Below are positions 1 through 64,000 of a stretch of 64,000 bases of DNA, piece after piece. Both the position numbers and the translations under genes were made by a program. Within the stretch, counting starts at the first letter, position 1; every line of letters begins with the position of its first letter. Source of the DNA: Methanohalophilus levihalophilus (GTDB taxonomy: Archaea; Halobacteriota; Methanosarcinia; Methanosarcinales; Methanosarcinaceae); NCBI RefSeq assembly GCF_017874375.1, contig NZ_JAGGLK010000003.1, positions 372,001-436,000 of the forward strand, written 5' to 3'. The notes under the pieces were generated by a model that saw nothing but the letters and a program-made list of their open reading frames with translations, did no database searches and was not told where the DNA came from.

Positions 1-728
1 TTCAGGTCAGTCTTTTTGTTCCAAATGTTTTCCTTATTGAAGATAAGCAGAAATCGATATCAATGCTTGAGCCGGGAGAAAGTAAGACTGTTACGTTTGA
101 AATCAGGCCCACAGGGGAATGTGGGGATTGTAATGTATCAGGAAAACTGAATTATTATGATTATTTGGCAAAAGAAAGGTGCGAAATCAATATTGAGAAA
201 AAATCCATTTGTATCATCTGTCCAATGCTGCACCCCGAACCAATCAGTGAAAATGAATGGCGTTCCACTCTCCTTAATTTCACAAAAACAGAGGAAGGCA
301 CAAGGGAGATTGATATGGCCGCTTTTGCCTTATTTGAAGTTACTTCCGACATCTTTCAGGACATGAACCTCTACATGCTTGAACCGAAGATCACTGAATC
401 TCCAAATCTATATCGTGCTGTAACAAGATTTTATGGTGAGGGAGTCAAAAACCTGAAATATGCAGCACAGATTGAAGTTGTTGGCGGAGAACAAAAATCT
501 CGTTTGATTCTCAAAGCATGGGCCGAAAAAGAGGAAGCTCTTACAGGTTTCTATCACGGTATGCTTGATGAAATAGAGAAAAGAATACACGTGAAAGAGC
601 TTATCGATAGTACAATAGTTTACAATTTCCACTATGGTGACAACGTTGAAACCACAATCACTGACTCTCTTGTGCAAAGGTCAAATATTGGGCTTAGTAA
701 GCATGGGGCTTCTCCTTCAAGTGATTAA
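1..728 (+). CDS. Hypothetical protein, 5' truncated by window edge
   Basis: The frame is open from base 3 to the TAA at 726-728, giving 241 visible residues. The ATG at 63 is internal to the open frame, so the real start lies upstream of the window. The first 60 or so visible residues are beta-rich, with a phrase LEPGESKTVTFEIRP of the kind found near the end of CARDB-like immunoglobulin-fold domains. Two cysteine pairs follow (CGDC and CIIC). The remaining 170 residues are a mixed alpha/beta region with no motif I recognise. No signal or membrane segment is visible in this part. Function unknown. Confidence 0.7.
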   Translation, partial: QVSLFVPNVFLIEDKQKSISMLEPGESKTVTFEIRPTGECGDCNVSGKLNYYDYLAKERCEINIEKKSICIICPMLHPEPISENEWRSTLLNFTKTEEGTREIDMAAFALFEVTSDIFQDMNLYMLEPKITESPNLYRAVTRFYGEGVKNLKYAAQIEVVGGEQKSRLILKAWAEKEEALTGFYHGMLDEIEKRIHVKELIDSTIVYNFHYGDNVETTITDSLVQRSNIGLSKHGASPSSD

Positions 729-879
729 TAGGCTGGGAATCAAAAAACTCGGTTGCATGGTTTTCAAATGATTTATGATGGTTATTTTTGGTAGAATCCA
801 GAATTGTCCGGGTGAATAGTGAAATATTAATAATGTTGCTGCTTATTAGTATGCGACAGAATGGGTATCAGGGTTTACA

Positions 880-1974
880 ATGCTCTTTCGAAAACCAGAT
901 GGTTTGGCCATACTTGCTTCAAATAAATGGAACATAATAATAGCCCTGCTTTTATTGATTTTATTTTTGGCACTTGCATTGATTTTACTTCCTCTCGGGG
1001 ATGGTATTGTCCTCGGACTTGTATTTGCATATATATGCCGCCCAATTTATGTCAAACTCAAAAAATGGAATCACATAGGTGCATTTATTGCAACAATGTT
1101 CATTGTGACCCCACTTGTTATCATTATTGGAATAGGAGTCGTGGAGATTTTCCGTCAATTGGTCTGGGTTATTGAAAACCAGACTGAAGTTATCAGCATT
1201 TTGTTTGACATTGTAAGGCAGATTGTACCTGAAGCCTATTCGGCAAGAGTAAATGAAGCTATCTGGAGTTCCTCCATCTCAATTTTGTCGCTCATAGGTC
1301 AACTTGGATTTATTTCCTATGCCAAGGGGCTGGCAATGTTCATGATAAATCTCATAGTGGCAGTTTTTGTCTGCTATTTCCTTCTGCAGGATGGTGAAGA
1401 GGTTTACCAGTCCTTCATGAAAATTGTTCCTGATGAACTAAAGAAGTTGATGATACAATATCTCAAGGAATTGGACACAATTCTGGGTGGCATCTTCATA
1501 GGAAATGCCTATGCTGCACTGACAGTAAGTACCATTTCAATAGTTGTCTTTTATGCATTTGGATTGTCTCATATACTTGCTCTTGCGACATTGGTTTTTA
1601 TTGCATCCGTAATTCCTTTCTTTGCAGGATACATGATTCTTGTTGCGCTCTCAATTATCAGGTACTTTGAATTTGGTTTGCAGTCTGCAATTGTGTTCTT
1701 CATGGTTTCAAGTATCATTATCTATGCACCACCTGAACTATTCCTGAGACCTTATCTCGTTAGCCTGAAATCCCAGATTCATCCAGTCATCCTTTTGGTT
1801 GTATTCCTGGGCGGTGGTTTTGTAGGTGGAGTTGCCGGGTTCTTTGCGGCTCCCATAATTCTTGGTGCACTAATCGCAGCCTACCGTGTTTACACGAATA
1901 CTACTTCTGAAGCAATAGCATCAGAAGAGAAAGAAGATAATGACGGTGCTTTCACAGAAGAGTTGGCTGCATAA
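880..1974 (+). CDS. AI-2E family transporter (PerM/YdiK-like permease)
   Basis: A 364-residue polytopic membrane protein with about eight hydrophobic segments. It opens with two helices at roughly residues 18-50, has a long amphipathic central stretch (about 90-200), and ends with the cluster of helices typical of the AI-2E transporter (formerly UPF0118) family. The family signature LRPYLVSLKSQIHPVIL followed by a glycine-rich helix (GGGFVGGVAGFFAAPII) is near residues 287-325. Family members export or exchange small solutes, including Na+/H+ exchange in some haloalkaliphiles; the substrate here cannot be told. The charged tail (SEEKEDNDG) is cytoplasmic in style. It appears to be a single-gene unit. 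Confidence 0.9.
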   Translation: MLFRKPDGLAILASNKWNIIIALLLLILFLALALILLPLGDGIVLGLVFAYICRPIYVKLKKWNHIGAFIATMFIVTPLVIIIGIGVVEIFRQLVWVIENQTEVISILFDIVRQIVPEAYSARVNEAIWSSSISILSLIGQLGFISYAKGLAMFMINLIVAVFVCYFLLQDGEEVYQSFMKIVPDELKKLMIQYLKELDTILGGIFIGNAYAALTVSTISIVVFYAFGLSHILALATLVFIASVIPFFAGYMILVALSIIRYFEFGLQSAIVFFMVSSIIIYAPPELFLRPYLVSLKSQIHPVILLVVFLGGGFVGGVAGFFAAPIILGALIAAYRVYTNTTSEAIASEEKEDNDGAFTEELAA

Positions 1975-2045
1975 ATCCTTTGTGACGTTGAAAAAGGTTA
2001 ATAAGGATTATTTCATTCTACTCACCAAATTCATAAGGTGAGTTC

Positions 2046-3950
2046 ATGAAGCTTTTGCTTATCCATTCTGATTATATCGAATACGAAGTGAAAAAAAGCA
2101 CGCCTGTTGCTGAAGAGATTGAGGAGTCATTCAAAACCGGCAGGCTTGATGAGGCACTTACAGCATTTATTGCTGTAGAATCCCGGGATGAAGAATCCCC
2201 TTCATCAGTTGTGGAAAAGGCCGTTTCTTCAATAGCTGAGGCTGCTTCACAGGTAAAAGCAGAAAATATCATGGTTTATCCTTATGCTCATCTTAGTTCC
2301 GACTTATCATCTCCCAAAGTGGCTGTTTCTGTCCTGAAAGAAATAGAGAAACGCCTTTCTGTGGATTTTAACGTTAAAAGGGCGCCGTTTGGATGGTATA
2401 AGGCTTTCAGTATCAGCTGCAAAGGCCATCCTCTTTCTGAGCTTTCCAGAACCGTTCATCCGGAAGAAGGTGGAAAAGGAGAGCCGATCCCGGAGTGTGG
2501 AGAAGTCCAGGAGATTGTTTCCGAAGCACTCAAAGCTGAAAGTACTGCCAAGTCCTACTGGCATGTCCTGACTCCTGATGGTGAGCTGCATGACATGAAA
2601 GAATTTGATCTTTCTGATCACGCAAACTTGGGCAAATTTGTGGACTACGAGATGTCCAAGAGCCGCACGGTTGAAAAAGCCCCTCCACATGTTGAATTGA
2701 TGCGCAGGCTTGAGCTTGCCGATTACGAACCCGGCTCAGATTCTGGGAATATGCGCTACTATCCAAAGGGAAGGCTCATGAAATCCCTGCTTGAGCGTTT
2801 TGTACTTGATGAATCATCCCTGGCAGGTGCCATGGAAGTCGAGACTCCGCTAATGTATGACATGAACCATCCAACCCTGAAAAAGTATCTGGACAGGTTC
2901 CCTGCACGGCAGTATTCCATTGAGTCTGATAAGCGCCAGATGTTTTTAAGATTTGCAGCATGTTTCGGGCAGTTCTTGATGAACCATGACATGACAATCT
3001 CCCATCGCAATTTACCGTTAAAAATGGTTGAACTAACACGCTACAGCTTCAGGAAGGAGCAAAGAGGAGAACTTGTTGGTCTGAGACGTCTCCGCGCTTT
3101 CACAATGCCTGATATGCACACCCTTTGTGCCGATATGGATGCTGCAGTAGAACAATTCGGTGAACAGTACTCCATGTGCATTGATATTCTCAATCGCATT
3201 GGTATCCGCGTGGATGATTTCGAAGTTGCCATCAGGTTAACCCGTGATTTCTATGAGCAAAACCGTGATTTCATCACTGAGCTTGCACGTAAGGTAAACA
3301 AACCTGTGCTGGTTGAAATGTGGGACACCCGTTTCTTCTACTTCGTCCTGAAATTCGAATTCAATTTTGTGGACGCCATTAACAAGGCAAGTGCCCTTTC
3401 TACCGTCCAGATAGATGTTGAAAATGCAGAACGCTATGACATCAACTACATTGATACAAACGGTGAAGCCACAAGACCGATTATCCTTCATTGCTCACCA
3501 AGCGGTGCAATCGAGCGCTGTATTTATTCACTTCTTGAGAAGGCTGCTATGGATGCAGACGAGGGCAAGGTTCCAATACTTCCGACATGGTTGTCTCCTA
3601 CTCAGGTCAGAATTATTCCAATTGGCACCCAGCATCTTGAGTTTGCGAAAGATGTTGCTTCAAGGCTTGATTGCCGTGCTGATATTGATGACAGGGATGA
3701 ATCTGTCGGCAAGAAGATCAGGAATGCAGGAATGGAATGGATTCCATATGTTGTAGTTGTTGGTGACAATGAGATGGAAAGCGGCAATCTTAACGTTACA
3801 GTAAGGGCAGAATCCGAGCCCAAGAAACCGATGAAAGTTGAGATGTCGGTGGATGAGCTAAACCAGAAAATCTGGAGTGAAATCGCAGACATGCCTTTCC
3901 AGAGACTACCACTCGATCAACTGCTTTCCAGAAGGCCTAAGTTCTTGTGA
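2046..3950 (+). CDS. thrS: Threonyl-tRNA synthetase, archaeal type
   Basis: Charges tRNA-Thr with threonine in the cytoplasm. The 634-residue protein has the archaeal layout. An N-terminal editing domain related to D-aminoacyl-tRNA deacylase occupies about residues 1-140 (it starts [15 protein letters not shown]). The class II catalytic core follows, with motif 1 near [14 protein letters not shown], motif 2 [24 protein letters not shown] and motif 3 around [11 protein letters not shown]. The C-terminal anticodon-binding domain starts near [16 protein letters not shown]. The start is supported by AAGGTGAG eight bases upstream. The editing domain hydrolyses mischarged Ser-tRNA-Thr in relatives. 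Acylphosphatase follows 21 bp downstream and may be co-transcribed. Confidence 0.97.
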
Positions 3951-3971
3951 TTAAATCCTGAAGGGAGAAAT

Positions 3972-4253
3972 ATGGATAATATGGAGCGGGCGGAAATCTA
4001 CGTATCCGGCAGGGTTCAGGGTGTTTACTTCAGGGCTTTTACTCAGGAAGTGGCTTTAAAACACGGGCTTTCCGGATATGTGATGAATTTGGCTGATGGA
4101 CGGGTTTTTTCAGTTGTAGAAGGTAATCGAGATACAATTGTTTTCTTCATTGATGAATTAAAAACAGGTCCAACAATGTCCAATGTTACAGATATGGACA
4201 TTTCATGGTCTGAAGGAACCGGTGAGTTTTCGGGATTTTCTATTCGCAGGTAA
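3972..4253 (+). CDS. acyP: Acylphosphatase
   Basis: A 93-residue cytoplasmic enzyme that hydrolyses acyl phosphates such as carbamoyl or 1,3-bisphosphoglyceryl phosphate. The first family signature GRVQGVYFRAF is at residues 13-23 and contains the catalytic arginine. The second conserved region (SGYVMNLADGRVFSVVEG) supplies the catalytic asparagine. The length is normal. GGGAG sits five bases before the ATG at 3972. The stop codon directly abuts the stop codon of the convergent F390 synthetase-like gene, with no intergenic space. Confidence 0.93.
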   Translation: MDNMERAEIYVSGRVQGVYFRAFTQEVALKHGLSGYVMNLADGRVFSVVEGNRDTIVFFIDELKTGPTMSNVTDMDISWSEGTGEFSGFSIRR

Positions 4254-5603
4254 TTAGCGGTAATCCGCAATTCTGATGGGACGACCTTTTGCTTTCCGAG
4301 TCTGTATTTCACCGGACTTGACAAAATCCAGATCAACAGTTAGTTTCCCTTTATCGTACATTTTTTGGAGTGAGGGCTTGTATTCAAAAGCGCCTTTGAG
4401 GAAATTTTCTCCAACAAGTTCCCTGTCACAGTTTCCTTTGTCAAGACACTCCAGAACTACTTTCAGGGAAGTGACATCTTTCCCTTTTCCATAAAGGAAT
4501 GACTCATATTCTCCTGTAAGATACTCCATGTTTTCTCTCTGGAATACTCCCCTTTCAACGTCAACGCGGCTGAACGGGTTGTTTGCTATCCAGAATGTTT
4601 CAGCCTCACGTTCTGGATTCATGATGCGCATATGTGTCCTTCCACAATCGCATTTTTTCCTGGTGAGAACTGTTGTAGCGTCTTCGGTATCGTAGTTTAT
4701 TAGCAAAGTACCACATTTTTCTCCCGGACTGAGAAGCGTTGTAAGGATCATCCTCCCGCATTCTCCATCTTTGGTATACTCTTGTTTTTCAGGATCATAA
4801 ATATCTAAATGGACAAGATCTTCGGGGACGTGCAAGCCGTTCTTGGCCTCACACTCTCCACACATAGTACCCTCGGTGCTTCCATAAGTGTTGTAAACCG
4901 GACAATCCCAGATTTCCTCAAGGTATTTCCTTGATTCGTCAGCGAAACCTTCGCCACCAACTACGAGTTTTTCGATGCTCGTTTCTTTTGGATCAATTCC
5001 TTCCTGCTCAAGTCTTCTGGCAAGCCTTAAGAGTTTGAAAACACTGGCTACAATTCCGGTAGGTTTATAGTTTTCAATAATGCGGGTGGGGAAGGTGCAT
5101 TTGCCTTCCGGAATTATTGTCATAGAAAGATCACGTGCTGCAAGAGTCATGGTATTGGCGCCTATATTCATGCCATATGAAGCACACATTATCATCCGGT
5201 CACCTTTTCCAATTCCCTGCGATGTAAAACTCCTCGCATATTTCTCAGCATAACGCATCCAGTCCTGCCAGGTAAAGAAAAATGATTTTGGTGTTCCGCT
5301 TGTCCCACTTGTTTCATGAATAGTGAATATATCGTTCCACTCGGAACTAAGGAAATTGAAGTTATTTGTTTTTGGAGGTTGGTTATTTTTAATCAGCTCT
5401 CCTGATACAATAGGTAGCTCAAGCAGGTCTTCATGGCTCTTTATACTTGAAGGTGAAAGATTGTGGCGCTCAAACCACTTCCTGTAAAAAGGCGAGTTTT
5501 CAGCTGCATACTTTATCGTATAGCTGATCTTATCTTCAATAGTAGCATCAAGCTCATCCCGACTGATTGTTTCAATCCCGGGATTGTAATAGTTAGGTGT
5601 CAT
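4254..5603 (-). CDS. Coenzyme F390 synthetase-like adenylate-forming enzyme
   Basis: A 449-residue ANL-superfamily enzyme of the phenylacetate-CoA ligase/F390 synthetase branch. The P-loop-like adenylation motif ETSGTSGTPKSFFFT is near residues 97-111, the core motif YNTYGSTEGTMCGE near 237-250, and an aspartate-containing turn GTLLINYDTED near 300-310. A cysteine pair in KKCDCGRTH near 320 is typical of the branch. F390 synthetases adenylylate or guanylylate the 8-hydroxyl of F420 and are proposed to report redox or oxygen stress in methanogens; sequence alone does not separate this from aryl-CoA ligase activity. A 69-residue CxxC protein ends 17 bp upstream on the same strand and probably shares the transcript. 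Confidence 0.8.
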   Translation of the reverse strand: MTPNYYNPGIETISRDELDATIEDKISYTIKYAAENSPFYRKWFERHNLSPSSIKSHEDLLELPIVSGELIKNNQPPKTNNFNFLSSEWNDIFTIHETSGTSGTPKSFFFTWQDWMRYAEKYARSFTSQGIGKGDRMIMCASYGMNIGANTMTLAARDLSMTIIPEGKCTFPTRIIENYKPTGIVASVFKLLRLARRLEQEGIDPKETSIEKLVVGGEGFADESRKYLEEIWDCPVYNTYGSTEGTMCGECEAKNGLHVPEDLVHLDIYDPEKQEYTKDGECGRMILTTLLSPGEKCGTLLINYDTEDATTVLTRKKCDCGRTHMRIMNPEREAETFWIANNPFSRVDVERGVFQRENMEYLTGEYESFLYGKGKDVTSLKVVLECLDKGNCDRELVGENFLKGAFEYKPSLQKMYDKGKLTVDLDFVKSGEIQTRKAKGRPIRIADYR

Positions 5604-5620
5604 TGCTCAGATAGGTTAAA

Positions 5621-5830
5621 TTACTGGCTCATTGTTTCCTCATATATTTCATACTCGACATCGCTAATAGAATGCTCCAGTTTCGTAATTTTAAGGGCAT
5701 CCCTTAGCTCTTCAAGACAGTCGACGCATACGTGGGAATTACCAATAATTATGCCTTCCTTTACGCTTTCTTCCACTCCACCTTCTATTTCATACTCCAT
5801 GCATTCTTCTCCGCAGAACATGCACTTCAA
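5621..5830 (-). CDS. Small CxxC (zinc-binding) protein upstream of the F390 synthetase-like gene
   Basis: A 69-residue acidic protein beginning MKCMFCGEEC and carrying a second pair CVDC near residue 36, so four or five cysteines could form one zinc or iron site. The start is TTG at 5830, six bases downstream of a strong GGAGGG. I do not recognise a named family. Its position 17 bp ahead of the F390 synthetase-like gene, same strand, suggests one operon and perhaps a regulatory or partner role; that is inference. Confidence 0.75.
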   Translation of the reverse strand: MKCMFCGEECMEYEIEGGVEESVKEGIIIGNSHVCVDCLEELRDALKITKLEHSISDVEYEIYEETMSQ

Positions 5831-5944
5831 AAAAACCCTCCATATACCCTTATGTAATACAGTCTTGAATTTTCCTTATTTATCCTTTGCGAGTGTAAAT
5901 AATGGGAGAAGCTATTTTTACTATCCCTGAAGTAACTGGTACAG

Positions 5945-6406
5945 ATGCGTTACTTTTCTGATGGGAAACACCATTGTACTCCTACTACTTCCATTTCGTC
6001 TGTAAGAAGACGCCTTGAAAAACTTGAAGAACTGCTTGAAGATTTGTCTTCACGTTCGTTGGAAGGTTCAATAATTGTTGTGGAGGGTAAAAGGGATGTT
6101 ATTTCCCTGAGAAAATTGGGTATCCAGGGTCAGATAGAGACCTCTACCACTATTCCTGTGCTTGAATTATCTGATAGGCTTGCTGGAGAGGGCAGGGAAG
6201 TTATTATTTTGACCGATTGGGATCGAAGGGGCGATCTATTGGGTTCTAAAGTATCTTCTGATTTACGGTATCTTGGCCTGGATGTTGATACGGATTTCCG
6301 AATCCGGCTGTCTTCCATGGTTAAAAAAGAAATAAAAGATGTTGAGAGTCTTTATTCTTACATGAAAAAAATGAGAAGATGTGTGAACAAAGACTATTCT
6401 CACTGA
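5945..6406 (+). CDS. TOPRIM-domain protein (UPF0292 type)
   Basis: A 153-residue protein with a small TOPRIM fold. The glutamate strand motif IIVVEGKRDVISLRKLGI is near residues 43-60 and the acidic DxD-like motif ILTDWDRRGDLL near 88-99. This resembles the archaeal UPF0292 family, related to the TOPRIM modules of DnaG and RNase M5, which bind Mg2+ and act on nucleic acids. A helical linker LRRRLEKLEELLEDL-like segment precedes the domain. The first 18 residues look unlike relatives and no clear ribosome binding site is seen, so the true start may be downstream. The 3' end is convergent with a 39-residue zinc-ribbon gene that overlaps it by 7 bp. Confidence 0.8.
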   Translation: MRYFSDGKHHCTPTTSISSVRRRLEKLEELLEDLSSRSLEGSIIVVEGKRDVISLRKLGIQGQIETSTTIPVLELSDRLAGEGREVIILTDWDRRGDLLGSKVSSDLRYLGLDVDTDFRIRLSSMVKKEIKDVESLYSYMKKMRRCVNKDYSH

Positions 6407-6519
6407 AATGCTTCTTTTGAAGTCATGTTTTTACACTTGTTGCAATAGTAGAGAATATTAGTGCTGATTTTCATGACTTTTAGTTTTTCGTTGCAAGTTG
6501 TACATTTATGGTCGTGCAT
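6400..6519 (-). CDS. 39-residue zinc-ribbon protein
   Basis: Read directly on the minus strand from the ATG at 6519 to the TGA at 6400-6402. The peptide starts MHDHKCTTCNEKLKV and has a second pair in YYCNKCKNM, giving a C-x2-C...C-x2-C ribbon. AAGGTGAC precedes the ATG. It lies 12 bp downstream of another small zinc-ribbon gene on the same strand, so both are probably one transcript. The function is unknown. Spacing of the cysteine pairs, the ribosome binding site and the tight packing support a real gene despite its size. Confidence 0.65.
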   Translation of the reverse strand: MHDHKCTTCNEKLKVMKISTNILYYCNKCKNMTSKEAFQ

Positions 6520-6531
6520 CCTGTCACCTTG

Positions 6532-6669
6532 TTATGAAAATATAGTTAGTGGCTCAAGGCGTGCGGTACCTTCAAATGTCCAGTAATTACAGAATTTGCA
6601 GTGTTCAATACCGTTTTTATCGACTACCATCTCAGAATGGCAGTTCGGACATTGTTTAAGTCTTTTCAT
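6532..6669 (-). CDS. Small zinc-ribbon protein
   Basis: A 45-residue protein starting MKRLKQCPNCHSEMVV with a second pair in HCKFCNYW, a compact C-x2-C...C-x2-C ribbon. The frame is open 17 codons further to an ATG at 6720. I prefer 6669 because GGGGAG lies six bases upstream and the shorter form begins right before the first knuckle, as small ribbons usually do. An AT-rich TATA-like element (about 6758-6775) drives the unit. Function unknown; it may bind nucleic acid or a protein partner. Confidence 0.65.
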   Translation of the reverse strand: MKRLKQCPNCHSEMVVDKNGIEHCKFCNYWTFEGTARLEPLTIFS

Positions 6670-6788
6670 AAAATACTCCCCAAAATATTTCGAATATTCC
6701 CCGAAGCAGCAATCACCCATACTGGTTAATCCTGCTGCCTCACATATAATAATGGTGGAAATTATATATATTTAACGTAGTTATAATT

Positions 6789-7424
6789 TCATTCAGTTTT
6801 TCTGAAAATCTGGCACTGAATGTAAGATTTCAGGTATGCATCGCTTACAAATTCAAGGTTGCAATCCCTGCAAAGTTGCACATAGGTGTTGTTCCAGCTG
6901 TCATGGTTTTCCTTGAGCATAAAAAAGGGAAGGAGGATAAAGCTGCTCATCCCCATTCGTGGTTTTCCGCAATCAATCAGGACAAACAGCCCGTTCTTCT
7001 TCAGTACCCTTGAGGCTTCATGGATGGCACCCCTGCGAACGTCTGCCGAGGTTTCGCAAAATGCCACGCTTGTAGTAATCATATCAAAAGTGTTGTCCTT
7101 GAATGGGAGGATGTCCATAGTTGCACGATAAAAGCTAAACTCAGGCCGTTTTTTTGTTTTTGTAAGTGCATAAGACAATTGTTTCGGGGACAGATCCAGG
7201 CCATGAAACTCTCCTTCATGCCCAAGTTTCCGGGCAATTGCAAGTGTCAGGGATGCAGTTCCACATCCCAAATCAAGTAGTTTCATTCCTCTTTGAAGTG
7301 GTAATTCTGCTGCAGCTTTCTCATAGAATCTATGATCAAATCCGAGCATGTCTGCAAAAAAATCATACCTTGGTCCACCGTACAAGGTACCGAAGTGATT
7401 CCCCTTTTTAATCCCCATGCACAT
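6789..7424 (-). CDS. SAM-dependent methyltransferase, class I (UbiE-like)
   Basis: A 211-residue Rossmann-fold methyltransferase. Motif I is LLDLGCGTASLTLAIA near residues 49-64, the acidic residue after beta-2 is in FHGLDLSPKQL near 74-84, and the post-motif region MDILPFKDNTFDMITTS is near 103-119. VLKKNGLFVLIDCG follows as motif III. The substrate is unknown; the order resembles UbiE/Methyltransf_11 proteins. The gene looks leaderless, with a TATA-like AT run immediately upstream. An alternative start two codons downstream (7418) is equally possible. It lies next to a UbiB-family gene on the same strand, which in bacteria would hint at quinone synthesis; here methanophenazine or another isoprenoid is conceivable but unproven. 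Confidence 0.88.
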   Translation of the reverse strand: MCMGIKKGNHFGTLYGGPRYDFFADMLGFDHRFYEKAAAELPLQRGMKLLDLGCGTASLTLAIARKLGHEGEFHGLDLSPKQLSYALTKTKKRPEFSFYRATMDILPFKDNTFDMITTSVAFCETSADVRRGAIHEASRVLKKNGLFVLIDCGKPRMGMSSFILLPFFMLKENHDSWNNTYVQLCRDCNLEFVSDAYLKSYIQCQIFRKTE

Positions 7425-7460
7425 TATATTATGTTGGTTTGGAAATAAATAATTTAGGAA

Positions 7461-9116
7461 TTATTGATTTTTAAGGAACAGTAGTGCAAAGAGAAGAAGG
7501 GCTACTATAAAGCCTGCAATCCCAAGATTTGCAATTCCAGTTTCGGGCTGTGTTGCGAGATACGCAGATGCTATCAGGATTATTGAAACAAAAACATATT
7601 TTGCCGCCGAATCCATAATCCTATCACGCCTTATTTGCCGGCTTTTCTCTTCCAGTTTCTCTATGCGGTATCCCCTGATGGTTTCAATAACATCGTTGAT
7701 TCCCTGTGGCAGATTCTTAAAGATTTCAAGATACTTATCGCCTTCAAGCTGGAAATATTCTGCAGCCCTGAATGGTGAATATCTCTGGATCATTACCCTG
7801 GTTATAATTGGTCTTGCGTCATCAATAATGCTGAATTTGGGATCAAGCTCAAGGCACACTCCCTCAATCAGGACAAGTGCCCTTTCAAGTGTGGAGAAAT
7901 CGCTTGGCAGGGATAAATCATATTTCAACGCAAGGTTTGCGTAACTGTCATTTTGCCTTTCCCCAAGGGAATAATTTTGCTTGGCAATCAGATCGTCAAG
8001 ATCAAGTTTGAACTTCCGTGTATTGATATCATTTTTGTTTATATTCGCAACTTTAAGGAATGCTTCAAAGGCGATATCAACATTTTTCTTGTATATCCCA
8101 TAGAAAAGATTCAGCATATTGCGCCTTAATTCATCGTCAATTATTCCGACAGCGCCAAAATCTATGTATGCAATTCCTCCGTCTTCCTGAATAAGGATGT
8201 TTCCAGCATGTGGATCTGCATGATATACGCCGTCGAGGTAAACCTGCTTCAGGTAACTTGAACTGATAAGATGGGCATAGTGTGATCTTTTTTCCCGGTC
8301 CATGGTAGGTAGGTCTTTTACAAGTTTCCCTTCCATGTATTCCATCACAAGGACACTTTCGGTACAATAGTCTTCATGAACTGCCGGGATACGTACTTCA
8401 TCGAAGTCTGCGAATGCTTCATGAAAGCGTTTAAGGTTACGGGCTTCATTCCTGAAATCAAGTTCCTTGTTTAGTAGTTCCCGGAATTCATCAAGAAATT
8501 CATCAAAATTTATGTTCTTCCCGAAACCTCCGACCCTGACTATGATGGGTTTGAGATCATTTATTATTGACAGGTCAACATTAATTTTGTCGATCAACCC
8601 CGGACGTGCTACTTTTACCGCAACTTTCTGGCCATCGAGGACTGCCTCGTAAACCTGTGCTACAGACGCACTGGCAATCGGTTTTGTGTTGAAGTTATCA
8701 AAGAAATTGTTGATGTAAGACTCATCGACTGCAGTAGTTTGATTACGATTTGCACCTGAGCCCCCGATTGTACACTGGAATCCTTCAAAAGATCGAATCA
8801 TTTCACTAAATTCAGATGGCCTAACCTTGTCCTGAAGCCGGGAGAGTTCCTGAATATAACTCTGAGGGAGCAAGTCAGGTCGTTTGCTCATTATTTGTCC
8901 AAGCTTGACAAAAGTAGGTCCCAAATCTTCGAAAGCCCGGCGTAGCTTTATTGCATTCTTCTGGTTTTCCACATCAATGTAGCAGGTTACATTTTTGTTT
9001 GAAACGTAGTTTCTCTGGATCTCTTTGTACAGGAGACTAAAAAGGTTGTATTTTATGAATACGCGAAAGATTTCCAGATACCTTCGAATTTTCCTGTAGA
9101 ATCCCAGAGATGCCAG
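7461..9116 (-). CDS. UbiB/ABC1 (AarF) family atypical kinase, apparent CTG start
   Basis: ABC1/UbiB proteins are kinase-like ATPases linked to isoprenoid lipid (quinone) synthesis. The conserved KxGQ motif (FVKLGQIMSKRPDLLP) is near residue 70 and the A-rich nucleotide loop in KPIASASVAQVYEA near 150. The catalytic region has HADPHAGNILI followed by IAYIDFGAVG, and two hydrophobic helices lie at the C-terminus (about 500-548). The first GTG (8972) would remove a family-conserved N-terminal helix (RYLEIFRVFIKYNLFSLL). Reading upstream, the frame stays open for 48 codons with no ATG, GTG or TTG. It begins with CTG at 9116-9114, eight bases after GAGGAG and directly after an in-frame TAA. I therefore annotate the CTG start, giving 551 residues, the normal family length. 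A frameshift is the alternative. Confidence 0.85.
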   Translation of the reverse strand: MASLGFYRKIRRYLEIFRVFIKYNLFSLLYKEIQRNYVSNKNVTCYIDVENQKNAIKLRRAFEDLGPTFVKLGQIMSKRPDLLPQSYIQELSRLQDKVRPSEFSEMIRSFEGFQCTIGGSGANRNQTTAVDESYINNFFDNFNTKPIASASVAQVYEAVLDGQKVAVKVARPGLIDKINVDLSIINDLKPIIVRVGGFGKNINFDEFLDEFRELLNKELDFRNEARNLKRFHEAFADFDEVRIPAVHEDYCTESVLVMEYMEGKLVKDLPTMDREKRSHYAHLISSSYLKQVYLDGVYHADPHAGNILIQEDGGIAYIDFGAVGIIDDELRRNMLNLFYGIYKKNVDIAFEAFLKVANINKNDINTRKFKLDLDDLIAKQNYSLGERQNDSYANLALKYDLSLPSDFSTLERALVLIEGVCLELDPKFSIIDDARPIITRVMIQRYSPFRAAEYFQLEGDKYLEIFKNLPQGINDVIETIRGYRIEKLEEKSRQIRRDRIMDSAAKYVFVSIILIASAYLATQPETGIANLGIAGFIVALLLFALLFLKNQ

Positions 9117-9129
9117 TTAACCAACTCCT

Positions 9130-9299
9130 CGATAAATTTCAATATATCATTAATTGTATTACATTATATTTGAATGTCAAGGATAGGAATGCGAAAAATC
9201 GGTTTACTCAATTAGACTTCAAAAATTGGCATTGTCTCAAATATTATTTTATTGTCAATACCAAAGTGTTTTTATTTATCCCGCCTATGAGTCAATACC
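9130..9299. promoter_or_regulatory. Divergent promoter region ubiB-like / thiI
   Basis: AT-rich intergenic stretch between two divergent genes. On the plus strand, a T-rich TATA-like element (about 9267-9276) lies some 25 bp before the thiI ATG, which has no ribosome binding site, so thiI is probably leaderless. On the minus strand, the AT-rich run near 9155-9170 could serve the ubiB-like gene. No ORF is convincing here. Confidence 0.4.
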
Positions 9300-10478
9300 A
9301 TGTTTAACACTGTGATTGTGAGATACGGGGAGCTTGCTCTCAAGAGTCCAGGCGTTCGGAAAAGGTTTGAACAGACTTTGGTTTCCAATATTGAAGCAAT
9401 GCTGGATCAGGAAAAAATTGAATATTCCGAGGTCCGTCGGGAATGGGGTCGTATTTTTGTAGAATCATCTGACTCGAATGCTGCTAAGGTTGTTGCGAAT
9501 GTATTTGGCATAGTCTCCACTTCTCCTGCAATCACAGTTGATGCAACTCTTGAGGCCTCAGCAACCACATGCGCAAAAGTTGCTGAAAACATGGTGCAGG
9601 ATGGAGAATCTTTTGCCATTCGTCCCCGTCGCTCGGGAAACCACGATTTCCGTTCATCGGATATTGGCATAAGTTGTGGCGATGCGGTTTATGAAAAACT
9701 TGATTCACAGGGCAAATCCATATCCGTAAACCTTACAGACCCAGATAAGGAAATTTTCGTTGAGATGCGCCAGTCCAAAGCTTATGTTTTCACTGAAATC
9801 GTAGACGGTGTAGGAGGTTTGCCTCTCGGAACACAGGGAAAAATGGTTGTTTTAATTTCCGGAGGAATTGATTCCCCGGTAGCTGCCTGGATGATGATGC
9901 GCAGGGGCGTTGAGATTATCCCGGTTTACGCAAACAATGCACCTTTTGCCAATGATGCAGGTAAAGAGAGAACAATGGATTGTGTTCGTGCATTGCAAAA
10001 ATGGGCACCTGGTCATCTAATGAAGTTCTATGAGGTTCCAAATGGTCCATATCTTGAAGCAGTTCGTGAAAAATGCAATGTCAAGAATACATGTATCATG
10101 TGCAAGCGCATGATGTACAGGCTTGGGTTTGAAGTAATGAATAAAGAGAAAGCTTCGGGAATTATTACCGGCTCTTCGCTGGGACAGGTGGCTTCCCAGA
10201 CTACGTACAACATGTACGCTGAAATCTATGGTCTCGGTTTCCCGATATACCACCCGCTTATTGGTCTGGACAAAACTGAAATCATGGATCTGGCGAAGAA
10301 AATCGGAACATATGAGATTTCCATAAGAAAAGCAGCAAGTTGTGGTGCTGTTCCTGTGCATCCTGAAGTTCGTGCACGTTACACAATCGGTGCAGAAGAA
10401 GATGAAAAACTCGATATTGATTCAATAGTAGCTGAATCAATGGCAGGTACAAAAATACACAGGCTGGTAGATAACTAA
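9300..10478 (+). CDS. thiI: tRNA 4-thiouridine synthetase
   Basis: Makes 4-thiouridine at position 8 of tRNA. The 392-residue protein has an N-terminal ferredoxin-like and THUMP region (about 1-165, starting MFNTVIVRYGELALKSPGVR). The PP-loop ATPase domain follows, with SGGIDSPVAAWMMMRRG near residues 184-200 that adenylylates U8. A CxxC pair (CIMCKRMMYRLGF) occurs near residue 265. No C-terminal rhodanese domain is present, as in methanogen ThiI, where sulfur delivery differs from bacteria. The target, a tRNA gene with U8, lies convergently 8 bp downstream. Confidence 0.95.
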   Translation: MFNTVIVRYGELALKSPGVRKRFEQTLVSNIEAMLDQEKIEYSEVRREWGRIFVESSDSNAAKVVANVFGIVSTSPAITVDATLEASATTCAKVAENMVQDGESFAIRPRRSGNHDFRSSDIGISCGDAVYEKLDSQGKSISVNLTDPDKEIFVEMRQSKAYVFTEIVDGVGGLPLGTQGKMVVLISGGIDSPVAAWMMMRRGVEIIPVYANNAPFANDAGKERTMDCVRALQKWAPGHLMKFYEVPNGPYLEAVREKCNVKNTCIMCKRMMYRLGFEVMNKEKASGIITGSSLGQVASQTTYNMYAEIYGLGFPIYHPLIGLDKTEIMDLAKKIGTYEISIRKAASCGAVPVHPEVRARYTIGAEEDEKLDIDSIVAESMAGTKIHRLVDN

Positions 10479-10486
10479 ATCCTCAG

Positions 10487-10558
10487 TGGACTTGGCGGGA
10501 TTTGAACCCGCGGCCTTTACGTTGCGAACGTAACGATCTTCCCCTGATCTACAAGCCC
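10487..10558 (-). tRNA. tRNA-Ala (anticodon CGC)
   Basis: A complete cloverleaf can be folded on the minus strand. The acceptor stem GGGCTTG pairs with CAAGTCC, the D stem is GATC/GATC, and the anticodon stem TTACG/CGTAA holds the loop TTCGCAA, so the anticodon is CGC. The T arm is GCGGG TTCAAAT CCCGC. The G3:U70 wobble pair, the alanine identity element, is present, and the discriminator is A73. CCA is not encoded and no intron is seen. Length 72. It starts 35 bp after the aEF-1beta stop codon on the same strand and lacks an obvious promoter of its own. Confidence 0.96.
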
Positions 10559-10593
10559 TGCAAAAATAAAGGAAAAAAAGATTTTTGAAGGCC

Positions 10594-10863
10594 TTAGACT
10601 GGCCTTCCGAGTTCAACGACCTGTAAGCTCTCAACACCATCAATGTTGTTGATAGCTTCCTCGACTGGTTCGGTACCACCTTCAAGGTCACCAACCAGAA
10701 TTACTACTTTGAGTGCTTTGAGTCCAAAGGCAACTGGTTCAATTTCTGATCCATAGAGTTCAGAGCCTTCTGGTAATACTTCTACAATCTTGGCCTTTAT
10801 TGCGTCGAGATCGGTATCAACACTTTCAGGCATAATCTTCATTGTTGCTGCAACTTCTCCCAT
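10594..10863 (-). CDS. ef1b: Elongation factor 1-beta (aEF-1beta)
   Basis: Guanine-nucleotide exchange factor for aEF-1alpha during translation. The 89-residue protein matches the archaeal C-terminal-domain-only form. It starts MGEVAATMKIMPESVDTDL, contains EPVAFGLKALKVVILVGD (the conserved FGLKAL segment) and ends VVELGRPV. GAGGT lies upstream of the ATG. It follows a 54-residue zinc-finger gene by 10 bp, an arrangement that recurs in many archaea, and a tRNA-Ala gene lies 35 bp downstream on the same strand. Confidence 0.96.
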   Translation of the reverse strand: MGEVAATMKIMPESVDTDLDAIKAKIVEVLPEGSELYGSEIEPVAFGLKALKVVILVGDLEGGTEPVEEAINNIDGVESLQVVELGRPV

Positions 10864-10873
10864 AATTCATACC

Positions 10874-11038
10874 TCAGGGTCCAACAAATCCACATTTAGG
10901 GCAAGTGTAAGGGTTACTCTGTTTTCTGCACTTAACGCATCTTCCAAGTTCGGATCCGCATGTTGGGCAGGGGAACCTTGCAAATCCTTCCTCTTTAAGG
11001 TTGATGCCACAAGAGGTACAACTTTCTACTTTATTCAT
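10874..11038 (-). CDS. 54-residue zinc-finger protein adjacent to aEF-1beta (HVO_2753-like)
   Basis: Read on the minus strand from the ATG at 11038 to the TGA at 10874. The peptide has four CxxC pairs: CTSC, CPTC, CVKC and CPKC, ending CGFVGP. This fits the conserved small archaeal zinc-finger family (DUF1610-like; HVO_2753 in Haloferax is the known member) that is typically encoded beside aEF-1beta. The region just upstream, GGAGACAGAGG, supplies the ribosome binding site. It is the first gene of a short unit zinc protein - aEF-1beta - tRNA-Ala. Its role is unknown, with a translation link inferred from context. Confidence 0.88.
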
Positions 11039-11120
11039 CCTCTGTCTCCTTTTTAACTTTTAACAATGATGTTAACAAACTGGTAAGTACGATGGTTTGA
11101 GTACATAATCAATATTGCAT

Positions 11121-11753
11121 TTAAATATTCCCCTTGATGAGGGTTCCAATAGTCTTTTTTTCTTGAATGTACTCAAGCAGCCGGTCTGGAATTTTTCCGT
11201 TTAAGACAAAGCAATCGAGCTTATGTTTTTCCAGGAATCCGGGGAATGCCAGATCCGCACATGTCTCACCCATGCTGGCAAGTCTGGTTGTATCTATCTC
11301 CTCAACAATTTGTTGATGAACCAATACGCCGTCAACATCAGTTACTTTAATGAATTCCGCCTTTTCCATTTCTGCAAAAAAAGCTGCAATGGTATCAGAC
11401 GTTATGTCCCATGAATGTGGCAGAGGATCATTTTCAACAAGTAATGAGTATGGGAGGAAAATGGCAATTTGATGTTTATTGTCTTCAAGAGCTGTTATTG
11501 TCGGGATTCCTGTTTTTCCGGCAAGGTAATATCCATATTGTTCCATTGCGAGAATTGCCATCCAATGACTCGAATCCAAATCCAGGTTAAATCTGTTATC
11601 CGCTTCCCGGATGAAGTTGGCAAAAATTCCCCCTCCCGGAATAAACACTATTTGTTTCCCAAATGAATTCCGATTGTCAGCGATATGTTCGATGAGCTGT
11701 GCAGCTTCTTTAATGAGGCTTCCGCCGATTTTGATTACGGCCTTTTTGCTCAT
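11121..11753 (-). CDS. mfnE: MfnE: 5-(aminomethyl)-3-furanmethanol phosphate kinase
   Basis: Methanofuran biosynthesis: phosphorylates F1-P to F1-PP with ATP. The 210-residue protein has the amino acid kinase fold. The phosphate-binding motif KIGGSLI is near residues 7-13, a second glycine loop PGGGIFANFIREAD near 39-52, and the acidic ATP site region VTDVDGVLV near 137-145. It overlaps mfnF by four bases (ATGA) and belongs to the mfnD-mfnF-mfnE operon, which supports MfnE over other amino acid kinases. Confidence 0.88.
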   Translation of the reverse strand: MSKKAVIKIGGSLIKEAAQLIEHIADNRNSFGKQIVFIPGGGIFANFIREADNRFNLDLDSSHWMAILAMEQYGYYLAGKTGIPTITALEDNKHQIAIFLPYSLLVENDPLPHSWDITSDTIAAFFAEMEKAEFIKVTDVDGVLVHQQIVEEIDTTRLASMGETCADLAFPGFLEKHKLDCFVLNGKIPDRLLEYIQEKKTIGTLIKGNI

Positions 11754-12730
11754 TCAGCTTCCAGCTCCATCTCAAGCAGTTTTGCGACCGCATAAGCGGG
11801 GAATACTTTTGAAATCTCTTTTCCCCAGCGCTGGGCTATGGAGAAACATTCTCTTTCCATGAGCTCGCATGCCTCAGCTATCAGGAATTCTCCAAGTCCT
11901 GCACAGACCACTGTGTCAAGATGGTGATGCCTTGCAACCTCCCGGATTCCGTTTTGGATTTCCTGGATCTGCTTCTCCTTAATTGCAAGAGCTATTTGTT
12001 CAACATCTTCTGATGAAATATCTTTTAGGTCTGCACATACCACCCTTGCCAAGCGGCGTGAAGCTTCTTCAATGCTTTTTCCTTCACCATCAGCGGTTTC
12101 TGCTGTGTAGGTTTTTTCTTCAATATTCCCAAGTACAAGGTAGGCATCCGCAGTAGTTGCAAACAGTTCCGAGGAAACACGACAACTGCCTATGCTAATA
12201 TCTACCCTGTCAAGAACCGCTGCAGCATTAGTTCGCAGGATGCCCTCGTATAGCAGTTCGCCATTAGCCAGTCTTTCAGTATCTGTTGTGTGGGCAACAG
12301 GTTTTCCTTTCTTAATAGGAATAATATCGCAGGTTGTGCTTCCCATGTCCACGAAAATTGCATCGCCGACTTCCTTGCCGATTAGTTTTGCAGATGCGAC
12401 CCAGTTAGCAGCTGCAAGGTCACGTGGGTTTGGTACTTCCCGGCTGAAATTTCCGGAAACTCCCATGTATTGTATGTCTCCGTCAAAGTTATTTTCCACT
12501 GCATCTACGATTCCTTTAACTCCGGCTTCCTTGTCTTCGTAACAATCTGCGAGTTCCCCTGTCATAACAACAGCAATCCTGTCGGGTTTTTGGGTTTCTG
12601 CTATTGTCCGCAGGACTTCCGGTAATGATGTTTCTTTCCAGAGGGGCACATAATGCAAATCAACAAATTTTCCATCGGAAGATGCTACTTTTGTATTTGC
12701 TCCCCCAATGTCAATTCCAATTATTTTCAT
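11750..12730 (-). CDS. mfnF: MfnF: methanofuran core condensation enzyme (hydantoinase/oxoprolinase-fold)
   Basis: In Methanocaldococcus, MfnF couples F1-PP with gamma-glutamyltyramine to form the methanofuran core; the family was earlier called H4MPT-linked C1 transfer pathway protein. The 326-residue protein has an actin-like ATPase fold, with IGIDIGGANTKVA at residues 4-16 and a second phosphate motif IFVDMGSTTCDIIPI near 145-159. The third, CAGLGEFLIAEA, is near 273-284. Four-base overlaps on both sides (with mfnD and mfnE) indicate translational coupling. Confidence 0.88.
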   Translation of the reverse strand: MKIIGIDIGGANTKVASSDGKFVDLHYVPLWKETSLPEVLRTIAETQKPDRIAVVMTGELADCYEDKEAGVKGIVDAVENNFDGDIQYMGVSGNFSREVPNPRDLAAANWVASAKLIGKEVGDAIFVDMGSTTCDIIPIKKGKPVAHTTDTERLANGELLYEGILRTNAAAVLDRVDISIGSCRVSSELFATTADAYLVLGNIEEKTYTAETADGEGKSIEEASRRLARVVCADLKDISSEDVEQIALAIKEKQIQEIQNGIREVARHHHLDTVVCAGLGEFLIAEACELMERECFSIAQRWGKEISKVFPAYAVAKLLEMELEAE

Positions 12731-13653
12731 TTCAGATCCTCTTTTGTGAAAGCTACAGTTCCCTCCACTGCTACTGTCTCCGGCAAATTATTATCCGCTG
12801 CAAGTAGCAGGAGTTCTGCAATTTCAGTTTTTAAAATTTGGGTAATTCCGACCAGGGAGGTTGTAGGTCGGGGATTGATATCAATAACATAGGGTTTTTC
12901 CGCAAGCACAATGTCTATTCCGGTATATCCGCGGCAGCCCAGTGTCCTGGCGGCTTCAATGGCCGCATTGATGACTTCGCCGGAACGTTTTGTTTCGTAT
13001 GGGGTAACACTTCCCCTGTAATCAATAGTTATGTTGTCTTTTTGATTCCCTGTTTCAATGATCTGTTTGTTTATTGTTATTGGAAGAATTGAGTCAGAGC
13101 AAACAAGACTCACGCTGAGGTGCTCCCCATCTATGTATTCAGTTGCAATATGCCCTTCTTTGAGATATTCCCTACCACTGGCAATCACAGTGTCTTCGGA
13201 AGCACACCCGTACCTTGGTTTTACAACGTATCTGGCTTTCGCATCCATCTCACTTTGCCTGGAAACAGTTTTTGGTGAAGGAATGCCGTTTTTCTCAAGT
13301 ATCCGGCTGCATTCAAGCTTGTCAGCGCATTTTCTTATGGAATCAGGGATTGATCCAAGGTTGACCGTATTCTTTTCTACAATTCCGGTAAGGTCGGCCA
13401 GAATGTCATCCGGGGCAATGACAAGTGCAGCATCACACTGGCTTGATAATTTATCCAGTGATTCCTCAAGCTTTCCTTGCTCACAGGAACTCATTTTTCC
13501 ACAGCCAATCGGGATATCTGCAGATGTGTAAATTACTTCATGGCCCTCATTTTCAAAAGAAGATGCAAGGCATTTGAGCATGGATTTCCCTTCTATGAGG
13601 TAGGTTCCACCCATACCGACGCTGGTTGCATATTCTGAAATGAGAATTTTCAT
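12727..13653 (-). CDS. mfnD: MfnD: tyramine--L-glutamate ligase (ATP-grasp)
   Basis: Forms gamma-glutamyltyramine, an early methanofuran precursor, from tyramine and glutamate with ATP. The 308-residue protein shows an ATP-grasp fold: a lid/phosphate strand in RYVVKPRYGCASEDT near 146-160 and the Mg2+-binding end motif GIDIVLAEKPYVIDINPRPTTS near 236-257 containing DINPR. It is the first gene of mfnD-mfnF-mfnE and overlaps mfnF by four bases. mfnA (tyrosine decarboxylase), mfnB and mfnC are not in this window. Confidence 0.87.
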   Translation of the reverse strand: MKILISEYATSVGMGGTYLIEGKSMLKCLASSFENEGHEVIYTSADIPIGCGKMSSCEQGKLEESLDKLSSQCDAALVIAPDDILADLTGIVEKNTVNLGSIPDSIRKCADKLECSRILEKNGIPSPKTVSRQSEMDAKARYVVKPRYGCASEDTVIASGREYLKEGHIATEYIDGEHLSVSLVCSDSILPITINKQIIETGNQKDNITIDYRGSVTPYETKRSGEVINAAIEAARTLGCRGYTGIDIVLAEKPYVIDINPRPTTSLVGITQILKTEIAELLLLAADNNLPETVAVEGTVAFTKEDLK

Positions 13654-13702
13654 GTATGATTAGATTCCGTCATCAGATATATGGGTTATTCGCTTTTGAT
13701 AA

Positions 13703-13718
13703 GGAATATAATATATAC
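13703..13718 (+). promoter_or_regulatory. TATA box of the gene at 13753
   Basis: The run AATATAATATATAC is a good archaeal TATA box. With a usual 25-base spacing, transcription would begin near 13740, which excludes the upstream ATG at 13681 as the start and supports 13753. Confidence 0.6.
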
Positions 13719-13752
13719 TATCAGTACAAACTCTATCTCGAGAGGGATGGAT

Positions 13753-14160
13753 ATGGAAGTATCAGATAACCCATTTTTTCAGGCATTAGGTGTATCCTTT
13801 GCTCTGGCCATTTTTATGATCGGAATGGCAATGGGAATTATGCAAATGGCTTCTACAAAAGCCAGTCCGATTCCAATAGCTGTGATACTGCTCATTTTTG
13901 CAGTAATTTTCATTATCGGATCAGTGTTCTTTGAGAGAAGGGGTGCTGATCAGATTGGCTCTCTTGCAGGAGGTGGATTTATATCTATGATAGCAACCTT
14001 TGCATTGCTTTCCTTTTTTGGCGGTATAAGTTTTGCCTTTACTGATGCTTTTCTTTCACTGGGTTGGGAAAAGCTTGTGTCTGCCCTTGCGGTTTGTATG
14101 ATTGCCAGTATGCTGATTGTCAAATTCCTGTCTTATCAGGCTGATTCTAGCTATCAGTAA
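13753..14160 (+). CDS. Four-helix membrane protein of unknown function
   Basis: A 135-residue integral membrane protein with four hydrophobic segments (approximately residues 8-28, 36-54, 67-90 and 103-125). The second is followed by the basic/acidic loop FERRGADQIGS. I do not recognise a family. The frame is open upstream to 13681, but the TATA box lies inside that extension and GAGAGG is seven bases before the ATG at 13753. It sits 90 bp before grpE on the same strand, but grpE has its own promoter. Confidence 0.65.
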   Translation: MEVSDNPFFQALGVSFALAIFMIGMAMGIMQMASTKASPIPIAVILLIFAVIFIIGSVFFERRGADQIGSLAGGGFISMIATFALLSFFGGISFAFTDAFLSLGWEKLVSALAVCMIASMLIVKFLSYQADSSYQ

Positions 14161-14171
14161 ACTCTAAAAAA

Positions 14172-14188
14172 GCGAAAGCTTTTTATAG
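14172..14188 (+). promoter_or_regulatory. Promoter of grpE-dnaK-dnaJ
   Basis: A purine-rich BRE-like CGAAA followed by GCTTTTTATAG forms a TATA element about 65-70 bp before the grpE ATG. A transcription start near 14210 would give a leader of about 40 bases. Confidence 0.5.
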
Positions 14189-14249
14189 AAGTACTTTCAA
14201 TCAAAAAGCCTGTGTTACTACTTATCTGAGCTTGCGGAGATATTCGTAA

Positions 14250-14810
14250 ATGGCAGGCAAATCCAAAGGAAAGAAACAAACCAGTGATTCAAAAAAGTCT
14301 TCAGACTCATCTGTGAAGGATGAACTTGAAGATACCAAAGCTCTTCTTGAAGAGAAAGACGCTGAGGTTTTAGAATTAAAGGAGCAAGTCCTGCGCCAGA
14401 AAGCTGAATTTGACAATTTCAGAAAGCGAAGCAGAAAAGAAATGGAAGATTTCAGGAAGTTTGCTGTTGAAAACATAATGTTTGATCTTCTGGAAGTCTG
14501 CGATAACTTTGAAAGGGCGCTATTCTCTTTCAGGGATGCTGAAGATGTCAAGTCCGTTGTTAATGGCGTGGAAATGGTATACAAACAGCTCATTTCCATT
14601 CTTGAGAAGGAAGGTTTGAAGAGAATTGAGTGTGAAGGGAAAGATTTCGATCCTCATTTACATGAAGCAACACATCATGTGGAAAGTGACCAACATCCTG
14701 ACAATATGGTTGTAGAGGTCTGCCGCACCGGATATGAGTTTAACTCCAAGGTGATTCGGCCAGCCATGGTGACTGTTGTCAGGAATCCTTCTGAACAGGA
14801 TAAATCTTAA
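14250..14810 (+). CDS. grpE: GrpE, nucleotide exchange factor for DnaK
   Basis: Releases ADP from DnaK in the bacterial-type chaperone cycle. The 186-residue protein has a lysine/serine-rich tail and a long coiled coil (about 25-90, with LEEKDAEVLELKEQVLRQK). The conserved C-terminal beta domain follows (LEKEGLKRIECEGKDFDPHL, then EVCRTGYEFNSKVIRPAMV). It is the first gene of the grpE-dnaK-dnaJ heat-shock cluster, which Methanosarcinales are thought to have acquired from bacteria. Confidence 0.96.
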   Translation: MAGKSKGKKQTSDSKKSSDSSVKDELEDTKALLEEKDAEVLELKEQVLRQKAEFDNFRKRSRKEMEDFRKFAVENIMFDLLEVCDNFERALFSFRDAEDVKSVVNGVEMVYKQLISILEKEGLKRIECEGKDFDPHLHEATHHVESDQHPDNMVVEVCRTGYEFNSKVIRPAMVTVVRNPSEQDKS

Positions 14811-14899
14811 GGAATAATTCCTTCCGGGAATGAGACGAAAGACATAACAGATAACAAATATCAATAATCAAATTAACATTTTTCAGAGAGGTAATTAAT

Positions 14900-16762
14900 A
14901 TGGGTAAAATACTTGGAATTGATTTGGGAACTACAAATTCATGTATGGCAGTAATTGAAGGTGGGGAACCTACTGTTATTCCAAATGCTGAAGGGGGCAG
15001 AACTACTCCTTCCGTTGTAGGTTTTTCCAAGAAAGGGGAAAAGCTGGTTGGTCAGCTAGCAAAGAGGCAGCTGATCGCTAATCCGGACAACACAGTAAGC
15101 TCCATCAAACGTCATATTGGTGAGGGTGATTACAAAGTAAAAATGCATGAGAAGGATTACACTCCTCAGGAAGTCTCCGCAATGATCCTCAGGAAACTGA
15201 AGGACGATGCCGAAAGCTATCTGGGTGAGACAATCACTCAGGCTGTCATCACTGTTCCTGCATACTTTAACGACTCCCAGAGGCAGGCTACCAAGGACGC
15301 AGGTAAGATTGCAGGTCTTGAAGTCCTTCGTATTATCAACGAACCGACTGCAGCATCCCTTGCATATGGTCTTGATAAGGAGCATGGGGAACATAAAATA
15401 CTTGTTTATGATCTGGGTGGCGGAACCTTTGATGTATCCATACTTGAGCTTGGAGATGGTGTATTTGAAGTTCTTTCAACAAGCGGTGACACACACCTTG
15501 GAGGAGATGACTTTGACAACAGACTTGTCGAACATATCGTGAGCGAATTCAAGAAAGAGGAAGGCATTGATCTTTCAAAAGACAAAGCTTCATTGCAGCG
15601 TCTGAAAGATGCCGCAGAGAAAGCCAAGATTGAGCTTTCCGGTGTAGGTACCACTAATGTGAACCTTCCATTCGTTACCGCTGATGCAAACGGTCAGCCT
15701 AAACACATTGATCTCGATATCACTAGAGCCCAGTTTGAAAATATGACTTCTGATCTCATTGACAAGACAATTGCATCTATGAAACAGGCACTTAACGATG
15801 CAAAGTTGAGTCCTGCTGACATTGAGAAAGTTCTACTTATTGGCGGTTCCACAAGGATGCCAATTGTCCTTAAGACTGTGAAAGAAGTTATCGGGAAAGA
15901 CCCATACAAGAATATCAATCCGGATGAAGCAGTCGCTGTCGGTGCTGCTATTCAGGGTGGTGTCCTTGGAGGCGAAGTCCATGATGTATTGCTTCTGGAT
16001 GTAACTCCATTGACTCTTGGTATTGAGACGCTTGGAGGTGTTGCAACCCCGCTTATTGAGCGTAACACTACAATTCCAACGAAGAAAAGCCAGATTTTCT
16101 CAACTGCGGCTGACAGCCAGACTTCCGTGGAAATCCATATTCTTCAGGGTGAGCGTGGTATTGCGACTGCAAACAAGACTTTGGGTCGCTTTATCCTCGA
16201 TGGTATACCACCTGCACCACGCGGAATGCCACAGATCGAAGTTACATTTGATATCGATTCCAATGGTATCCTCAATGTAAATGCAAAGGACCTTGGAACC
16301 GGTAAGGAGCAATCCATTACAATCCAGAAACCAGGCGGTCTCTCCGATGAAGAGATTGACCAGATGGTCAAAGATGCGGAAGCTCACGCAGAAGAAGACA
16401 AGGCTAAGAAAGAGGAAGTTGATATACGCAACAACGCTGAATCTCTTGTAAGCTCTTCCGAGAAAGTTCTCAAGGAAGCAGGCGACGTTGCAACCGAGGA
16501 GCAGAAATCCAAGGTTGAATCTACTTCCGCAGAACTCAAGACTGCTCTTGAAGGCTCTGATCTGGAAGACATAAAAACCAAAACCGAAGCTCTTCAGGAA
16601 GCATTGTATGCAGTTTCAGCGGCTATGTACCAGAAAGCACAACAGGAAGCTGAAGCAGCACAGGCATCCGAGTCCGGTCAATCCGAATCTGCGGAAGGAG
16701 CTGCCGACACAGATGAAACTGTAGTTGATGCAGACTTTGAAGAAGTAGACGATGAGAAGTAA
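14900..16762 (+). CDS. dnaK: DnaK (Hsp70) chaperone
   Basis: ATP-driven protein folding chaperone, 620 residues. The ATPase domain opens [21 protein letters not shown], with phosphate loops [15 protein letters not shown] near 173-187 and [11 protein letters not shown] near 313-323. The linker [15 protein letters not shown] is near 362-376 and the substrate-binding domain follows. The tail is acidic and alanine-rich, ending EEVDDEK. GAGAGGT lies before the ATG. The intergenic space to dnaJ contains a perfect inverted repeat. Confidence 0.97.
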
Positions 16763-16764
16763 TT

Positions 16765-16790
16765 TTACAGGGAACTTTTTATCCCTGTAA
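16765..16790 (+). promoter_or_regulatory. Hairpin between dnaK and dnaJ
   Basis: TTACAGGGA (16765-16773) and TCCCTGTAA (16782-16790) form a perfect nine-base stem with loop ACTTTTTA. The element TTTTTATCCCTGT is then repeated at about 16798-16810. This could be a partial terminator or an RNA processing/stability element that lowers dnaJ relative to dnaK. Confidence 0.55.
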
Positions 16791-16825
16791 TTCCTTATTT
16801 TTATCCCTGTTTGAGGTAAACCGCT

Positions 16826-18031
16826 ATGTCTACGCAAAGGGACTACTATGAAATCCTTGGTGTTCAAAAAGACGCTTCGGAATCAGAGATCAAGAAAGCT
16901 TACCGTAAGCTTGCGATGACTCACCATCCTGATAAGAGTAAAGAACCCGACGCTGAGGAGAAATTCAAGGAAATCTCTGAAGCGTATGCTGTACTTTCAG
17001 ATAAGGAAAAGAGGGCGCAGTATGATCAGTTTGGTCATGCTGGTATTGACAGCCGCTATTCTACTGAGGACATTTTCAGGAATGCTGATTTCGGTGGATT
17101 TGAGGATATCCTTGAGCACATCTTTGGCGGAGGATTTGGCGGATTCGGTGGTTTCGGAGGATTTGGAAGCCAAAGAAGTTCACGTCGCGGGCCCATGAGG
17201 GGTTCGGATCTTCGTTACGATCTTGAGATTACCCTTGAACAGGCGGCTTTCGGCGACAGTGTTCCTATTCAGGTTCCACGTGCTAAAAACTGTGAGTCAT
17301 GTGAAGGAACCGGTGCAAAAGCTGGAACATCTGCAGTTACCTGTTCCAAATGTGGTGGAAGCGGTCAGATGACCCATGCCAGAAATACGCCATTTGGCCG
17401 TTTTATGACTACCACTACCTGTGATCAGTGTCATGGGACGGGAAAGGTTATTGAATCCCCATGTCCGGAGTGCCATGGTTCAGGGAAAGTAAGGAAAACC
17501 AAGAAGATTGCAGTTAAAATCCCCAAAGGCGCTGATACCGGCCTGAGGCTGAAAGTTACCGGTGAGGGTGAAGATGGCGATCCCGGTGCCCCTTCAGGGG
17601 ATCTTTATGTTGTATTGCATGTGAGACCCCATGAGATGTTTGACAGGGTCGGAGATGACATTATCCTTGAACAATCCATTAGCTTTGGTCAGGCCGCTCT
17701 TGGTGGAAGCGTGAAGGTTCCAACACTTCATGGCGAAGTGAAAATGAATATTAAGGAAGGAACTCAGACGCATTCCGTCCTCAGGCTGAAAGGAAAAGGT
17801 ATGCCACATCTTCATGGTCACGGGCAGGGCGACCAGCTTGTGAAAGTCATTGTGGAAACTCCTGCCAAACTTACAAAAGAGCAGAAAAAAGCCCTTATGG
17901 AATTCGATAAGTTAAGTGGCGGTAATGCCGGTAACAACAAAGGGGGAGGCGTTTTTGACAAAGTAAAAGATGCCTTTGATTCTTTGCTAGCTGATGATGA
18001 AAGTCCGAAATCCAATCCTCATACTGAATAA
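16826..18031 (+). CDS. dnaJ: DnaJ (Hsp40) co-chaperone
   Basis: Stimulates DnaK ATPase and delivers substrates. The 401-residue protein has a complete type I layout. The J domain contains the HPD motif (THHPDKSKE, near residue 33) and is followed by a Gly/Phe-rich stretch (about 86-115). Four zinc repeats come next: [24 protein letters not shown] and CPECHGSG. The C-terminal substrate-binding domains follow. GAGGT lies before the ATG. It is last in the cluster and is followed by a terminator-like hairpin. Confidence 0.97.
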
Positions 18032-18052
18032 TCTGCCGTTTCTATTTGATGT

Positions 18053-18074
18053 GGGGTAAGAGTCGTTCTTCCCC
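18053..18074 (+). terminator. Terminator-like hairpin after dnaJ
   Basis: GGGG-T-AAGA pairs with TCTT-CCCC around the loop GTCGT with a single bulge, followed by an AT-rich run (TTAGAATTTTTAG). It ends the chaperone cluster. Confidence 0.5.
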
Positions 18075-18246
18075 TTAGAATTTTTAGGCTTTGTTCCATC
18101 TAGTCTTTTTTCTTCTGGATTTTCTTTGTGTGGCAATATCCCCAAATATCATGAATAATCGTTATCTGCCTGCTTTCCTACGGTAAACTTTAACAATAGT
18201 GTTTGTATTATCCTCGTGAGTCCAAAGACTGGATTGAGGAATTTTT

Positions 18247-19581
18247 ATGAAAATCATTATCATTGGTGCCGGTGAAGTTGGCTATCATATTGCCAAGTCG
18301 CTGTACCAGAATAACGATATTATTGTCATTGATGAAGATGAAGATGCCTGCCTGAGAATAGATGAACTGGATGTGCAGGTGATACGCGGAAATGGTGCAA
18401 ACGCCGCAATTCTCGGAAAAATTCTTCCGAACACTGATCTCCTTGTAGCAGTTACAGGGTTAGATGAGGTCAACATCGTATCATGCATGGCTTCCAAGTT
18501 GATAATGCAGTCTGCTTCAAATTTCAAGACAATGGCAAGGGTAAGTAATCCTGATTATATCGACAGCCCTGTAGCAAAAAGAACCCAACTGGGTATTGAT
18601 GTGATGGTTTGTCCGGAGTTATCTCTCGCATCAGAAGTTGCTGATATTCTTTCTATTCCGGAGGCAATTGATACGGAATTGTTTGCTGACGGCAAAGTTA
18701 TGATGATGGAATTTGTTGTTAAAAAAGACAACGAAATTGTCGGCAAAAAGGTCCATCAACTCGATTTACCGGGTGGTTGTATTGTAAGTGCCCTGTTTCG
18801 TGAATCAGATTTAATAATTCCCCGTGGCGATGATGTGGTCCGGGCAGGAGATCACATGGTCATCATGGGCAGATCTAAATCCATGGTGGAAATTCCAGCA
18901 CTCTTTGGTGAAATTGGAAGAAAACAAAGCCGTATTATGATTATTGGCGGTGGTGTGGTTGGCTTCTATCTGGCCAAGCTTCTCGAGCATACACGTCTGA
19001 AAATTAAACTCATAGAAAGGGAAAAAGAACGCTCTGAATTCATTGCAGAAGAACTTCCGTCCATTCTTGTATTGAGGGGGGATGGAACCGACCTCAACCT
19101 TCTCAGGGAAGAAGGTATTGGGGATATGGATGTTGTAATTTCCGTTACCGACAGTGATGAGAAAAACCTGCTTTGCGCTCTCCTTGCAAAACAACTGGGT
19201 GCAAAGAAAGTAATTGTACGGGCTGATCATTACGATTATGTGCCCCTTTTTGAAATGGTAGGTGTTGACAGGGCTGCGAGTCCAAGGGAAGCTACTGTGA
19301 ACGAAGTTCTTAAGCTCACTATGGGTACAGGTATCGAAGCACTCACTACACTTGAAGGTGAAAAGGTTGAAATCATAGAGTACACAGCCTCTTCAAATTC
19401 AAAGATTGTGGGAGAACCTCTAAAAAATGTCCAATTCCCGCGTGGAGCTATTGTAAGCATGGTTGTGAAAGGGGATGAAACACACGTTCCCAGGGGTGAC
19501 TATGTTATACATGCCGGTGATCATGTACTGATTTTCTCTCTTCCATCTGCTTTGCATGATGTCGAAAAACTCTTCAAATGA
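18247..19581 (+). CDS. trkA: TrkA, K+ uptake regulatory NAD-binding protein
   Basis: Peripheral cytoplasmic subunit that gates TrkH. The 444-residue protein is a tandem duplication of the RCK module. The first Rossmann motif IIGAGEVGYHIAKSL is at residues 4-18 and the second IIGGGVVGFYLAKLL near 230-244. Each is followed by a TrkA-C ligand domain (HVPRGDYVIHAGDHV in the second). GAGGAA precedes the ATG. The last 26 bases overlap trkH, so the two are translationally coupled. Confidence 0.96.
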   Translation: MKIIIIGAGEVGYHIAKSLYQNNDIIVIDEDEDACLRIDELDVQVIRGNGANAAILGKILPNTDLLVAVTGLDEVNIVSCMASKLIMQSASNFKTMARVSNPDYIDSPVAKRTQLGIDVMVCPELSLASEVADILSIPEAIDTELFADGKVMMMEFVVKKDNEIVGKKVHQLDLPGGCIVSALFRESDLIIPRGDDVVRAGDHMVIMGRSKSMVEIPALFGEIGRKQSRIMIIGGGVVGFYLAKLLEHTRLKIKLIEREKERSEFIAEELPSILVLRGDGTDLNLLREEGIGDMDVVISVTDSDEKNLLCALLAKQLGAKKVIVRADHYDYVPLFEMVGVDRAASPREATVNEVLKLTMGTGIEALTTLEGEKVEIIEYTASSNSKIVGEPLKNVQFPRGAIVSMVVKGDETHVPRGDYVIHAGDHVLIFSLPSALHDVEKLFK

Positions 19582-21028
19582 AGTGATTGATTTGAGGTTT
19601 AAGGTAGTTCTTGGTGTATTGGGTTCTATCCTGTGGATTCTGGGAGCATTTATGTCGCTCCCGCTGATTGTATCATTTTACTATCATGAGTCACTGAGTA
19701 CTTTTGCAATTCCTCTTACCATAACAATATTAACCGCATCGGGTTTAACTCTCTTTCTGGAGCGGGAAGATGATGAATGGGATTTACGTGAAGGTTTCCT
19801 GATTGTTGCTTTAGGCTGGCTCTTTGCAGCAGTGTTTGGCGCTCTTCCTTATGTGTTTGAAGGTCTTTCGCCATTAAATGCTCTGTTTGAATCCATGTCC
19901 GGATTCACAACAACCGGAGCTACGGTTTTTACTGATATTGAAAGCCACAGCCGGGGTCTGTTATTCTGGAGAAGTATGACCCAATGGCTGGGTGGAATGG
20001 GAATTATTATGCTTTTCATTGCTATTCTTCCCAAACTTGGAATAGCGGGAAGACAACTTTTCCGCGCTGAGGCCCCTGGTCCTAAAGAAGACCAGTTAAA
20101 ACCAAGAATCAGGGAAACGGCAAAAATCCTGTGGATGGTTTATGTTGTAATGTCTCTTCTGGAAATTGCTTTTTTAGCAATTGCAGGACTGGAACCATAC
20201 GATGCTATTACTCATACTTTTACCACTATGGCATGCGGTGGTTTCTCTCCTTACGGGGGAAGTGTGGGTGCATTCGGGAGTCCTGTTGTTGAAGGTATCA
20301 TTGTACTTTTCATGTTCTTTGCAGGTGCGAATTTTGCCCTTCATTATAAATCCCTCTACAATGATCGAAAGAGTCTCCTGAAAGATCAGGAATTCAAATT
20401 TTATTTCTTCTTAATTGTATCAGCATCACTAATTCTGGCATACATGTTGTTTTCAAATGGAGTATATTCAATATCTGATTCCCTAAGGTATGGTATATTC
20501 CATGTAGTTTCAATAATGACAACTACCGGCTATGCGACTGTTGATTTTAATCAGTGGTCAGACTCGGCAAAAATTGTGCTTTTTTCCCTGATGTTTATTG
20601 GGGGATGCGCGGGTTCAACAGCAGGTGGTGTGAAAGCTGTCAGATTCCTTCTTTTGTTCAAATACGCACAAAAAGAGCTTTTCAGGGTAATTCACCCCAA
20701 GGCCGTAAAACCAGTTCGATTTAATAATAAAGTAGTGCCAGATGATGTAATGCAGGCAACGATATCTTTCATGGTATTCTTTTTCTTCATATTCTTCATA
20801 AGCTCAATTCTCCTATCCCTCATGGGACTGGATTTTGTAACTTCAATGAGTGCTTCCATCGCAACATTGGGGAATATTGGGCCGGGGTTTGCCCTCATTG
20901 GTCCTATGCAAAATTTTGACATTATCCCGGCGTTTGGAAAACTAATCCTGATTGCCGATATGTGGATAGGAAGACTCGAGGTTTTCACAGTGCTTGTGCT
21001 CTTCACACCGGCTTTCTGGAGTAAATAA
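19556..21028 (+). CDS. trkH: TrkH, K+ transporter membrane subunit
   Basis: Potassium-translocating subunit with 490 residues and about ten hydrophobic helices. The four pore-loop repeats are visible: SGFTTTGATV near 115, TMACGGFSP near 222, MTTTGYATV near 321 and LGNIGPGFAL near 436. These carry the selectivity-filter glycines. Two adjacent ATGs (19556 and 19559) can start it; both lie within the end of trkA. The 3' end shares a terminator with the convergent geranylgeranyl reductase gene. Confidence 0.95.
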   Translation: MMSKNSSNEVIDLRFKVVLGVLGSILWILGAFMSLPLIVSFYYHESLSTFAIPLTITILTASGLTLFLEREDDEWDLREGFLIVALGWLFAAVFGALPYVFEGLSPLNALFESMSGFTTTGATVFTDIESHSRGLLFWRSMTQWLGGMGIIMLFIAILPKLGIAGRQLFRAEAPGPKEDQLKPRIRETAKILWMVYVVMSLLEIAFLAIAGLEPYDAITHTFTTMACGGFSPYGGSVGAFGSPVVEGIIVLFMFFAGANFALHYKSLYNDRKSLLKDQEFKFYFFLIVSASLILAYMLFSNGVYSISDSLRYGIFHVVSIMTTTGYATVDFNQWSDSAKIVLFSLMFIGGCAGSTAGGVKAVRFLLLFKYAQKELFRVIHPKAVKPVRFNNKVVPDDVMQATISFMVFFFFIFFISSILLSLMGLDFVTSMSASIATLGNIGPGFALIGPMQNFDIIPAFGKLILIADMWIGRLEVFTVLVLFTPAFWSK

Positions 21029-21038
21029 AAAGAGAATT

Positions 21039-21065
21039 AGAAGAATAATTATTTACTATTCTTCT
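21039..21065. terminator. Bidirectional terminator trkH / ggr
   Basis: AGAAGAATA (21039-21047) and TATTCTTCT (21057-21065) form a nine-base stem between two convergent genes. The distal arm lies in the last codons of the minus-strand gene. Confidence 0.45.
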
Positions 21066-22254
21066 TCTTTGCTTCCTTGATAAGTCCGCGAAGATTCCAG
21101 AGTAATCTCTTGTTTGCTTTGAAAAGGGCATTAAGGAGATCCTTGACTGTCATCTTGTGGATTGCAATTCCTTCTACAGAATGAGCAAGGGAATTAAGAT
21201 CATCATCACTGAAGTTAACAAACGTGTCCTTCACTTTCAGGGTGTAGCTGATATCTTCCCCGATGGTTGCACGCCATCTGTTTTCATATTCCTGAAGGGT
21301 GGCCATGGAGCAATCGCCTTTATTAATTGCTTCAACTGCAACTTCCGCAGCAATCTTGCCCGCATCCATTGCATTAATGATCCCGCCTCCGGTTATCGGA
21401 TCGGACTGTCTTGCCGCATCACCCACAAGCATGAGACCGTTTGCAATTGTTCTTTCAATAGGTCCGCTGACAGGTACTCCGCCATAAACCATTTCAATTA
21501 TTCTGCTTTCGGGGAAATGCTTTTCCTTGAATTCATTAAGATAATCGATGGCTTTCTTCTTGCCGGAGCGGCTTCCAAGAATTCCTATTCCGAGGTTTGC
21601 AGTACCATTGCCTTTCGGGAATGCCCACACATATCCTCCGGGTGCAACTTCCTTGCCGAGGTAGAAATAGCAGAAATTCTGATCAATATCAGCATTTGTG
21701 ATAAGAAATTGTGCGCAGGTTTCGATGTCTGACGGTTTACATGCAGTGTTAATCCCGGCCCATCGACCAACTTTGGATTCCATTCCATCTGCACCAATAA
21801 CGATCTTGCATCTGATGTTTTTCTCTTCTCCAAGATGCATTACTTTTACGCCACAAACAGTATCGTTTTCGATAATTAAGCCGGTAGCCCTTGTCTTGAC
21901 CATGACATCCGCGCCAGCTATTGCGCTTGCATCTGCAAGTGCCCGATCAAAGACTTTTCTTTCAAGCACATATCCAACTTCCCCGCCGGACATCTCTTCA
22001 TTCATTTCCACCATTGTCATATCCGGTGAAAATATACGGGATCCGGTAACATCTGCACAGATCCATTTGGGATCAGGTTCGATATGCTTTTTCAGTGTAA
22101 CTTTTGCCACACCTTCAGCACAGCGAATCGGATCTCCGATTTCCTGTCTCTTTTCAATGAGGAGAACACCCAGCCCTTGTTCGGCTGCATATTTAGCGGT
22201 CATTGATCCGCCAGGGCCGGCGCCGACAACAACCATGTCATAATAATCTTTCAA
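21049..22254 (-). CDS. Geranylgeranyl reductase (digeranylgeranylglycerophospholipid reductase)
   Basis: Flavoprotein that saturates the geranylgeranyl chains of archaeal membrane lipids. The 401-residue protein begins with the FAD Rossmann motif [20 protein letters not shown] (residues 8-27). RCAEGVAK follows near 44-51, then [15 protein letters not shown] near 153, and the GD motif in [19 protein letters not shown] near 279-297. The start is TTG at 22254, overlapping the upstream ferredoxin stop as TTGA. The homologous Methanosarcina acetivorans reductase needs a ferredoxin partner encoded beside it, matching this arrangement. Confidence 0.93.
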
Positions 22255-22424
22255 CGTTTCACCTCAATAGCTCCAACCGGACAGATCTTTGCACAGATTC
22301 CACAACTGGTGCAACAATTATCAACTTCTATCCACGTCTCTACAAGTTCAAGTGATCCTGAAGGGCATACCCCAACACATGCACCACAATAGCCGCATTT
22401 ATACCTATTCACGCTAATGCTCAT
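22251..22424 (-). CDS. 2[4Fe-4S] ferredoxin, partner of geranylgeranyl reductase
   Basis: Read on the minus strand from the ATG at 22424. The 57-residue ferredoxin has two cluster motifs, [12 protein letters not shown] and [12 protein letters not shown], the classical C-x2-C-x2-C-x3-CP pattern. It overlaps the reductase start by three bases and likely donates electrons to it. Its length and motif order match other clostridial-type ferredoxins. Confidence 0.92.
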
Positions 22425-22557
22425 CTAATCACCAGGTCCAATCTCCAAAAGTGAGGTGTAACTAAATCCTAATCTATTTCGGATTTATATATATTTTTTT
22501 GGCAATGCATCTGCATACACCAGAAGGTCAACTTCCTTGGCCCTCTTATGCATTAAG

Positions 22558-22571
22558 GATTTATAAAATAT
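22558..22571 (+). promoter_or_regulatory. TATA box of cutA
   Basis: GATTTATAAAATA lies about 28-30 bp before the cutA ATG. No ribosome binding site is seen, consistent with a near-leaderless mRNA. Confidence 0.55.
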
Positions 22572-22595
22572 TGCCCCAAATCTTTTCCGGATACT

Positions 22596-22868
22596 ATGAA
22601 ACCAATAATCGTTTATGTTACAGTTCCTGATTCTGCTGAAGGAGAGGCAATTGCAACGGCACTCGTGGATAGGAAATTAGCAGCATGTGTTAACATGTAT
22701 CCAATTCAATCTGTATTTGTCTGGGAGGGTGAAACTTCTCATGAGTCTGAAGTTGTGATGTTTATCAAGACAACCGAAGACAAGTTCGGAGAAATAAAGG
22801 ATACGGTAAAAAGCCTCCACAGCTATGACTTACCTGCAATTGTTTATTGGGAGATAAAAGGGGAATAG
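22596..22868 (+). CDS. cutA: CutA family protein with in-frame UAG; probable extension to 22922
   Basis: CutA1 is a small trimeric signalling-like protein linked to divalent metal tolerance. The 90 residues before TAG start MKPIIVYVTVPDSAEGEAI and contain RKLAACVNMYPIQSVFVWEG near 27-46. The HSYDLPAIVYWEIKGE end corresponds to HPYEVPEI... in relatives. Relatives continue about 15 residues further with a YLxWI-type helix. Immediately after the TAG the frame reads [17 protein letters not shown] before a TGA at 22920-22922, restoring that conserved end. The product with one residue at UAG would be 108 residues, the normal length. This is the only gene in the window I find ending in TAG. The extension overlaps the convergent cofC end by 47 bp. 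Confidence 0.85.
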   Translation: MKPIIVYVTVPDSAEGEAIATALVDRKLAACVNMYPIQSVFVWEGETSHESEVVMFIKTTEDKFGEIKDTVKSLHSYDLPAIVYWEIKGE

Positions 22869-22875
22869 AACTATA

Positions 22876-23532
22876 TCAATTGGATTGGAACTTCAGTGAA
22901 GGTTGCAGGGGATGAGCTTTGACCCGTCCTTTCCCACCTCTCTTTTTCCCAAAATTAGTCTCTGCGTATTCTTTTGCAAGCCCTTCCCCGTGTAATATCA
23001 GTTCCACGATATCATGAGGTTCGTCAATGTCGGTGCTTGCCATGAAGGAATCATATCTGGCAAGGGTAAGCTCATGCTGGCAGGCGATATCACAATGATT
23101 CTCGAAACTGGAATTATAATACTTGACCCTGAAAACATCGGGTCTCTGTATGTAAAGGATATTGGTACCCCCTCCCTTGCCGGGAACAATGACAATCTCC
23201 TCCTCACTTGAAATGATTTCACGGATGTGCTTAGGTTGTACAAGAGGAAGATCCGCCATTATGATTAAAACCGGTTCATCCTGGTTGTTAAGATACCGGT
23301 TGAGAGCTTCGTTAAGATCTGCTTCATCCTTTATTATGGATACTTCAAGTCCCTCATCAACATCTTCGGGGTGCGGAGTAAGGATATCAATTTTTGTTAT
23401 TCCTGCTTCACTCAGGCTTCCAATTACATCCTTTAGCATGAGCTCAACAAACGTTTCCCTCTGGGACTTTGTCATAACATTTGAAAGCCGGGATTTGGCG
23501 TTCTCCTTCTTGTAAGGAATAACCGCTCTCAT
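22876..23532 (-). CDS. cofC: CofC: 2-phospho-L-lactate guanylyltransferase
   Basis: F420 biosynthesis: activates 2-phospholactate with GTP to lactyl-2-diphosphoguanosine for transfer to FO. The 218-residue protein has a nucleotidyltransferase fold, with the N-terminal motif [16 protein letters not shown], the acidic metal motif [14 protein letters not shown] near 90-103 and [11 protein letters not shown] near 117-127. The start overlaps cofH by four bases (ATGA), completing the cofG-cofH-cofC operon. The C-terminal tail is basic and longer than I would expect. Confidence 0.92.
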
Positions 23533-24617
23533 TTGTCTTCACTCAGGATTTCATAGAATGTGTTTCTCTGGACTGCCTTTCTGCCGGCAGTGGTGATAAT
23601 CCATTCAAGCTCCTCGACAGGCATACTTTCCCCGTTAGTGGCTCCTGCGGATTTGGATATTTTTTCCTCCATCAATGTTCCGCCAAGATCGTTGGCTCCA
23701 CAGTTAAGGGCAACCTGTGCCAGCTTCTTGCCGAGCTTTACCCAGCTTGCCTGTATGTTAGGAATTTGTGTATTCAGGAGAATTCTTGAAAGCGCATAGA
23801 TCTGAAGATCCGCAATACCGCCGGTTGCATATTGCCCCTTTGCTATCATTTTCTCCCCGATGGGGTTATTATAGGGCATAAAAGGCAGGGGCACAAACTC
23901 GGTAAATCCACCTGTTGTTTGCTGAATATCCCTGATTGTAAGAATATGTTCAATACGCTCTTCCCATGTTTCCACGTGTCCGTACATCATTGTCGCAGTA
24001 GTGGGAATCCCAATATTGTGGGCAGTGGTAACAACTTCAACCCATTTCTGGGTTGGTAGTTTGGAAGGGCAGATAATTCCCCGTACCCTGTCCGAAAGGA
24101 TTTCCGCAGCTGTTCCCGGCATTGTGTCAAGCCCGCTGTTTTTGAGACGCTTCAATGTGTTCTCAACGGAAAGCCCGCTTGCCCTTGAAAGATGGTATAC
24201 TTCCATGGGGGAGTATGCGTGGATATGCATTTCCGGGTAATTCGCCTTGATTGAACTGAGAATTTTCTGGTAAAAACTAATGTTCGGATTCTCGAGTAAG
24301 CCTCCCTGGATACAAACTTCCGTTGCACCGGTTTCTTTTGCTTCCCTTGTTTTGTTCAGGATATCCTCAACTTCAAGGAAGTAATTTTCCTGATGCTTGA
24401 AAGCGCAGAAGCCGCAGTCTCCCACGCATTTATCTGTAAAATTGATATTGCGGTTTACAACGTAAGTAACATTATCACCGACAGCATTTTTTCTTAGTTC
24501 GTCGGCAAAAATGAACAACTCAAAGGGGGGTACTTCGAGCAGTTTCAGGGCATCTTCTTTGGTTGCAGTGCCGAATTTTGCCCTCTCAATTATATCCTGG
24601 GGGATAGTTTTTTCCAT
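23529..24617 (-). CDS. cofH: CofH: FO synthase subunit 2 (radical SAM)
   Basis: With CofG it joins tyrosine and 5-amino-6-ribitylaminouracil to form the deazaflavin FO of F420. The 362-residue protein has the radical SAM motif [13 protein letters not shown] near residues 63-75, with C-x3-C-x2-C spacing. The SAM-binding and CofH-specific region [16 protein letters not shown] follows near 100-115, then [19 protein letters not shown]. It lies between cofG (14 bp upstream) and cofC. Confidence 0.95.
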
Positions 24618-24631
24618 TACTTTCCTTCCTT

Positions 24632-25615
24632 TTAAGCTCTGTAGCCCTCATCATCTGCAAGAGAACTTATGAGTTTATCCAGTGTTTTTCCATGCCATTC
24701 TTTCTTTATGAATTTTGGGTATATCGGCAATCTTTCCCTTAATGGTATGTTTTTTAGCATTTTCCGCAGTTTTTCCACGTCCGGCCACTCAGCTTCCGGA
24801 TTAATCCAGTCTATGGTCGTGGGGGATATTCCTCCCAGGTCGCCTGCTCCGCATTTGACAAGACTGTAAGGATCAATGAGGTTAGGAGCAACCTGAACCT
24901 CCACATCTTCAGGAAGGATTTCCCTTGCAAGACGGACTGTTTCCATCATTTCTTCCTTTGTGGGAGGCTGATTGCCTTCCATTTCAGTACCGGGTTTTGG
25001 CATGAAATTCTGGATAATAACTTCCTGTATGTGGCTGTATTTCTCATGAATTTCTGCAATCTTTTGCAGGGATTCGATCCTGTCTTCCTTTGTTTCACCA
25101 ATTCCCACAAGAATTCCTGTAGTAAATGGGATTTGCAATTTTCCCGCATCTTCAATCATGCGTATTCGGATGTCAGGTTTTTTTCCTGGCGAATTTTCAT
25201 GAGCCTTCAGGCTTGCCAGCGTTTCAAGCATAAGTCCCATGCTGGCGTTTACAGGCTTTAGTTTTTCAAGTTCCTGATAGGAGAGAATGCCTGCATTTGT
25301 ATGTGGCATGATGCCGATTTCAATTGCCATTTCACACAGGCGGTAAACATAATCCAACGTGGAATCATAGCCAAGTTCCGCAAGCATCTTCCGATACTCG
25401 GGAACCTCTTCAGCATATTCTCCAAAAACAAAAAGTGCTTCGGTACATCCGGCATCTACGCCGCTTTGGAGTATTGGCCTTACTTCTTCCTCAGTCATAA
25501 GACGTGCTTCCGGACTATCCGGCTCCCTGCGGAATGTGCAATAGCCACATTTGTTCCTGCAAACATTTGTCACAGGGATGAAAACGTTTCGTGCGAATGT
25601 GACATACTCTGGCAT
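24632..25615 (-). CDS. cofG: CofG: FO synthase subunit 1 (radical SAM)
   Basis: Radical SAM partner of CofH in FO formation. The 327-residue protein opens VTFARNVFIPVTNVCRNKCGYC, with the cluster motif CRNKCGYC at about residues 18-25. LFVFGEYAEEVPEY near 61-74 and GILVGIGETKEDRIESL near 166-182 are typical. The last motif GAGDLGGISPTTIDWINPE is conserved among CofG proteins. It is the first gene of the cofG-cofH-cofC unit. Confidence 0.95.
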   Translation of the reverse strand: MPEYVTFARNVFIPVTNVCRNKCGYCTFRREPDSPEARLMTEEEVRPILQSGVDAGCTEALFVFGEYAEEVPEYRKMLAELGYDSTLDYVYRLCEMAIEIGIMPHTNAGILSYQELEKLKPVNASMGLMLETLASLKAHENSPGKKPDIRIRMIEDAGKLQIPFTTGILVGIGETKEDRIESLQKIAEIHEKYSHIQEVIIQNFMPKPGTEMEGNQPPTKEEMMETVRLAREILPEDVEVQVAPNLIDPYSLVKCGAGDLGGISPTTIDWINPEAEWPDVEKLRKMLKNIPLRERLPIYPKFIKKEWHGKTLDKLISSLADDEGYRA

Positions 25616-25720
25616 GGATTAAATGTGAATTAACAGCTTTTGTACATAAGCTTAATGCAAATTCCCCGGGAGAAATTTTATCATTCCAGATATACACATT
25701 ATAATAGGTGAGGTTTTCAT

Positions 25721-25888
25721 ATGGTGCTTGAGGCGTGGATAGAAAAATGTCCTAAAAAAGGAGCTGATATCTTGTATTCCGAATGTAAGGAATGCGATGA
25801 TTACGTAAAAGTTGATTGCATAGACATTGTTTGTGGACACAAGGGTTACGCAAAACGTCGGTTCAAGTATCGGGAAATGGAATCCTAA
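25721..25888 (+). CDS. 55-residue cysteine-rich protein
   Basis: Read from the ATG at 25721 to the TAA at 25886-25888, divergent from cofG. It starts MVLEAWIEKCPKKG and contains CKECDDYVKVDC and IVCGHKGYAKRRF, five or six cysteines with a likely metal-binding knuckle and a basic end. GAGGT lies nine bases before the ATG and AT-rich TATA-like sequence further upstream. The family is not recognised. The pattern of small metal-binding proteins is common in methanogens. Confidence 0.7.
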   Translation: MVLEAWIEKCPKKGADILYSECKECDDYVKVDCIDIVCGHKGYAKRRFKYREMES

Positions 25889-25963
25889 GTTAGCTTCAAT
25901 TTAGTACCTAACAATCATACGACATCCATTATTCCTATATTCCTACCGCACTATCGTATTCAC

Positions 25964-26560
25964 ATGAAACATATAATTCTCGCTTCAGGTTCCCCTCGTC
26001 GGAAGGAATTACTTTCCCAGCTAATCGGTGATTCCTTTGAGGTAATTGTGTCTTCATACGAGGAGCCTGAAATTGAGGATACGGATCATGAATCCGTTGT
26101 ATTGCATCATGCTGTCCGGAAAGGGTACGATGTTGCAGGGAAATTGGACGATGGTGTTGTAATTTCCGCAGATACTATGGTTTTGTGTAAGGGTAAACTT
26201 ATCGGAAAACCGTATTCAGATTTGCAGGCATATCAAATTCTGGAATCAATTAGTGGACAGGAAGTGCACGTTATTACAGGTCTTTTTTTGATTGATGTAA
26301 CTGCTGGAAAAGAATTCCGGGATACGGTTTCAACTGTCGTTTCCATTAGGAAATTGTCTAACGACGAGATTGCCAGCTATGTAGCATCGGGAGAACCTCT
26401 TGGAAAAGCCGGTGCATTTGCCATACAGGGTAAAGGAGCCGCTATCGTAGAACGCATTGAAGGCGACTATTTCAATGTGGTCGGGTTGCCTTTATTCAGC
26501 CTTTCAAGAATGCTGAAACAAATCGGAATTACTGTTCTTGCTCCGCATCCTCTGGACTAA
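25964..26560 (+). CDS. maf: Maf-like nucleoside triphosphate pyrophosphatase
   Basis: Hydrolyses non-canonical or modified nucleotides (dTTP/UTP-type in relatives). The 198-residue protein starts with the signature IILASGSPRRKELLSQL. The acidic motif VVISADTMVLCKGKLIGKP is near 65-83, and the region QVHVITGLFLIDV plus EPLGKAGAFAIQGKGAA complete the family pattern. There is no ribosome binding site, so the mRNA is probably leaderless. The last 32 bases overlap the convergent gene at 26529. Confidence 0.94.
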   Translation: MKHIILASGSPRRKELLSQLIGDSFEVIVSSYEEPEIEDTDHESVVLHHAVRKGYDVAGKLDDGVVISADTMVLCKGKLIGKPYSDLQAYQILESISGQEVHVITGLFLIDVTAGKEFRDTVSTVVSIRKLSNDEIASYVASGEPLGKAGAFAIQGKGAAIVERIEGDYFNVVGLPLFSLSRMLKQIGITVLAPHPLD

Positions 26561-27632
26561 CATCCTGTTTTCGCTTAATCCACTTGTCCCGTGTTAGGTA
26601 GTAAATCGCTCCCATGGATATGAATGTGGCAATCCAGAAAACCCACCATCCGATGAACGGAAGGCTGCTGAGTACAAACAGGACAATTATTCCCACAGTC
26701 ATTGAAGCGTATGCCCCGCTTTCCGGGCGAACTTTTGCAAGAATGAATTCTCCTAGCCATAGAGCAACTATTGTGCGGGCTGAATAGAGTACAAAAGCAA
26801 GCAATAGCAGGACTACTGATGCGAGTGGAATTCCAATAACTGTAATTAGCAGGAAAACAGTTCCGAAAATTGTGGCAATCAAAACAAGAAGGCCGATTCC
26901 TGCTTTCTGAAGTGTTCTTTCAGGAAGTTCGTCTGCCATTCTATGCATTCTTTCGGGAAGCACTCCCACGAGGAATAGTCCTGTTAACAGAAGCATTACA
27001 AGACGGAATATCCAGAGTCCTGCGTTCAGGGTGCCGAATCCTCTTTCATCACTGTCTTGTGACGTGATCTCCTCGACCTCTGCATCGGTCTCGCCTGCAA
27101 TTGTCGCCTCTGGCAACATCTCGTAAGATCTGACGTCCAGATCAAGTGTGCCGTTTATTGTTCCGCCGAGAAGTAATTCTTCCACACCTCCGGAAACATC
27201 TCCCTCAATGTCTCCGTAAAAGAATGCCTTTCCGCTGGTAAGGTGTAGATCCCCTCCAATTGTTGCAGGGGTTGCAAGGAAAAAGTTTCCTGTAGCTGCA
27301 ACGACATCATCGCCGATATTCCCGGCGATCAAAACATTTCCCGCAGCGACTCTGACATCATCTTCGACATCACCGTTAATAATAACGTTTCCTCCGGCAA
27401 GGATAACGTCTCCGTAAACATCGCCATCAATAGTTACTTCCCCACCGGCAGCTACGACATCTCCGTAGACATCGCCTATGACATTGACTTCTCCGCCTGC
27501 AAGATACAGGTCATCAGTCGTGTTGTCAATTATGTCTACATTGCCGTCGGCTGAAAAGGTGGTAACTGCCCCTGCGGTTCCGATTAGAAGGAAGAATGCA
27601 GCAATAAGTATGGCGAATTTTAAGGATTTCAT
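26529..27632 (-). CDS. Exported beta-helical (bactofilin-like) membrane protein
   Basis: A 367-residue protein with a signal peptide (residues 1-22, ending GTAGA). Then comes about 150 residues of a right-handed beta-helix made of short valine/glycine/aspartate repeats (GDVYGDVVAAGGEVTIDGD and variants). This is followed by four or five C-terminal transmembrane helices (about 205-345) and a charged tail (KRKQDVSPEDAEQEQ). The repeat resembles the polymer-forming (bactofilin) domain. A role in envelope or membrane organisation is possible but unproven. GGGGAGAT precedes the start. Confidence 0.8.
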   Translation of the reverse strand: MKSLKFAILIAAFFLLIGTAGAVTTFSADGNVDIIDNTTDDLYLAGGEVNVIGDVYGDVVAAGGEVTIDGDVYGDVILAGGNVIINGDVEDDVRVAAGNVLIAGNIGDDVVAATGNFFLATPATIGGDLHLTSGKAFFYGDIEGDVSGGVEELLLGGTINGTLDLDVRSYEMLPEATIAGETDAEVEEITSQDSDERGFGTLNAGLWIFRLVMLLLTGLFLVGVLPERMHRMADELPERTLQKAGIGLLVLIATIFGTVFLLITVIGIPLASVVLLLLAFVLYSARTIVALWLGEFILAKVRPESGAYASMTVGIIVLFVLSSLPFIGWWVFWIATFISMGAIYYLTRDKWIKRKQDVSPEDAEQEQ

Positions 27633-27684
27633 TATATCTCCCCATAAAGAGAGGTTATTATTGATATTTAAAAACGATGAGACA

Positions 27685-28953
27685 TTATTGGATTAGACTC
27701 AAGGTGTTCATAACGCCAAGGGCAATCCCTTCTATCTCAATGCCGCCTTCTCCCTTCGCACCGTCACCCACGACATAAAGGTTCTCAACAGGGGTCTTGT
27801 TTCCGGGATCAGATCCAGATGCAGCCCTGTTCACAGGCCAGCCATTGTGGTAGGACTGGACGAGCAGGACTTCGTAATCCTTTCCTGCAAACAATTCTTC
27901 CAGATCCTTTAATCCCATCTCAATTTCCTCTTCGAGGTTCCCGATACGATCCCATGTTACGGCTTGGTGTGCCATAACAAGGTGTTTGCCGGGAGGTGCA
28001 AGTTCAGGATCTATATTTGTGACTTCGTTAATCCCATTTATGCGGCGGCAGAGTGGTGTAAGGAGAACTCCACTGTGCCCGATAAGAGGCTCGTTTGCCC
28101 CAAGACAGATTTTGACACCTGCAGAGGCTTTGATGTCCTCCACATTTCTGGTATATTCTGCATCAATATCACTGTTTTTGCAAAGGCTTGCAGTCTGAGG
28201 ATGTCCAATGTCGCTTATAACTAGGTCTGCAGGATATTCTTTTCCTCCCACGATAACGCCGGATGCAGCGCCGTCTTCAACAAGGATTTCCTCGACTTCG
28301 GATTTGAGGTGGATGTGTCCTCCGTTTTGGTTGATGACATCTGCCAATGCATCTGATATGCCTTTGCATCCGCCGATTGGAACGCCTGTGCCTCCGTATT
28401 TGTACAAATTCCTGACAATAGAAAATGCTTCTTCCACAGGAACATCCTTGCTCCTCAGGCTGAGTGCCCAGCCACAGAAAGAGTCTGCAATTTTGCGGGC
28501 ATTGTTTTCATTGAGATTATGATTAATCCATTCTTCAAATGAAACTCCGGTAGGTGGATTCTTTTTTGTGGATGCAAGAAGGAAAAACAGTTTAATCCTG
28601 TGCCATAGTGAAAATTGTGTTCCGAATTGGTTGAACGGGATGTCCTTGAATCCGCCATTGTAGTCTTTTTCTTTGCGGTTTTTAGGTACGCGGATTACTG
28701 CCATTGGATTGCAGCGTACTATTTCTGCATCTGCCCCTACGTCCCTAAGCAGGCTTGCCAGAGGGCCTCCGGGACCATGTGGGACCATGTGAAGTGCGCC
28801 TGTGGACAGCTGGAAACCTTTGCAGTCAATGTTTGTAAACCTCCCGCCGTAAACCGGTAGCCGCTCAAAAATGTCTACTTCATGACCGTCTTTTGCCAGA
28901 GAAGCACCGGTTAACAGTCCTCCCAATCCTGCTCCTATGATTGCAACTTTCAT
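27685..28953 (-). CDS. CrtI/phytoene desaturase-like FAD oxidoreductase
   Basis: A 422-residue flavoprotein of the NAD(P)/FAD-dependent amine oxidase-phytoene desaturase superfamily. The dinucleotide motif AIIGAGLGGLLTGASLAKDG is at residues 4-23 and the second FAD region ERLPVYGGRFTNIDCKG near 31-47. The C-terminal motif is in NLYVVGDGAKGEGGIEIEGIALG near 392-414. Substrate unknown. It overlaps the upstream ferredoxin stop by four bases, mirroring the geranylgeranyl reductase-ferredoxin pair. By analogy it may reduce or desaturate an isoprenoid such as methanophenazine, which is inference. Confidence 0.85.
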   Translation of the reverse strand: MKVAIIGAGLGGLLTGASLAKDGHEVDIFERLPVYGGRFTNIDCKGFQLSTGALHMVPHGPGGPLASLLRDVGADAEIVRCNPMAVIRVPKNRKEKDYNGGFKDIPFNQFGTQFSLWHRIKLFFLLASTKKNPPTGVSFEEWINHNLNENNARKIADSFCGWALSLRSKDVPVEEAFSIVRNLYKYGGTGVPIGGCKGISDALADVINQNGGHIHLKSEVEEILVEDGAASGVIVGGKEYPADLVISDIGHPQTASLCKNSDIDAEYTRNVEDIKASAGVKICLGANEPLIGHSGVLLTPLCRRINGINEVTNIDPELAPPGKHLVMAHQAVTWDRIGNLEEEIEMGLKDLEELFAGKDYEVLLVQSYHNGWPVNRAASGSDPGNKTPVENLYVVGDGAKGEGGIEIEGIALGVMNTLSLIQ

Positions 28954-29114
28954 TGTTTGTCCTCAATAGCTTTCATTGGGCAGTAAAGCATGCAAATCTT
29001 ACAGTTGGTACAAGCATCTGTAATCAGGGCTTTACCTCCTGCCATTTCAATTGCATCCTGGTTACATACTGTTGTACATTGTCCGCACCCTACACATCTT
29101 GCCGTAATTTTCAC
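28950..29114 (-). CDS. 2[4Fe-4S] ferredoxin, partner of CrtI-like gene
   Basis: Read on the minus strand from GTG at 29114 to the TGA at 28950. The 54-residue protein has two cluster motifs, CVGCGQCTTVC (without the following proline; N-Q-D instead) and CTNCKICMLYCP. GAGGG lies six or seven bases before the GTG. The stop overlaps the start of the CrtI-like gene, so coupled translation and electron donation are likely. Confidence 0.88.
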   Translation of the reverse strand: MKITARCVGCGQCTTVCNQDAIEMAGGKALITDACTNCKICMLYCPMKAIEDKQ

Positions 29115-29261
29115 CTGGTTTCCCTCGCCGCTGTGGAGTTAAAAGACACTGCTCTTGATGGAGCTTATTATGGATATTGAACATTTACCTTACCTATTAA
29201 TATTTATATCTACCTTCGAGTTGTAACACATTTGAGCAGATCATTGTTAATGAAAAATCGT

Positions 29262-29278
29262 GACAATATTTTTATATG
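29262..29278 (+). promoter_or_regulatory. TATA box of the DUF22 gene
   Basis: CAATATTTTTATATGAC lies about 35-45 bp before the GTG start. A second AT-rich element on the other strand near 29200-29215 would serve the ferredoxin/CrtI-like unit. Confidence 0.45.
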
Positions 29279-29308
29279 ACAACTGCTAACATTTGATATG
29301 GTGATTTT

Positions 29309-29728
29309 GTGTCTACAAAAGATATACACGTAGTCTCCCGCCAGAATGGCGAGGTTGTTTCGAAGAAAGTAAGAGCAGCTCCTTACGAATTCACTATCGC
29401 AACCCGTGCCAAATGGGAGATGATGGTTTCTGATGAGGACGTTGAGATCCGAGCAGGTGAGTACCGCAAGATCAAAGTAAAGGAGGTCACTCTTGACCCG
29501 GATACTCTTGCCATTCCCTGTGCCTTTACATACCATGCTGTTGCCTCCGTTCTAAAGGTCGGTTCAAAAGAAGGCAATTGTCTTGTTGAGAAGGAGCGGC
29601 ATATCAGGTTTGCTCACATTCTTGGGCAGGAAACAGGGAAAGTCCGTGAAGGCGATCTGCTGGGTGTACTCAATATCTTCCCGATTATGTTCACCAGGGA
29701 AGCTATGAAACCAGTCCTTATCAAGTAA
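29309..29728 (+). CDS. DUF22 family protein
   Basis: A 139-residue archaeal protein matching DUF22: beta-rich, with CAFTYHAVASVLKVG near residues 72-86 and the end GDLLGVLNIFPIMFTREAMKPV. The function is not known. The start is GTG, three bases downstream of GGTGAT. The next gene, a zinc-ribbon protein, follows by 13 bp with its own strong ribosome binding site, so the two are likely one transcript. Confidence 0.82.
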   Translation: MSTKDIHVVSRQNGEVVSKKVRAAPYEFTIATRAKWEMMVSDEDVEIRAGEYRKIKVKEVTLDPDTLAIPCAFTYHAVASVLKVGSKEGNCLVEKERHIRFAHILGQETGKVREGDLLGVLNIFPIMFTREAMKPVLIK

Positions 29729-29741
29729 GGAGGGATGTTGA

Positions 29742-30248
29742 TTGGAGACATGTGTTATCTGTGGGGAACCGCAGGATTACCAGCTCTATAAAGGCCACAA
29801 CATCTGTACTTCTTGTGCAGATGTGATGGAGGATATTATGGGCGAATACTTCCTTCGTACAGTTGCTGATGCATCAAAGCCGCAGGCTCATGAGGAATAT
29901 TTCAAGTATTTGTCAAACACTTCCAAATACATCTCTGACTACAAGAAAATCACAAGTGGTTCAAAGAAGCTTGTGAAAGAAATTTCAGAGAGGGCAACAA
30001 ATGAGCTTGAACAGGCGGACGCTCCTGCAAAAAAGCGCTATTTTGAGCGAATGCAACTTATTCTCGACTGGCTTGAAGAGAATCATGCATTCTACCACTA
30101 CTACTTCAAGGACTACTATGTATGCCCAACTTGTGGATCTTCCATTTTCGAAGAATACTCAAAAGAAGAACTCGGAGATTGGCTTCTGATTTCCTGTTCA
30201 AAATGTGGGACAGATATCAAGAAGTATTATTCCCCGAAAATCGTTTGA
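29742..30248 (+). CDS. Zinc-ribbon protein of unknown function
   Basis: A 168-residue protein with an N-terminal CxxC...CxxC knuckle (CVICGEPQ and CTSC near residues 4-27), a helical middle and a C-terminal zinc ribbon (CPTCGSS and CSKCGTD near 126-155). The start is TTG, seven bases after AAGGAGGG. It follows the DUF22 gene. The family was not recognised. The two metal sites flanking an acidic/basic helical core suggest a nucleic-acid or protein adaptor. Confidence 0.78.
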   Translation: METCVICGEPQDYQLYKGHNICTSCADVMEDIMGEYFLRTVADASKPQAHEEYFKYLSNTSKYISDYKKITSGSKKLVKEISERATNELEQADAPAKKRYFERMQLILDWLEENHAFYHYYFKDYYVCPTCGSSIFEEYSKEELGDWLLISCSKCGTDIKKYYSPKIV

Positions 30249-30267
30249 TTTTAGTTAGTTATTTTGA

Positions 30268-30285
30268 AAGGGGCAATTTCCCCTT
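30268..30285 (+). terminator. Terminator-like hairpin after DUF22 operon
   Basis: AAGGGG (30268-30273) and CCCCTT (30280-30285) flank CAATTT and are followed by a T-rich run (CTTTTCTAATTTG). Confidence 0.5.
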
Positions 30286-30507
30286 CTTTTCTAATTTGTT
30301 TTGTTGAATTATTCATATTCAGGAATTCATCTCCAGATCACAGTCAATTATAATTCCATTTTTCTTGTTTTCTTATTAATTAAAACTGTATTTCCGGCAT
30401 GTTGTTCGGTTAAAGTAGCTATCGATTTGTACTTGTAATTGAGCAGGAAAACAATATGTTTTTATGTAATGATCCTATAGAAGATTCAGATTCAGATCTA
30501 GCCGGTA

Positions 30508-30516
30508 TTATATAAA
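30508..30516 (+). promoter_or_regulatory. Promoter of the fpo operon
   Basis: TTATATAAA is a near-ideal archaeal TATA box with the purine/pyrimidine BRE-like sequence GCCGG just upstream. Expected initiation near 30540 gives a leader of about 45 bases. The rest of the 330-bp gap before fpoA (30249-30584) holds AT-rich sequence and no convincing ORF. Confidence 0.65.
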
Positions 30517-30584
30517 CTGGCTAAACAAATCTGGAATGTAGCTACTGTCCATGTAATTCATGGATTTATTATCAGGTGATTGGC

Positions 30585-30980
30585 GTGTCAGGAATTATTG
30601 AGACCAATATTATCAACAGTTATATCCCGGTTGCTGTATTCCTCATTGTATCACTTCTGATGCCCCCGATGACGATGTTAATCGTCAAACTTCTCAGTCC
30701 GAGAAGCAGGGGAGCTGAGAAGTATTCTACCTATGAATCCGGTTCAACCCCTACGGGACCTGCCCGGATCCAGTTCAATGTGGAATATTATCTGTATGCT
30801 ATTGCCTTTGTCCTTTTTGATATTGAGATTCTTTTCCTCTATCCATGGGCAATGGTTTATCAGGGTGATACCGGCGTGAGTACAACATTAGCAGTTATTG
30901 AGATACTGATTTTCATCTTTGTTCTGCTATTCGGCTATGTATTTCTGTGGAAGAAGGGGGCCCTTAAATGGATCCAGTAA
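30585..30980 (+). CDS. fpoA: F420H2 dehydrogenase subunit FpoA (NuoA-like)
   Basis: Membrane subunit of the complex that oxidises F420H2 and reduces methanophenazine while pumping protons. The 131-residue protein has three transmembrane helices, and the conserved loop region YESGSTPTGPARIQFNVEYYLYAIAFVLFDIEI is spread over about 49-80. The frame starts at GTG 30576, but I prefer GTG 30585 (MSGIIETN). GGTGAT lies just before it and the N-terminus agrees with relatives. The last 13 bases overlap fpoB. Confidence 0.92.
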   Translation: MSGIIETNIINSYIPVAVFLIVSLLMPPMTMLIVKLLSPRSRGAEKYSTYESGSTPTGPARIQFNVEYYLYAIAFVLFDIEILFLYPWAMVYQGDTGVSTTLAVIEILIFIFVLLFGYVFLWKKGALKWIQ

Positions 30981-31567
30981 ACGAAAATTCACAGGAGAAC
31001 GTCGTGGAAGAGCAGCAAGTTGCTGAGGAAGATGTGAATATGGAAAACGTGACCCCCGAAGAAATCCCAGGTGTAGTTACTACAACTTCCCGGGAAATCA
31101 CAGAGTTCCTTAAAACAACCAAAATCCAGGATGTCATTAACTGGGGACGTAAAAACTCTCTCTGGTTTATGGCTCAGGCTATGGGTTGCTGTGGTGTGGA
31201 AATCATTGTAACAGGTATGGCCCCAATGGATACTGACCGTTTCGGTATTATTCCAAGGAACTCCCCAAGGCATGCAGACGTCATGATTATTAGTGGTTAT
31301 GTTACCAAAAAATACCTGCCTGCCCTCAAAAAACTGTGGGATCAGATGCCTTCTCCAAAATGGGTTATCTGCATGGGTGACTGCTCAATAAGCGGCGGTC
31401 CATTCTATGAATCCTACAGCACAGCACAGAATATTGACGAGATTTTCCCAATCGATGTGTACATCCCGGGCTGTCCCCCAAGGCCGGAAGCATTGATTCA
31501 GGGCTTCGTTGAACTCCAGAAAAAGATTGCAGCTAAGGAAGACAGGGGTACGGAGTACAAAAGGTGA
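30968..31567 (+). CDS. fpoB: F420H2 dehydrogenase subunit FpoB (NuoB-like)
   Basis: Carries the N2-type [4Fe-4S] cluster that passes electrons toward methanophenazine. The 199-residue protein has an acidic N-terminal extension, then the cluster motif AMGCCGVEIIVTGM near 72-85. The other ligands lie in CMGDCSISGGPF near 136-147 and IPGCPPRPEALI near 167-178. The start overlaps fpoA by 13 bases. Confidence 0.96.
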   Translation: MDPVNENSQENVVEEQQVAEEDVNMENVTPEEIPGVVTTTSREITEFLKTTKIQDVINWGRKNSLWFMAQAMGCCGVEIIVTGMAPMDTDRFGIIPRNSPRHADVMIISGYVTKKYLPALKKLWDQMPSPKWVICMGDCSISGGPFYESYSTAQNIDEIFPIDVYIPGCPPRPEALIQGFVELQKKIAAKEDRGTEYKR

Positions 31568-31572
31568 TTTCA

Positions 31573-32049
31573 ATGGATGCTGAAAAGATAATCGAATCAC
31601 TGACTACAAAATTCCCGGAAGCCATTTCAGAAGCAAAAGTCGAATCTGGTATTCGTGTTTCCGCATATTCTGAGGCAGAGCATGTTGTAGAAGTCTGTCA
31701 GTACCTCAAGGACGAACTCCAGTTTGGTCACCTCTGTGCAGAAACTGCTATTGACAGGATTCAGGATAACGAGATTGAGATAGTATATCTCATCGGTTCC
31801 TACGATCATCCGGTTGTATTAACCCTTAAGGCAAAATTACCAAGGGATAATCCGGAAATTGAGTCAATTATTCCTGTTTACTGGAATGCCAACTGGTATG
31901 AAAGAGAGACTTATGAGCTGTTCGGTGTGCAATACAAGAACCACCCGGATCTGAGAAACCTTGTCCTCCCAGATGAATTACTGGGAGACTGGCCACTTCG
32001 CAAGGATTACGAAGGTTTCCCGAACACGACTGCTAAAAACCTGGTGTGA
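31573..32049 (+). CDS. fpoC: F420H2 dehydrogenase subunit FpoC (NuoC-like)
   Basis: Peripheral subunit. The 158-residue protein ends with the signature NANWYERETYELFGVQYKNHPDLRNLVLPDE (near 105-140, read in pieces here) that includes the ERE..DLFG-type motif of NuoC. GGTGAT lies six bases before the ATG at 31573; the frame is also open to a GTG at 31564. The stop is adjacent to fpoD. Confidence 0.94.
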   Translation: MDAEKIIESLTTKFPEAISEAKVESGIRVSAYSEAEHVVEVCQYLKDELQFGHLCAETAIDRIQDNEIEIVYLIGSYDHPVVLTLKAKLPRDNPEIESIIPVYWNANWYERETYELFGVQYKNHPDLRNLVLPDELLGDWPLRKDYEGFPNTTAKNLV

Positions 32050-32058
32050 GTGATAATT

Positions 32059-33183
32059 ATGGATACTAATGTCGGTCCAGATGAGATGATTATCCACATG
32101 GGACCTCAGCATGTCGCACAGCCCGGACCTTTCAGGCTTAACGTAAAGCTTAAAGGTGAGACTGTGATGGACTCCGAGGTTGAACTGGGTTTCATCCACA
32201 AAGGAATTGAAAAAATACTGGAAAGCAAGACCTATCTTCAGGGCATTCCAATTGTTGACAGGATTTGCTACCTTGCTGCTCTTTCCAACGAAGAAGCATT
32301 TGTCGGTTGTGTTGAAAGGCTTGCAGGAATTGAGCCAACCGAAAGGTCCCAGTATATCAGGATTATTGTTGAAGAACTTTCAAGGATTCAGAGCCACCTT
32401 CTCGGATATGCGGAATACGGTTCTTTCCTCGGTTTTGTTTCAATGTTCATGTACCCAATCGGTGTAAGGGAAGGTGTACTTGACTTACTTGAAATGACAA
32501 CCGGTGCCCGTGTAACACACACTTTCCTGAGATTTGGTGGTGTACGTGACGACCTTCCTGAAGGTTTCAGGGAAAAAGCCAAAAAGGTCTTTGCAGACGT
32601 TGAAAAAGGTCTCCAGGAATGGGAAGCCCAGATGGAAACCGATATCATTTACAAGAAGCGTACTGTGGGAATCGGTGTACTGACCGCTGACGTTGCAAAA
32701 GATCTTGGTGTATCCGGTCCGCCTTTACGTGCAACCGGAGTTCCTTTCGATATCAGGAAGGACGAACCATACCTTGCATACAAGGATCTTGATTTCAAGG
32801 TATGCACTGAAACCGCTGGTGACATATTCGCACGTATTCAGGTACGTTTTGCTGAAGTCCGTGAAAGTATGTATATTATAGAACAGGCCCTCGACCAGAT
32901 GCCAGCAGGACCATTATTCAATGAAGACTTGCCTTATGGCAAGAGAACCCCAATTATGAGAATCCCTCCTGGAGATGTCTTCTACAGGGTTGAAGATCCT
33001 AGGGGAGAAATGGGATTCTATATGGTTTCTGATGGATCTGATAAACCATACCGTGTGAAAATAAGAGGTCCTGTGTACCCAACAATGCAGGCATTGCCAC
33101 CACTTATCAAGGGCACCCAGCTTGCTGATGTTGTGGGTATTGCAGGAAGTATGGACGCATGTACAAGCGAGGCGGACAGGTGA
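32059..33183 (+). CDS. fpoD: F420H2 dehydrogenase subunit FpoD (NuoD-like)
   Basis: Quinone-site subunit homologous to the hydrogenase large subunit without the Ni ligands. The 374-residue protein has MIIHMGPQHVAQPGPFRL near 9-26, EVELGFIHKGIEKILE near 43-58 and DPRGEMGFYMVSDGS near 314-328. The start at ATG 32059 is supported by GTGAT in front. A GTG at 32050 is an in-frame alternative. Confidence 0.95.
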   Translation: MDTNVGPDEMIIHMGPQHVAQPGPFRLNVKLKGETVMDSEVELGFIHKGIEKILESKTYLQGIPIVDRICYLAALSNEEAFVGCVERLAGIEPTERSQYIRIIVEELSRIQSHLLGYAEYGSFLGFVSMFMYPIGVREGVLDLLEMTTGARVTHTFLRFGGVRDDLPEGFREKAKKVFADVEKGLQEWEAQMETDIIYKKRTVGIGVLTADVAKDLGVSGPPLRATGVPFDIRKDEPYLAYKDLDFKVCTETAGDIFARIQVRFAEVRESMYIIEQALDQMPAGPLFNEDLPYGKRTPIMRIPPGDVFYRVEDPRGEMGFYMVSDGSDKPYRVKIRGPVYPTMQALPPLIKGTQLADVVGIAGSMDACTSEADR

Positions 33184-33187
33184 AATA

Positions 33188-34210
33188 ATGGTAGACGCAA
33201 CTCTTATTCCATGGCTTAGAGGAATTGTCGGTCTTGCATTGATTGGCGGGCTCTTCGGAGCAGGTATGGCTGCTATCTGGATCGAGCGTAAGCTCGCCGG
33301 TGATATCCAGGAAAGATACGGTCCTAACAGGGTCGGTCCGATGGGTATTTTCCAGTTGATTGCAGACGCTATCAAACTGTTTACCAAAGAAGATATCATT
33401 CCCAAAAACGTAGACAAGCTACTCTATGTATGTGCCCCTATTATCATCATGGGTTCAATTTTCCTGATGCTCGTGGCAATTCCGATAGGTGCTATCTACA
33501 TAAACGGCGTCGAATACGCCCTTGTAGTTACTGAGATGGATATTAGTGTTCTTTACATTGAAGCTGTATCCGCAATTTCTGTAATTGGTATCTTCGTATT
33601 AGGTTACGGACAAAACAACAAGTACGCAATGATGGGTACTTTCCGTAACTTCGCAAGAATGATTGGATACGAACTTCCACTTGGTATCACAATAGTAAGT
33701 GTTGCCATAATGGCAAACTCTCTCGATATTGTAGAGATTGTGAATGCTCAGAACCCAATCTGGTTTGCTGTGCTCCAGCCACTTGGTTTTGTGATTTTCT
33801 TCATCGCAATGCTGGCTGATATGGGACGTCTTCCATTCGATCAGAATGAAGCAGAAGAAGAACTTCAGGCCGGTGTATTTACAGAGTACAGTGGAATGAG
33901 ATTCGGTCTTGCTTTCTTCTCTGAGTATTTCCACATGATTCTTGGTTCCTTCCTGATTGCATTGCTTTTCCTTGGAGGCTGGAACTTGCCTGGATTCGTA
34001 ACCAACAACATTGTGCTTGGTTTAATCCTTCCAACAATGTTCCTTGTAGCCAAAGCAACAATAATCCTGATGTTTATTGTACTGCTTAGATGGGCTCTTC
34101 CAAGGTTCAGGATTGACCAGGTTGTTGAATTGAGCTGGAAGAGACTCCTGCCACTATCCCTGTTAAACCTTGGATGGGCAATGGCACTTGGAATTTACCT
34201 GGGAGCGTGA
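33188..34210 (+). CDS. fpoH: F420H2 dehydrogenase subunit FpoH (NuoH-like)
   Basis: Membrane subunit at the quinone/methanophenazine pocket, 340 residues, with eight or so helices. The conserved IWIERKLAGDIQERYGPNRVG segment is around 30-50, the GTFRNFARMIGYELPLG loop near 150, and ADMGRLPFDQNEAEEELQAG near 215-234. AGGTGAAATA lies just before the ATG. Translation starts four bases after the fpoD stop. Confidence 0.95.
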   Translation: MVDATLIPWLRGIVGLALIGGLFGAGMAAIWIERKLAGDIQERYGPNRVGPMGIFQLIADAIKLFTKEDIIPKNVDKLLYVCAPIIIMGSIFLMLVAIPIGAIYINGVEYALVVTEMDISVLYIEAVSAISVIGIFVLGYGQNNKYAMMGTFRNFARMIGYELPLGITIVSVAIMANSLDIVEIVNAQNPIWFAVLQPLGFVIFFIAMLADMGRLPFDQNEAEEELQAGVFTEYSGMRFGLAFFSEYFHMILGSFLIALLFLGGWNLPGFVTNNIVLGLILPTMFLVAKATIILMFIVLLRWALPRFRIDQVVELSWKRLLPLSLLNLGWAMALGIYLGA

Positions 34211-34214
34211 AAAG

Positions 34215-34622
34215 ATGGTTCTACAAAACATTAAACAGGCATTAAAGAACATCCGGAAACCTCGTGTAACCAGAATGTATCCAGAAGAGCGCCCTGTTAT
34301 GCCTGAAAGATTCAGGGGATTGCAGAAACTGGATAAAAGCAAGTGCATAGGATGTGGAATTTGCGCTAATACCTGTCCGAACAATACTATCCGTATTGTA
34401 AGGGCAAGAGTAAGCCCGAACAGCGAGAAGACAAGATGGTTCCCTGAAATAGACATAGGCCACTGCCTTTTCTGTGGGTTGTGCATTGACCAGTGTCCAC
34501 AGGATGCGCTTTCAAGCACAGGTGTCTTCACAACAGGTGTAATACGCTGGACTCACGAAGAGCTCCTGTACACACCGGAGATGCTGGCCAGGGAAGTTCC
34601 AGTTGGAGAGGAGGATGAATAA
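34215..34622 (+). CDS. fpoI: F420H2 dehydrogenase subunit FpoI (NuoI-like ferredoxin)
   Basis: Electron-transfer subunit of 135 residues with two [4Fe-4S] motifs, CIGCGICANTCP near 46-57 and CLFCGLCIDQCP near 84-95. The start at ATG 34215 follows fpoH by four bases. It ends overlapping the fpoJ1 start by one base. Confidence 0.95.
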   Translation: MVLQNIKQALKNIRKPRVTRMYPEERPVMPERFRGLQKLDKSKCIGCGICANTCPNNTIRIVRARVSPNSEKTRWFPEIDIGHCLFCGLCIDQCPQDALSSTGVFTTGVIRWTHEELLYTPEMLAREVPVGEEDE

Positions 34623-34885
34623 TGATTGGAATAGGTGAAGGACTGGTCTTTGCAATAATATCAGTCGTAATCATATTTTTCTCCCTTGCAACAGTTCTGG
34701 CAAGGGATATTGTCAGGGCTGCACTTGCACTTGTATTTGCAATGTTCACAGTAGCCGGCATATTTGTGACCCTGAACGCACAGTTCCTGGGTGTAGTACA
34801 GGTTCTGGTTTATGTGGGTGCAGTCGGTGTTCTGTTGCTCTTTGCAGTGATGCTCACAAAGAAAACCCTCAGGGGTGGTGAATAA
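34622..34885 (+). CDS. fpoJ: F420H2 dehydrogenase subunit FpoJ, N-terminal half
   Basis: NuoJ-like membrane protein of 87 residues with three helices and the conserved FVTLNAQFLGVVQVLVYVG stretch (near 44-62). NuoJ is one larger gene in bacteria; here the N-terminal half is separate and the next gene supplies the rest. Stop and next start overlap as TAATG. Confidence 0.9.
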   Translation: MIGIGEGLVFAIISVVIIFFSLATVLARDIVRAALALVFAMFTVAGIFVTLNAQFLGVVQVLVYVGAVGVLLLFAVMLTKKTLRGGE

Positions 34886-35238
34886 TGGCAGATAACAAAG
34901 TTACTATCTGGGAATCATTTAAACACCAGTTTAGCCCCAGGAGATACCTTATACAAATAGCTCACATGGAAGTTCCTTCCTGGAAGGTTATTGTAAAGGC
35001 ATTCGCAAGAGCAAGTATCGCTTTATTGTTCCTTGCAGTCGTTTTAGTATCACTTTACGGTACTTCATGGGTAACAGTAGATCAGCTACCTCAGAACGTG
35101 GACGACCCAAGTAATATCAAAGCCATTGGTACCCTTGTGTTCACTGATTTCGTAGCACCATTTGAAATAATGTCCTTTGTGCTACTGGCTTCACTAATGG
35201 GCGCAATTTACATGGCAAAAGGAGAGGATAACCAATGA
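34885..35238 (+). CDS. fpoJ: F420H2 dehydrogenase subunit FpoJ, C-terminal half
   Basis: Membrane protein of 117 residues with two helices (about 40-60 and 90-111). It contains [20 protein letters not shown], which matches the C-terminal part of NuoJ. It follows the N-terminal half in frame-shifted overlap and precedes fpoK with a four-base overlap (ATGA). Confidence 0.88.
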
Positions 35239-35537
35239 TTCCTCTGAACTTTTATCTTGCATTGTCTGCGATTGTTTTCTCCATAGGTCTCTATGGTTTC
35301 ATGACGCAGAAAAACGGTATCCGCATTCTTATGTGCGTGGAACTCATGCTCAACTCTGCAAATATCAACCTTGTGGCATTCTCAAGTTACAACGATGATA
35401 TGACCGGACAGGTCTTCGCTCTCTTTGCGATTGCACTGGCAGCAGCAGAAGCAGCCATTGGGTTTGCAATAATGATGTCCATTTACAAGATGCGGGATTC
35501 AATCAATCTTGACGATCTTAACGTGTTGAGGTGGTAA
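35235..35537 (+). CDS. fpoK: F420H2 dehydrogenase subunit FpoK (NuoK-like)
   Basis: A 100-residue protein of three helices with the conserved glutamate in [16 protein letters not shown] (near 35-50) and the second in [17 protein letters not shown] (near 67-83). Both are thought to be in the proton channel. Confidence 0.94.
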
Positions 35538-35539
35538 CG

Positions 35540-37552
35540 ATGCCTATTGGAGATTTTGCATTTCTGATCCCCGTATTACCAGCACTCGCCTTCGTATTGA
35601 CTTTCTTCCTTGGGAAGAAGTTGCCACAGGGCGGTGCAATTATCCCCATCGCAGCAATAGCAGCTTCATTTGTAATCTCCCTGATTATAACAATAAACCT
35701 GCTACAGAACCCCGAAGAGGTAGTGACACAATCCTACCAGTGGTTCTCTGCTTTCAATCTGGGTATTTTGATAGATCCGCTTGCAGCGGTCATGCTTACA
35801 ATGGTGACATTTGTCAGTCTGCTGATTCATATCTATTCAGTTGGTTACATGTCCCACGAACCTGCAAAGTCCAGGTACTTTGCAGAAACTGCACTGTTCA
35901 CAGCCTCAATGTTGAGTCTTATACTCTCTGACAACATTCTCCAGCTGTTCATAAGCTGGGAACTTGTGGGTCTGTGTTCATTCCTGCTAATCGGTTTCTG
36001 GTACCAGAAGCCAAGCGCAGCATCAGCAGCAAAGAAGGCATTCCTGACTACAAGAATTGGTGACGTGATGTTCCTTGCAGGTATTGTCCTGCTGACAACT
36101 GACCTTTTCAAAATTGTCAACGGCACCATTCCTGAGCAGCTTTACATGCTTCGCTTCGATACAATGTTCCACTACATCCCTGAACTGAACGCTATGAGTT
36201 CAACAATTCTTGGATTTGAGGTAAGTCACCTTACACTCATCACATTGTTGTTCTTCGGTGGTGCTGTGGGTAAATCCGGTCAGTTCCCGCTTCATGTGTG
36301 GCTTCCGGATGCAATGGAGGGTCCTACAACAGTTTCAGCACTTATTCACGCAGCAACCATGGTTACTGCCGGTGTATACCTTGTAGCACGTACCTTCCCA
36401 ATGTTTATCGCAGCTCCTGACTCCCTTATAGTAGTAGCTTATCTTGGTGCTTTCACAGCAATCTTTGCAGCTACAATGGGTGTTGTGATGAACGACATCA
36501 AGCGTGTGCTCGCTTATTCCACAGTCAGTCAGCTTGGTTACATGATGCTTGGTCTTGGTGTGGGTGCAGTCATAGGTGCAGAAGCAGTTGGTGTTTCAAT
36601 CTTCCACCTTGTCAGCCACGCTTTCTTCAAGGCACTCTTGTTCCTTTGTGCAGGCAGTGTAATTCACGCAGTCGGTACACATGACATGAGACAGCTCGGT
36701 GGTGTCGCTAAGGTAATGCCTATTACAGCAGCAACAATGGTTGCAGCATCCCTTGCTCTGGCAGGATTCGGTATTCCAAAGACAATTGTCGGTACAACCG
36801 GTTTCTTCAGTAAGGACCCGATAATTGAATTTGCTTACCTCTTCGGAGCAGAAGGCGGAAGCTGGTTACCATACATCTTTGCAATCATCGCTGCCCTGTT
36901 GACATCTTTCTATATCTTCAGGCTGATATTCATGACATTTGCAGGTGAACCACGTACTGATTACGGTGGACATGAATCACCAGCAACAATGACAGTGCCA
37001 CTGGCAATCCTGGGTATCTTTGCTCTCTTCTTCGGAGCAATCTCAGCAAAAACCTTTACCCACTTTGTAAGTGAAACATTCCACAACAATTTCGTACACG
37101 TGGATATTCACGCGCTGGCGGAACTGGGTAACTACCACATTGCCGCAGAGCACGGTCATGAACCACTTCTGATTATATGGATGCCTATCATTGTCGCAAC
37201 CATTGGTCTGGTACTTGCTTATCTCATATACTACCAGAGAGCAATTGACGTGAGCAGATTCGTAACACGTGAAAACCCGTTGTACAAATTGCTTTACAAC
37301 AGGTACTACCAGAACGAAATTCTCACCGAATTCTTCGCAGTAAAGATAGTTTATGAGAGCATTTCAATGGCAACCTACTATCTGGACCGTGGATTCGACT
37401 GGATAGTCAAACTGCTCAGTGACATAGTCTTTGAAGCAGGTGAGGCGTTCAGGCAGGTACAAACTGGAAATATACGTCACTACGCCACAGCCGTAGTGCT
37501 GGGAGTAAGTCTCCTGGTTGTGCTTGTTAAGCTCGTCATGGAGGTAATCTAA
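35540..37552 (+). CDS. fpoL: F420H2 dehydrogenase subunit FpoL (NuoL-like antiporter)
   Basis: Proton-pumping antiporter-like subunit of 670 residues with about 15 helices. Conserved motifs include FISWELVGLCSFLLIGFW near 140, LPDAMEGPTTVSALIHAATMV near 255, and KRVLAYSTVSQLGYMMLGLG near 325. The GFFSKDPI region is near 420 and the C-terminal lateral helix with RYYQNEILTEFF near 590. The chosen start is the ATG at 35540, three codons after an in-frame GTG at 35531; GAGGTG precedes it. Confidence 0.95.
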   Translation: MPIGDFAFLIPVLPALAFVLTFFLGKKLPQGGAIIPIAAIAASFVISLIITINLLQNPEEVVTQSYQWFSAFNLGILIDPLAAVMLTMVTFVSLLIHIYSVGYMSHEPAKSRYFAETALFTASMLSLILSDNILQLFISWELVGLCSFLLIGFWYQKPSAASAAKKAFLTTRIGDVMFLAGIVLLTTDLFKIVNGTIPEQLYMLRFDTMFHYIPELNAMSSTILGFEVSHLTLITLLFFGGAVGKSGQFPLHVWLPDAMEGPTTVSALIHAATMVTAGVYLVARTFPMFIAAPDSLIVVAYLGAFTAIFAATMGVVMNDIKRVLAYSTVSQLGYMMLGLGVGAVIGAEAVGVSIFHLVSHAFFKALLFLCAGSVIHAVGTHDMRQLGGVAKVMPITAATMVAASLALAGFGIPKTIVGTTGFFSKDPIIEFAYLFGAEGGSWLPYIFAIIAALLTSFYIFRLIFMTFAGEPRTDYGGHESPATMTVPLAILGIFALFFGAISAKTFTHFVSETFHNNFVHVDIHALAELGNYHIAAEHGHEPLLIIWMPIIVATIGLVLAYLIYYQRAIDVSRFVTRENPLYKLLYNRYYQNEILTEFFAVKIVYESISMATYYLDRGFDWIVKLLSDIVFEAGEAFRQVQTGNIRHYATAVVLGVSLLVVLVKLVMEVI

Positions 37553-39039
37553 TGTTGCCGTTACTTTCACTATTGATTTTGATTCCCCTGATATTCTCAG
37601 GAATCACTTTCTTCACAAAGAACAGGGAACAGGCCCGTGTAATAGCCCTTGCAGGCTCACTGATTACACTGATCCTGACTCTCTACACGTACTTCGTATT
37701 TGACAGCAGCACAGCTGCAATGCAGTTTGAGGAAATGAGCAACTGGATTCCATCCCTTGGTATCAGCTACCATGTTGGTGTGGATGGTATTGCCATGCCT
37801 CTCATATTGCTCAACGCAATTGTCATTCCATTACTTCTGATCTTCACATGGGATGACGTAAGATCCGCACCTAACAGGTTCTACGGACTTATCCTTGCTA
37901 TGCAGGGTGCTGTCATTGGTGTGTTCGTATCCCTGGATTTCTTCCTCTTCTACATATTCTGGGAGCTTACACTCGTGCCTCTCTTCTTCATGGTAAACAT
38001 ATGGGGAGGTCCCAACAAAGCAAGTGCTTCGATGAAATTCTTCATCTACACTCACGTTGCATCCCTTGTGATGCTGCTCGGTATATTCGGCCTCTACTTT
38101 GGTGCATGGTTCCAGAATGGCGTTCCAAACATGGATATGCTTTATCTGCTCAACCAGTTCCCAATGATTGAGGGCGGAATGGTCAAGGATGGAATTTTCC
38201 TTGCATTGCTGTTTGGTTTCATCGTCAAGATGCCTTCAGTTCCATTCCACTCCTGGTTGCCGGATGCTTATGTTGAAGCACCAATTGCAGGAAGTGTACT
38301 CTTCATCCTGTTGAAGATTGCAGGTTACGGAATGTTCCGTGTGATCCTTCCAATCCTTCCGGACACATCCAACCCGACTCTGATGATTACCATTCTTGGT
38401 TTCCTCGGTGCAGTCAGTATCCTTTACGGTGCGCTGGTAGCACTTTCACAGCAGGATCTCAAGAGGATGATTGCCTATTCCAGTATCAGCCACATGGGAT
38501 TTGTTTCCCTTGGTTGTGCAGGATTTGTTGCATATTCCATCTCCGGTGCAATGTTCCAGCAGTTCTCCCACGGACTTATCATGGCTCTCATGTTCATGTC
38601 AGTAGGAGTAATCAAGACTGCAACCGGTACAAGGATTATCAATGAGCTCGGAGGACTTGCAAGCAAGATGCCTAAACTGACCGTAATCATGATGCTTACA
38701 TTCATGGCATCACTTGGATTGCCGGGTCTTACAGGATTCGTTGCTGAAGTCAACGTACTGGCTTTCAGTTATGCAAGTGTCCCGACATACGTTATTGTCG
38801 CACTTGTTGCCATAGTAATCACTGCAGCCTACCACCTGTGGGCAATGCAGAGGGCAATGTTTGGTGTCTATAACGAGAAACTTGGAGAGGTAAATGATAT
38901 TGCCATGTACCAGCTGGTTCCAATGGCAATCATTGCTCTACTTGTCCTTTACTTCGGATTGAACCCCAATCCGGTGTTTGAGATGATGTTAACGAACTCG
39001 AATCAAATTGCCAGCCTTATGGCTGTTCTGGGGGTGTAA
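37552..39039 (+). CDS. fpoM: F420H2 dehydrogenase subunit FpoM (NuoM-like antiporter)
   Basis: A 495-residue antiporter-like subunit. Motifs include FYIFWELTLVPLFFMVNIWG near 130, KMPSVPFHSWLPDAYVEAPI near 228, and KRMIAYSSISHMGFVSLGCA near 304. The start overlaps the fpoL stop by one base (TAATG). Confidence 0.95.
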   Translation: MLPLLSLLILIPLIFSGITFFTKNREQARVIALAGSLITLILTLYTYFVFDSSTAAMQFEEMSNWIPSLGISYHVGVDGIAMPLILLNAIVIPLLLIFTWDDVRSAPNRFYGLILAMQGAVIGVFVSLDFFLFYIFWELTLVPLFFMVNIWGGPNKASASMKFFIYTHVASLVMLLGIFGLYFGAWFQNGVPNMDMLYLLNQFPMIEGGMVKDGIFLALLFGFIVKMPSVPFHSWLPDAYVEAPIAGSVLFILLKIAGYGMFRVILPILPDTSNPTLMITILGFLGAVSILYGALVALSQQDLKRMIAYSSISHMGFVSLGCAGFVAYSISGAMFQQFSHGLIMALMFMSVGVIKTATGTRIINELGGLASKMPKLTVIMMLTFMASLGLPGLTGFVAEVNVLAFSYASVPTYVIVALVAIVITAAYHLWAMQRAMFGVYNEKLGEVNDIAMYQLVPMAIIALLVLYFGLNPNPVFEMMLTNSNQIASLMAVLGV

Positions 39040-39042
39040 TAG

Positions 39043-40494
39043 ATGTCAGATTTGATGTTAATTGCACCTGAAATGATCATAGGAATTACCGGCCTTGTTT
39101 TGCTCATAGCCGGTCTCTTCATGGGTCCTACTTCCAAGAATGTTCTTGGCTACCTTGCGGTGGCAGGTTGTTTAGGGGCTCTTGTCCTGACCCTTGTAAG
39201 CTTTGGAGCAACAGGTTCCCTGCTTGCAGAGGCTCTGGTTGTTGATGCACTGTCCCAGTTCTTCAAGTTGGTATTCCTTGCAGTTGCCCTGATTGTCTGT
39301 ATTGCATCTGTAAAATACACAGAAGGCAATGACAACGCAGAAGTCTTCTTTACCCTCGTACTCTTCGGTACGCTTGGTATGATGTTCGTAGCATCTGCAA
39401 ACGATCTCCTTACACTATATGTCTCATTCGAACTTGCCAGTCTATCTACCTATGCACTGGCAGGATTTGAAAAGAAGAACGCAAGATCCGTGGAAGGCGC
39501 AATGAAGTACATCCTTATGGGTGCTCTCTCATCTGCTCTGCTGTTGCTTGGTATCTCCTTCGTTTACGGAGCAACCGCTACAACATCAATCCCCGGAATT
39601 GCCGAAAACATTGATGTATTACTCAACAGCGGCATTGGAATTCTTGCCATCGTACTGCTGATTGCAGGATTTGGTTTCAAGATTGCTCTTGTTCCATTCC
39701 ACATGTGGGCACCTGACACATACCAGGGTGCACCATCAGTTGTATCAGCACTTCTGGCAGCCGGTTCCAAGAAGATGGGTATCATCGCTGCATTCAAGGT
39801 TTTCATTGTAGCTTTGATAGCACTTCAGGCTGACTGGAGAATGGCTTTTGCAGCCCTTGCAGTAATTACAATGACCTATGGTAACATTGTAGCCCTGTCC
39901 CAGACAAGTGTCAAACGTATGCTTGCATACTCTTCACTTGCACAGGCGGGATACATTTCCATGGCACTTGTGGTCCTGACCCCAATGGCTCTTACAGGTG
40001 GTATCCTTTACACCCTTGCACACGGTTTCATGAAAGGAGGTGCTTTCATTGCTGTGGCTGCTGTTGTGTACATGGTTATGACAAAGAACAAGGATTCCGA
40101 AGTTCCGGATCACCTTGACAGCTTCAAGGGTCTTGGAAAGACAATGCCGATTACTGCATTCTGTCTGATGATATTCCTGCTCGCTCTTGCAGGTATACCA
40201 CCAACAGCAGGTTTCATGAGCAAGTTTGTCCTCTTCTCTTCCACAATTGAAGCAGGACTCGTCTGGCTCGCAGTAATTGCAATTCTCAACAGTGCAATTT
40301 CATTGTACTACTACGCCAGGGTTGTCAAGTACATGTACTTCATGCCAGCTGAAAGCGGAGAAAGGTTCCCTGAACCTGCTCCATACGTGCTAGCAATCAT
40401 TGTTGCTCTTGCAGGAGTACTCGCAATTGGCTTCTGGCCGGAACCATTCGTAAACATGGCTATGCAGGCAGCGGAGGTCCTGCTGCCACTCTAA
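39043..40494 (+). CDS. fpoN: F420H2 dehydrogenase subunit FpoN (NuoN-like antiporter)
   Basis: A 483-residue antiporter-like subunit. Motifs include LYVSFELASLSTYALAGFEK near 125, VPFHMWAPDTYQGAPSVVSA near 220, and KRMLAYSSLAQAGYISMALV near 290. Gap to fpoM is three bases. Confidence 0.95.
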   Translation: MSDLMLIAPEMIIGITGLVLLIAGLFMGPTSKNVLGYLAVAGCLGALVLTLVSFGATGSLLAEALVVDALSQFFKLVFLAVALIVCIASVKYTEGNDNAEVFFTLVLFGTLGMMFVASANDLLTLYVSFELASLSTYALAGFEKKNARSVEGAMKYILMGALSSALLLLGISFVYGATATTSIPGIAENIDVLLNSGIGILAIVLLIAGFGFKIALVPFHMWAPDTYQGAPSVVSALLAAGSKKMGIIAAFKVFIVALIALQADWRMAFAALAVITMTYGNIVALSQTSVKRMLAYSSLAQAGYISMALVVLTPMALTGGILYTLAHGFMKGGAFIAVAAVVYMVMTKNKDSEVPDHLDSFKGLGKTMPITAFCLMIFLLALAGIPPTAGFMSKFVLFSSTIEAGLVWLAVIAILNSAISLYYYARVVKYMYFMPAESGERFPEPAPYVLAIIVALAGVLAIGFWPEPFVNMAMQAAEVLLPL

Positions 40495-40507
40495 GGAGGT
40501 ATAAGAT

Positions 40508-40879
40508 ATGGCAGATTGTGACCTATGTGGAGTATCCATTCCAACCGTATGTCCTGTAAAGGTGTTCGAACCAAAATTCGAACACTCTTACCCTGTAGGC
40601 AAATGGAAAGGACTTTGTGAACGCTGTCTGGATTCCTCAAAAGCTGTATATGATAAACATGCACAGGAATCCGAGGAAACCGTTTGCATGTTGCCTGGAG
40701 ACTCTTTCGGAACCTGTGACCTTTGCGGCAGCGCTGCCCAGTTGTACGGGGTAGATGTCGAGATTCCTTCCTTTACAAAGGTCTATGAAAAAGAAACAAA
40801 GCGTCTCTGCAGGAAATGCCTTGAAGGTTCCAACGAAGCACATGCTAAAAAGCACGAGTGCTTCGGAGAACACCACTAA
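40508..40879 (+). CDS. fpoO: F420H2 dehydrogenase subunit FpoO
   Basis: A 123-residue cytoplasmic protein with four CxxC pairs: CDLC and CERC in the first half, CDLC and CRKC in the second. The halves look like a duplication (CDLCG... each). In Methanosarcina FpoO is the last gene of the operon and is thought to carry iron-sulfur or zinc sites; its exact role is not known. AAGGAGGT precedes the ATG. Confidence 0.9.
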   Translation: MADCDLCGVSIPTVCPVKVFEPKFEHSYPVGKWKGLCERCLDSSKAVYDKHAQESEETVCMLPGDSFGTCDLCGSAAQLYGVDVEIPSFTKVYEKETKRLCRKCLEGSNEAHAKKHECFGEHH

Positions 40880-40888
40880 TTCTTTTTC

Positions 40889-40905
40889 GGGGGAATTTTT
40901 CCCCC
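40889..40905 (+). terminator. Terminator after the fpo operon
   Basis: GGGGGAA pairs with TTCCCCC around TTT and is followed by a T-rich run (TTTTCTCTTTTTTT), the strongest intrinsic-terminator-like element in the window. Confidence 0.7.
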
Positions 40906-41013
40906 ACGTTTTCTCTTTTTTTATATTTTTGGCGTTTCCTCTCACGTTCTACTTTCAATTATGTTTCAATTTTTTAAGATGGTCACCAATTTATTTGTAA
41001 AATCACAGTGTTG

Positions 41014-41048
41014 TTTATATATAGTTAGCTTTAACTGATCTCTATCAG
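41014..41048 (+). promoter_or_regulatory. Promoter of the small exported protein
   Basis: TTTATATATAG is the TATA box. CTGAT-CTCT-ATCAG (41035-41048) is an inverted repeat over the expected start site, a possible operator. Confidence 0.45.
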
Positions 41049-41064
41049 ACTTAGAGGTGATAGC

Positions 41065-41265
41065 ATGAAAATTTCAATTCTATCTATATTGATCGCCCTT
41101 TTCGTGATTACAATGTCAATTGGATGCACTGTTGCCGATGCTACAGGAGATGAAAACTACAATTGGAATGGAGAAGACACAACGGGTGTCGGTTGGGATG
41201 AATCTAATATTCCTGAAGATGGAATGGCACGCGAAACTCCACAGACAAGAAACAAAGATCGTTGA
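41065..41265 (+). CDS. Small exported, possibly lipid-anchored protein
   Basis: A 66-residue protein with a hydrophobic N-terminus (residues 4-20) and the cysteine motif SIGC at about residue 18-21, which resembles a lipobox. The rest is acidic (GDENYNWNGEDTTGVGWDE) and soluble. GAGGTGAT lies before the ATG. It lies just downstream of the fpo terminator with its own promoter. Function unknown. Confidence 0.7.
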   Translation: MKISILSILIALFVITMSIGCTVADATGDENYNWNGEDTTGVGWDESNIPEDGMARETPQTRNKDR

Positions 41266-41332
41266 TTTTTGGATTTTACGCGTTTACTTTTTTCTAAATC
41301 CCGGACATTATTCTCTCAGGGTTTTGCATATT

Positions 41333-42271
41333 TCAGCGTGCAATCATAAGCAACGCCACAAGAATGGAAAACCGAACAACCATGCTCATCCCGGTTGAGA
41401 GGGCAACGATTTTTGAACCAAGCTTAGGTCCGAAAAGAGCGACATAGCGGGGAAGTATTGTACGGAATGCAAATAACGGGAGCATGAACATACTTCCCAG
41501 CATCAGCACTATCATGGCTTGAAGGTAAGTGATGCTTCCTTCTCCAATCATGGGTCCCAGCAGGGATACGCCAAGAATAGGGCTTGCCACGTATGTTGTA
41601 AGGGGCACGATGCTCTCTGGTGGGATACCGAATATCTCTGCAAGTGGCAGGACACTGAATACTTCGAATGCTCCCTGTTCCCGGAGGTAGAAAACCAGGG
41701 TTGTCATTGTAAGGTAGATAGTTGCAATTTTAGTAAACAGCTTTTTTTCCCTGTGGAAGGTGTTATGCAGGGCTTTTCTTAATGGTGGTTTTTCAATAGC
41801 AGCTTCTTCTGTAGGGGTGCACTTTCCATCCTCAAACCAGATCTTGCTCAATATGATTACAACTGAAATCTTGATGATGGCTGTGAGAATGAATACGCCC
41901 ACGTAGAACCCGCCTACGATAAACCCCAGTGCCGGAAGAATGATCGGGATCTGGTATGTCAGGATTTCTCGGATGTACGCCGGGGTACTGTTGAGGATTG
42001 CACAAAGCATGGCCTGTTTGTCGCTGATGCAGTTGTTGTCCCTAACCTTCACAACCATACTGTTTGCAGCAAAAGTTGACCCAAGGGACACGACAAATGC
42101 AGAACCGCACTCTTCCGGAAGGTTTGTGTGATTGATAAGGGGTTTTGTCAGCCCTGTAAGTTTTTGCATCAGCCCTAACTCTATGAGTAATCCGGTTCCG
42201 AATAGGCCTAAGAATATCATGAACAGAATAGGGAGTGCAAAATCCAGCACCCTTATCAGCAGGTCCAGCAT
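41333..42271 (-). CDS. Gate-domain (nucleoside recognition-like) membrane protein
   Basis: A 312-residue membrane protein with about eight helices in two halves, each with a short re-entrant-like motif (SLGSTFAANSMVVKVRDNN near 68-86 and TYVASPILGVSLLGPMIGEG near 228-247). The pattern resembles nucleoside recognition (Gate) domain proteins related to spore maturation SpmA/SpmB and nucleoside transporters. Substrate unknown. It appears monocistronic. Confidence 0.75.
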   Translation of the reverse strand: MLDLLIRVLDFALPILFMIFLGLFGTGLLIELGLMQKLTGLTKPLINHTNLPEECGSAFVVSLGSTFAANSMVVKVRDNNCISDKQAMLCAILNSTPAYIREILTYQIPIILPALGFIVGGFYVGVFILTAIIKISVVIILSKIWFEDGKCTPTEEAAIEKPPLRKALHNTFHREKKLFTKIATIYLTMTTLVFYLREQGAFEVFSVLPLAEIFGIPPESIVPLTTYVASPILGVSLLGPMIGEGSITYLQAMIVLMLGSMFMLPLFAFRTILPRYVALFGPKLGSKIVALSTGMSMVVRFSILVALLMIAR

Positions 42272-42385
42272 GATCCAATAGAGGTTAACACTTATAGATT
42301 AATTTATTTATCAAATTTGAGCATTGAATATCGAAAAAACCAAAAGTTTGATATGAGTAGCAACACATTTGTCTCTGGTGACTAA

Positions 42386-42568
42386 ATGAAAAAGGAATTG
42401 GTAGATATCCTTGCATGTCCTGTATGTAAAGGGGATCTTGTCCTCAACATACAAAAAGAAGAAAATAATGAGGTCGTGGAAGGTACACTCTACTGCGGAA
42501 AGTGTGATGAATACTATCCGATAAACGGAGGCATCCCCAATTTGCTTCCTCCTGACATAAGAGATTAA
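42386..42568 (+). CDS. Trm112-like small zinc protein
   Basis: A 60-residue protein with LVDILACPVCKGDLVLN and LYCGKCDEYYPINGGIPNLLPPDIRD, the exact pattern of Trm112/YcaR-like proteins (four cysteines plus a GIPxLLP end). In archaea Trm112 activates several methyltransferases for tRNA, rRNA and translation factors. GGTGAC precedes the ATG. It is 12 bp upstream of the next gene and probably co-transcribed. Confidence 0.85.
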   Translation: MKKELVDILACPVCKGDLVLNIQKEENNEVVEGTLYCGKCDEYYPINGGIPNLLPPDIRD

Positions 42569-42580
42569 GGAGTGCAAAAC

Positions 42581-43237
42581 TTGCAGCAGATACACATTAA
42601 TCGTCTTGGTGTCAATTCCATAGAGTTTGAAACCCCTGTTCTTGATGTTCCCCTCTCCCCGGGTGGAGAGCATAGTTTTGAGCTGGTAATTATCAACTAC
42701 GGCTCACCAACCCATGTTAACCTTTCAGTGGACCCTGATCTGGAAGAATATGTGACTTTTCTCGATGACAACCCCTATGTAACCCATGAAGAATATGTGC
42801 CGGTAGTAGTTCGTATCCCCTATGATGGTAAGATGTTCAACTCTGGCAATGTTTTTGTCATGGTAGGCTACGGTTCGAAAAAAGACAGTTTTACCATTAA
42901 CATCGGCAATGAAAACCCCAAAATGGGTGTGAGCAGGGCAGAGTTTGATGAACCAGTTTCTGAGCCACCATCTTATGTAGCATCCAGATCGAATACAGGT
43001 CAGCCAATTTCAGAACTAATGGGGAAATCATTTCAGGCCATTGACATGCGAAAACTCACTGTTGTAATGGCCGCAATTGTCGCTTTAATTGCAGCCTATC
43101 TCTTTGTAAGTTCAATACCTTCCATTTTAGGGGAAAATGGTATATCCTTTGGATTTTATCCGTCTGTATTCTTAGCTATAATTTTTACCGTTGCTGCAGT
43201 TTATTTGTTTGTCCGTTTGCCATTTATTAGAAGATGA
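42581..43237 (+). CDS. Archaeal membrane-anchored beta-domain protein of unknown function
   Basis: A 218-residue protein. The N-terminal 110 residues form a beta-sandwich-like domain, with a run through GGEHSFELVIINYGSPTHVN. A linker and two C-terminal transmembrane helices (about 158-180 and 190-212) follow, and the end is basic. The best start is TTG at 42581, eight bases after AAGGAG; GTG at 42572 overlaps that site. It resembles archaeal DUF7524-type proteins, but I am not certain of that. Confidence 0.72.
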   Translation: MQQIHINRLGVNSIEFETPVLDVPLSPGGEHSFELVIINYGSPTHVNLSVDPDLEEYVTFLDDNPYVTHEEYVPVVVRIPYDGKMFNSGNVFVMVGYGSKKDSFTINIGNENPKMGVSRAEFDEPVSEPPSYVASRSNTGQPISELMGKSFQAIDMRKLTVVMAAIVALIAAYLFVSSIPSILGENGISFGFYPSVFLAIIFTVAAVYLFVRLPFIRR

Positions 43238-43253
43238 AAAATGAGGTTATGGA

Positions 43254-44843
43254 ATGAAATACATTATAGTTACTGGCGGTGTGATGAGTGGTTTAGGAAA
43301 AGGCATTACCACGGCATCCGTGGGAAGAAACCTCAAAAACCGCGGTCACAATGTAACCGCTATTAAGATTGACCCCTACATCAACATTGATGCAGGCACA
43401 ATGAGTCCCTTCCAGCATGGAGAGGTCTATGTCCTGAAAGACGGTGGGGAAGTTGATCTTGATCTTGGCAATTACGAGCGTTTTCTTGATACCGAACTTA
43501 CAAGGGACCATAACCTCACAACCGGAAAAATCTACCAGTCTGTAATTTCCAAGGAAAGGCGTGGTGAATATCTTGGAAAGACTGTGCAGATAATTCCTCA
43601 TATTACCAACGAAATCAAGGATCGTATCAGGAAAGTTTCCGCCAAAAGCGGTGCTGATATCTGTTTAATCGAAGTGGGCGGTACTGTTGGTGACATCGAA
43701 AGCATGCCATTCCTCGAGGCAGTAAGGCAAATGCATCGTGAAGAGGCAGAAGAGGACATTGCATTCATCCATGTAACTCTTGTAACCCTTGATGCCCAGA
43801 AGGATCAGAAAACCAAGCCAACACAACATTCGGTTAAGGAGTTGAGAGAGCTTGGTCTATATCCGGATGTGATTGTGGCAAGATGCAAGGAGCCTTTGCT
43901 GGATGACACACGTTCAAAGATCTCCCTTTTCTGTGATGTTCCTGTGGAAGCTGTAATCAGTGCTCATGATTCTGATGATATTTATGAAGTGCCTCTCTTA
44001 ATGGAAAATCAGGGTCTTACCGAGTACCTGATGTCAAAACTCAACCTTTCAACCACTTCAATGGATGATTCCTGGGAAAAAATGGTTGATAGAATGCACA
44101 CTGCAAAAACTGAAATCAAGGTGGCAGTGGTTGGAAAGTACACGCATCTTGAAGATTCTTATATTAGCATAAGTGAATCCCTCAAGCATGCAGCAATTGA
44201 ATGCGGTTGTTGTTTGAAAGCGGATTGGGTCAATTCCGAGAAATTTGATGAAGATCCCAATGCTGTGAAAATGCTGGATGACTACGATGGTCTTCTAATA
44301 CCCGGAGGCTTTGGCGAAAGGGGAGTTGAGGGAAAAATCCTTGCAATTCGTTATGCAAGGGAAAACAACATTCCTTTCCTTGGCTTATGCCTCGGGATGC
44401 AGCTTTCAGTAGTGGAATTTGCAAGAGATGTTGTGGGACTGGATGGTGCAAACAGCACGGAGTTTGATGAAAATACGCCTTATCCTGTAATTGACATCCT
44501 TCCAGAGCAGGAAGATGTCGTGGATATGGGTGCTACCATGCGCCTTGGTGATTATGAAGCAGTCCTGCGTGAAGGTTCTCTGGCAGAGAAGATTTACGGT
44601 TCCTTGAGCATTGTTGAAAGGCACAGGCACAGGTATGAAGTCAATCCTAATTTCGTAGAAAGGATTGAAAATAAGGGAATGATTTTTTCAGGCAAGAACA
44701 AGAACAGGATGGAAATCATAGAGATTCCGGAACACCGTTTCTTCTTTGCATCACAGTTCCATCCGGAATTCAGATCTAGGCCGGGAAATCCTTCACCACC
44801 CTTTAAGGCATTTATGGATTCCATGCGGGAAGGGAAGGAATAA
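43254..44843 (+). CDS. pyrG: CTP synthase
   Basis: Makes CTP from UTP with glutamine. The 529-residue protein has the amidoligase domain ([22 protein letters not shown], then [21 protein letters not shown] near 38-58). The glutaminase domain starts at about 290, with the oxyanion region [11 protein letters not shown] near 352 and the nucleophile in [16 protein letters not shown] near 376-391. The C-terminal HPEF near 505 completes the triad. GAGGT precedes the ATG. Confidence 0.97.
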
Positions 44844-44849
44844 TTTCCT

Positions 44850-46196
44850 TCATCCCATTTTAATCGGGTCTGTTTTCATGTATTCCCTGAGGACAACGGT
44901 TGCATAACTGCCCTTCGGGAGGGAAAAACGTAAGTTTGCCTTGAGTTTTCCGGGATTTAGTTCGTCGGCATCGATGGAATATTCAGGTTTTACTTTCAGG
45001 AGTATTTCCCGTCTCTGGCCGGTTGAACCCACCTTTTTCATGTCAGGGACTTTGAATCCTTCAAGAGGTACATTCTCCTCTTCCAAAACAGAACTTTCAA
45101 TTTCTCCCGGTTTGCCGGATGCGAAATCGCTCCTGAACCCCGGAAGTGAAGCAGTGACAAATGCCCTGCCGTGTTTCAGAAGCCTGTTCATGCCTGCAAG
45201 ATTATTGTCATTTACGTATTCGTGTTTGCTGCTGTCAGGCAAACCCTGCTTATTTTTAAAGCAAACAATATCTCCCACATAGGCCTGATTCAGCTCAAGT
45301 CCTTCCTTCAGGCGAAGGCAAATTATTCGATTGAAAAGATATGACTGGTAAGCGTGAACAAACAATTTCCTCATCTTCATTGAAAGAGTCTCAAATGCAC
45401 CGGCATAATCGTCAGGATTTACATGCAGGTGATGCATCATGGTTCTCTCGTATCGCAGTTGCAGCGGGTAATTGTTGAGCCCTTCTACGAAGTTACGGGT
45501 ATCTTCAACCTGTTTCCTGACTGCCTGTGTATCCTCCGGTTCGTCGGGAAAAGCTTTCGCAATATAATCCATCGCAGCCTTTTCGAGATTTCCCCGGACA
45601 ATTGATTCTCCAACAAGATGTGTAATTGGCCTGCGTGCACCGAATCTCTGGATTCCGTAGAAATTTGGAACTCCTCTCATTTTCAGAATTGTATCCGTAA
45701 TTAGCTTCATACGGGATTCAAGTTCTTCTTTTTCAACATCAATATCCCTTATTGTTATGTTGAATTCGTTCCCTACAAGATCTCCCAACCCCACATCCTT
45801 GTTGGAACGGCCAAGTATCCTAAAATCCACATCCTTCATATTGAGATTGTCAATTTCATTTTCTGAAAGGTTGAAGATACTTATTCTCTGTGTTGTAACA
45901 GCTCTTTTGTCTTTAGTTCCGCCAATTCCAATCCGCTTGCTGCTGATGCCAAGTGCACGGGACAGATCCCTGATGAGGTGGTGGGTTTCCCAGTTTGTTT
46001 TTGTCATTTCAAGAATGAGGTACTTCCCTTCCTTATTTTCCTTAAACTCTTCAGTGATTTCTTTCACAATGAAATCTTCGGGAACCTGACGCAGTCTTCC
46101 TCCAATTCCTTTTGCAGGAGTTGCATAAATATCGATTCCGGTCTTCTTCTCAAGTTCAGGAACCTCGCTTTCCTGTGTGTTTTCAATCACTGACAA
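44850..46196 (-). CDS. truD: tRNA pseudouridine(13) synthase
   Basis: Converts U13 of tRNA to pseudouridine. The 448-residue protein contains FIVKEITEEF near 39-48, the catalytic segment GIGGTKDKRAVTTQRIS near 92-108, and the TruD insertion domain. The motif GVPNFYGIQRFGARRPITH is near 173-191. The start is TTG at 46196, five bases after GGTGAT. It is convergent with pyrG by 6 bp. Confidence 0.94.
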   Translation of the reverse strand: MSVIENTQESEVPELEKKTGIDIYATPAKGIGGRLRQVPEDFIVKEITEEFKENKEGKYLILEMTKTNWETHHLIRDLSRALGISSKRIGIGGTKDKRAVTTQRISIFNLSENEIDNLNMKDVDFRILGRSNKDVGLGDLVGNEFNITIRDIDVEKEELESRMKLITDTILKMRGVPNFYGIQRFGARRPITHLVGESIVRGNLEKAAMDYIAKAFPDEPEDTQAVRKQVEDTRNFVEGLNNYPLQLRYERTMMHHLHVNPDDYAGAFETLSMKMRKLFVHAYQSYLFNRIICLRLKEGLELNQAYVGDIVCFKNKQGLPDSSKHEYVNDNNLAGMNRLLKHGRAFVTASLPGFRSDFASGKPGEIESSVLEEENVPLEGFKVPDMKKVGSTGQRREILLKVKPEYSIDADELNPGKLKANLRFSLPKGSYATVVLREYMKTDPIKMG

Positions 46197-46402
46197 TATC
46201 TATCACCGCTGGCATGGATTTCGATTATCTATTTTTCGAAACTTTTTCGTTTTCCAAAGTAGAACTTAAATTAAGCCAAATATTGAAATACCACTTAATG
46301 ATGCGTAAATTTGTATAAAAGAGGTGTGGTGTGGAATCGGACTCTTGCCGAATGAGATAAAATTTAATTCCTGCCTGCTTTTTTAGTTTTTCTGTCTTGT
46401 AG

Positions 46403-46434
46403 CTATATTATAAATTTCAATGACATTGAAATTT
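46403..46434 (+). promoter_or_regulatory. TATA-like element with palindromic operator-like site
   Basis: CTATATTATA is followed immediately by AAATTTCAAT-GAC-ATTGAAATTT (46412-46434), a perfect ten-base inverted repeat. Outer arms CTGTC and GACAG flank it. No protein gene starts directly downstream. Confidence 0.5.
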
Positions 46435-46600
46435 GTGACAGGAGCTGAATTTCATTGTAAGTTAGTTTATATTCGAAAAACCCGTAGGTTTAAATGTAGT
46501 AGAAGTGGTGCCCAATCTGTTTATAACAGCAAATGAGTGAGTCATGGGGGGTCTATGATTGTAATCGTTTGTTAAGACGGGTTGGGGAGTGGTACTTTAT

Positions 46601-46626
46601 AGACACCGGATTTATTGCCGGTGTCT
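46601..46626 (+). terminator. Strong hairpin, possible terminator of an ncRNA
   Basis: AGACACCGG and CCGGTGTCT form a perfect nine-base GC-containing stem with loop ATTTATTG, followed by CCTTCTCATTTG. It lies in the 465-bp gap 46197-46661 between truD and the regulator and cannot terminate truD, which runs the other way. The gap otherwise has a TATA/palindrome pair and a weak 36-codon ORF (46533-46643). Confidence 0.55.
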
Positions 46627-46661
46627 CCTTCTCATTTGAATAGATCTTTTAATCGGGAGTT

Positions 46662-47450
46662 TCACACAATTTCAACGATTGGTTTTGAAAAATTCATGTA
46701 ATAATTGAACAGCTCTCTGCCCCAATCAACAACATCTGGCCCCGAAAAGATCATTCTCTTATTGTCGAAATAGCCTTTATTTGTCAGCAGATTAAACTTA
46801 ATTGAATCCCCGCTCATGGTTAATGAGACAAAATCCATATGTTGGGAACAAACGTATAGTGATATGAAGTCAAGTTCTATCAGTTCTTTTAGTTCGTCAT
46901 AGTATTCCAGTTTAGCTCTCTCATAGACTTCACTGCTGAAGATAATGGATACGTCTGTTATGCCCTCTGCTATTTTTATGTAACAATCATGAAATGTAGG
47001 ATGTAACGTCGAAGTAATCTCAAACCAGTAATCTGTTTTTTTAGGGCTTGCAACAAGGCCCCAGTCAGAATCAAATAGCTTGTCAGCAGGAATATCAACT
47101 ATTTTATAATCGCCCAGCTCTGGTATCTTTTTTAACAAGCATTCAGGTAAAAAATCGATGCAATGCGTATTAAGATAAGTATTCTCTCCGGCAAAAATCT
47201 CTGCGGTATTCAGGAACTTGTCCATTTCCTCAACAAGCAGCTTTCCTATAGTGGTAAGGCTATATGTATCGCCATTTTTTGATATGAGATTGCGATCTTT
47301 CAGCACTTTCATCTGCGGGAGTAGGGCAGCTCTTGTGGTGTTAAGAGATTTCAGAATTGTGTCCATTTCCTTTGGACCATCCTGCAGCATCAAAAGCGTA
47401 TTTTTCCTTTTGTCGGAAGCAAACAATATGTCTGTAATTTTTTTCCCCAT
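46662..47450 (-). CDS. Winged-helix regulator of the DUF1724 (FilR1/Msr) type
   Basis: A 262-residue regulator. The N-terminal winged helix (about 1-75) has LMLQDGPKEMDTILKSL as the helix-turn-helix lead, and TLSTIGKLLVEEM-like wing sequence (SLTTIGKLLVEEMDKFL). The C-terminal about 180 residues match the DUF1724 sensor domain (DWGLVASPKKTDYWFEITS). Relatives in methanogens control methylamine or methanol methyltransferase genes and filament growth. The target is not known. GGAAGATAGAG precedes the ATG. Confidence 0.85.
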   Translation of the reverse strand: MGKKITDILFASDKRKNTLLMLQDGPKEMDTILKSLNTTRAALLPQMKVLKDRNLISKNGDTYSLTTIGKLLVEEMDKFLNTAEIFAGENTYLNTHCIDFLPECLLKKIPELGDYKIVDIPADKLFDSDWGLVASPKKTDYWFEITSTLHPTFHDCYIKIAEGITDVSIIFSSEVYERAKLEYYDELKELIELDFISLYVCSQHMDFVSLTMSGDSIKFNLLTNKGYFDNKRMIFSGPDVVDWGRELFNYYMNFSKPIVEIV

Positions 47451-47533
47451 CTCTATCTTCCAAGTCCATTTTTAGAGAGTAGCTCTCTTCTCGAGTTATA
47501 GAAATGTTAATTCTGCTTATCATTTTACTCTTT

Positions 47534-47565
47534 ACTGCTACTGGCAAAATAGCAGTAATAGCAGT
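47534..47565. promoter_or_regulatory. Inverted/direct repeat upstream of the regulator
   Basis: ACTGCTA (47534-47540) pairs with TAGCAGT (47550-47556), and the same TAGCAGT recurs at 47559-47565. It lies about 85-115 bp upstream of the regulator start, a possible autoregulatory operator. Confidence 0.4.
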
Positions 47566-47717
47566 GCATCCACCAATTATGCTAGTTTCTATGTTTAGAG
47601 ACGTCGAAGCAGATTAGCCTTATTAAAAAAAACACATTCAATAAATTTATAATTTACCTTTTTCTCATCACAAAATACATGTGACCTATCCTTATTATCC
47701 CGTTTTCCAGCAAACTG

Positions 47718-48851
47718 TTACTGATATACATCAATCACCGTAACATTTGTCTGGTTAAGGAAAGTCCATCCAGTGGAAATCGGGGCGGCGCCAGCAGGCA
47801 GGTCTCCGGCGTACATTCCCGAGGATGCATCAAGTATAATCCATGATCCATAGCTGTCCGTAAAATAGTACACAGGAGCAGAATTGTAATATTCGCTAAT
47901 CGCTTCGATGGACTCATCGGTTTCATTTGTTTTCCCGAGATATGCCGCCGCAAATGCATGGTCATCCGTAAGATAAATCCTCGAGCTTCCACCAACTGAT
48001 TCCACCATTGAAGCCATAAGGAATGCGTAATCCTCGCAGTCGCCGGTACCTGCATAGATTGTTTCCTCTGGTGTGGCCCAGTAATCCGATTCATTTGGAT
48101 CGCTTACATATTCCACATTTGTGGCTAAATAATCAAAAAGTGAGCATAGCTGGTATATGTTGTATTCTCCGGAATACTTGCTGGATGCTGATTCGGCAGT
48201 TGTCCGAACAAGAGGATCGGTACCGTTTACTCTGTCATTCACCATCTTAAAATAATGTGGGGGGTTTGAATAGTAAGGGTTCTGGACTTCTGCCGGAGCT
48301 CTTTCAGCTTCAAATTCAAGTGTTTTAAACTCCTGCAACCCGTAATCATACCAGTTGTTGGATTCGGTTTGTGCCATCAGGTAAATGTATGGTGTTAGAG
48401 AAAACTGATCTTTCCCCGGGACTTCAAAAGCTACCAGGCCAATTTTCTCGGAATCGCCTGCTTCAATTAAATACCCGTTATCATATTTTGAAATTCCATT
48501 AGGACCTTTAAGCCCAAATCCATATACAAAAATCGCATTGTCTCCGAGATTCGAAATTTGCATTTCGATTACTTCATCACTGTTCTGGTAGAACTTTCCA
48601 TAGAAATACTTACTTTCAATTTCATAGCCAGACGGGATCGTACTTCTTGCAACTGGTTTCTTCTCAAAGGCTTTTTCGTGGCCGGAGATTATCGGAGGAG
48701 TCAGATCTCCGGGGTCAGGTGAATAATTGACTCCATCATCTCCAATGATCAAAGCAAAATAATTTCCCAATGTGGGTGTTAAAATAAGAGTAACAGCTGC
48801 TAAACTCACTGTTGCCAGAATGATAATTACCAGAAGTGCTTTCCTGATCAT
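47718..48851 (-). CDS. Exported transglutaminase-like protein
   Basis: A 377-residue protein with a signal or anchor helix at residues 5-28. A beta-rich domain (about 80-175) is followed by a transglutaminase-core domain. The cysteine-protease-like triad is visible as Cys in AGTGDCEDYAFL near 271, His in LTDDHAFAAAYL near 300 and Asp in WIILDASSGMYAG near 338. The family is thought to act outside the membrane, cross-linking or cleaving amides. GAGGAAT precedes the ATG. Confidence 0.85.
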   Translation of the reverse strand: MIRKALLVIIILATVSLAAVTLILTPTLGNYFALIIGDDGVNYSPDPGDLTPPIISGHEKAFEKKPVARSTIPSGYEIESKYFYGKFYQNSDEVIEMQISNLGDNAIFVYGFGLKGPNGISKYDNGYLIEAGDSEKIGLVAFEVPGKDQFSLTPYIYLMAQTESNNWYDYGLQEFKTLEFEAERAPAEVQNPYYSNPPHYFKMVNDRVNGTDPLVRTTAESASSKYSGEYNIYQLCSLFDYLATNVEYVSDPNESDYWATPEETIYAGTGDCEDYAFLMASMVESVGGSSRIYLTDDHAFAAAYLGKTNETDESIEAISEYYNSAPVYYFTDSYGSWIILDASSGMYAGDLPAGAAPISTGWTFLNQTNVTVIDVYQ

Positions 48852-48864
48852 ATTCCTCGTCCGT

Positions 48865-49218
48865 TTACAGTAGTTTGAGATCCCCTGTTACCCGGTCTAT
48901 GTCATCGGCTTTTGCAGGTCCGATACCAAGGGCTGTAACTGTGTTAGGCGGGATTTCCGTAAGTCCTGCATCCCGTATAAGTGAAGCAGATAATCCCTGC
49001 ATTTCCGCTTCGGTTTTAAGTCTGAACAAATCTTTTTCAGTGGGGGCTTTCAGGACAACTTTTTTTTGTCCTTCACGCATCCACTTCTTCACGTCATTGT
49101 CAGTGGCACCCCTCATAGATGATACCGCAGCATGTGCTACCTGAACCGCAAGTTTCCCCCGGGAAAGCTTCAAATCCTCCCTTATAACAATGCACTGCTT
49201 ATATTGAAATGTGTCCAT
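48865..49218 (-). CDS. pth2: Peptidyl-tRNA hydrolase, archaeal/eukaryotic type
   Basis: Recycles peptidyl-tRNA released from the ribosome. The 117-residue protein matches Pth2 in full: YKQCIVIREDLKLSRGKLAV, QVAHAAVSS near 25-33, LKAPTEKDLF near 56, and TVTALGIGPAKADDIDRVTG near 93-112. AGGAGA precedes the ATG. It follows the mptN-like gene by 21 bp on the same strand and may be in one operon with it. Confidence 0.96.
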   Translation of the reverse strand: MDTFQYKQCIVIREDLKLSRGKLAVQVAHAAVSSMRGATDNDVKKWMREGQKKVVLKAPTEKDLFRLKTEAEMQGLSASLIRDAGLTEIPPNTVTALGIGPAKADDIDRVTGDLKLL

Positions 49219-49239
49219 TGACGTTCTCCTGAAAAAAGC

Positions 49240-50133
49240 TTAAACCATCTTTTCAATGACATGTCTTATTATCCTATCAGTTGGATAAAAATCCCATGTT
49301 CTATAAATACCTGCTCCTGAGGGTGTTGCATTGACTTCCAGCACCATATCAGTGTCTTTTCCTTCTATCAAATCCACTCCTGCATAAGTGGTTCCAACAG
49401 CTTCAGATGCTCTCACACATAACTCTTTTTGCTCTTCGCTCAAAGTGCAGCGACTTGCAATGCCCCCCTGGCTGAGGTTATTGATCCACCCGTTTGCAGC
49501 ACTGCGGTAAATGGAAGCAATGACTTCATCTCCGACAACAAATGCCCGGATATCTCTTCCGGGGTTTTCAACGAATTCCTGAATATAGAGGCATCCTCTT
49601 TCCTCTATTAATTTCCCGATAAATTTTATGGGTTCTGCAGGGACTCGCTCTCCGGTATTTGAAATAACTTCGTTTTTCATAATCCTGAAAATTCCATGTC
49701 CCTTAAAACCATGGAGGGGTTTGATTACAATCTCCTTTTTTCCATTTAGAATGCCAATTGCTTCATCCATGTCCTGTATTATGTGGGTGGAAGGAATGGG
49801 GATTTGTTTTTTCCTGAGAAGAAATGTTGTGTGAAATTTACTTGCAGCATTCTGAATTGAATCTGTGGAATTGATGACTGGTATTCCTTCTTTCTCAAAT
49901 TCCTTAATCCAGTCAAACCGGAATGATAGCCCGTCATTACCCGATGCAACAACATCCCTGACTATCATTGCGTCAATATTTTTGAAAAAAGGGTTGTCAA
50001 TGTCCCCCAGATCGATGTTAAGCTTCAGGAGGTTCAGGTGAACTCCTTCAACACTTGCTTTTTTGCATGATTCAAGGAAAGCTTTCGCAGTCCAGTCCAA
50101 TTCGTTTCCACATGCAATAGCTATTTTTTTCAC
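49240..50133 (-). CDS. mptN: RimK-type ATP-grasp glutamate ligase (MptN-like)
   Basis: A 297-residue ATP-grasp enzyme of the RimK family. The lid and ATP strand are in KKEIVIKPLHGFKGHGIF near 134-151. The specificity region YIQEFVENPGRDIRAFVVG is near 191-209 and the metal motif VLEVNATPSGAGIYR near 265-279. In Methanosarcinales this family adds alpha-glutamate to tetrahydromethanopterin to make tetrahydrosarcinapterin (MptN), but the F420 glutamate ligase CofF is a close paralogue, so the assignment is tentative. GTG start with GGAGTGA upstream. Confidence 0.75.
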   Translation of the reverse strand: MKKIAIACGNELDWTAKAFLESCKKASVEGVHLNLLKLNIDLGDIDNPFFKNIDAMIVRDVVASGNDGLSFRFDWIKEFEKEGIPVINSTDSIQNAASKFHTTFLLRKKQIPIPSTHIIQDMDEAIGILNGKKEIVIKPLHGFKGHGIFRIMKNEVISNTGERVPAEPIKFIGKLIEERGCLYIQEFVENPGRDIRAFVVGDEVIASIYRSAANGWINNLSQGGIASRCTLSEEQKELCVRASEAVGTTYAGVDLIEGKDTDMVLEVNATPSGAGIYRTWDFYPTDRIIRHVIEKMV

Positions 50134-50158
50134 GTTTTCACTCCGTGTTCAACGTACA

Positions 50159-50839
50159 TCAACCTGACGTTGCAGGTATTTTGTTCAAGTGTACATTCCG
50201 GGATTTTGTAAAACATGCAGGAATATCTACTACTTTCCGGACGTTGTCTATAATGATTCCGTCAGAAGTTGCAATAATATCAGCCTGCATGTTTTTGAGA
50301 TCATAATCCACATGTTCGGAAGTTAGTGCTTCCCCGCTAATCTCATGTTTTTCCATTTTTTCCCTGAGGAGGGCAGCAAGATTTCCGCTGTTGCTCATGG
50401 GCCTGTCAAGAAGGATAGTTGTTTTAGATGGCATATGATGACTAATTATTCCTATGAGTTCATCAATTGCAAGGATTGTTGAGTCTGTCATTTTGAAATT
50501 GTTAAATTTGCCTCTGGTATCTCTTACATATCCGTCATCAGAAATCCATAGCTTGTATCCCTCAATGGCAGTTTCAATAGCAATAAGTACATTATATCCA
50601 TCAATGGCAAGATGTTTCCCGGATATTTGGTCACACTCTATTTTCTTTGCTTTTCTGGTTTCCACAATGTCGGGAATAATAACTGTCCTGTTCAGGATAT
50701 GCCTTTGTTTTGAATAAAGCCGATAGTGGTCGCTCACAAACTTCAATGCTCCGGCTCTGGGATATCCTTTGTTCAAAAGGTAGCGAAAGTCATTGGCTGC
50801 GATTGCAAGAATCTCCAGCTCTTCTTTCGGTCCACTCAT
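50159..50839 (-). CDS. DUF434 domain protein
   Basis: A 226-residue protein matching archaeal DUF434. It has an N-terminal helical segment with NDFRYLLNKGYPRAGALKFV near 15-34 and AIDGYNVLIAIETAIEGYKLW near 80-100, which resembles the Asp-rich start of a PIN-like or NYN nuclease fold. ILLDRPMSNSGNLAALL follows near 145. A nuclease role is inference. It lies 25 bp upstream of the mptN-like gene on the same strand. Confidence 0.75.
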   Translation of the reverse strand: MSGPKEELEILAIAANDFRYLLNKGYPRAGALKFVSDHYRLYSKQRHILNRTVIIPDIVETRKAKKIECDQISGKHLAIDGYNVLIAIETAIEGYKLWISDDGYVRDTRGKFNNFKMTDSTILAIDELIGIISHHMPSKTTILLDRPMSNSGNLAALLREKMEKHEISGEALTSEHVDYDLKNMQADIIATSDGIIIDNVRKVVDIPACFTKSRNVHLNKIPATSG

Positions 50840-50908
50840 GTTACCACATTGTATTTTCTTAAATACATCTTTTATATCTGTCGTACAATATCATTATGAG
50901 GTGTTCAA

Positions 50909-51889
50909 CTGGAAATTCTCTGGCTAAATCAGGATGATGTGAAGGCGGCTCTTGACATGCCTTCTGCGATGGCTGCAGTGGAAAATGCATTTTTTGCACA
51001 TGGAAAAAAGAAAGTCCAGATGCCTCCAAAACCCTATCTTTATTTCCCCAAACATAATGGTGATTTGCGCACAATGCCCGCGTTTCTGGAAGAAGACGAC
51101 ATTGCAGGGGTTAAAATTGTAAATGTGCACCCTGAAAACCGGGAAAAAGGTTTGCCAACTGTAATGGCTGTATTTGTTCTTAATTCAACAGAAACTGGTG
51201 CACCGCTTGCAATCATGGATGCCACTCATCTTACTGATATGCGTACAGGTGCGGCAGGTGGAGTTGCTGCAAAATACCTTGCACGAAAGGATTCAAAAAT
51301 TGCCGGTTTTGTCGGGGGTGGTAATCAGGCAAAAGCCCAGTTGCTGGCCTTGTCCGAAAACTTTGATCTTGAGTGCGTGAAAGTTTATACTAGAAGCATT
51401 GCTTCAGCAAGTGCTTTTGCTTCTTTTGCGGGAGAACTTTTGTCATGCGACGTTATTATTTCAGCAACAATTCAGGATGCGTGTAATGCCGATATAGTGG
51501 TGACAACAACTCCTTCGAGGGAACCGATTGTCAAAGAAGAATGGATTTCTGAAGGTACACACATTAATGCCATCGGGGCGGATGCACAGGGAAAAGAGGA
51601 ACTTGATCCGATGATTTTGAAAAATGGCAGGGTTATAGTTGATGATAAGACACAGGCGTTCCATTCCGGTGAAGTAAACGTTCCTCTTAGTTCAGGAATA
51701 ATTTCCGAAAAGATGATTTGTTGTGAGATCGGTGAAGTTGTTGTTGGTTTGAAGGAGGGAAGAATTTCGGATAGTGGCATCACTATTTTTGATTCCACAG
51801 GACTTGCCATACAGGATGTTGCAGCAGGCAATCTGGTATATAAGGAAGCCTTAAAAAGAGGATTTGGTCAATCTCTCAGAATGTTTTAA
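50909..51889 (+). CDS. Ornithine cyclodeaminase/alanine dehydrogenase family (archaeal Ala), apparent CTG start
   Basis: NAD(P)-dependent amino acid oxidoreductase of the mu-crystallin family; the closest well-studied archaeal member is an alanine dehydrogenase. PPKPYLYFPKHNGDLRTMPA is near residues 37-56. The catalytic-site region MDATHLTDMRTGAAGGVAAKYL is near 101-122, followed by the NAD motif AGFVGGGNQAKAQL near 132-145. TTTPSREPIVKEEWISEG is near 202-219. The GTG at 50939 would cut the conserved N-terminus (EILWLNQDDVKAALDM). The frame remains open only to a TGA at 50897-50899, and the sole start-like codon is CTG at 50909-50911. GAGGTG sits five bases upstream of it. I annotate that CTG, giving 326 residues. 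Confidence 0.88.
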   Translation: MEILWLNQDDVKAALDMPSAMAAVENAFFAHGKKKVQMPPKPYLYFPKHNGDLRTMPAFLEEDDIAGVKIVNVHPENREKGLPTVMAVFVLNSTETGAPLAIMDATHLTDMRTGAAGGVAAKYLARKDSKIAGFVGGGNQAKAQLLALSENFDLECVKVYTRSIASASAFASFAGELLSCDVIISATIQDACNADIVVTTTPSREPIVKEEWISEGTHINAIGADAQGKEELDPMILKNGRVIVDDKTQAFHSGEVNVPLSSGIISEKMICCEIGEVVVGLKEGRISDSGITIFDSTGLAIQDVAAGNLVYKEALKRGFGQSLRMF

Positions 51890-51918
51890 TAGTAGGCTGT
51901 TTATACCCAATGTTATCA

Positions 51919-51957
51919 ATCCATCCCCGATCTAATGATGTGGATGGATTTATATAT
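51919..51957 (+). promoter_or_regulatory. Inverted repeat and TATA box of the giant surface protein
   Basis: AATCCATC (51919-51926) and GATGGATT (51943-51950) form an exact inverted repeat with a 16-base spacer. The right arm runs into the TATA box TTTATATAT (51949-51957). It could be an operator, or the hairpin end of the upstream alanine dehydrogenase-family transcript. Confidence 0.5.
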
Positions 51958-52004
51958 CTTTACAATCTATATATTGATTGATATAAATCATCCGGTGGTA
52001 CGGT

Positions 52005-55000
52005 ATGAGAACTGTTGTTATTTATATAGGCATATTAGCTTTAATTGCCCTTCTATTTGCGGGGCTTGTTTCGGTGAGTGACGACCCTGCAGACATTGGT
52101 ACAATTTCAGGAAACGATTCCTTTGATCCGGGTCAGATATTCGGGCCTCAGGAATGGAACACTTCTACGAATGACAGGTTTACAATTCGCGTGAGCGAAG
52201 GCGACAAAAAGAAAACTGTAGAAGTTGCTTCAATAGATATCGAAAAACACACAAACTCTCATGACGCAGATGTTGCTCCTGGTCCCTATATTTTTGTTGA
52301 ACCCGAAGTCACAATTATTAATTGGACATACTACGTGACCAATACCGGTGATTTCGACCTGACCAACATTTCAGTAACTGATAACCGTACTACTATTAAT
52401 CCCGGACCTATAAGCGGCGACGACAATGATGGTATTCTGGAACCCGGGGAAACATGGGTTTACAATGCTACAGACTATGCCATGTATGGCCAGTATGCAA
52501 ATCTTGCCACCGTTACTGCTACCTATAAAGATGATATTGTAAGTGACGAGGATCCAAGTCACTACTATGGTGGCTATGAGCCCGAAACCTATCCTTCAAT
52601 TGAAATTGAAAAGTTAACAATCGGACAGGATGCAGATAATGCTCCCGGCCCGATAATCCCTGTTGGCTCTCCTGTTGTTTGGGAATACGTTGTAACCAAC
52701 ACTGGCAACGTTCCTCTCGCAGACATAAATGTGGTTGACGATCTTGAGGGTACTATTGGTACAATTTCATATCTGAGTCCCGGTTCATCCCACACATTAA
52801 ATGCATCCGGGATTGCAGTTGAAGGCCAGTATTCAAACCTGGCTACTGCAAATACAACCTACGATGAAGTGCTTGTAAGCGATAGCGATCCTAGCAACTA
52901 CTTCGGAGATGTGGAGGATGAGGCCGAGCCGGCAATTGACATTGAGAAAACAACAGTTGGTCAGGATGCAGATGTGGTTCCCGGTCCAGCTATTCCTGTT
53001 GGCTCGCCGTTTATCTGGGAATATACCGTGACAAACATCGGTAATGTTCCGCTGTTCAATGTAAATGTAACTGATGACAAAGAGGGTTTCATCGGTACTA
53101 TTTCCTATCTTTCCGTGGGTGAATCCCATACATTTAATGCATCAGGAAATGCAATTGAAGGGCAGTATTCAAATCTTGGGAATGTTACGGCCCGCTATGC
53201 TGATGAAACAGTGTCTGATGAAGATCCAAGTAATTATTATGGTGAAACAGATCCGGATGCCGATCCTTCCGTTAATATTACAAAACTGACTGTTGGAATA
53301 GATGCAGACAATGCACCAGGGCCCAGTATCCCGGTAGGTACAACCGTTACCTGGGAATACAATGTTACAAACACCGGTAATGTTCCCCTGTTCAACGTCA
53401 ATGTAACCGATGACAAAGAAGGTTTTATCGGGGTTATTCCATATCTTGGGGTTGATGATTTTGTTACCCTGAATACCACTGGCGTATCAGAGGCCGGCCA
53501 GTATTCGAATATTGGTAATGTCACTGCGGAGTATGGCAATACAATCGTAAGTGATGAAGATCCCGGACATTATCTTGGTGAAACAGATCCGGATGCCGAT
53601 CCTTCCGTTAATATTGAAAAACACACCAATGGCTATGATGCTGATGCAGGCAGTGGCCCCACTATTCCTGTTGGCAGTTGGGTTGTCTGGGAGTATACAA
53701 TCACAAACACCGGTAATGTAGTTCTCTTTGATGTACAGGTAAATGATGACAAGGAAGGTTTTGTCGGCAATCTTCCATTCCTTGCTCCGGGCCAGTCAAA
53801 GACCCTTTATGAATACGATATTGTTTCCAAAGAAGGACAGTACTCTAATCTTGGTAATGTAAGTGCAAGGTATGGGTCTGCAATTGTTAATGACAGTGAT
53901 CCAAGCCATTATCTTGGAGGGCCCAGGCCGGATGTAGATCCTTCTGTCAGTATTGAAAAAACTACCAATGGCTATGATGCTGACAGGGGCACAGGTCCGA
54001 GAATCCAGATTGGCAGTGACGTTGTCTGGGAATACACAGTCACCAATACCGGTGATGTGACTTTGTTTAACATCCGGGTATCTGACGACGAGGAGGGCTA
54101 TATAGGCACTATAAGGCACCTTTATCCTGGTCAGTCCCGAACTCTTGATAAGATTGGTGAGGCTGAAGAAGGTCGGTACTCCAATGAAGGAACTGCCTAC
54201 ACATATTATCGTGGCAGTCGTGTAAGTGACAGTGATCAGAGTCACTACATTGGTGTTGATCTTGATGCTGATCCTGCGCTTCATATTGAGAAGACTACCA
54301 ACGGTTATGATGCCGACAGGGGCACAGGTCCGAAAATTCAGGTTGGTAGTGATGTTGTCTGGGAATACACAGTCACCAATACCGGTGATGTAACTCTTCG
54401 CGGAATCAGAGTTCGTGATAGTGACGAAGGCTATATTGGCTATATCAGCTACTTGCATCCGGGGCAATCCCGTACACTGGATAAGATTGGTGAGGCCGAA
54501 GAAGGTCAGTATTCCAATGTTGGTCGAGCGTATGCCCGTTACTATCGTGGATACGTGGGTGATACAGACCCAAGTCACTATTACGGTACAGAAGTCGACT
54601 CCAACCCATCTCTCCATCTTGAGAAGACCACTAATGGTTATGATGCCGACAGGGGCACAGGTCCGAAAATCCAGGTTGGGAGCGATGTTGTCTGGGAATA
54701 CACAGTCACCAATACCGGTGACGTAACCCTTCGCGGAATCAGAGTTCGTGATAGTGACGAAGGCTATATTGGCTATATCAGCTACTTGCATCCGGGGCAA
54801 TCCCGTACACTGGATAAGATTGGTGAGGCCGAAGAAGGTCAGTATTCCAACGTTGGTCGAGCGTATGCCCGTTACTATCGTGGATACGTAGGTGATACAG
54901 ACCCAAGCCACTATCTCGGCGTTGAAAGGGATGCCAATCCGTCTATCCATATTGAGAAGACCACTAATGGTTATGATGCTGATACAGGTACAGGTCCGAA

Positions 55001-58000
55001 AATCCAGGTTGGTAGTGATGTTGTCTGGGAATACAAAGTCACCAATACCGGTGATGTGATGCTTCGCTATATCAGGGTTTATGACAGCAGGGAGAGATAT
55101 ATCGGAACCATTCGGTATCTGTATCCAGGTCAATCCCGTACACTGGATAAGATTGGTGAAGCTGAAGAAGGCCAGTATTCCAATGTTGGTCGCGCTTATG
55201 CCCGTTACTATCGTGGATACGTAGGTGATACAGACCCAAGCCACTATCTCGGCGTTGAAAGGGATGCCAACCCATCTATCCATATTGAGAAGACCACTAA
55301 TGGTTATGATGCTGATACAGGTACAGGTCCGAAAATCCAGGTTGGCAGTGATGTTGTCTGGGAATACAAAGTCACCAATACCGGTGATGTGATGCTTCGT
55401 TACATCAGGGTTTATGACAGCAGGGAGAGGTATATCGGAACCATTCGGTATTTGTATCCAGGTCAATCCCGTACACTGGATAAGATTGGTGAAGCCGAAG
55501 AAGGCCAGTATTCCAATGTTGGTCGTGCTTATGCCCGTTACTATCGTGGATATGTAGGTGATACAGACCCAAGCCACTACTACGGTACTGAGGAACCAAA
55601 TGCTGATCCTTCCATAGTGATTGAGAAATATACCAATGGCCAGGATGCAGATGTGGCTCCTGGACCAACAATCTCCGTGGGTTCAAATGTTGTTTGGGAA
55701 TATAAGGTCAAGAATACAGGAAACGTAACACTCTTTGCTGTAGAAGTTGGAGATAATGAAGAAGGATATATCGGAACCATTCGGTATCTTCATCCGGGAC
55801 AATCAAAAACACTCCAGAAAAGGAGTGTTTCAGAAGCAGGTCAATATTCCAATACGGGTTATGTCAGTGGAATTTATGATTCCAGTCCAATTCTTGGGCC
55901 TCTGAGGGTACTTGATAATGATCCAAGTCACTACTTCGGCGGTCCGAATCCCGACATGGATCCATCGATTAGAATTGAAAAGACTACCAATGGATTTGAT
56001 GCAGATACAGGAGCCGGTCCGGTAGTTCCAGTGGGCTCTCTGGTTGTCTGGGAGTACAATGTCACGAACACAGGTAATGTGACATTGTTTGCCGTGGAAG
56101 TTGGCGACGATCAAGAAGGTTATGTTGATACTATTCCTTTCCTTCACCCGGGTCAGTCACAAACAGTGGATAAATCAGGTACTTCGGAAGAAGGTCAGTA
56201 TTCAAATACGGGCTATGTCAGTGGAATTTATGATTCCAGTTCAATTCTTGGGCCATTGAGGGTGCTTGATAACGATCCAAGTCACTACCTGGGCAGCACC
56301 AATCCTGTTCCAAATCCGGCTATCAAGATTGAGAAAACAACTAACGATATTGATGCGGATACAGGTACAGGTCCAAGTATTCCTGTAGGTTTCCCGGTTG
56401 TCTGGAAATACAATGTAACAAATACGGGAAACGTGGCTTTAATTAATATTCAGGTAACCGATGACAAGGAAGGCTATATAGGGTCTATTCCATTCCTGCA
56501 TGCCGGACAGTCTTACATCTTTAATGAAACCAATGTTTCAGTGGAAGGCCAGTATTCAAACCTTGGAAATGTAAGTGCCATGTACGGATCTGCTACTCTG
56601 AAAGATAGCGATTCAAGCCACTATTTGGGTGTTGCTGAATACGCCTCATTGCGTTTGGAGAAATATACCAATGGTTATGATGCTGATCTGGACGACATCA
56701 CGTTTGCTCCCAGCATACCGGTAGGCAATGCGGTCACGTGGAATTATACTGTTTATAACGAGGGTAATATCCCATTGACTGACATTATTGTAACTGATGA
56801 CAAGGAAGGTTACATCGGTACCATTGCTGAACTTGGTGTTGGTGAATCCAATAACAGTCTCTCCGCTCAGAATGTTTCAGTAAAGGGTTGGTATTCCAAC
56901 CTTGCTACAGCCAATACTACTTATGACGGTCAACCTGTGAATGATACCGATCCAAGTCACTATTTCGGTTACTATGAACGTGCTTCAGTTGACATTGAGA
57001 AATACACCAATGGCTATGACGCAGACTATAGTGGTGATCCAACCATGGTTCCATTCATACCGGTTGGTGACGATGTTTACTGGAATTATACCGTTCGTAA
57101 CACTGGTAATACCGTCCTTTACAACATTGAGGTTGTAGATGACAAGGAAGGTTACATCGGTACCATTGCTGAACTTGGTCTCGGAGAATCCAACACCAGT
57201 CTCTTTGCCCGTAACGTTTCTGTTCTTGGTGAATATGAGAACAATGCAACTGTCACTGCCGAACCTGAATTCGGTCCAAATGTCACCGATTACGATCTGA
57301 GTCATTACTTTGGCTATTATGAACGTGCTTCAGTTGACATTGAGAAATACACCAATGGCTATGATGCAGACTATAGTGGTGATCCAACTATGGTTCCATT
57401 CATACCGGTTGGTGACGATGTTTACTGGAATTATACCGTTCGTAACACCGGTAATACCGTCCTTTACAACATTGAGGTTGTAGATGACAAGGAAGGTTAC
57501 ATCGGTACCATTGCTGAACTTGGTCTCGGAGAATCCAACACCAGTCTCTTTGCCCGTAACGTTTCTGTTCTTGGTGAGTATGAGAACAACGCAACTGTAA
57601 CTGCCGAACCTGAATTCGGTCCAAATGTTACTGATTATGATCTGAGTCACTATTTCGGTTACTATGAACGTGCTTCAGTTGACATTGAGAAATACACCAA
57701 TGGCTATGATGCAGACTATAGTGGTGATCCAACTATGGTTCCATTCATACCGGTTGGTGACGATGTTTACTGGAATTATACTGTTCGTAACACCGGTAAT
57801 ACCGTCCTTTACAACATTGAGGTTGTTGATGACAAGGAAGGTTACATCGGTACCATTGCTGAACTTGGTCTCGGGGAATCCAACACCAGTCTCTTTGCCC
57901 GTAACGTTTCTGTTCTTGGTGAGTATGAGAACAACGCAACTGTAACTGCAGAACCTGAATTCGGTCCAAATGTTACTGATTATGATCTGAGTCACTACCT

Positions 58001-59120
58001 CGGTTACGCTGCAAGTGCATCAATTGATCTCGAAGTACTTACTAACGGGCAGGATGTCAATGATCCTGCTTTTGCTCCACTGGTTCCGGTGGGCAATAAT
58101 GTGACCTGGAATTATACAGTTACCAACACGGGTAATGCTGTCCTTTACAACATCGTAGTAAATGACAGCCAAGAAGGCTATATTGGTACGATTGCTGAAC
58201 TTGGCATAGGTGAAACCAACAGCAGTCTCTTTGCCCGTAACGTTTCCGTTCTAGGTCTGTATTCAAATGTTGCAACTGCCAGGACTACACATAACAGCCA
58301 ACCGGTTGTTGATACCGATTCAAGTTACTACTTCGGCCACACTAAGGATGCTTCACTTGATATTGAGAAGCGCACAAATGGCCTGAAAGTTGTCAATCCT
58401 GCATTTGCGCCTGATATTCTGGTAGGTTCTACTGTTATCTGGAACTATACCGTCACTAACACTGGAGGTGCTGTCCTCTATGATGTCATTGTAACAGATG
58501 ATAAAGAGGGATACATTGGCACGATTGAAGAACTTGGTATCGGCAAATCCAACAGCAGCCTTTCAGCCCAGAATATTTCTGTAAAAGGCCTGTATTCTAA
58601 CACTGTCACTGCTGAGACTTCTCACGATAGTCAACCGATTTCCGATAGTGACTCCAGCTATTATTACGGTATTGACGGCAACGATCCAAGACCATTGGTA
58701 GATCTGGAAAAATTCACTAACAACAATGATGCAGATGCGGCTCCCGGGCCCAGTATCATGATTGGAACACAGGTCACATGGAAGTATGTTGTAACAAATG
58801 CCGGCAATGTGAATCTCACAAATGTTGTTGTGACTGATAACAAGGTGTCTGTTAACAGTAATCCAGTTGCCGGAGATGATGGTGACAATGTTCTTGAACC
58901 CGGAGAATCCTGGGTTTATGAAGCATCTGGACTTGCGATTGCAGGCCCCTATGAGAATCTTGGAAATGTGACGGCCAGCTATGAGGATACTGTTGTTTCA
59001 GATGAAGATCTAAGCCATTATACGGGAGTAAATGAAGAGATTCCCGAATTCCCGACCGTTGCAATCCCAATGCTGGTAGTAATTTCGCTTCTCTTTGTTT
59101 TCAGGAGAAGGCAAGACTGA
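52005..59120 (+). CDS. Giant surface protein with 20 DUF11-type repeats and PEF-CTERM
   Basis: A 2371-residue secreted protein. A signal peptide (residues 1-24, ending FAGLVSV) is followed by a conserved linker with GPQEWNTST. From residue 76 to 2345 there are 20 repeats of 111-118 residues. Most contain IEKxTNGxDAD, a VWEYxVTNTGN segment and a DDKEGYIGTI strand, the pattern of DUF11-type beta-sandwich domains of surface proteins. Repeats 1 and 20 differ, having SGDDNDGILEPGETWVY-like sequence instead of the EGxIG strand. The C-terminus is PEFPTVAIP plus a hydrophobic helix and RRRQD, an archaeal PEF-CTERM signal processed by archaeosortase. Many N-x-S/T sites suggest glycosylation. GGTGG lies before the ATG. 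It is probably an adhesin or S-layer-associated protein. Confidence 0.93.
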   Translation: MRTVVIYIGILALIALLFAGLVSVSDDPADIGTISGNDSFDPGQIFGPQEWNTSTNDRFTIRVSEGDKKKTVEVASIDIEKHTNSHDADVAPGPYIFVEPEVTIINWTYYVTNTGDFDLTNISVTDNRTTINPGPISGDDNDGILEPGETWVYNATDYAMYGQYANLATVTATYKDDIVSDEDPSHYYGGYEPETYPSIEIEKLTIGQDADNAPGPIIPVGSPVVWEYVVTNTGNVPLADINVVDDLEGTIGTISYLSPGSSHTLNASGIAVEGQYSNLATANTTYDEVLVSDSDPSNYFGDVEDEAEPAIDIEKTTVGQDADVVPGPAIPVGSPFIWEYTVTNIGNVPLFNVNVTDDKEGFIGTISYLSVGESHTFNASGNAIEGQYSNLGNVTARYADETVSDEDPSNYYGETDPDADPSVNITKLTVGIDADNAPGPSIPVGTTVTWEYNVTNTGNVPLFNVNVTDDKEGFIGVIPYLGVDDFVTLNTTGVSEAGQYSNIGNVTAEYGNTIVSDEDPGHYLGETDPDADPSVNIEKHTNGYDADAGSGPTIPVGSWVVWEYTITNTGNVVLFDVQVNDDKEGFVGNLPFLAPGQSKTLYEYDIVSKEGQYSNLGNVSARYGSAIVNDSDPSHYLGGPRPDVDPSVSIEKTTNGYDADRGTGPRIQIGSDVVWEYTVTNTGDVTLFNIRVSDDEEGYIGTIRHLYPGQSRTLDKIGEAEEGRYSNEGTAYTYYRGSRVSDSDQSHYIGVDLDADPALHIEKTTNGYDADRGTGPKIQVGSDVVWEYTVTNTGDVTLRGIRVRDSDEGYIGYISYLHPGQSRTLDKIGEAEEGQYSNVGRAYARYYRGYVGDTDPSHYYGTEVDSNPSLHLEKTTNGYDADRGTGPKIQVGSDVVWEYTVTNTGDVTLRGIRVRDSDEGYIGYISYLHPGQSRTLDKIGEAEEGQYSNVGRAYARYYRGYVGDTDPSHYLGVERDANPSIHIEKTTNGYDADTGTGPKIQVGSDVVWEYKVTNTGDVMLRYIRVYDSRERYIGTIRYLYPGQSRTLDKIGEAEEGQYSNVGRAYARYYRGYVGDTDPSHYLGVERDANPSIHIEKTTNGYDADTGTGPKIQVGSDVVWEYKVTNTGDVMLRYIRVYDSRERYIGTIRYLYPGQSRTLDKIGEAEEGQYSNVGRAYARYYRGYVGDTDPSHYYGTEEPNADPSIVIEKYTNGQDADVAPGPTISVGSNVVWEYKVKNTGNVTLFAVEVGDNEEGYIGTIRYLHPGQSKTLQKRSVSEAGQYSNTGYVSGIYDSSPILGPLRVLDNDPSHYFGGPNPDMDPSIRIEKTTNGFDADTGAGPVVPVGSLVVWEYNVTNTGNVTLFAVEVGDDQEGYVDTIPFLHPGQSQTVDKSGTSEEGQYSNTGYVSGIYDSSSILGPLRVLDNDPSHYLGSTNPVPNPAIKIEKTTNDIDADTGTGPSIPVGFPVVWKYNVTNTGNVALINIQVTDDKEGYIGSIPFLHAGQSYIFNETNVSVEGQYSNLGNVSAMYGSATLKDSDSSHYLGVAEYASLRLEKYTNGYDADLDDITFAPSIPVGNAVTWNYTVYNEGNIPLTDIIVTDDKEGYIGTIAELGVGESNNSLSAQNVSVKGWYSNLATANTTYDGQPVNDTDPSHYFGYYERASVDIEKYTNGYDADYSGDPTMVPFIPVGDDVYWNYTVRNTGNTVLYNIEVVDDKEGYIGTIAELGLGESNTSLFARNVSVLGEYENNATVTAEPEFGPNVTDYDLSHYFGYYERASVDIEKYTNGYDADYSGDPTMVPFIPVGDDVYWNYTVRNTGNTVLYNIEVVDDKEGYIGTIAELGLGESNTSLFARNVSVLGEYENNATVTAEPEFGPNVTDYDLSHYFGYYERASVDIEKYTNGYDADYSGDPTMVPFIPVGDDVYWNYTVRNTGNTVLYNIEVVDDKEGYIGTIAELGLGESNTSLFARNVSVLGEYENNATVTAEPEFGPNVTDYDLSHYLGYAASASIDLEVLTNGQDVNDPAFAPLVPVGNNVTWNYTVTNTGNAVLYNIVVNDSQEGYIGTIAELGIGETNSSLFARNVSVLGLYSNVATARTTHNSQPVVDTDSSYYFGHTKDASLDIEKRTNGLKVVNPAFAPDILVGSTVIWNYTVTNTGGAVLYDVIVTDDKEGYIGTIEELGIGKSNSSLSAQNISVKGLYSNTVTAETSHDSQPISDSDSSYYYGIDGNDPRPLVDLEKFTNNNDADAAPGPSIMIGTQVTWKYVVTNAGNVNLTNVVVTDNKVSVNSNPVAGDDGDNVLEPGESWVYEASGLAIAGPYENLGNVTASYEDTVVSDEDLSHYTGVNEEIPEFPTVAIPMLVVISLLFVFRRRQD
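54936..55604 (+). repeat. Near-identical DUF11 repeats 9-10
   Basis: Two adjacent copies of a 333-bp unit (from about 54936 and 55269) encode almost the same 111 residues, beginning NPSIHIEKTTNGYDADTGTG. Repeats 7 and 8 just upstream (about 54270-54935) form a second near-identical pair with the same 333-bp period. Confidence 0.85.
56985..58019 (+). repeat. Three near-identical DUF11 repeats, 345-bp period
   Basis: Units begin at 56985, 57330 and 57675, each 345 bp, and encode the same 115-residue repeat (SVDIEKYTNGYDADYSGDPT onward). The few differences at DNA level are mostly synonymous. Confidence 0.93.
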
Positions 59121-59140
59121 TCTGATATTAATATCCAATT

Positions 59141-59168
59141 CATGCCACAAGTTTGCCTTTGTGGTATG
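59141..59168 (+). terminator. Terminator-like hairpin after the giant gene
   Basis: CATGCCACAA and TTGTGGTATG pair over ten bases with one G-U, followed by an AT-rich run ending in GATTTTT. Confidence 0.5.
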
Positions 59169-59330
59169 CTTTGGATATATTTCGATTTTTACGTTATGGT
59201 TGGAATAGATGGCTTAAATTCATATTTTTTTATTTTTCCAGTCAAATTAAAGTCATCATAATGATTATAATACTATATAGTTCTATAGAAATAGTTATAT
59301 ACTAATACGCTATATTTTAATTTGTACATA

Positions 59331-59490
59331 ACGTGCTTGGTGGCACGATATGAAAGCTGCTTAAATCTAGATGTGGCGTGTGCTGTGGTGGTACGATATG
59401 AATGCTGCATAAATCTAGGTGTGGCGTACTGTGGTGGTACGGTATGAAAGCTGCTTAAATCAGATGTGACGTGCTTGGTGGTGCGATATG
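59331..59490 (+). repeat. Four tandem ribosome-binding-site/start modules upstream of the PKD protein
   Basis: The unit GTGGTACGATATGAAAGCTG (with small changes) occurs four times with ATGs at 59350, 59398, 59444 and 59488, spaced 48, 46 and 44 bp. The first three ATGs open four-codon frames (MKAA, MNAA, MKAA) ended by TAA. The fourth reads into the PKD protein, whose first codons are also MKAA. Each has a GGTGG or GGTGGC about nine bases upstream. AT-rich TATA-like sequences lie just before the array (59290-59320). Confidence 0.88.
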
Positions 59491-60606
59491 AAAGCTGCTA
59501 TATTTCTCATGCTAATGTTTATGCTGTTCGGATTTCTTTTTGCAGGATTAGTTTCATTTGGAGATGATCCTGCGCCGGTTGGCACAAGTTCCGGCAATGA
59601 TGCGTTTAAACCAGCTCAGGTGGAGGGTCCTCAGGAATGGAATACGTCTACCTTTGACGATGGTTTTAAAATTCGTGTAAGTCCGGGTGATGGTGGCGGT
59701 GGAAAGATATTGATTGTCGAAGAAGATCCGATTCTTCCGATAGCTCACTTCACTTCCAATACAACCGGCGGTCTTGCTCCCCTTTCCGTTCAGTTCTGGG
59801 ATAATTCAAGCAACACTACCGGCATTTCCTGGGATTTTGATGGTGACAACGTTGAAGATTCCAATACCTCTTCTCCGTTCTGGGTATTTGGGGTCGGCAA
59901 CCATAGTGTAAACCTCACTGCAAGCAATGGAAATGGCACTGATGTTTATGCTGCTTACATCAACGTTACAGAAGCTGAAGAACCTGAGAAGGAGAATCCA
60001 ATTCTTCCGGTAGCTTACTTCAAGTCAAATGTTAGCAGTGGATTTGCTCCTCTTGCAGTACAGTTCTGGGATAATTCCAGCAATGCTTCCAGTATTTCCT
60101 GGGATTTTGATGGTGATCACGTTGAAGATTCCAATACCTCTTCTCCGTTCTGGGTCTTTGGGGTCGGCAATCATAGTGTAAACCTCACTGCCAGCAATGG
60201 AAATGGCACCGATGTTTATGCTGCTTACATCAACGTTACTGAAGTCGAAGGGCCTGAGGAGGAAGATCCGATTCTTCCGATGGCTCACTTCACTTCCAAT
60301 GTAACCGGCGGTCTTGCTCCCCTTTCCGTTCAGTTCTGGGATAATTCCAGCAATGCTACCATCATTTCATGGGACTTTGATGGCGACAATGTTGAAGACT
60401 CTAATTCCAGTTCCCCTGTATGGACATTCAATGCGTTCGGGCCACATGAAGTAAACCTGATTGCAAGCAATGCCAATGGAAGTCACAGCTACATTGGCAC
60501 AATATATGTGACGCCGGATGAAGAAATTCCGGAATTCCCGACAATTGCCATTCCAATAATGATTGTGGGAATGTTGTTCTTCATCAGCAGAAGAAATTTA
60601 AAATGA
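59488..60606 (+). CDS. Surface protein with three PKD domains and PEF-CTERM
   Basis: A 372-residue secreted protein. The signal peptide (residues 1-23) and following linker are closely related to those of the giant gene: FAGLVS..DDPA.VGT.SGND with GPQEWNTST. Three PKD-type domains follow (about 86-165, 172-250 and 257-340), each with SVQFWDNSSN or a variant, SWDFDGDNVEDSN and HSVNLTASNGNGTDVYAAYI. The C-terminus is PEFPTIAIP plus a helix and RRNLK, a PEF-CTERM sorting signal. PKD domains mediate protein or carbohydrate contacts in S-layer and adhesion proteins. The two genes probably arose from a shared 5' module. Confidence 0.92.
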   Translation: MKAAIFLMLMFMLFGFLFAGLVSFGDDPAPVGTSSGNDAFKPAQVEGPQEWNTSTFDDGFKIRVSPGDGGGGKILIVEEDPILPIAHFTSNTTGGLAPLSVQFWDNSSNTTGISWDFDGDNVEDSNTSSPFWVFGVGNHSVNLTASNGNGTDVYAAYINVTEAEEPEKENPILPVAYFKSNVSSGFAPLAVQFWDNSSNASSISWDFDGDHVEDSNTSSPFWVFGVGNHSVNLTASNGNGTDVYAAYINVTEVEGPEEEDPILPMAHFTSNVTGGLAPLSVQFWDNSSNATIISWDFDGDNVEDSNSSSPVWTFNAFGPHEVNLIASNANGSHSYIGTIYVTPDEEIPEFPTIAIPIMIVGMLFFISRRNLK

Positions 60607-60610
60607 TGAC

Positions 60611-60647
60611 AAAATAACGGGAATCAAAGGCTCCTTCCCGTTATTTT
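60611..60647. terminator. Bidirectional terminator, PKD gene / ferritin-like gene
   Basis: AAAATAACGGGAA and TTCCCGTTATTTT form a perfect 13-base stem with an 11-base loop between two convergent genes. The right arm encodes the C-terminus of the minus-strand gene. Confidence 0.7.
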
Positions 60648-61124
60648 CCTAAATCCGCCAATTCTTTCTTCACATATCCTGCGATGCTGCTCTTCTTCTT
60701 TAGCCAGTGTTCCCATGTCTTCAATAAATTCTGACTGAACACTCTCTTCAATAAAGAGATCTTTGATCGCTTCCCTTGATTTTCTGACTTCAATATAAGT
60801 GTCTCTTGCCAGAATTTCATATTTCATGATGTTCCGGAACATCTCAGGGCTGTCCATTCCATCAAAATCAAAATTTTTGCTTGGCAGACCTGCAGGTTTG
60901 CTTGTAGGAATTTCAATATTTGCTTTCTGAAGCCATTTTTCAAGAATCACGTGATGTCTCTCTGAATCGGCTGAAAGGAGTTCAATTGCTTCCGCATCCT
61001 CTCCCATCAACTCAATTCGTGCTTCCCATAGTCCAAGTTGCTCCATTTCCGCTTCCATCCAGTACATTTTCTGAAGTCTGAATGCGAGTGCTTCCTTATT
61101 TGAAATTTGTGCCATGTCCCTCAT
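60624..61124 (-). CDS. Ferritin-like di-iron protein
   Basis: A 166-residue, mainly helical protein. Glutamates and histidines fall in the pattern of a four-helix di-iron bundle: ALAFRLQKMYWMEAEMEQLG near 10-30, ELLSADSERHHVILEKWL near 48-65, KYEILARDTYIEV near 106-118 and AKEEEQHRRICEERIGG near 142-158. The EERIG tail is rubrerythrin/ferritin-like. Subfamily and substrate are unknown. A role in iron or oxidative-stress handling is likely but not shown. Confidence 0.78.
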   Translation of the reverse strand: MRDMAQISNKEALAFRLQKMYWMEAEMEQLGLWEARIELMGEDAEAIELLSADSERHHVILEKWLQKANIEIPTSKPAGLPSKNFDFDGMDSPEMFRNIMKYEILARDTYIEVRKSREAIKDLFIEESVQSEFIEDMGTLAKEEEQHRRICEERIGGFRKITGRSL

Positions 61125-61168
61125 ATTACCTATCTTAATTTTCCTATTTGTTGCTTTGTGCTGCGATA

Positions 61169-61179
61169 CTTATAAATAA
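61169..61179 (+). promoter_or_regulatory. TATA box of the preQ0 cluster
   Basis: CTTATAAATAA is about 40 bp before queC and would start the transcript near 61198, giving a short leader with GGAGG. Confidence 0.6.
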
Positions 61180-61217
61180 CCTCTGAAGAATACTGGGGGA
61201 ATATCGGAGGATTCATT

Positions 61218-61907
61218 TTGTCAGGGATATGTCTTTTGAGCAGTGGTCTGGATTCAGTCGCCGCTCTTGTATTGTCAAAGAAAAAAATGGATATTGATAT
61301 TGCACTTACCTTTGACTACGGCCAGCGGTCTGCTGTGATTGAAACTTCTTTTTCCAAAAAAATATGTGATTATTACGGTATCCCTCATAAAATCATTAAA
61401 CTTGATTGGCTGGCAGATATAACTAATACGTCTCTTGTGAACATGGATGAATCATTACCAAAACCCAGTGATGAGGATCTTTTCTCTGAGGTTGCGACAA
61501 ATACTGCGTCAGCAGTATGGGTTCCGAATCGCAATGGTTTGGTGCTCAATATCGCTGCGTGCTTTGCGGAAAGCATGGATTGTGAATTTATAATCACAGG
61601 TTTTAACGGCGAGGAGGCAGCAACTTTCCCGGATAACTCGCCGGAATTTGTGGATGCTGCCAACACTTTTTTCACTTACTCAACTCTTAAGGATGTGAAT
61701 GTTTATGCTCCTTTGTTGGGGCTGGACAAAGAATCTATCGTGAAATTATCTATTGAAAACGATACTCCTCTCAGGTGGAGCTGGAGTTGCTACGATTCGG
61801 GTCCTGTTCCCTGCGGAGTTTGTGAAAGCTGTAAAAGACGTTCTCTTGCTTTTGAAAAAATCGGTGTAACCGATCCATTATTTGTTGAAACGGAGGGTAC
61901 AAAATGA
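61218..61907 (+). CDS. queC: QueC: 7-cyano-7-deazaguanine (preQ0) synthase
   Basis: Converts 7-carboxy-7-deazaguanine to preQ0, the precursor of archaeosine in tRNA. The 229-residue protein has the PP-loop motif LLSSGLDSVAALVLS (residues 5-19), FDYGQRSAVIE near 34-44 and a C-terminal zinc site CYDSGPVPCGVCESCKRR near 199-216. The start is TTG after GGAGG. It overlaps the DUF366 gene by four bases. Confidence 0.95.
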   Translation: MSGICLLSSGLDSVAALVLSKKKMDIDIALTFDYGQRSAVIETSFSKKICDYYGIPHKIIKLDWLADITNTSLVNMDESLPKPSDEDLFSEVATNTASAVWVPNRNGLVLNIAACFAESMDCEFIITGFNGEEAATFPDNSPEFVDAANTFFTYSTLKDVNVYAPLLGLDKESIVKLSIENDTPLRWSWSCYDSGPVPCGVCESCKRRSLAFEKIGVTDPLFVETEGTK

Positions 61908-62464
61908 TAGAAGCTTATATAATGGATGAGAAAATCGATTATGACGGTAGCCAGATTTCATCACTCTGGGCTTATTCCGCCTTTGGAATCCAATCCGATT
62001 CCATAGTTGCTTTCAGGGGTGCATGTGATGTTGTTCCTGATCATATGATTGATCTGGAAGATCTAAGGCAGAATGAATCAATTGAATCTCCTGATATGCT
62101 TCATTTCATCGTGGAACACTTTGATTCCACTGATCTCAAGCTCGTTTATGCCAGACAGCGCCTGTTTACCACTATTTTTGCTTCAGTGCTAGCGGACGAA
62201 GGCATTGAAGTAGGGCGGGATGGCGATGATCTTTTCGTAAACGGGAAAAAACTGTCGATTTCAATAGCAAGTACGTCTGCTATTTCCCAGAAAATTCATT
62301 TCGGTGTAAATGTAACTCATGATTTCTACGGCAATCTAAAAGAAGCTGGCATGAGTGAAGAACGGGCCATAAACCTGTTGGATATTGTTTCTGAAAAGTA
62401 TGCTTTTGAAATGGAAGATATTGAAGCTGACTTAAGAAAATCCAGGCAATTGGGGGTATTTTGA
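61904..62464 (+). CDS. DUF366 family protein in the preQ0 cluster
   Basis: A 186-residue protein matching DUF366: MDEKIDYDGSQISSLWAYSA near 7-26, VPDHMIDLEDLRQNE near 44-58, HFDSTDLKLVYARQRLF near 73-89. It overlaps queC and queE, which places it inside the preQ0 operon. It is not known to have an essential role, and its chemistry is not established; a role in 7-deazaguanine metabolism is inferred from context. Confidence 0.88.
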   Translation: MIEAYIMDEKIDYDGSQISSLWAYSAFGIQSDSIVAFRGACDVVPDHMIDLEDLRQNESIESPDMLHFIVEHFDSTDLKLVYARQRLFTTIFASVLADEGIEVGRDGDDLFVNGKKLSISIASTSAISQKIHFGVNVTHDFYGNLKEAGMSEERAINLLDIVSEKYAFEMEDIEADLRKSRQLGVF

Positions 62465-63183
62465 TTCAGGAAGCATCCCTGATTGAAGTTTTCTGTGCCG
62501 TGCAGGGTGAAGGTCCCTATGTAGGGGTTCGGCAGGCGTTTGTGAGGTTTTCAGGCTGCAATCTTAATTGCAACTATTGTGATACTCCAGTCACACCTCC
62601 TGCCGTTTGCAAGTACGAAACTCCCGGTCAGGTGGCTTCATTCTCGGATGTAAATAATCCAATGGATCCTGCACGTGTAGATCAACTAATAGAATCTTAT
62701 GATAAAATCCATTCAGTATCCCTTACAGGTGGAGAACCTCTCCTTCATGCTGATTTCATCTCCTCTCTTTCAACTGAAGTTCCGCTTTACCTTGAAAGTA
62801 ATATGACGCTGCCGGATATGGCTAGAAAAGTAAAAGATAGAGTTCGCTATGTTTCCGGTGATGTAAAACTTGATCCCGGCCTCCCCGGGGATGAATTTGA
62901 TTCACATTTAAAGAACACAATTGAATGCTTCCGCAATCTTCGAAATACGGATTCTCGGGATTGCTTCTGCAAAGTTGTTGTTACTTCAAAAACGTCTGTA
63001 GATGACTTGATTTCAATTATTGAAGAAATTCATGGCTTTGTTAGCTGCGTAATACTCCAACCTGTAACTCAGGAGCAAATGGCCGCCAGTCCATCCTTTT
63101 TGCTGGATTGCCAGCATAGCTTGCTGGATATGGTTGATACTCGTATAATTCCCCAGACTCACAAGATGTGGGGGTGCTTATGA
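62461..63183 (+). CDS. queE: QueE: 7-carboxy-7-deazaguanine synthase (radical SAM)
   Basis: Rearranges 6-carboxytetrahydropterin to 7-carboxy-7-deazaguanine. The 240-residue protein has FCAVQGEGPYVGVRQAF near 11-27, the iron-sulfur motif SGCNLNCNYCDT near 31-42 and SLTGGEPLLHAD near 88-99. The start is TTG overlapping the DUF366 stop (TTGA). The end overlaps queD as ATGA. Confidence 0.95.
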   Translation: MIQEASLIEVFCAVQGEGPYVGVRQAFVRFSGCNLNCNYCDTPVTPPAVCKYETPGQVASFSDVNNPMDPARVDQLIESYDKIHSVSLTGGEPLLHADFISSLSTEVPLYLESNMTLPDMARKVKDRVRYVSGDVKLDPGLPGDEFDSHLKNTIECFRNLRNTDSRDCFCKVVVTSKTSVDDLISIIEEIHGFVSCVILQPVTQEQMAASPSFLLDCQHSLLDMVDTRIIPQTHKMWGCL

Positions 63184-63545
63184 TGACAAATGCAAATACT
63201 AAGATGAAACTCGGAATCGTTGAATACATTGACAGTGCACACTATCTCCCGGGACATGAGACTTGTGGGATAGTGCATGGGCACACGTACAAGACTGAAA
63301 TTGTGATTGAAGGTGAAAAGAAGGAAACCGGTATGGTCATGGATTTCTATGAAATTAAAACAACTGTGCGTGAAGTCCTGAAGGAATTCGATCACCGATT
63401 GCTAAATGATATTCTTGAATTCCCGAGCGCTGAAAATATGTGTGAGGCCATCCATGCCCGTTTGTCAGAAGCATTGGGATATCCGGTTTCTGTGAAGGTG
63501 TGGGAAGGGGAAGGCAAGTGGTGTCAGATTAGTGACTTTGACTGA
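63180..63545 (+). CDS. queD: QueD: 6-carboxytetrahydropterin synthase / PTPS family
   Basis: Forms 6-carboxytetrahydropterin from dihydroneopterin triphosphate, the first committed step to preQ0. The 121-residue protein has SAHYLPGHETCGIVHGHTY near 19-37 with zinc-ligand histidines and the catalytic cysteine, then VMDFYEIKTTVREVLKEFDH near 53-72. Start chosen at ATG 63180 (ATGA overlap with queE); ATG 63183 is equally possible. Confidence 0.94.
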   Translation: MMTNANTKMKLGIVEYIDSAHYLPGHETCGIVHGHTYKTEIVIEGEKKETGMVMDFYEIKTTVREVLKEFDHRLLNDILEFPSAENMCEAIHARLSEALGYPVSVKVWEGEGKWCQISDFD

Positions 63546-63610
63546 AGCACTCCAAAACCTATATCTATAACTGTCCCAATAATTCAAGTCCCAATACTCG
63601 GAGGATTATT

Positions 63611-64000
63611 TTGCCTGAAGAAAGCGCTAAAGGGCTGGAAGAATGTGAAGAGGATAAATTTGCTGATGACATTCATCGGAAAATTTCTCAACATCCATGT
63701 TATGATAAAAGTGCCCAGCACAAATACGGCAGGATTCACTTGCCTGTGGCTCCAAAATGTAATATCCAGTGTAACTACTGTGAACGCAAATTTGACTGCG
63801 TGAACGAAAGCAGGCCTGGGGTAACCAGTGAGGTACTCTCCCCACAACAGGCTCTTGAAAAAACAAGGCAGGTTCTTAAGGATTATCCGTTTATTAAAGT
63901 AGTCGCAGTGGCAGGTCCGGGAGATCCTCTTGCAAACGATGAAACCTTTGAGACTCTTGAATTAATCAAAAACGAGTTCCCTGATATCACACTATGTCTC
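63611..64000 (+). CDS. nifB: NifB-like radical SAM protein, 3' truncated by window edge
   Basis: The first 130 residues are visible. From TTG at 63611, with GGAGG seven bases upstream, the protein has YGRIHLPVAPKCNIQCNYCE with the cluster motif C-x3-C-x2-C. FDCVNESRPGVTSEVLSPQQAL and VVAVAGPGDPLAN follow. All are signature regions of NifB, which builds the nitrogenase cofactor precursor NifB-co. The frame is open to the end of the window. Methanogens also carry NifB-type proteins outside nif clusters, so a nitrogenase role is not certain from this fragment. Confidence 0.88.
   Translation, partial: MPEESAKGLEECEEDKFADDIHRKISQHPCYDKSAQHKYGRIHLPVAPKCNIQCNYCERKFDCVNESRPGVTSEVLSPQQALEKTRQVLKDYPFIKVVAVAGPGDPLANDETFETLELIKNEFPDITLCL

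Follow-up and report, generated by a model that had tools for sequence, protein, structure and literature searches.

The question raised by the 64,000-nucleotide stretch of DNA from the halophilic methanogen Methanohalophilus levihalophilus analysed here (the window; contig positions C3:372001-436000 of the source genome, G000) is where translation of a UbiB-family gene begins when its N-terminal region holds no standard start codon. According to the original prediction, the gene uses a CTG, as the nearest ATG, GTG or TTG would cut off conserved sequence. The layout behind this proposal proved exact. The CTG occupies 9116-9114, right after a TAA and eight bases past GAGGAG, the GTG at 8972 is the nearest start if only ATG, GTG and TTG are allowed, and the 48 open codons upstream of it, which include RYLEIFRVFIKYNLFSLL, contain none of the three. 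The elements of the locus are as follows.

7461..9116, minus strand: UbiB/ABC1-family atypical kinase gene, a stop-to-stop open reading frame of 551 codons when read from the CTG
9114..9116, minus strand: putative CTG start codon, where the sister species has TTG
9117..9119, minus strand: in-frame TAA adjoining the CTG on its 5′ side, likewise in the sister species; rules out an in-frame start upstream
9125..9130, minus strand: Shine-Dalgarno motif GAGGAG, its sister-species counterpart being GAGGA
8973..9113, minus strand: codons 2-48, preceding the first standard start; under purifying selection and apparently translated
8970..8972, minus strand: GTG, codon 49 and first standard start; rejected as the start
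9162..9171, minus strand: probable TATA-like element AAATATAATG of presumed function, lying in a stretch without differences between the two species

The encoded protein carries an ABC1 kinase-like domain (Pfam PF03109, E = 8.9e-63) and matches the NCBIfam model TIGR01982 (UbiB) with E = 2e-99. It is a member of the UbiB family rather than UbiB proper, its 333 bits lying below the curated equivalog cut-off of 487.55 for bacterial UbiB. The N-terminal KxGQ motif of the family is present as KLGQ at the corresponding position of each of the eight sequences in the comparison. M. levihalophilus has a further family member, 53% identical and started by ATG (C3:237806-239419, L002), for which the seven other Methanohalophilus genomes yielded no counterpart; genome G009 carries two copies as well.

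Removal of conserved family sequence by the GTG start is borne out by the TIGR01982 match, whose first aligned residue is number 10 of the protein as read from the CTG. Thus, about 39 family residues would be lost if translation began at codon 49. At the local GC content of 32%, a run of 48 codons devoid of stops and standard starts has a chance probability of about 0.002, and conservation is far stronger evidence than this for a translated segment. In a codon-by-codon alignment with the closest orthologue, that of the sister species G007 (named MAG record L017; 86% protein identity), codons 2-48 comprise 25 identical codons, 16 synonymous and 5 non-synonymous changes and one codon aligned to a gap. 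Differences fall on codon positions 1, 2 and 3 in the ratio 4/1/18 (p of about 2e-5 against equal positions), with dN of 0.057 and dS of 1.10. Even codons 2-10 alone show four synonymous differences and one non-synonymous difference. The excess of synonymous over amino-acid changes, 16 to 5, argues that the segment is translated. GAGGAG offers a 5-base match at an aligned-core spacing of 7 to the CTG, the modal value at ATG starts of the genome. When codon-substitution likelihood ratio and Shine-Dalgarno score were combined, the best standard start of the gene scored about 90 log-units below the CTG.

Comparison of the same position in close relatives, which the original prediction had proposed as a check, showed that the sister species has TTG in precisely this place, preceded by the same TAA and a matching Shine-Dalgarno motif. 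As TTG, TAA and motif all align with the CTG context, no frameshift is needed to account for the reading frame. The sequence before the start is TCGAGGAATCGTTAA in the sister species and TCGAGGAGTTGGTTAA in M. levihalophilus. Codon 6 is TTT in the former and TTC in the latter, and aligns with ATG in the remaining close orthologues that were read, from three more Methanohalophilus species and five additional genera of the family, and likewise in paralogues and order-level relatives. Hence the proposal of real CTG initiation is supported by the comparison but gains a refinement: the ancestral start appears to have been the ATG at codon 6, with the CTG/TTG representing a relocation by five codons upstream. 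The simplest history would be that the common ancestor of the two species lost the codon-6 ATG and moved its start to an upstream TTG equipped with a Shine-Dalgarno motif, and that TTG later changed to CTG in the M. levihalophilus lineage, the direction of this last step being unproven with two taxa. Taken together, comparison of the genomes shows for this gene a segment that has evolved as translated sequence, an aligned TTG, a conserved Shine-Dalgarno motif and a lack of alternative starts.

The original prediction also relied on a second CTG-started gene. We came upon this case independently, by comparing the 62 conserved genes of the window with their relatives.

50909..51889, plus strand: archaeal alanine dehydrogenase (TIGR02371), full-length from residue 2
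50909..50911, plus strand: putative CTG start codon, supported by multi-species alignment
50898..50903, plus strand: Shine-Dalgarno motif GAGGTG

Its product matches TIGR02371 with 473 bits, residues 2-326 aligning to model positions 1-325, and the start context reads GAGGTGTTCAA-CTG. The start codon is CTG in both M. levihalophilus and the sister species, TTG in G001-G006 and G009, and ATG in most other genomes. A base-call error common to two separately sequenced species seems a very unlikely source of this CTG.

These observations bear directly on other explanations of the UbiB locus. Translation from the GTG at 8972, with the 48 upstream codons untranslated, would use the first codon that standard start lists accept and would retain the KxGQ motif, which lies downstream. 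However, it is very improbable given the strong amino-acid purifying selection on codons 2-48, a UbiB model that begins at residue 10, and the presence of the upstream segment in all other Methanosarcinales orthologues read. Still harder to credit is a start farther upstream in another frame followed by a frameshift or reinitiation. A candidate codon exists in the out-of-frame TTG at 9124, eight bases upstream of the CTG, but the sister species lacks it (ATCGTTAATTGG), and we saw no sign of a slippery site.

At 9116 the two species differ by one T/C exchange, and each species was represented by one genome, so that the CTG might be a misread TTG, i.e. an ordinary weak start. We regard such an error as improbable, since CTG starts do occur in the clade, as the alanine dehydrogenase of two separately sequenced species indicates, and no other hint of poor sequence was seen within the UbiB reading frame. 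Similarly small is the probability that the gene is a decaying pseudogene that has lost its start while the 53% identical, ATG-started paralogue takes over. The fate of the gene in congeners would fit this idea: the orthologue is a broken remnant in G005 (C2:1483499-1483961; L015, L016) and is absent from G002 and G003. In M. levihalophilus, however, the 551-codon frame is intact with dN far below dS, and of the polarised amino-acid changes since the split from the sister species 12 fall on its own branch and 17 on that of the sister, which argues against decay. We therefore favour, with a probability of roughly 90%, a Shine-Dalgarno-driven start at the CTG 9116, reached by relocation from ATG via TTG to CTG within a wider tolerance of near-cognate starts in Methanosarcinia. 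Counting against it are the rarity of CTG starts in annotated prokaryotic genes and the status of the sister genome as a MAG.

Mechanistically, GAGGAG would set the small ribosomal subunit with CTG 9116 in the P site, where the initiator tRNA-Met would accept the codon despite its first-position mismatch. Decoding of near-cognate starts by initiator tRNA-Met with one mismatch, and with methionine as the first residue, is established in bacteria and eukaryotes. From this we infer methionine as the N-terminal residue of the UbiB protein; initiation efficiency and any regulatory meaning are likewise inferred. The shift would be one from a weak to a weaker start and may fit a low demand for the protein.

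To place the two CTG genes in context, contig positions 1-456000, about a fifth of the genome, were surveyed for genes comparable with the sister species or G004. A first scan, in which BLAST alignment edges flagged missing starts, gave too much noise, and the combined score described above was used instead, with final calls made partly by eye. In the 351 testable genes, ATG was the best standard start 264 times, TTG 49 times and GTG 38 times, and near-cognate starts (CTG, ATA, ATC, ATT or ACG) were assigned to six, perhaps nine. Besides the two CTG cases, multi-species alignment confirmed four genes, listed here with three probable ones that were checked in one or two relatives.

C3:310163 (L053:10163, L116): rfcS, replication factor C small subunit; ATA behind GGAGGA
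C3:76022 (L041, L178), minus strand: PhoU-like regulator; ATC behind GAGGG
C3:83428 (L042:3428, L198): mmp3, methanogenesis marker 3 (TIGR03268); ACG
C3:319612 and C2:582423 (L238, L248): mtbC, dimethylamine corrinoid protein, both copies; ACG behind AAGGAGGTTGTAACT
C3:56506, plus strand: feoB; probable ATT
C3:261558, minus strand: exosome Csl4-like gene; probable ATT
C3:153930, minus strand: uncharacterised gene; probable ATA

A codon-blind control list with relaxed thresholds contained a mixture of all codons, with false positives present. Restricted to a spacing of 7-9, the commonest at ATG starts of the genome, and a difference of at least 10, the list consisted, artefacts aside, mostly of one-mismatch codons, although the entries are few and their assessment was in part visual. 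Flagged by the survey but rejected were genes with pyrrolysine TAG readthrough (e.g. C3:316586 and C3:321341), antisense shadow frames, the candidates at C3:290117, C3:208072 and C3:67473, each with an ATG a few codons further on, and the TAG-interrupted frames at C3:60190-61567. At the last site (C3:60190-61570, minus strand), two adjoining genes each have an in-frame TAG where the sister species and G004 have sense codons, due to either pyrrolysine insertion or decay. In the gene at window positions 63138-63545, the ten codons before the first GTG (NSPDSQDVGV) show strong conservation, and a Shine-Dalgarno-like match is present.

Near-cognate starts of these other genes are kept across species, which supports genuine near-cognate initiation in the clade, so that the CTG of the UbiB gene is no isolated oddity. 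The rfcS start is ATA, ATT or ATC in 55 of the 69 genomes read across family, order and class, with a GGAGG-like motif a few bases upstream; Methanosarcina-like genomes among those read have ATT. Its third base is free to vary, yet the codon is rarely ATG: ATG was found in a subclade of six Methanohalophilus (G001-G006) and in G016, G036 and G047, TTG in G021 and GTG in G031 and G033. In G028 and G024, CTT or CTC directly follows ATG, and in G077 an in-frame TAA directly precedes the ATA. The PhoU-like gene starts with ATC in M. levihalophilus and its sister, with ATA in nine other Methanosarcinaceae genomes and with ATG in most outgroups. For mmp3, ACG is present in six Methanosarcinaceae genomes from five genera, and GTG in G019/G022. 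The mtbC start, identified in the survey as ACG behind AAGGAGG, is ACG in M. levihalophilus, G002-G005 and G009; other genera have ATT or ATG at the corresponding codon or close to it. Our search of the open-access literature uncovered no description of AUH or ACG starts conserved in these archaea.

A precedent exists in E. coli, where infC and pcnB start with AUU. Like the Methanohalophilus cases, these codons belong to authentic genes, stand behind Shine-Dalgarno motifs and are missed by standard lists. Unlike them, infC is autoregulated through IF3, a factor lacking in that form in archaea, and the starts described here concern several unrelated genes and include CTG and ACG. Archaeal initiation relies on aIF1, aIF1A and aIF2 and not on bacterial IF3. 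When aIF1 (SUI1 family) was compared for lineage-specific changes that might loosen start selection, it was well conserved and nothing stood out.

Closer in phylogeny are small ORFs of Methanosarcina mazei, a member of the same archaeal class, where Ribo-seq assigned a CTG start to 5% of 314 unannotated small ORFs (PMC11456600). Those ORFs are small and of unknown function, whereas the UbiB gene is full-length and conserved and has its start codon backed by comparison between species. A change of an orthologous start from TTG to CTG, as proposed for the UbiB gene, has been recorded once among 2468 ancestral TTG starts of closely related prokaryote genomes, and annotated prokaryotic genes contained six switches to CUG or AUU among 68,906 ancestral starts (Belinky et al., PMC5622118). 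Our six to nine in 351 can be set beside these counts as an indication only, as the statistics differ and annotation hides such starts.

In summary, the locus is best read as one instance of a clade-wide near-cognate habit that annotation appears to have overlooked. Gene callers generally permit only ATG, GTG and TTG. Such genes are thus annotated with truncated N termini, 48 residues short in the case of UbiB, or omitted, and the error spreads via databases, structure predictions and cloning. Initiation in Methanosarcinia is likely to accept near-cognates regularly, in about 2% of genes, with some starts kept class-wide, which would imply selection against ATG, perhaps as a means of keeping expression low or regulated. 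One may speculate that the long persistence of AUH in rfcS suggests selection for restrained expression. MtbC is the corrinoid protein of methylamine methanogenesis, and its ACG start argues against a restriction of near-cognate starts to minor genes. Together, rfcS, mtbC and mmp3 bear on whether archaeal initiation tolerates near-cognates beyond the textbook view and whether these codons are retained because they set the level of expression.

Follow-up and report, generated by a model that had tools for sequence, protein, structure and literature searches.

The small metal-tolerance gene cutA carries an in-frame TAG shortly ahead of its conserved end in the methane-producing archaeon Methanohalophilus levihalophilus, and this UAG, ordinarily a stop codon, is very probably decoded as pyrrolysine, the 22nd amino acid, by tRNA-Pyl at a neutral, variable site, which would yield a 108-residue CutA. 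The gene lies in a 64,000-nucleotide stretch of contig NZ_JAGGLK010000003.1 (positions 372,001 to 436,000; hereafter, the window). We favor pyrrolysine because the genome encodes the full pyl machinery and because UAG also lies inside many of its ordinary genes. Our direct observations comprise the sequence, this machinery, the genome-wide pattern of TAG use, the sense codons of relatives, and the lack of any sign of decay, with the TAG itself read from one strain; from these we infer pyrrolysine as the inserted residue, the efficiency of its decoding, and the neutrality of the site.

The interrupted cutA gene

An in-frame TAG at positions 22866 to 22868 of the plus strand ends a 90-codon ORF that begins with ATG at 22596, and the same frame then stays open to a TGA. 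The features of the locus, in window coordinates, are as follows.

22596..22865, plus strand: cutA codons 1 to 90, upstream of the TAG (ATG-start ORF; Pfam CutA1; solved CutA homologues)
22866..22868, plus strand: in-frame TAG (UAG), codon 91, proposed pyrrolysine (sense codons aligned in relatives; AAG [Lys] in the remnant of genome G002)
22869..22919, plus strand: cutA codons 92 to 108, conserved C-terminal stretch past the TAG (Pfam match reaches residue 99; top-ranked TAG-followed 11-mer)
22920..22922, plus strand: TGA, probable true cutA stop (same frame, 17 codons past the TAG)
22876..23532, minus strand: convergent cofC, encoding 2-phospho-L-lactate guanylyltransferase (TIGR03552, 190.7 bits, residues 2 to 186 of 218)

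An earlier note on this DNA had pointed out both the TAG and the open frame beyond it, and the sequence confirms them. It put the resulting shortfall at about 15 residues; the truncation at the TAG is correct, but the missing part amounts to 17 residues plus the residue at the UAG.

The match to the Pfam CutA1 profile (PF03091) runs continuously across the TAG, from residue 4 to residue 99 of the protein and from position 1 to position 98 of the 99-position profile, with 113.8 bits against a cut-off of 22.4, and this full-length match places the protein in the CutA family. Scored alone against the NCBIfam CutA equivalog NF041095, the window CutA reached 103.6 bits, below the cut-off of 120; based on the Pfam family and the alignment, the gene is filed here as CutA and not as an NF041095 equivalog. 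Solved CutA chains, including the best homologue, 1p1l, also align across the TAG position. Using a position matrix of the CutA C terminus built from relatives, we scored all TAG-followed 11-mers in 464 kb of this genome. The 11-mer directly 3' of the cutA TAG ranked first of 6,748, with a score of 12.2 compared with 10.2 for the runner-up.

An AlphaFold2 model of CutA, built from a five-sequence alignment, had low confidence from residue 89 onward and is too uncertain to place residue 91. A stable RNA structure of the PYLIS type is absent 3' of the UAG, where folding was less stable than the shuffle mean (z-score, +0.89).

The site in relatives

We compared cutA across the 112 genomes of the family in our collection, which include Methanolobus-type methanogens; eight genomes belong to the genus, and the window genome, G000, has a size of 2.1 Mb. 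CutA was found in 100 of the 112 genomes, and among these 100 only the window genome has TAG at codon 91. Across 31 aligned relatives, the TAG column is occupied by S, G, P, T, R, N, K, E, A, I, or D, and a stop codon occurs at this site in none of the 31, which is the outcome that the earlier note would have expected of readthrough. A scan of genome contigs for closer CutAs returned only Methanolobus proteins with 48 to 53% identity, none nearer.

The alternative that the UAG is a genuine stop and the 90-residue CutA a working, shorter protein is quite unlikely. Just the last 17 residues would be lost, and UAG can terminate translation in relatives, for example at the end of pylB, where it is already known (PMC2933860). 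However, every aligned relative extends past the site, most of them with the YLxWI-type C-terminal segment that had been recognized beyond the TAG, and nearly all matched solved CutA chains also reach beyond it. A genuine stop would moreover not preserve CutA-like sequence past the TAG, the overlap with cofC aside.

A catalytic pyrrolysine of the methyltransferase type was also considered for CutA and was ruled out, given a site that varies among relatives and has UAG in one genome only. In a different genus, a genome with pylS (G016) has two CutA copies, one of which contains a TAG at another place (C14:24693-24983; L040). This TAG sits in the RKLAACVN motif, where other sequences mostly have Leu, and the second CutA copy of the same genome is without a TAG.

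The nearest relative, G002, keeps the cutA locus, and its gene is a remnant from which about 75 codons are gone. The TAG position itself is occupied by AAG (Lys) in the surviving remnant AIVYWKIIGEKNHINWIRTSVNAARD. A point mutation in a sense codon probably created the cutA TAG, and the lysine codon of the remnant would make a single A-to-T change, from AAG to TAG, the simplest origin. The G002 locus (L126:1410-1532) contains only this 3' part of cutA, plus two adjacent cofG-like genes.

Intact gene or decaying remnant

The loss of most of cutA in G002 indicates that CutA is dispensable in that lineage, and dispensability is the main caveat to readthrough as pyrrolysine. The window cutA could then be a recent pseudogene, with the TAG as a nonsense mutation and the downstream match as a fossil, and the several family genomes with no CutA match, though many of them are incomplete, point in the same direction as the G002 deletion. 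We consider this unlikely. A relative-rate test of the window CutA versus that of a congener (G006) was balanced with each of eight outgroups (chi-square, 0 to 1.1), showing no excess of changes, and against PF03091 the window CutA scores 112.3 bits, on a par with congeners (106 to 112). No second lesion was found across the 108 codons, so that the window cutA displays neither the faster change nor the further lesions of a nonsense pseudogene. In addition, TAG would not be an effective stop in this genome, as the single-copy genes for CfbD and phosphoenolpyruvate (PEP) synthase carry it (see below). These sequence comparisons argue against old decay of cutA and leave room for a very recent inactivation.

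The 47-bp overlap of the cutA tail with convergent cofC, noted earlier, is real; cofC partly constrains the tail and may slow the loss of CutA-like residues. That cofC rather than cutA has kept the downstream match is very unlikely, even though the cofC tails of the window and G002 are partly similar. The last 32 cofC residues fall outside the TIGR03552 match and vary among congeners. The coordinates place the wobble positions of cofC opposite the second positions of cutA codons, so the CutA residues are not set by cofC, and most of the sequence coding for NYI falls beyond the overlap. Constraint from cofC would at most explain persistence after a mutation, not the CutA-like match itself.

Pyrrolysine machinery

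In the window genome, a tRNA-Pyl gene (anticodon CTA) lies upstream of pylS, with pylB, pylC, and pylD after it, and the PylS, PylB, PylC, and PylD proteins each exceed their NCBIfam cut-offs. The earlier note had suggested pyrrolysine and a search for these genes; its reading is well supported, given the complete pyl set and the lack of a stop at the site in any aligned relative. Within the family, pylS is present in 100 of 112 genomes. The window genome also has two MtmB genes with an in-frame TAG (GMAVOGPE) and one MttB gene with an in-frame TAG.

On sequence alone, an alternative is that another suppressor or a near-cognate tRNA inserts a standard amino acid at UAG in this genome. Given the presence of tRNA-Pyl (CTA) and the whole pyl set, we regard this as highly improbable; the argument rests on known machinery.

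A third MtmB-family protein of this genome (C1:629393-630742, minus strand; L146) is without pyrrolysine and apparently has Met at the corresponding position (GMALMG versus GMAVOG). In most of the family genomes sampled, pylB ends in TAG (e.g., L059:1243-2298, minus strand), despite the rarity of TAG stops in the genus. Past this TAG, the frame stays open for 12 to 42 codons, towards or over the pylC start. In four genomes of genus g5 and two of genus g10, pylB ends further downstream, in TGA and TAA, respectively.

UAG use across the genome

We sampled 864 kb of the window genome in stretches (the 464 kb used above and a second 400 kb), or 41% of the whole. TAG ended 9 of 396 ORFs of at least 120 amino acids (aa) in the 464 kb and 6 of 335 in the second 400 kb. 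In the 464-kb sample, TAG terminators made up 2.3%, where triplet frequency predicts 16.9% (P = 9e-21), and two congeners show the same depletion. The avoidance of TAG as a stop, first surmised from the window, is thus borne out. In the window, TAG ends none of the ORFs of at least 100 aa; lowering the limit to 60 aa brings in just cutA, which the earlier note had named as the sole case, and a doubtful ORF at 408-677 (minus strand).

Most TAG ORF ends in the sample are internal, with profile matches that continue across the TAG. An in-frame TAG interrupts ten further conserved non-methyltransferase genes in the sampled part of the genome. These encode CfbD (TIGR03282, 555.7 bits), a DUF2119 protein, two HD proteins, CcmF_C, MarR, a beta-helix protein, PEP synthase (TIGR01418, 1178.6 bits), a geranylgeranyl-reductase-family protein, and a TPR protein. 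CfbD and PEP synthase are each encoded by a single-copy gene. The cfbD TAG is at codon 229 (C1:98444-99553, minus strand; L068:18444-19553), a site at which relatives have E, K, S, A, G, and other residues and none of those examined has a stop. CfbD is required for coenzyme F430 and hence for methanogenesis, which makes sense decoding of the cfbD UAG very likely. The PEP synthase gene (PpsA) has its TAG at codon 451 (C1:615208-617616, minus strand; L172:15208-17616), where three relatives have T or N.

A homology control for interior stops gave raw counts in this genome of 6 TGA, 6 TAG, and 1 TAA. We then sorted the cases by hand, a post hoc judgement, and TAG was the only interior stop left in true genes. 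The TGA and TAA stops seemed to lie in 5' leaders preceding the real start, or in ORFs that are antisense or doubtful, and two of the TAG cases (C2 372014 and 399349) also appear antisense. This control replaced a codon-usage scan for coding on either side of each stop type, which was uninformative because same-frame adjacent genes and antisense ORFs dominated it.

UAG appears, on these patterns, to behave as a sense codon genome-wide, with no recoding signal particular to cutA. The broader proposal, that UAG is essentially a pyrrolysine sense codon throughout the genome and that pyrrolysine is part of core single-copy enzymes such as CfbD and PEP synthase, we regard as evenly balanced.

In G002, in-frame TAGs occur in a CDP-alcohol-phosphotransferase-like gene, adjoining the DGxDG motif, and in a 191-codon gene (C7:90299 and C9:69713; L131 and L135), and the habit thus seems common to its clade.

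Proposed decoding of the cutA UAG and known systems

We propose that tRNA-Pyl competes with release factor for the cutA UAG and decodes it without any special signal. The chief useful product would be a CutA of 108 residues whose pyrrolysine, at position 91, falls in a variable stretch just ahead of the conserved C-terminal segment; some CutA truncated at 90 residues is probably made too. The mixture of the two forms perhaps shifts with methylamine supply. The TAG would be tolerated in cutA because UAG is scarcely a stop in this genome and is read as sense. When a UAG was introduced into a bacterial reporter in Methanosarcina acetivorans, full-length, pyrrolysine-containing product was obtained at 20 to 30% (PMC2933860).

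The closest known parallel is Thg1 (tRNA-His guanylyltransferase) of M. acetivorans, which contains pyrrolysine (Heinemann et al. 2009, PNAS; PMC2933860, PMC8211752). Like cutA, it is a non-methyltransferase gene with a single in-frame UAG acquired in one lineage. The Thg1 UAG is translated as pyrrolysine, which is dispensable for activity and has been ascribed to neutral evolution. The two cases concern different genes and lineages, and Thg1 was tested by experiment, cutA by sequence only. The methylamine methyltransferases MtmB, MtbB, and MttB share with cutA the in-frame UAG and the decoding machinery; in these enzymes, however, pyrrolysine is a conserved active-site residue, whereas the CutA site is variable and has UAG in one genome only. 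A CobN-like read-through ORF of M. acetivorans, outside methylamine metabolism, has also been predicted (Chaudhuri and Yeates 2005, PMC1242214). Its UAG, like that of cutA, aligns with various amino acids of homologues, although the gene is another one, and both cases are predictions. A neutral origin has been discussed as well (PMC3639795). Our literature search for cutA together with pyrrolysine found no relevant paper. We conclude that cutA is probably a Thg1-type instance, set in a genome that seems to use UAG nearly as a sense codon.

Pyrrolysine was long believed to be limited to methylamine methyltransferases and a few oddities. In 2025, archaea were reportedly found that read all TAG codons as pyrrolysine. 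The window genome resembles them in having few TAG stops and many ordinary genes that contain TAG, a likeness that rests on the 41% sample. A neutral cutA site together with UAGs in single-copy core enzymes makes the capture of UAG as a sense codon testable, and the same setting does so for the essentiality of the pyl genes beyond growth on methylamines. If UAG is a genome-wide sense codon, the pyl machinery would be needed on any growth substrate, not on methylamines alone. Gene callers shorten such proteins: CutA is left without its conserved end, and in annotation the CfbD and PEP synthase genes would look broken. Elsewhere in this genome, a 532-codon ORF without a Pfam match (L179:15440-17038, minus strand) is integrase/recombinase-like and contains two in-frame TAGs.

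Follow-up and report, generated by a model that had tools for sequence, protein, structure and literature searches.

Long surface proteins made of tandem Ig-like beta-sandwich repeats occur in both bacteria and archaea, and their repeats include the CLIPPER (DUF11; PF01345) and CLIPPER_2 (DUF7507; PF24346) families (PMC12617251). The survey that renamed DUF7507 as CLIPPER_2 predicted a Lys-Asp-Asn isopeptide triad for the family, and the published example includes the pair Asp112-Asn152 (PMC12617251). In methanogens, MTCT_1020 of Methanothermobacter sp. CaT2 combines a signal with 11 DUF11 repeats and a membrane segment at the C terminus, and a nonsense mutant in this protein lost aggregation (PMC6759345). 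MTCT_1020 also has further domain types, RI and RII, and its authors favor RI/RII as the aggregating part (PMC6759345). A literature search on Methanohalophilus repeat proteins found none about a protein of this kind by title or abstract.

Here, we analyzed a 64,000-nucleotide stretch of the Methanohalophilus levihalophilus genome ("the window"), in which an array gene sits between an alanine dehydrogenase gene (alaDH) and queC (Table 1). Pfam recognized 20 stretches of DUF7507 (E = 1.3e-151; 494.9 bits against a curated cutoff of 27), bearing out the 20 repeats within one open reading frame of the original prediction. The protein as a whole also scored against DUF11 (71.4 bits, cutoff 24.6, E = 1e-19) and against the DUF11-type repeat TIGR01451 (94.2 bits, two stretches), but we label the family DUF7507 and not DUF11 because no individual stretch passed the DUF11 profile. 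Thus, the expected "DUF11 surface protein" has the surface-type architecture but belongs to a relative of DUF11. The repeats are 109 to 122 amino acids long (n = 20). Tandem-repeat scores for the array were 1956 and 1941, and repeats were less alike the farther apart they stood in the array (0 of 5,000 permutations were as strong). We conclude that the periodicity of the array is not due to chance. An antisense open reading frame of 593 codons (53796-55577, minus strand) runs across repeats 6 to 10 and is probably a by-product of periodic codons. An Rfam search of the array locus gave nothing credible.

Table 1. Features of the array locus in window coordinates
Feature	Coordinates	Strand	Basis or remark
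Archaeal alanine dehydrogenase (alaDH), left border	50939..51889	+	TIGR02371
Start region GGTGGTACGGTATG, SD-like GGTGG	51990..52010	+	Sister MAG G002 shares region plus ~8 codons
Array gene, 2371-aa predicted surface protein, 20 DUF7507 (CLIPPER_2) repeats	52005..59120	+	ORF + Pfam
N-terminal module (residues 1-78): hydrophobic signal/anchor segment, then linker	52005..52238	+	
Repeat array, R1-R20	52239..59039	+	Starts: 52239, 52605, 52941, 53277, 53613, 53952, 54285, 54618, 54951, 55284, 55620, 55974, 56328, 56655, 56994, 57339, 57684, 58029, 58362, 58704
Repeat 1, loop form	52239..52604	+	
Loop SGDDNDGILEPGETWVY in repeat 1	52413..52463	+	
Repeats 2-5, short form, N-half class	52605..53951	+	
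Repeats 6-10; pairs 7-8 and 9-10 with 92% DNA identity, period 333 bp	53952..55619	+	
Repeats 11-13; extra ILGPLR segment common to 11 and 12	55620..56654	+	
Repeats 14-19, C-half class; 15-17 with 93-96% DNA identity, period 345 bp	56655..58703	+	
Isopeptide Lys position of repeat 18, Val; sole repeat without Lys	58035..58037	+	
Repeat 20, loop form; best DUF7507 model match	58704..59039	+	
Loop AGDDGDNVLEPGESWVY in repeat 20	58869..58919	+	
PEF-CTERM-like tail IPEFPTVAIPMLVVISLLFVFRRR, predicted archaeosortase C signal	59040..59111	+	TIGR03024 + sequence
Neighbor paralogue sharing the N-terminal module and PEF-CTERM of the array gene, with PKD domains between	59488..60606	+	
Ferritin-like small protein gene (putative)	60624..61124	-	Name read from sequence
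queC-like gene, right border	61218..61907	+	Synteny; named presumptively from established knowledge of the cluster

The repeats carry the residues for an intramolecular Lys-Asn isopeptide bond, the bond itself being predicted from sequence. In repeat 20, the triad was assigned by position and spacing relative to the published example as K3, D45, and N85, and the 40 residues from Asp to Asn equal the spacing of Asp112-Asn152. Across the window array, the predicted Lys is found in 19 of 20 repeats (R18 has Val), and the Asp and Asn are found in all 20. The triad is also nearly invariant in the repeats of relatives (Asp in 118/118 and Asn in 116/118). Set against the described CLIPPER_2 and CLIPPER proteins, the window array is missing a 7-residue loop in 18 of its 20 repeats and the Lys in one, and the bond is here a prediction. 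Moreover, AF2 models gave tandem all-beta domains (pLDDT 89.5 and 85.3), and Foldseek and VIA-align comparison to the PDB returned generic Ig-like folds only, at low TM (integrin, transglutaminase, and adhesins). A functional reading of these fold matches was dropped, as they are too generic. The solved CLIPPER entry 9IFR was absent among the fold-search matches listed, which is uninformative about a CnaA-like/E-set beta-sandwich, and a search of solved structures by sequence gave no credible match. Pfam found no recognizable adhesive, ligand-binding, or tip domain on the array protein. Thus, of the features of a fibrillar adhesin, the stalk and the anchor are seen, and an adhesive domain is not recognized by Pfam. 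The protein resembles MTCT_1020 as a predicted methanogen surface protein with related repeats but has DUF7507 repeats only and lacks RI/RII.

How the protein is anchored may be read from its C terminus. Like members of the PEF-CTERM/archaeosortase C system (TIGR03024/TIGR03762), the window protein ends in PEF, a hydrophobic stretch, and RRR, and archaeosortase C (ArtC) is encoded in the same genome (TIGR03762; 337 bits; E = 7.9e-101). Unlike curated members, the tail falls slightly below the NCBIfam cutoff (21.4 bits against 23; E = 2.2e-4), and its processing is predicted. The PEF-CTERM of the PKD neighbor scored above the cutoff, at 24.2 bits, and the start of the same neighbor is paralogous to the N-terminal module of the array protein (58% identity; G000:C3:431500-431697). 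No ArtC match was found in the seven other genomes of the genus (1/8 with the window genome). At the syntenic locus, PEF-CTERM proteins are encoded by the window genome (G000) and by G019, G049, G050, G053, and G054, and ArtC is present in five of these six genomes. In G009, G022, G051, G052, G056, and G057, the arrays end without PEF-CTERM, and none of these six has an ArtC match. The co-occurrence is suggestive (one-sided Fisher test, P = 0.008, with no correction for kinship and with the grouping seen before testing). We note that orthologues without PEF-CTERM (L098, L104, and L108-L110) share a similar non-hydrophobic LKNVLEMYNNGTLY-like tail, which is unnamed by Pfam in L098.

Two further elements were seen in the window genome. 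Before the PKD gene (59332-59517), an SD-ATG unit (GGTGGNACGATATGAAAGCTGC) occurs four times with a period of ~46 bp. The first three read as an ATG, three codons, and a stop (MKAA*, MNAA*, and MKAA*), and the PKD gene itself begins at the fourth. The repeat is a tandem-duplicated translation start and possibly has a regulatory role. Elsewhere, two intergenic elements of ~100 nucleotides (L128 1690-1800 and 1983-2095; G000:C4) lie upstream of a glycyl-tRNA-synthetase-like gene and fold strongly (z of -5.4 and -5.3); in the closing stem, the two differ by one compensatory pair. They have GGTGGTACGATATGAATGCTG in common with the PKD leader, and an Rfam search gave no credible match to them. They are possibly an unclassified RNA or a mobile hairpin.

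The content of the locus differs greatly among relatives. In the sister Methanohalophilus sp. MAG (G002), alaDH is 83% identical, and the alaDH-queC gap is only 193 bp. A relic of the array gene is present there (L032, ~1310-1500), in which the upstream region, the start, and ~8 codons are fused to the upstream region of queC, and the rest of the G002 genome gave no further match to the array protein. The simplest reading is that a deletion of ~9.1 kb took the array, PKD, and ferritin-like genes, and an assembly error at the junction is possible because G002 is a MAG. Six other Methanohalophilus genomes lack the array gene and keep only the ferritin-like gene between alaDH and queC. The Methanococcoides-type orthologues (g3; G009, G022, G052, G056, and G057) resemble the window protein in locus, in DUF7507 repeats, in a loop-form last repeat, and in a similar N-terminal module. 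They differ from it in having 3 to 6 repeats instead of 20 (G009, 6; G022, 3; G052, 4; G056, 5; G057, 4), in the C terminus without PEF-CTERM, and in coming from genomes without an ArtC match. The alanine dehydrogenase genes of G009 (6 repeats) and G022 (3 repeats) are 93.4% identical in DNA. One repeat is found at the locus in G049 and G054, short PEF-CTERM proteins are found in G050 and G053, and nothing is found in G055. Finally, a second array gene in other Methanohalophilus genomes, followed each time by a neighbor gene of the same type (403 to 414 amino acids), has 7 repeats in G003, 6 in G006, and 14 in G007. All counts come from assemblies, in which contigs end at arrays in G051 and G001 and the array of G003 is partly masked.

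The age of the copies was read from synonymous change. The original prediction of nearly identical repeats was apt for repeats 15 to 17 (96% DNA identity for R15/16 and R16/17, 93% for R15/17, and 97.1% over 690 bp at an offset of 345) and generous for R7/8 and R9/10 (92% each). Synonymous divergence was 0.21 for R15/16, 0.10 for R16/17, 0.30 for R15/17, 0.25 for R7/8, and 0.28 for R9/10, dN among these copies was 0 to 0.04, and no two repeats of the array are identical in DNA. By comparison, flanking genes differ from the sister MAG at an NG86 dS of ~0.9 to 1.2. Thus, if the synonymous rate of the array is similar to that of the flanking genes, the exchanges postdate the divergence from the sister but are not very recent. 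Exchange between neighbors with turnover in number, as had been proposed, is supported between species, but "recent" was too strong a word. Moreover, repeats 15 and 16 encode identical proteins with 14 synonymous and 0 replacement differences, a pattern expected at P = 8e-10 if replacement changes were free. We conclude that purifying selection holds the repeat domains alike.

Repeat number turns over between species while the ends are sheltered, as indicated by the differing counts at the locus, by the identity of neighbors, and by the repeat tree. In ten family arrays of at least 5 repeats each, mean identity was ~21 points higher between interior neighbors than between end neighbors (0 of 20,000 permutations were as strong). 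The repeat tree places the last repeats of six orthologues from the locus in one clade (support 100) and the first repeats of four orthologues in another (support 99), and interior repeats mostly cluster by species. The second array genes of G003, G006, and G007 show the same pattern. The idea of a homogenized interior with different ends therefore holds between species. The window repeats split into R1+R20, R2-R13, and R14-R19, and the last group joins interior repeats of G009 and G052 (support 96, and 81 without loop columns). Without the loop columns, an AU test did not reject monophyly of the 20 window repeats (P = 0.40). R1/R20 joined the end repeats of the Methanococcoides-type orthologues only as long as the loop columns were included, and this grouping, which would make R1 and R20 possible orthologues of the end repeats of other species, was set aside.

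We consider it likely that the array protein is a membrane-anchored, cross-linked rod whose length evolves by exchange among interior repeats. Such a rod would most likely serve as a stalk or adhesin on or through the S-layer, and its surface location, its shape, and a role in attachment or aggregation are inferred. The N-terminal hydrophobic segment would direct export, and the PEF-CTERM would be processed by archaeosortase C. The rod would be made of 20 Ig-like domains, of which 19 could form the covalent Lys-Asn cross-link. Length would change as interior repeats are gained and lost by exchange among adjacent copies. The end repeats would pair poorly with the interior, exchange little, and diverge separately. 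Purifying selection preserves the core of each domain.

Why the first and last repeats differ from the interior could be explained otherwise. The end repeats had been proposed to cap the array, and the GDDxDG loop, possibly binding calcium, might close the array or touch the S-layer or membrane, with selection maintaining the difference. Indeed, the two ends do share a different sequence, as predicted: the 7 residues seen in SGDDNDGILEPGETWVY and AGDDGDNVLEPGESWVY are missing from the 18 other repeats, and R1 and R20 match each other better than either matches any other repeat (55% protein identity, against 32 to 51% for all others). They remain sisters without the loop columns (support 87), and the last repeats of the Methanococcoides-type orthologues are loop-bearing and form a single clade. 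The loop, however, is found inside many other arrays (repeats 1 to 7 of L096, and L090) and is missing from the ends of L095 and from the first repeats of L091-L093 and L098. Moreover, it is R20 that matches the ordinary DUF7507 profile best in this genome. A dedicated cap is therefore unsupported, as the loop is the ordinary family form, and we consider selection for specialized ends quite improbable.

Near identity might instead reflect strong selection on the domains, or gene conversion that leaves length unchanged, with repeat number stable within a species. The mostly synonymous differences and the dS values, which speak against very recent exchange, would fit, and differences between near-identical copies cluster near the ends of the repeats, a distribution like that left by partial conversion. 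Selection alone is insufficient, however, as dS of 0.1 to 0.3 is far below the ~1.0 to the sister and the greater values between other repeats, and orthologous loci do vary in repeat number. We find this account unlikely. Less likely still is that the count of 20 or the near identity was produced by assembly collapse or expansion. The contig ends in G051 and G001, the masked stretch in G003, and the five contigs of the window genome give some cause for the suspicion, but the repeats are never identical in DNA, the array is internal to a 597-kb contig, and relatives assembled in one contig (G006, G007, G009, and G011) have arrays of the same kind. Interior exchange in a rod with sheltered ends is the explanation that we prefer.

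A recent survey covered isopeptide-type stalk domains in archaea, and we found no account of such an array evolving at one locus. Tentatively, the interval between alaDH and queC may be a conserved Methanosarcinaceae site for a surface protein, with a cross-linked stalk of 0 to 20 beads, fixed ends, and an anchor that changes with the processing enzyme. The locus suggests that loss of archaeosortase C accompanies change or loss of its substrate. Ultimately, the locus offers a graded natural series (a remnant and 1, 3, 4, 5, 6, and 20 repeats) between conserved borders, and thus it becomes testable how stalk length relates to aggregation and habitat.
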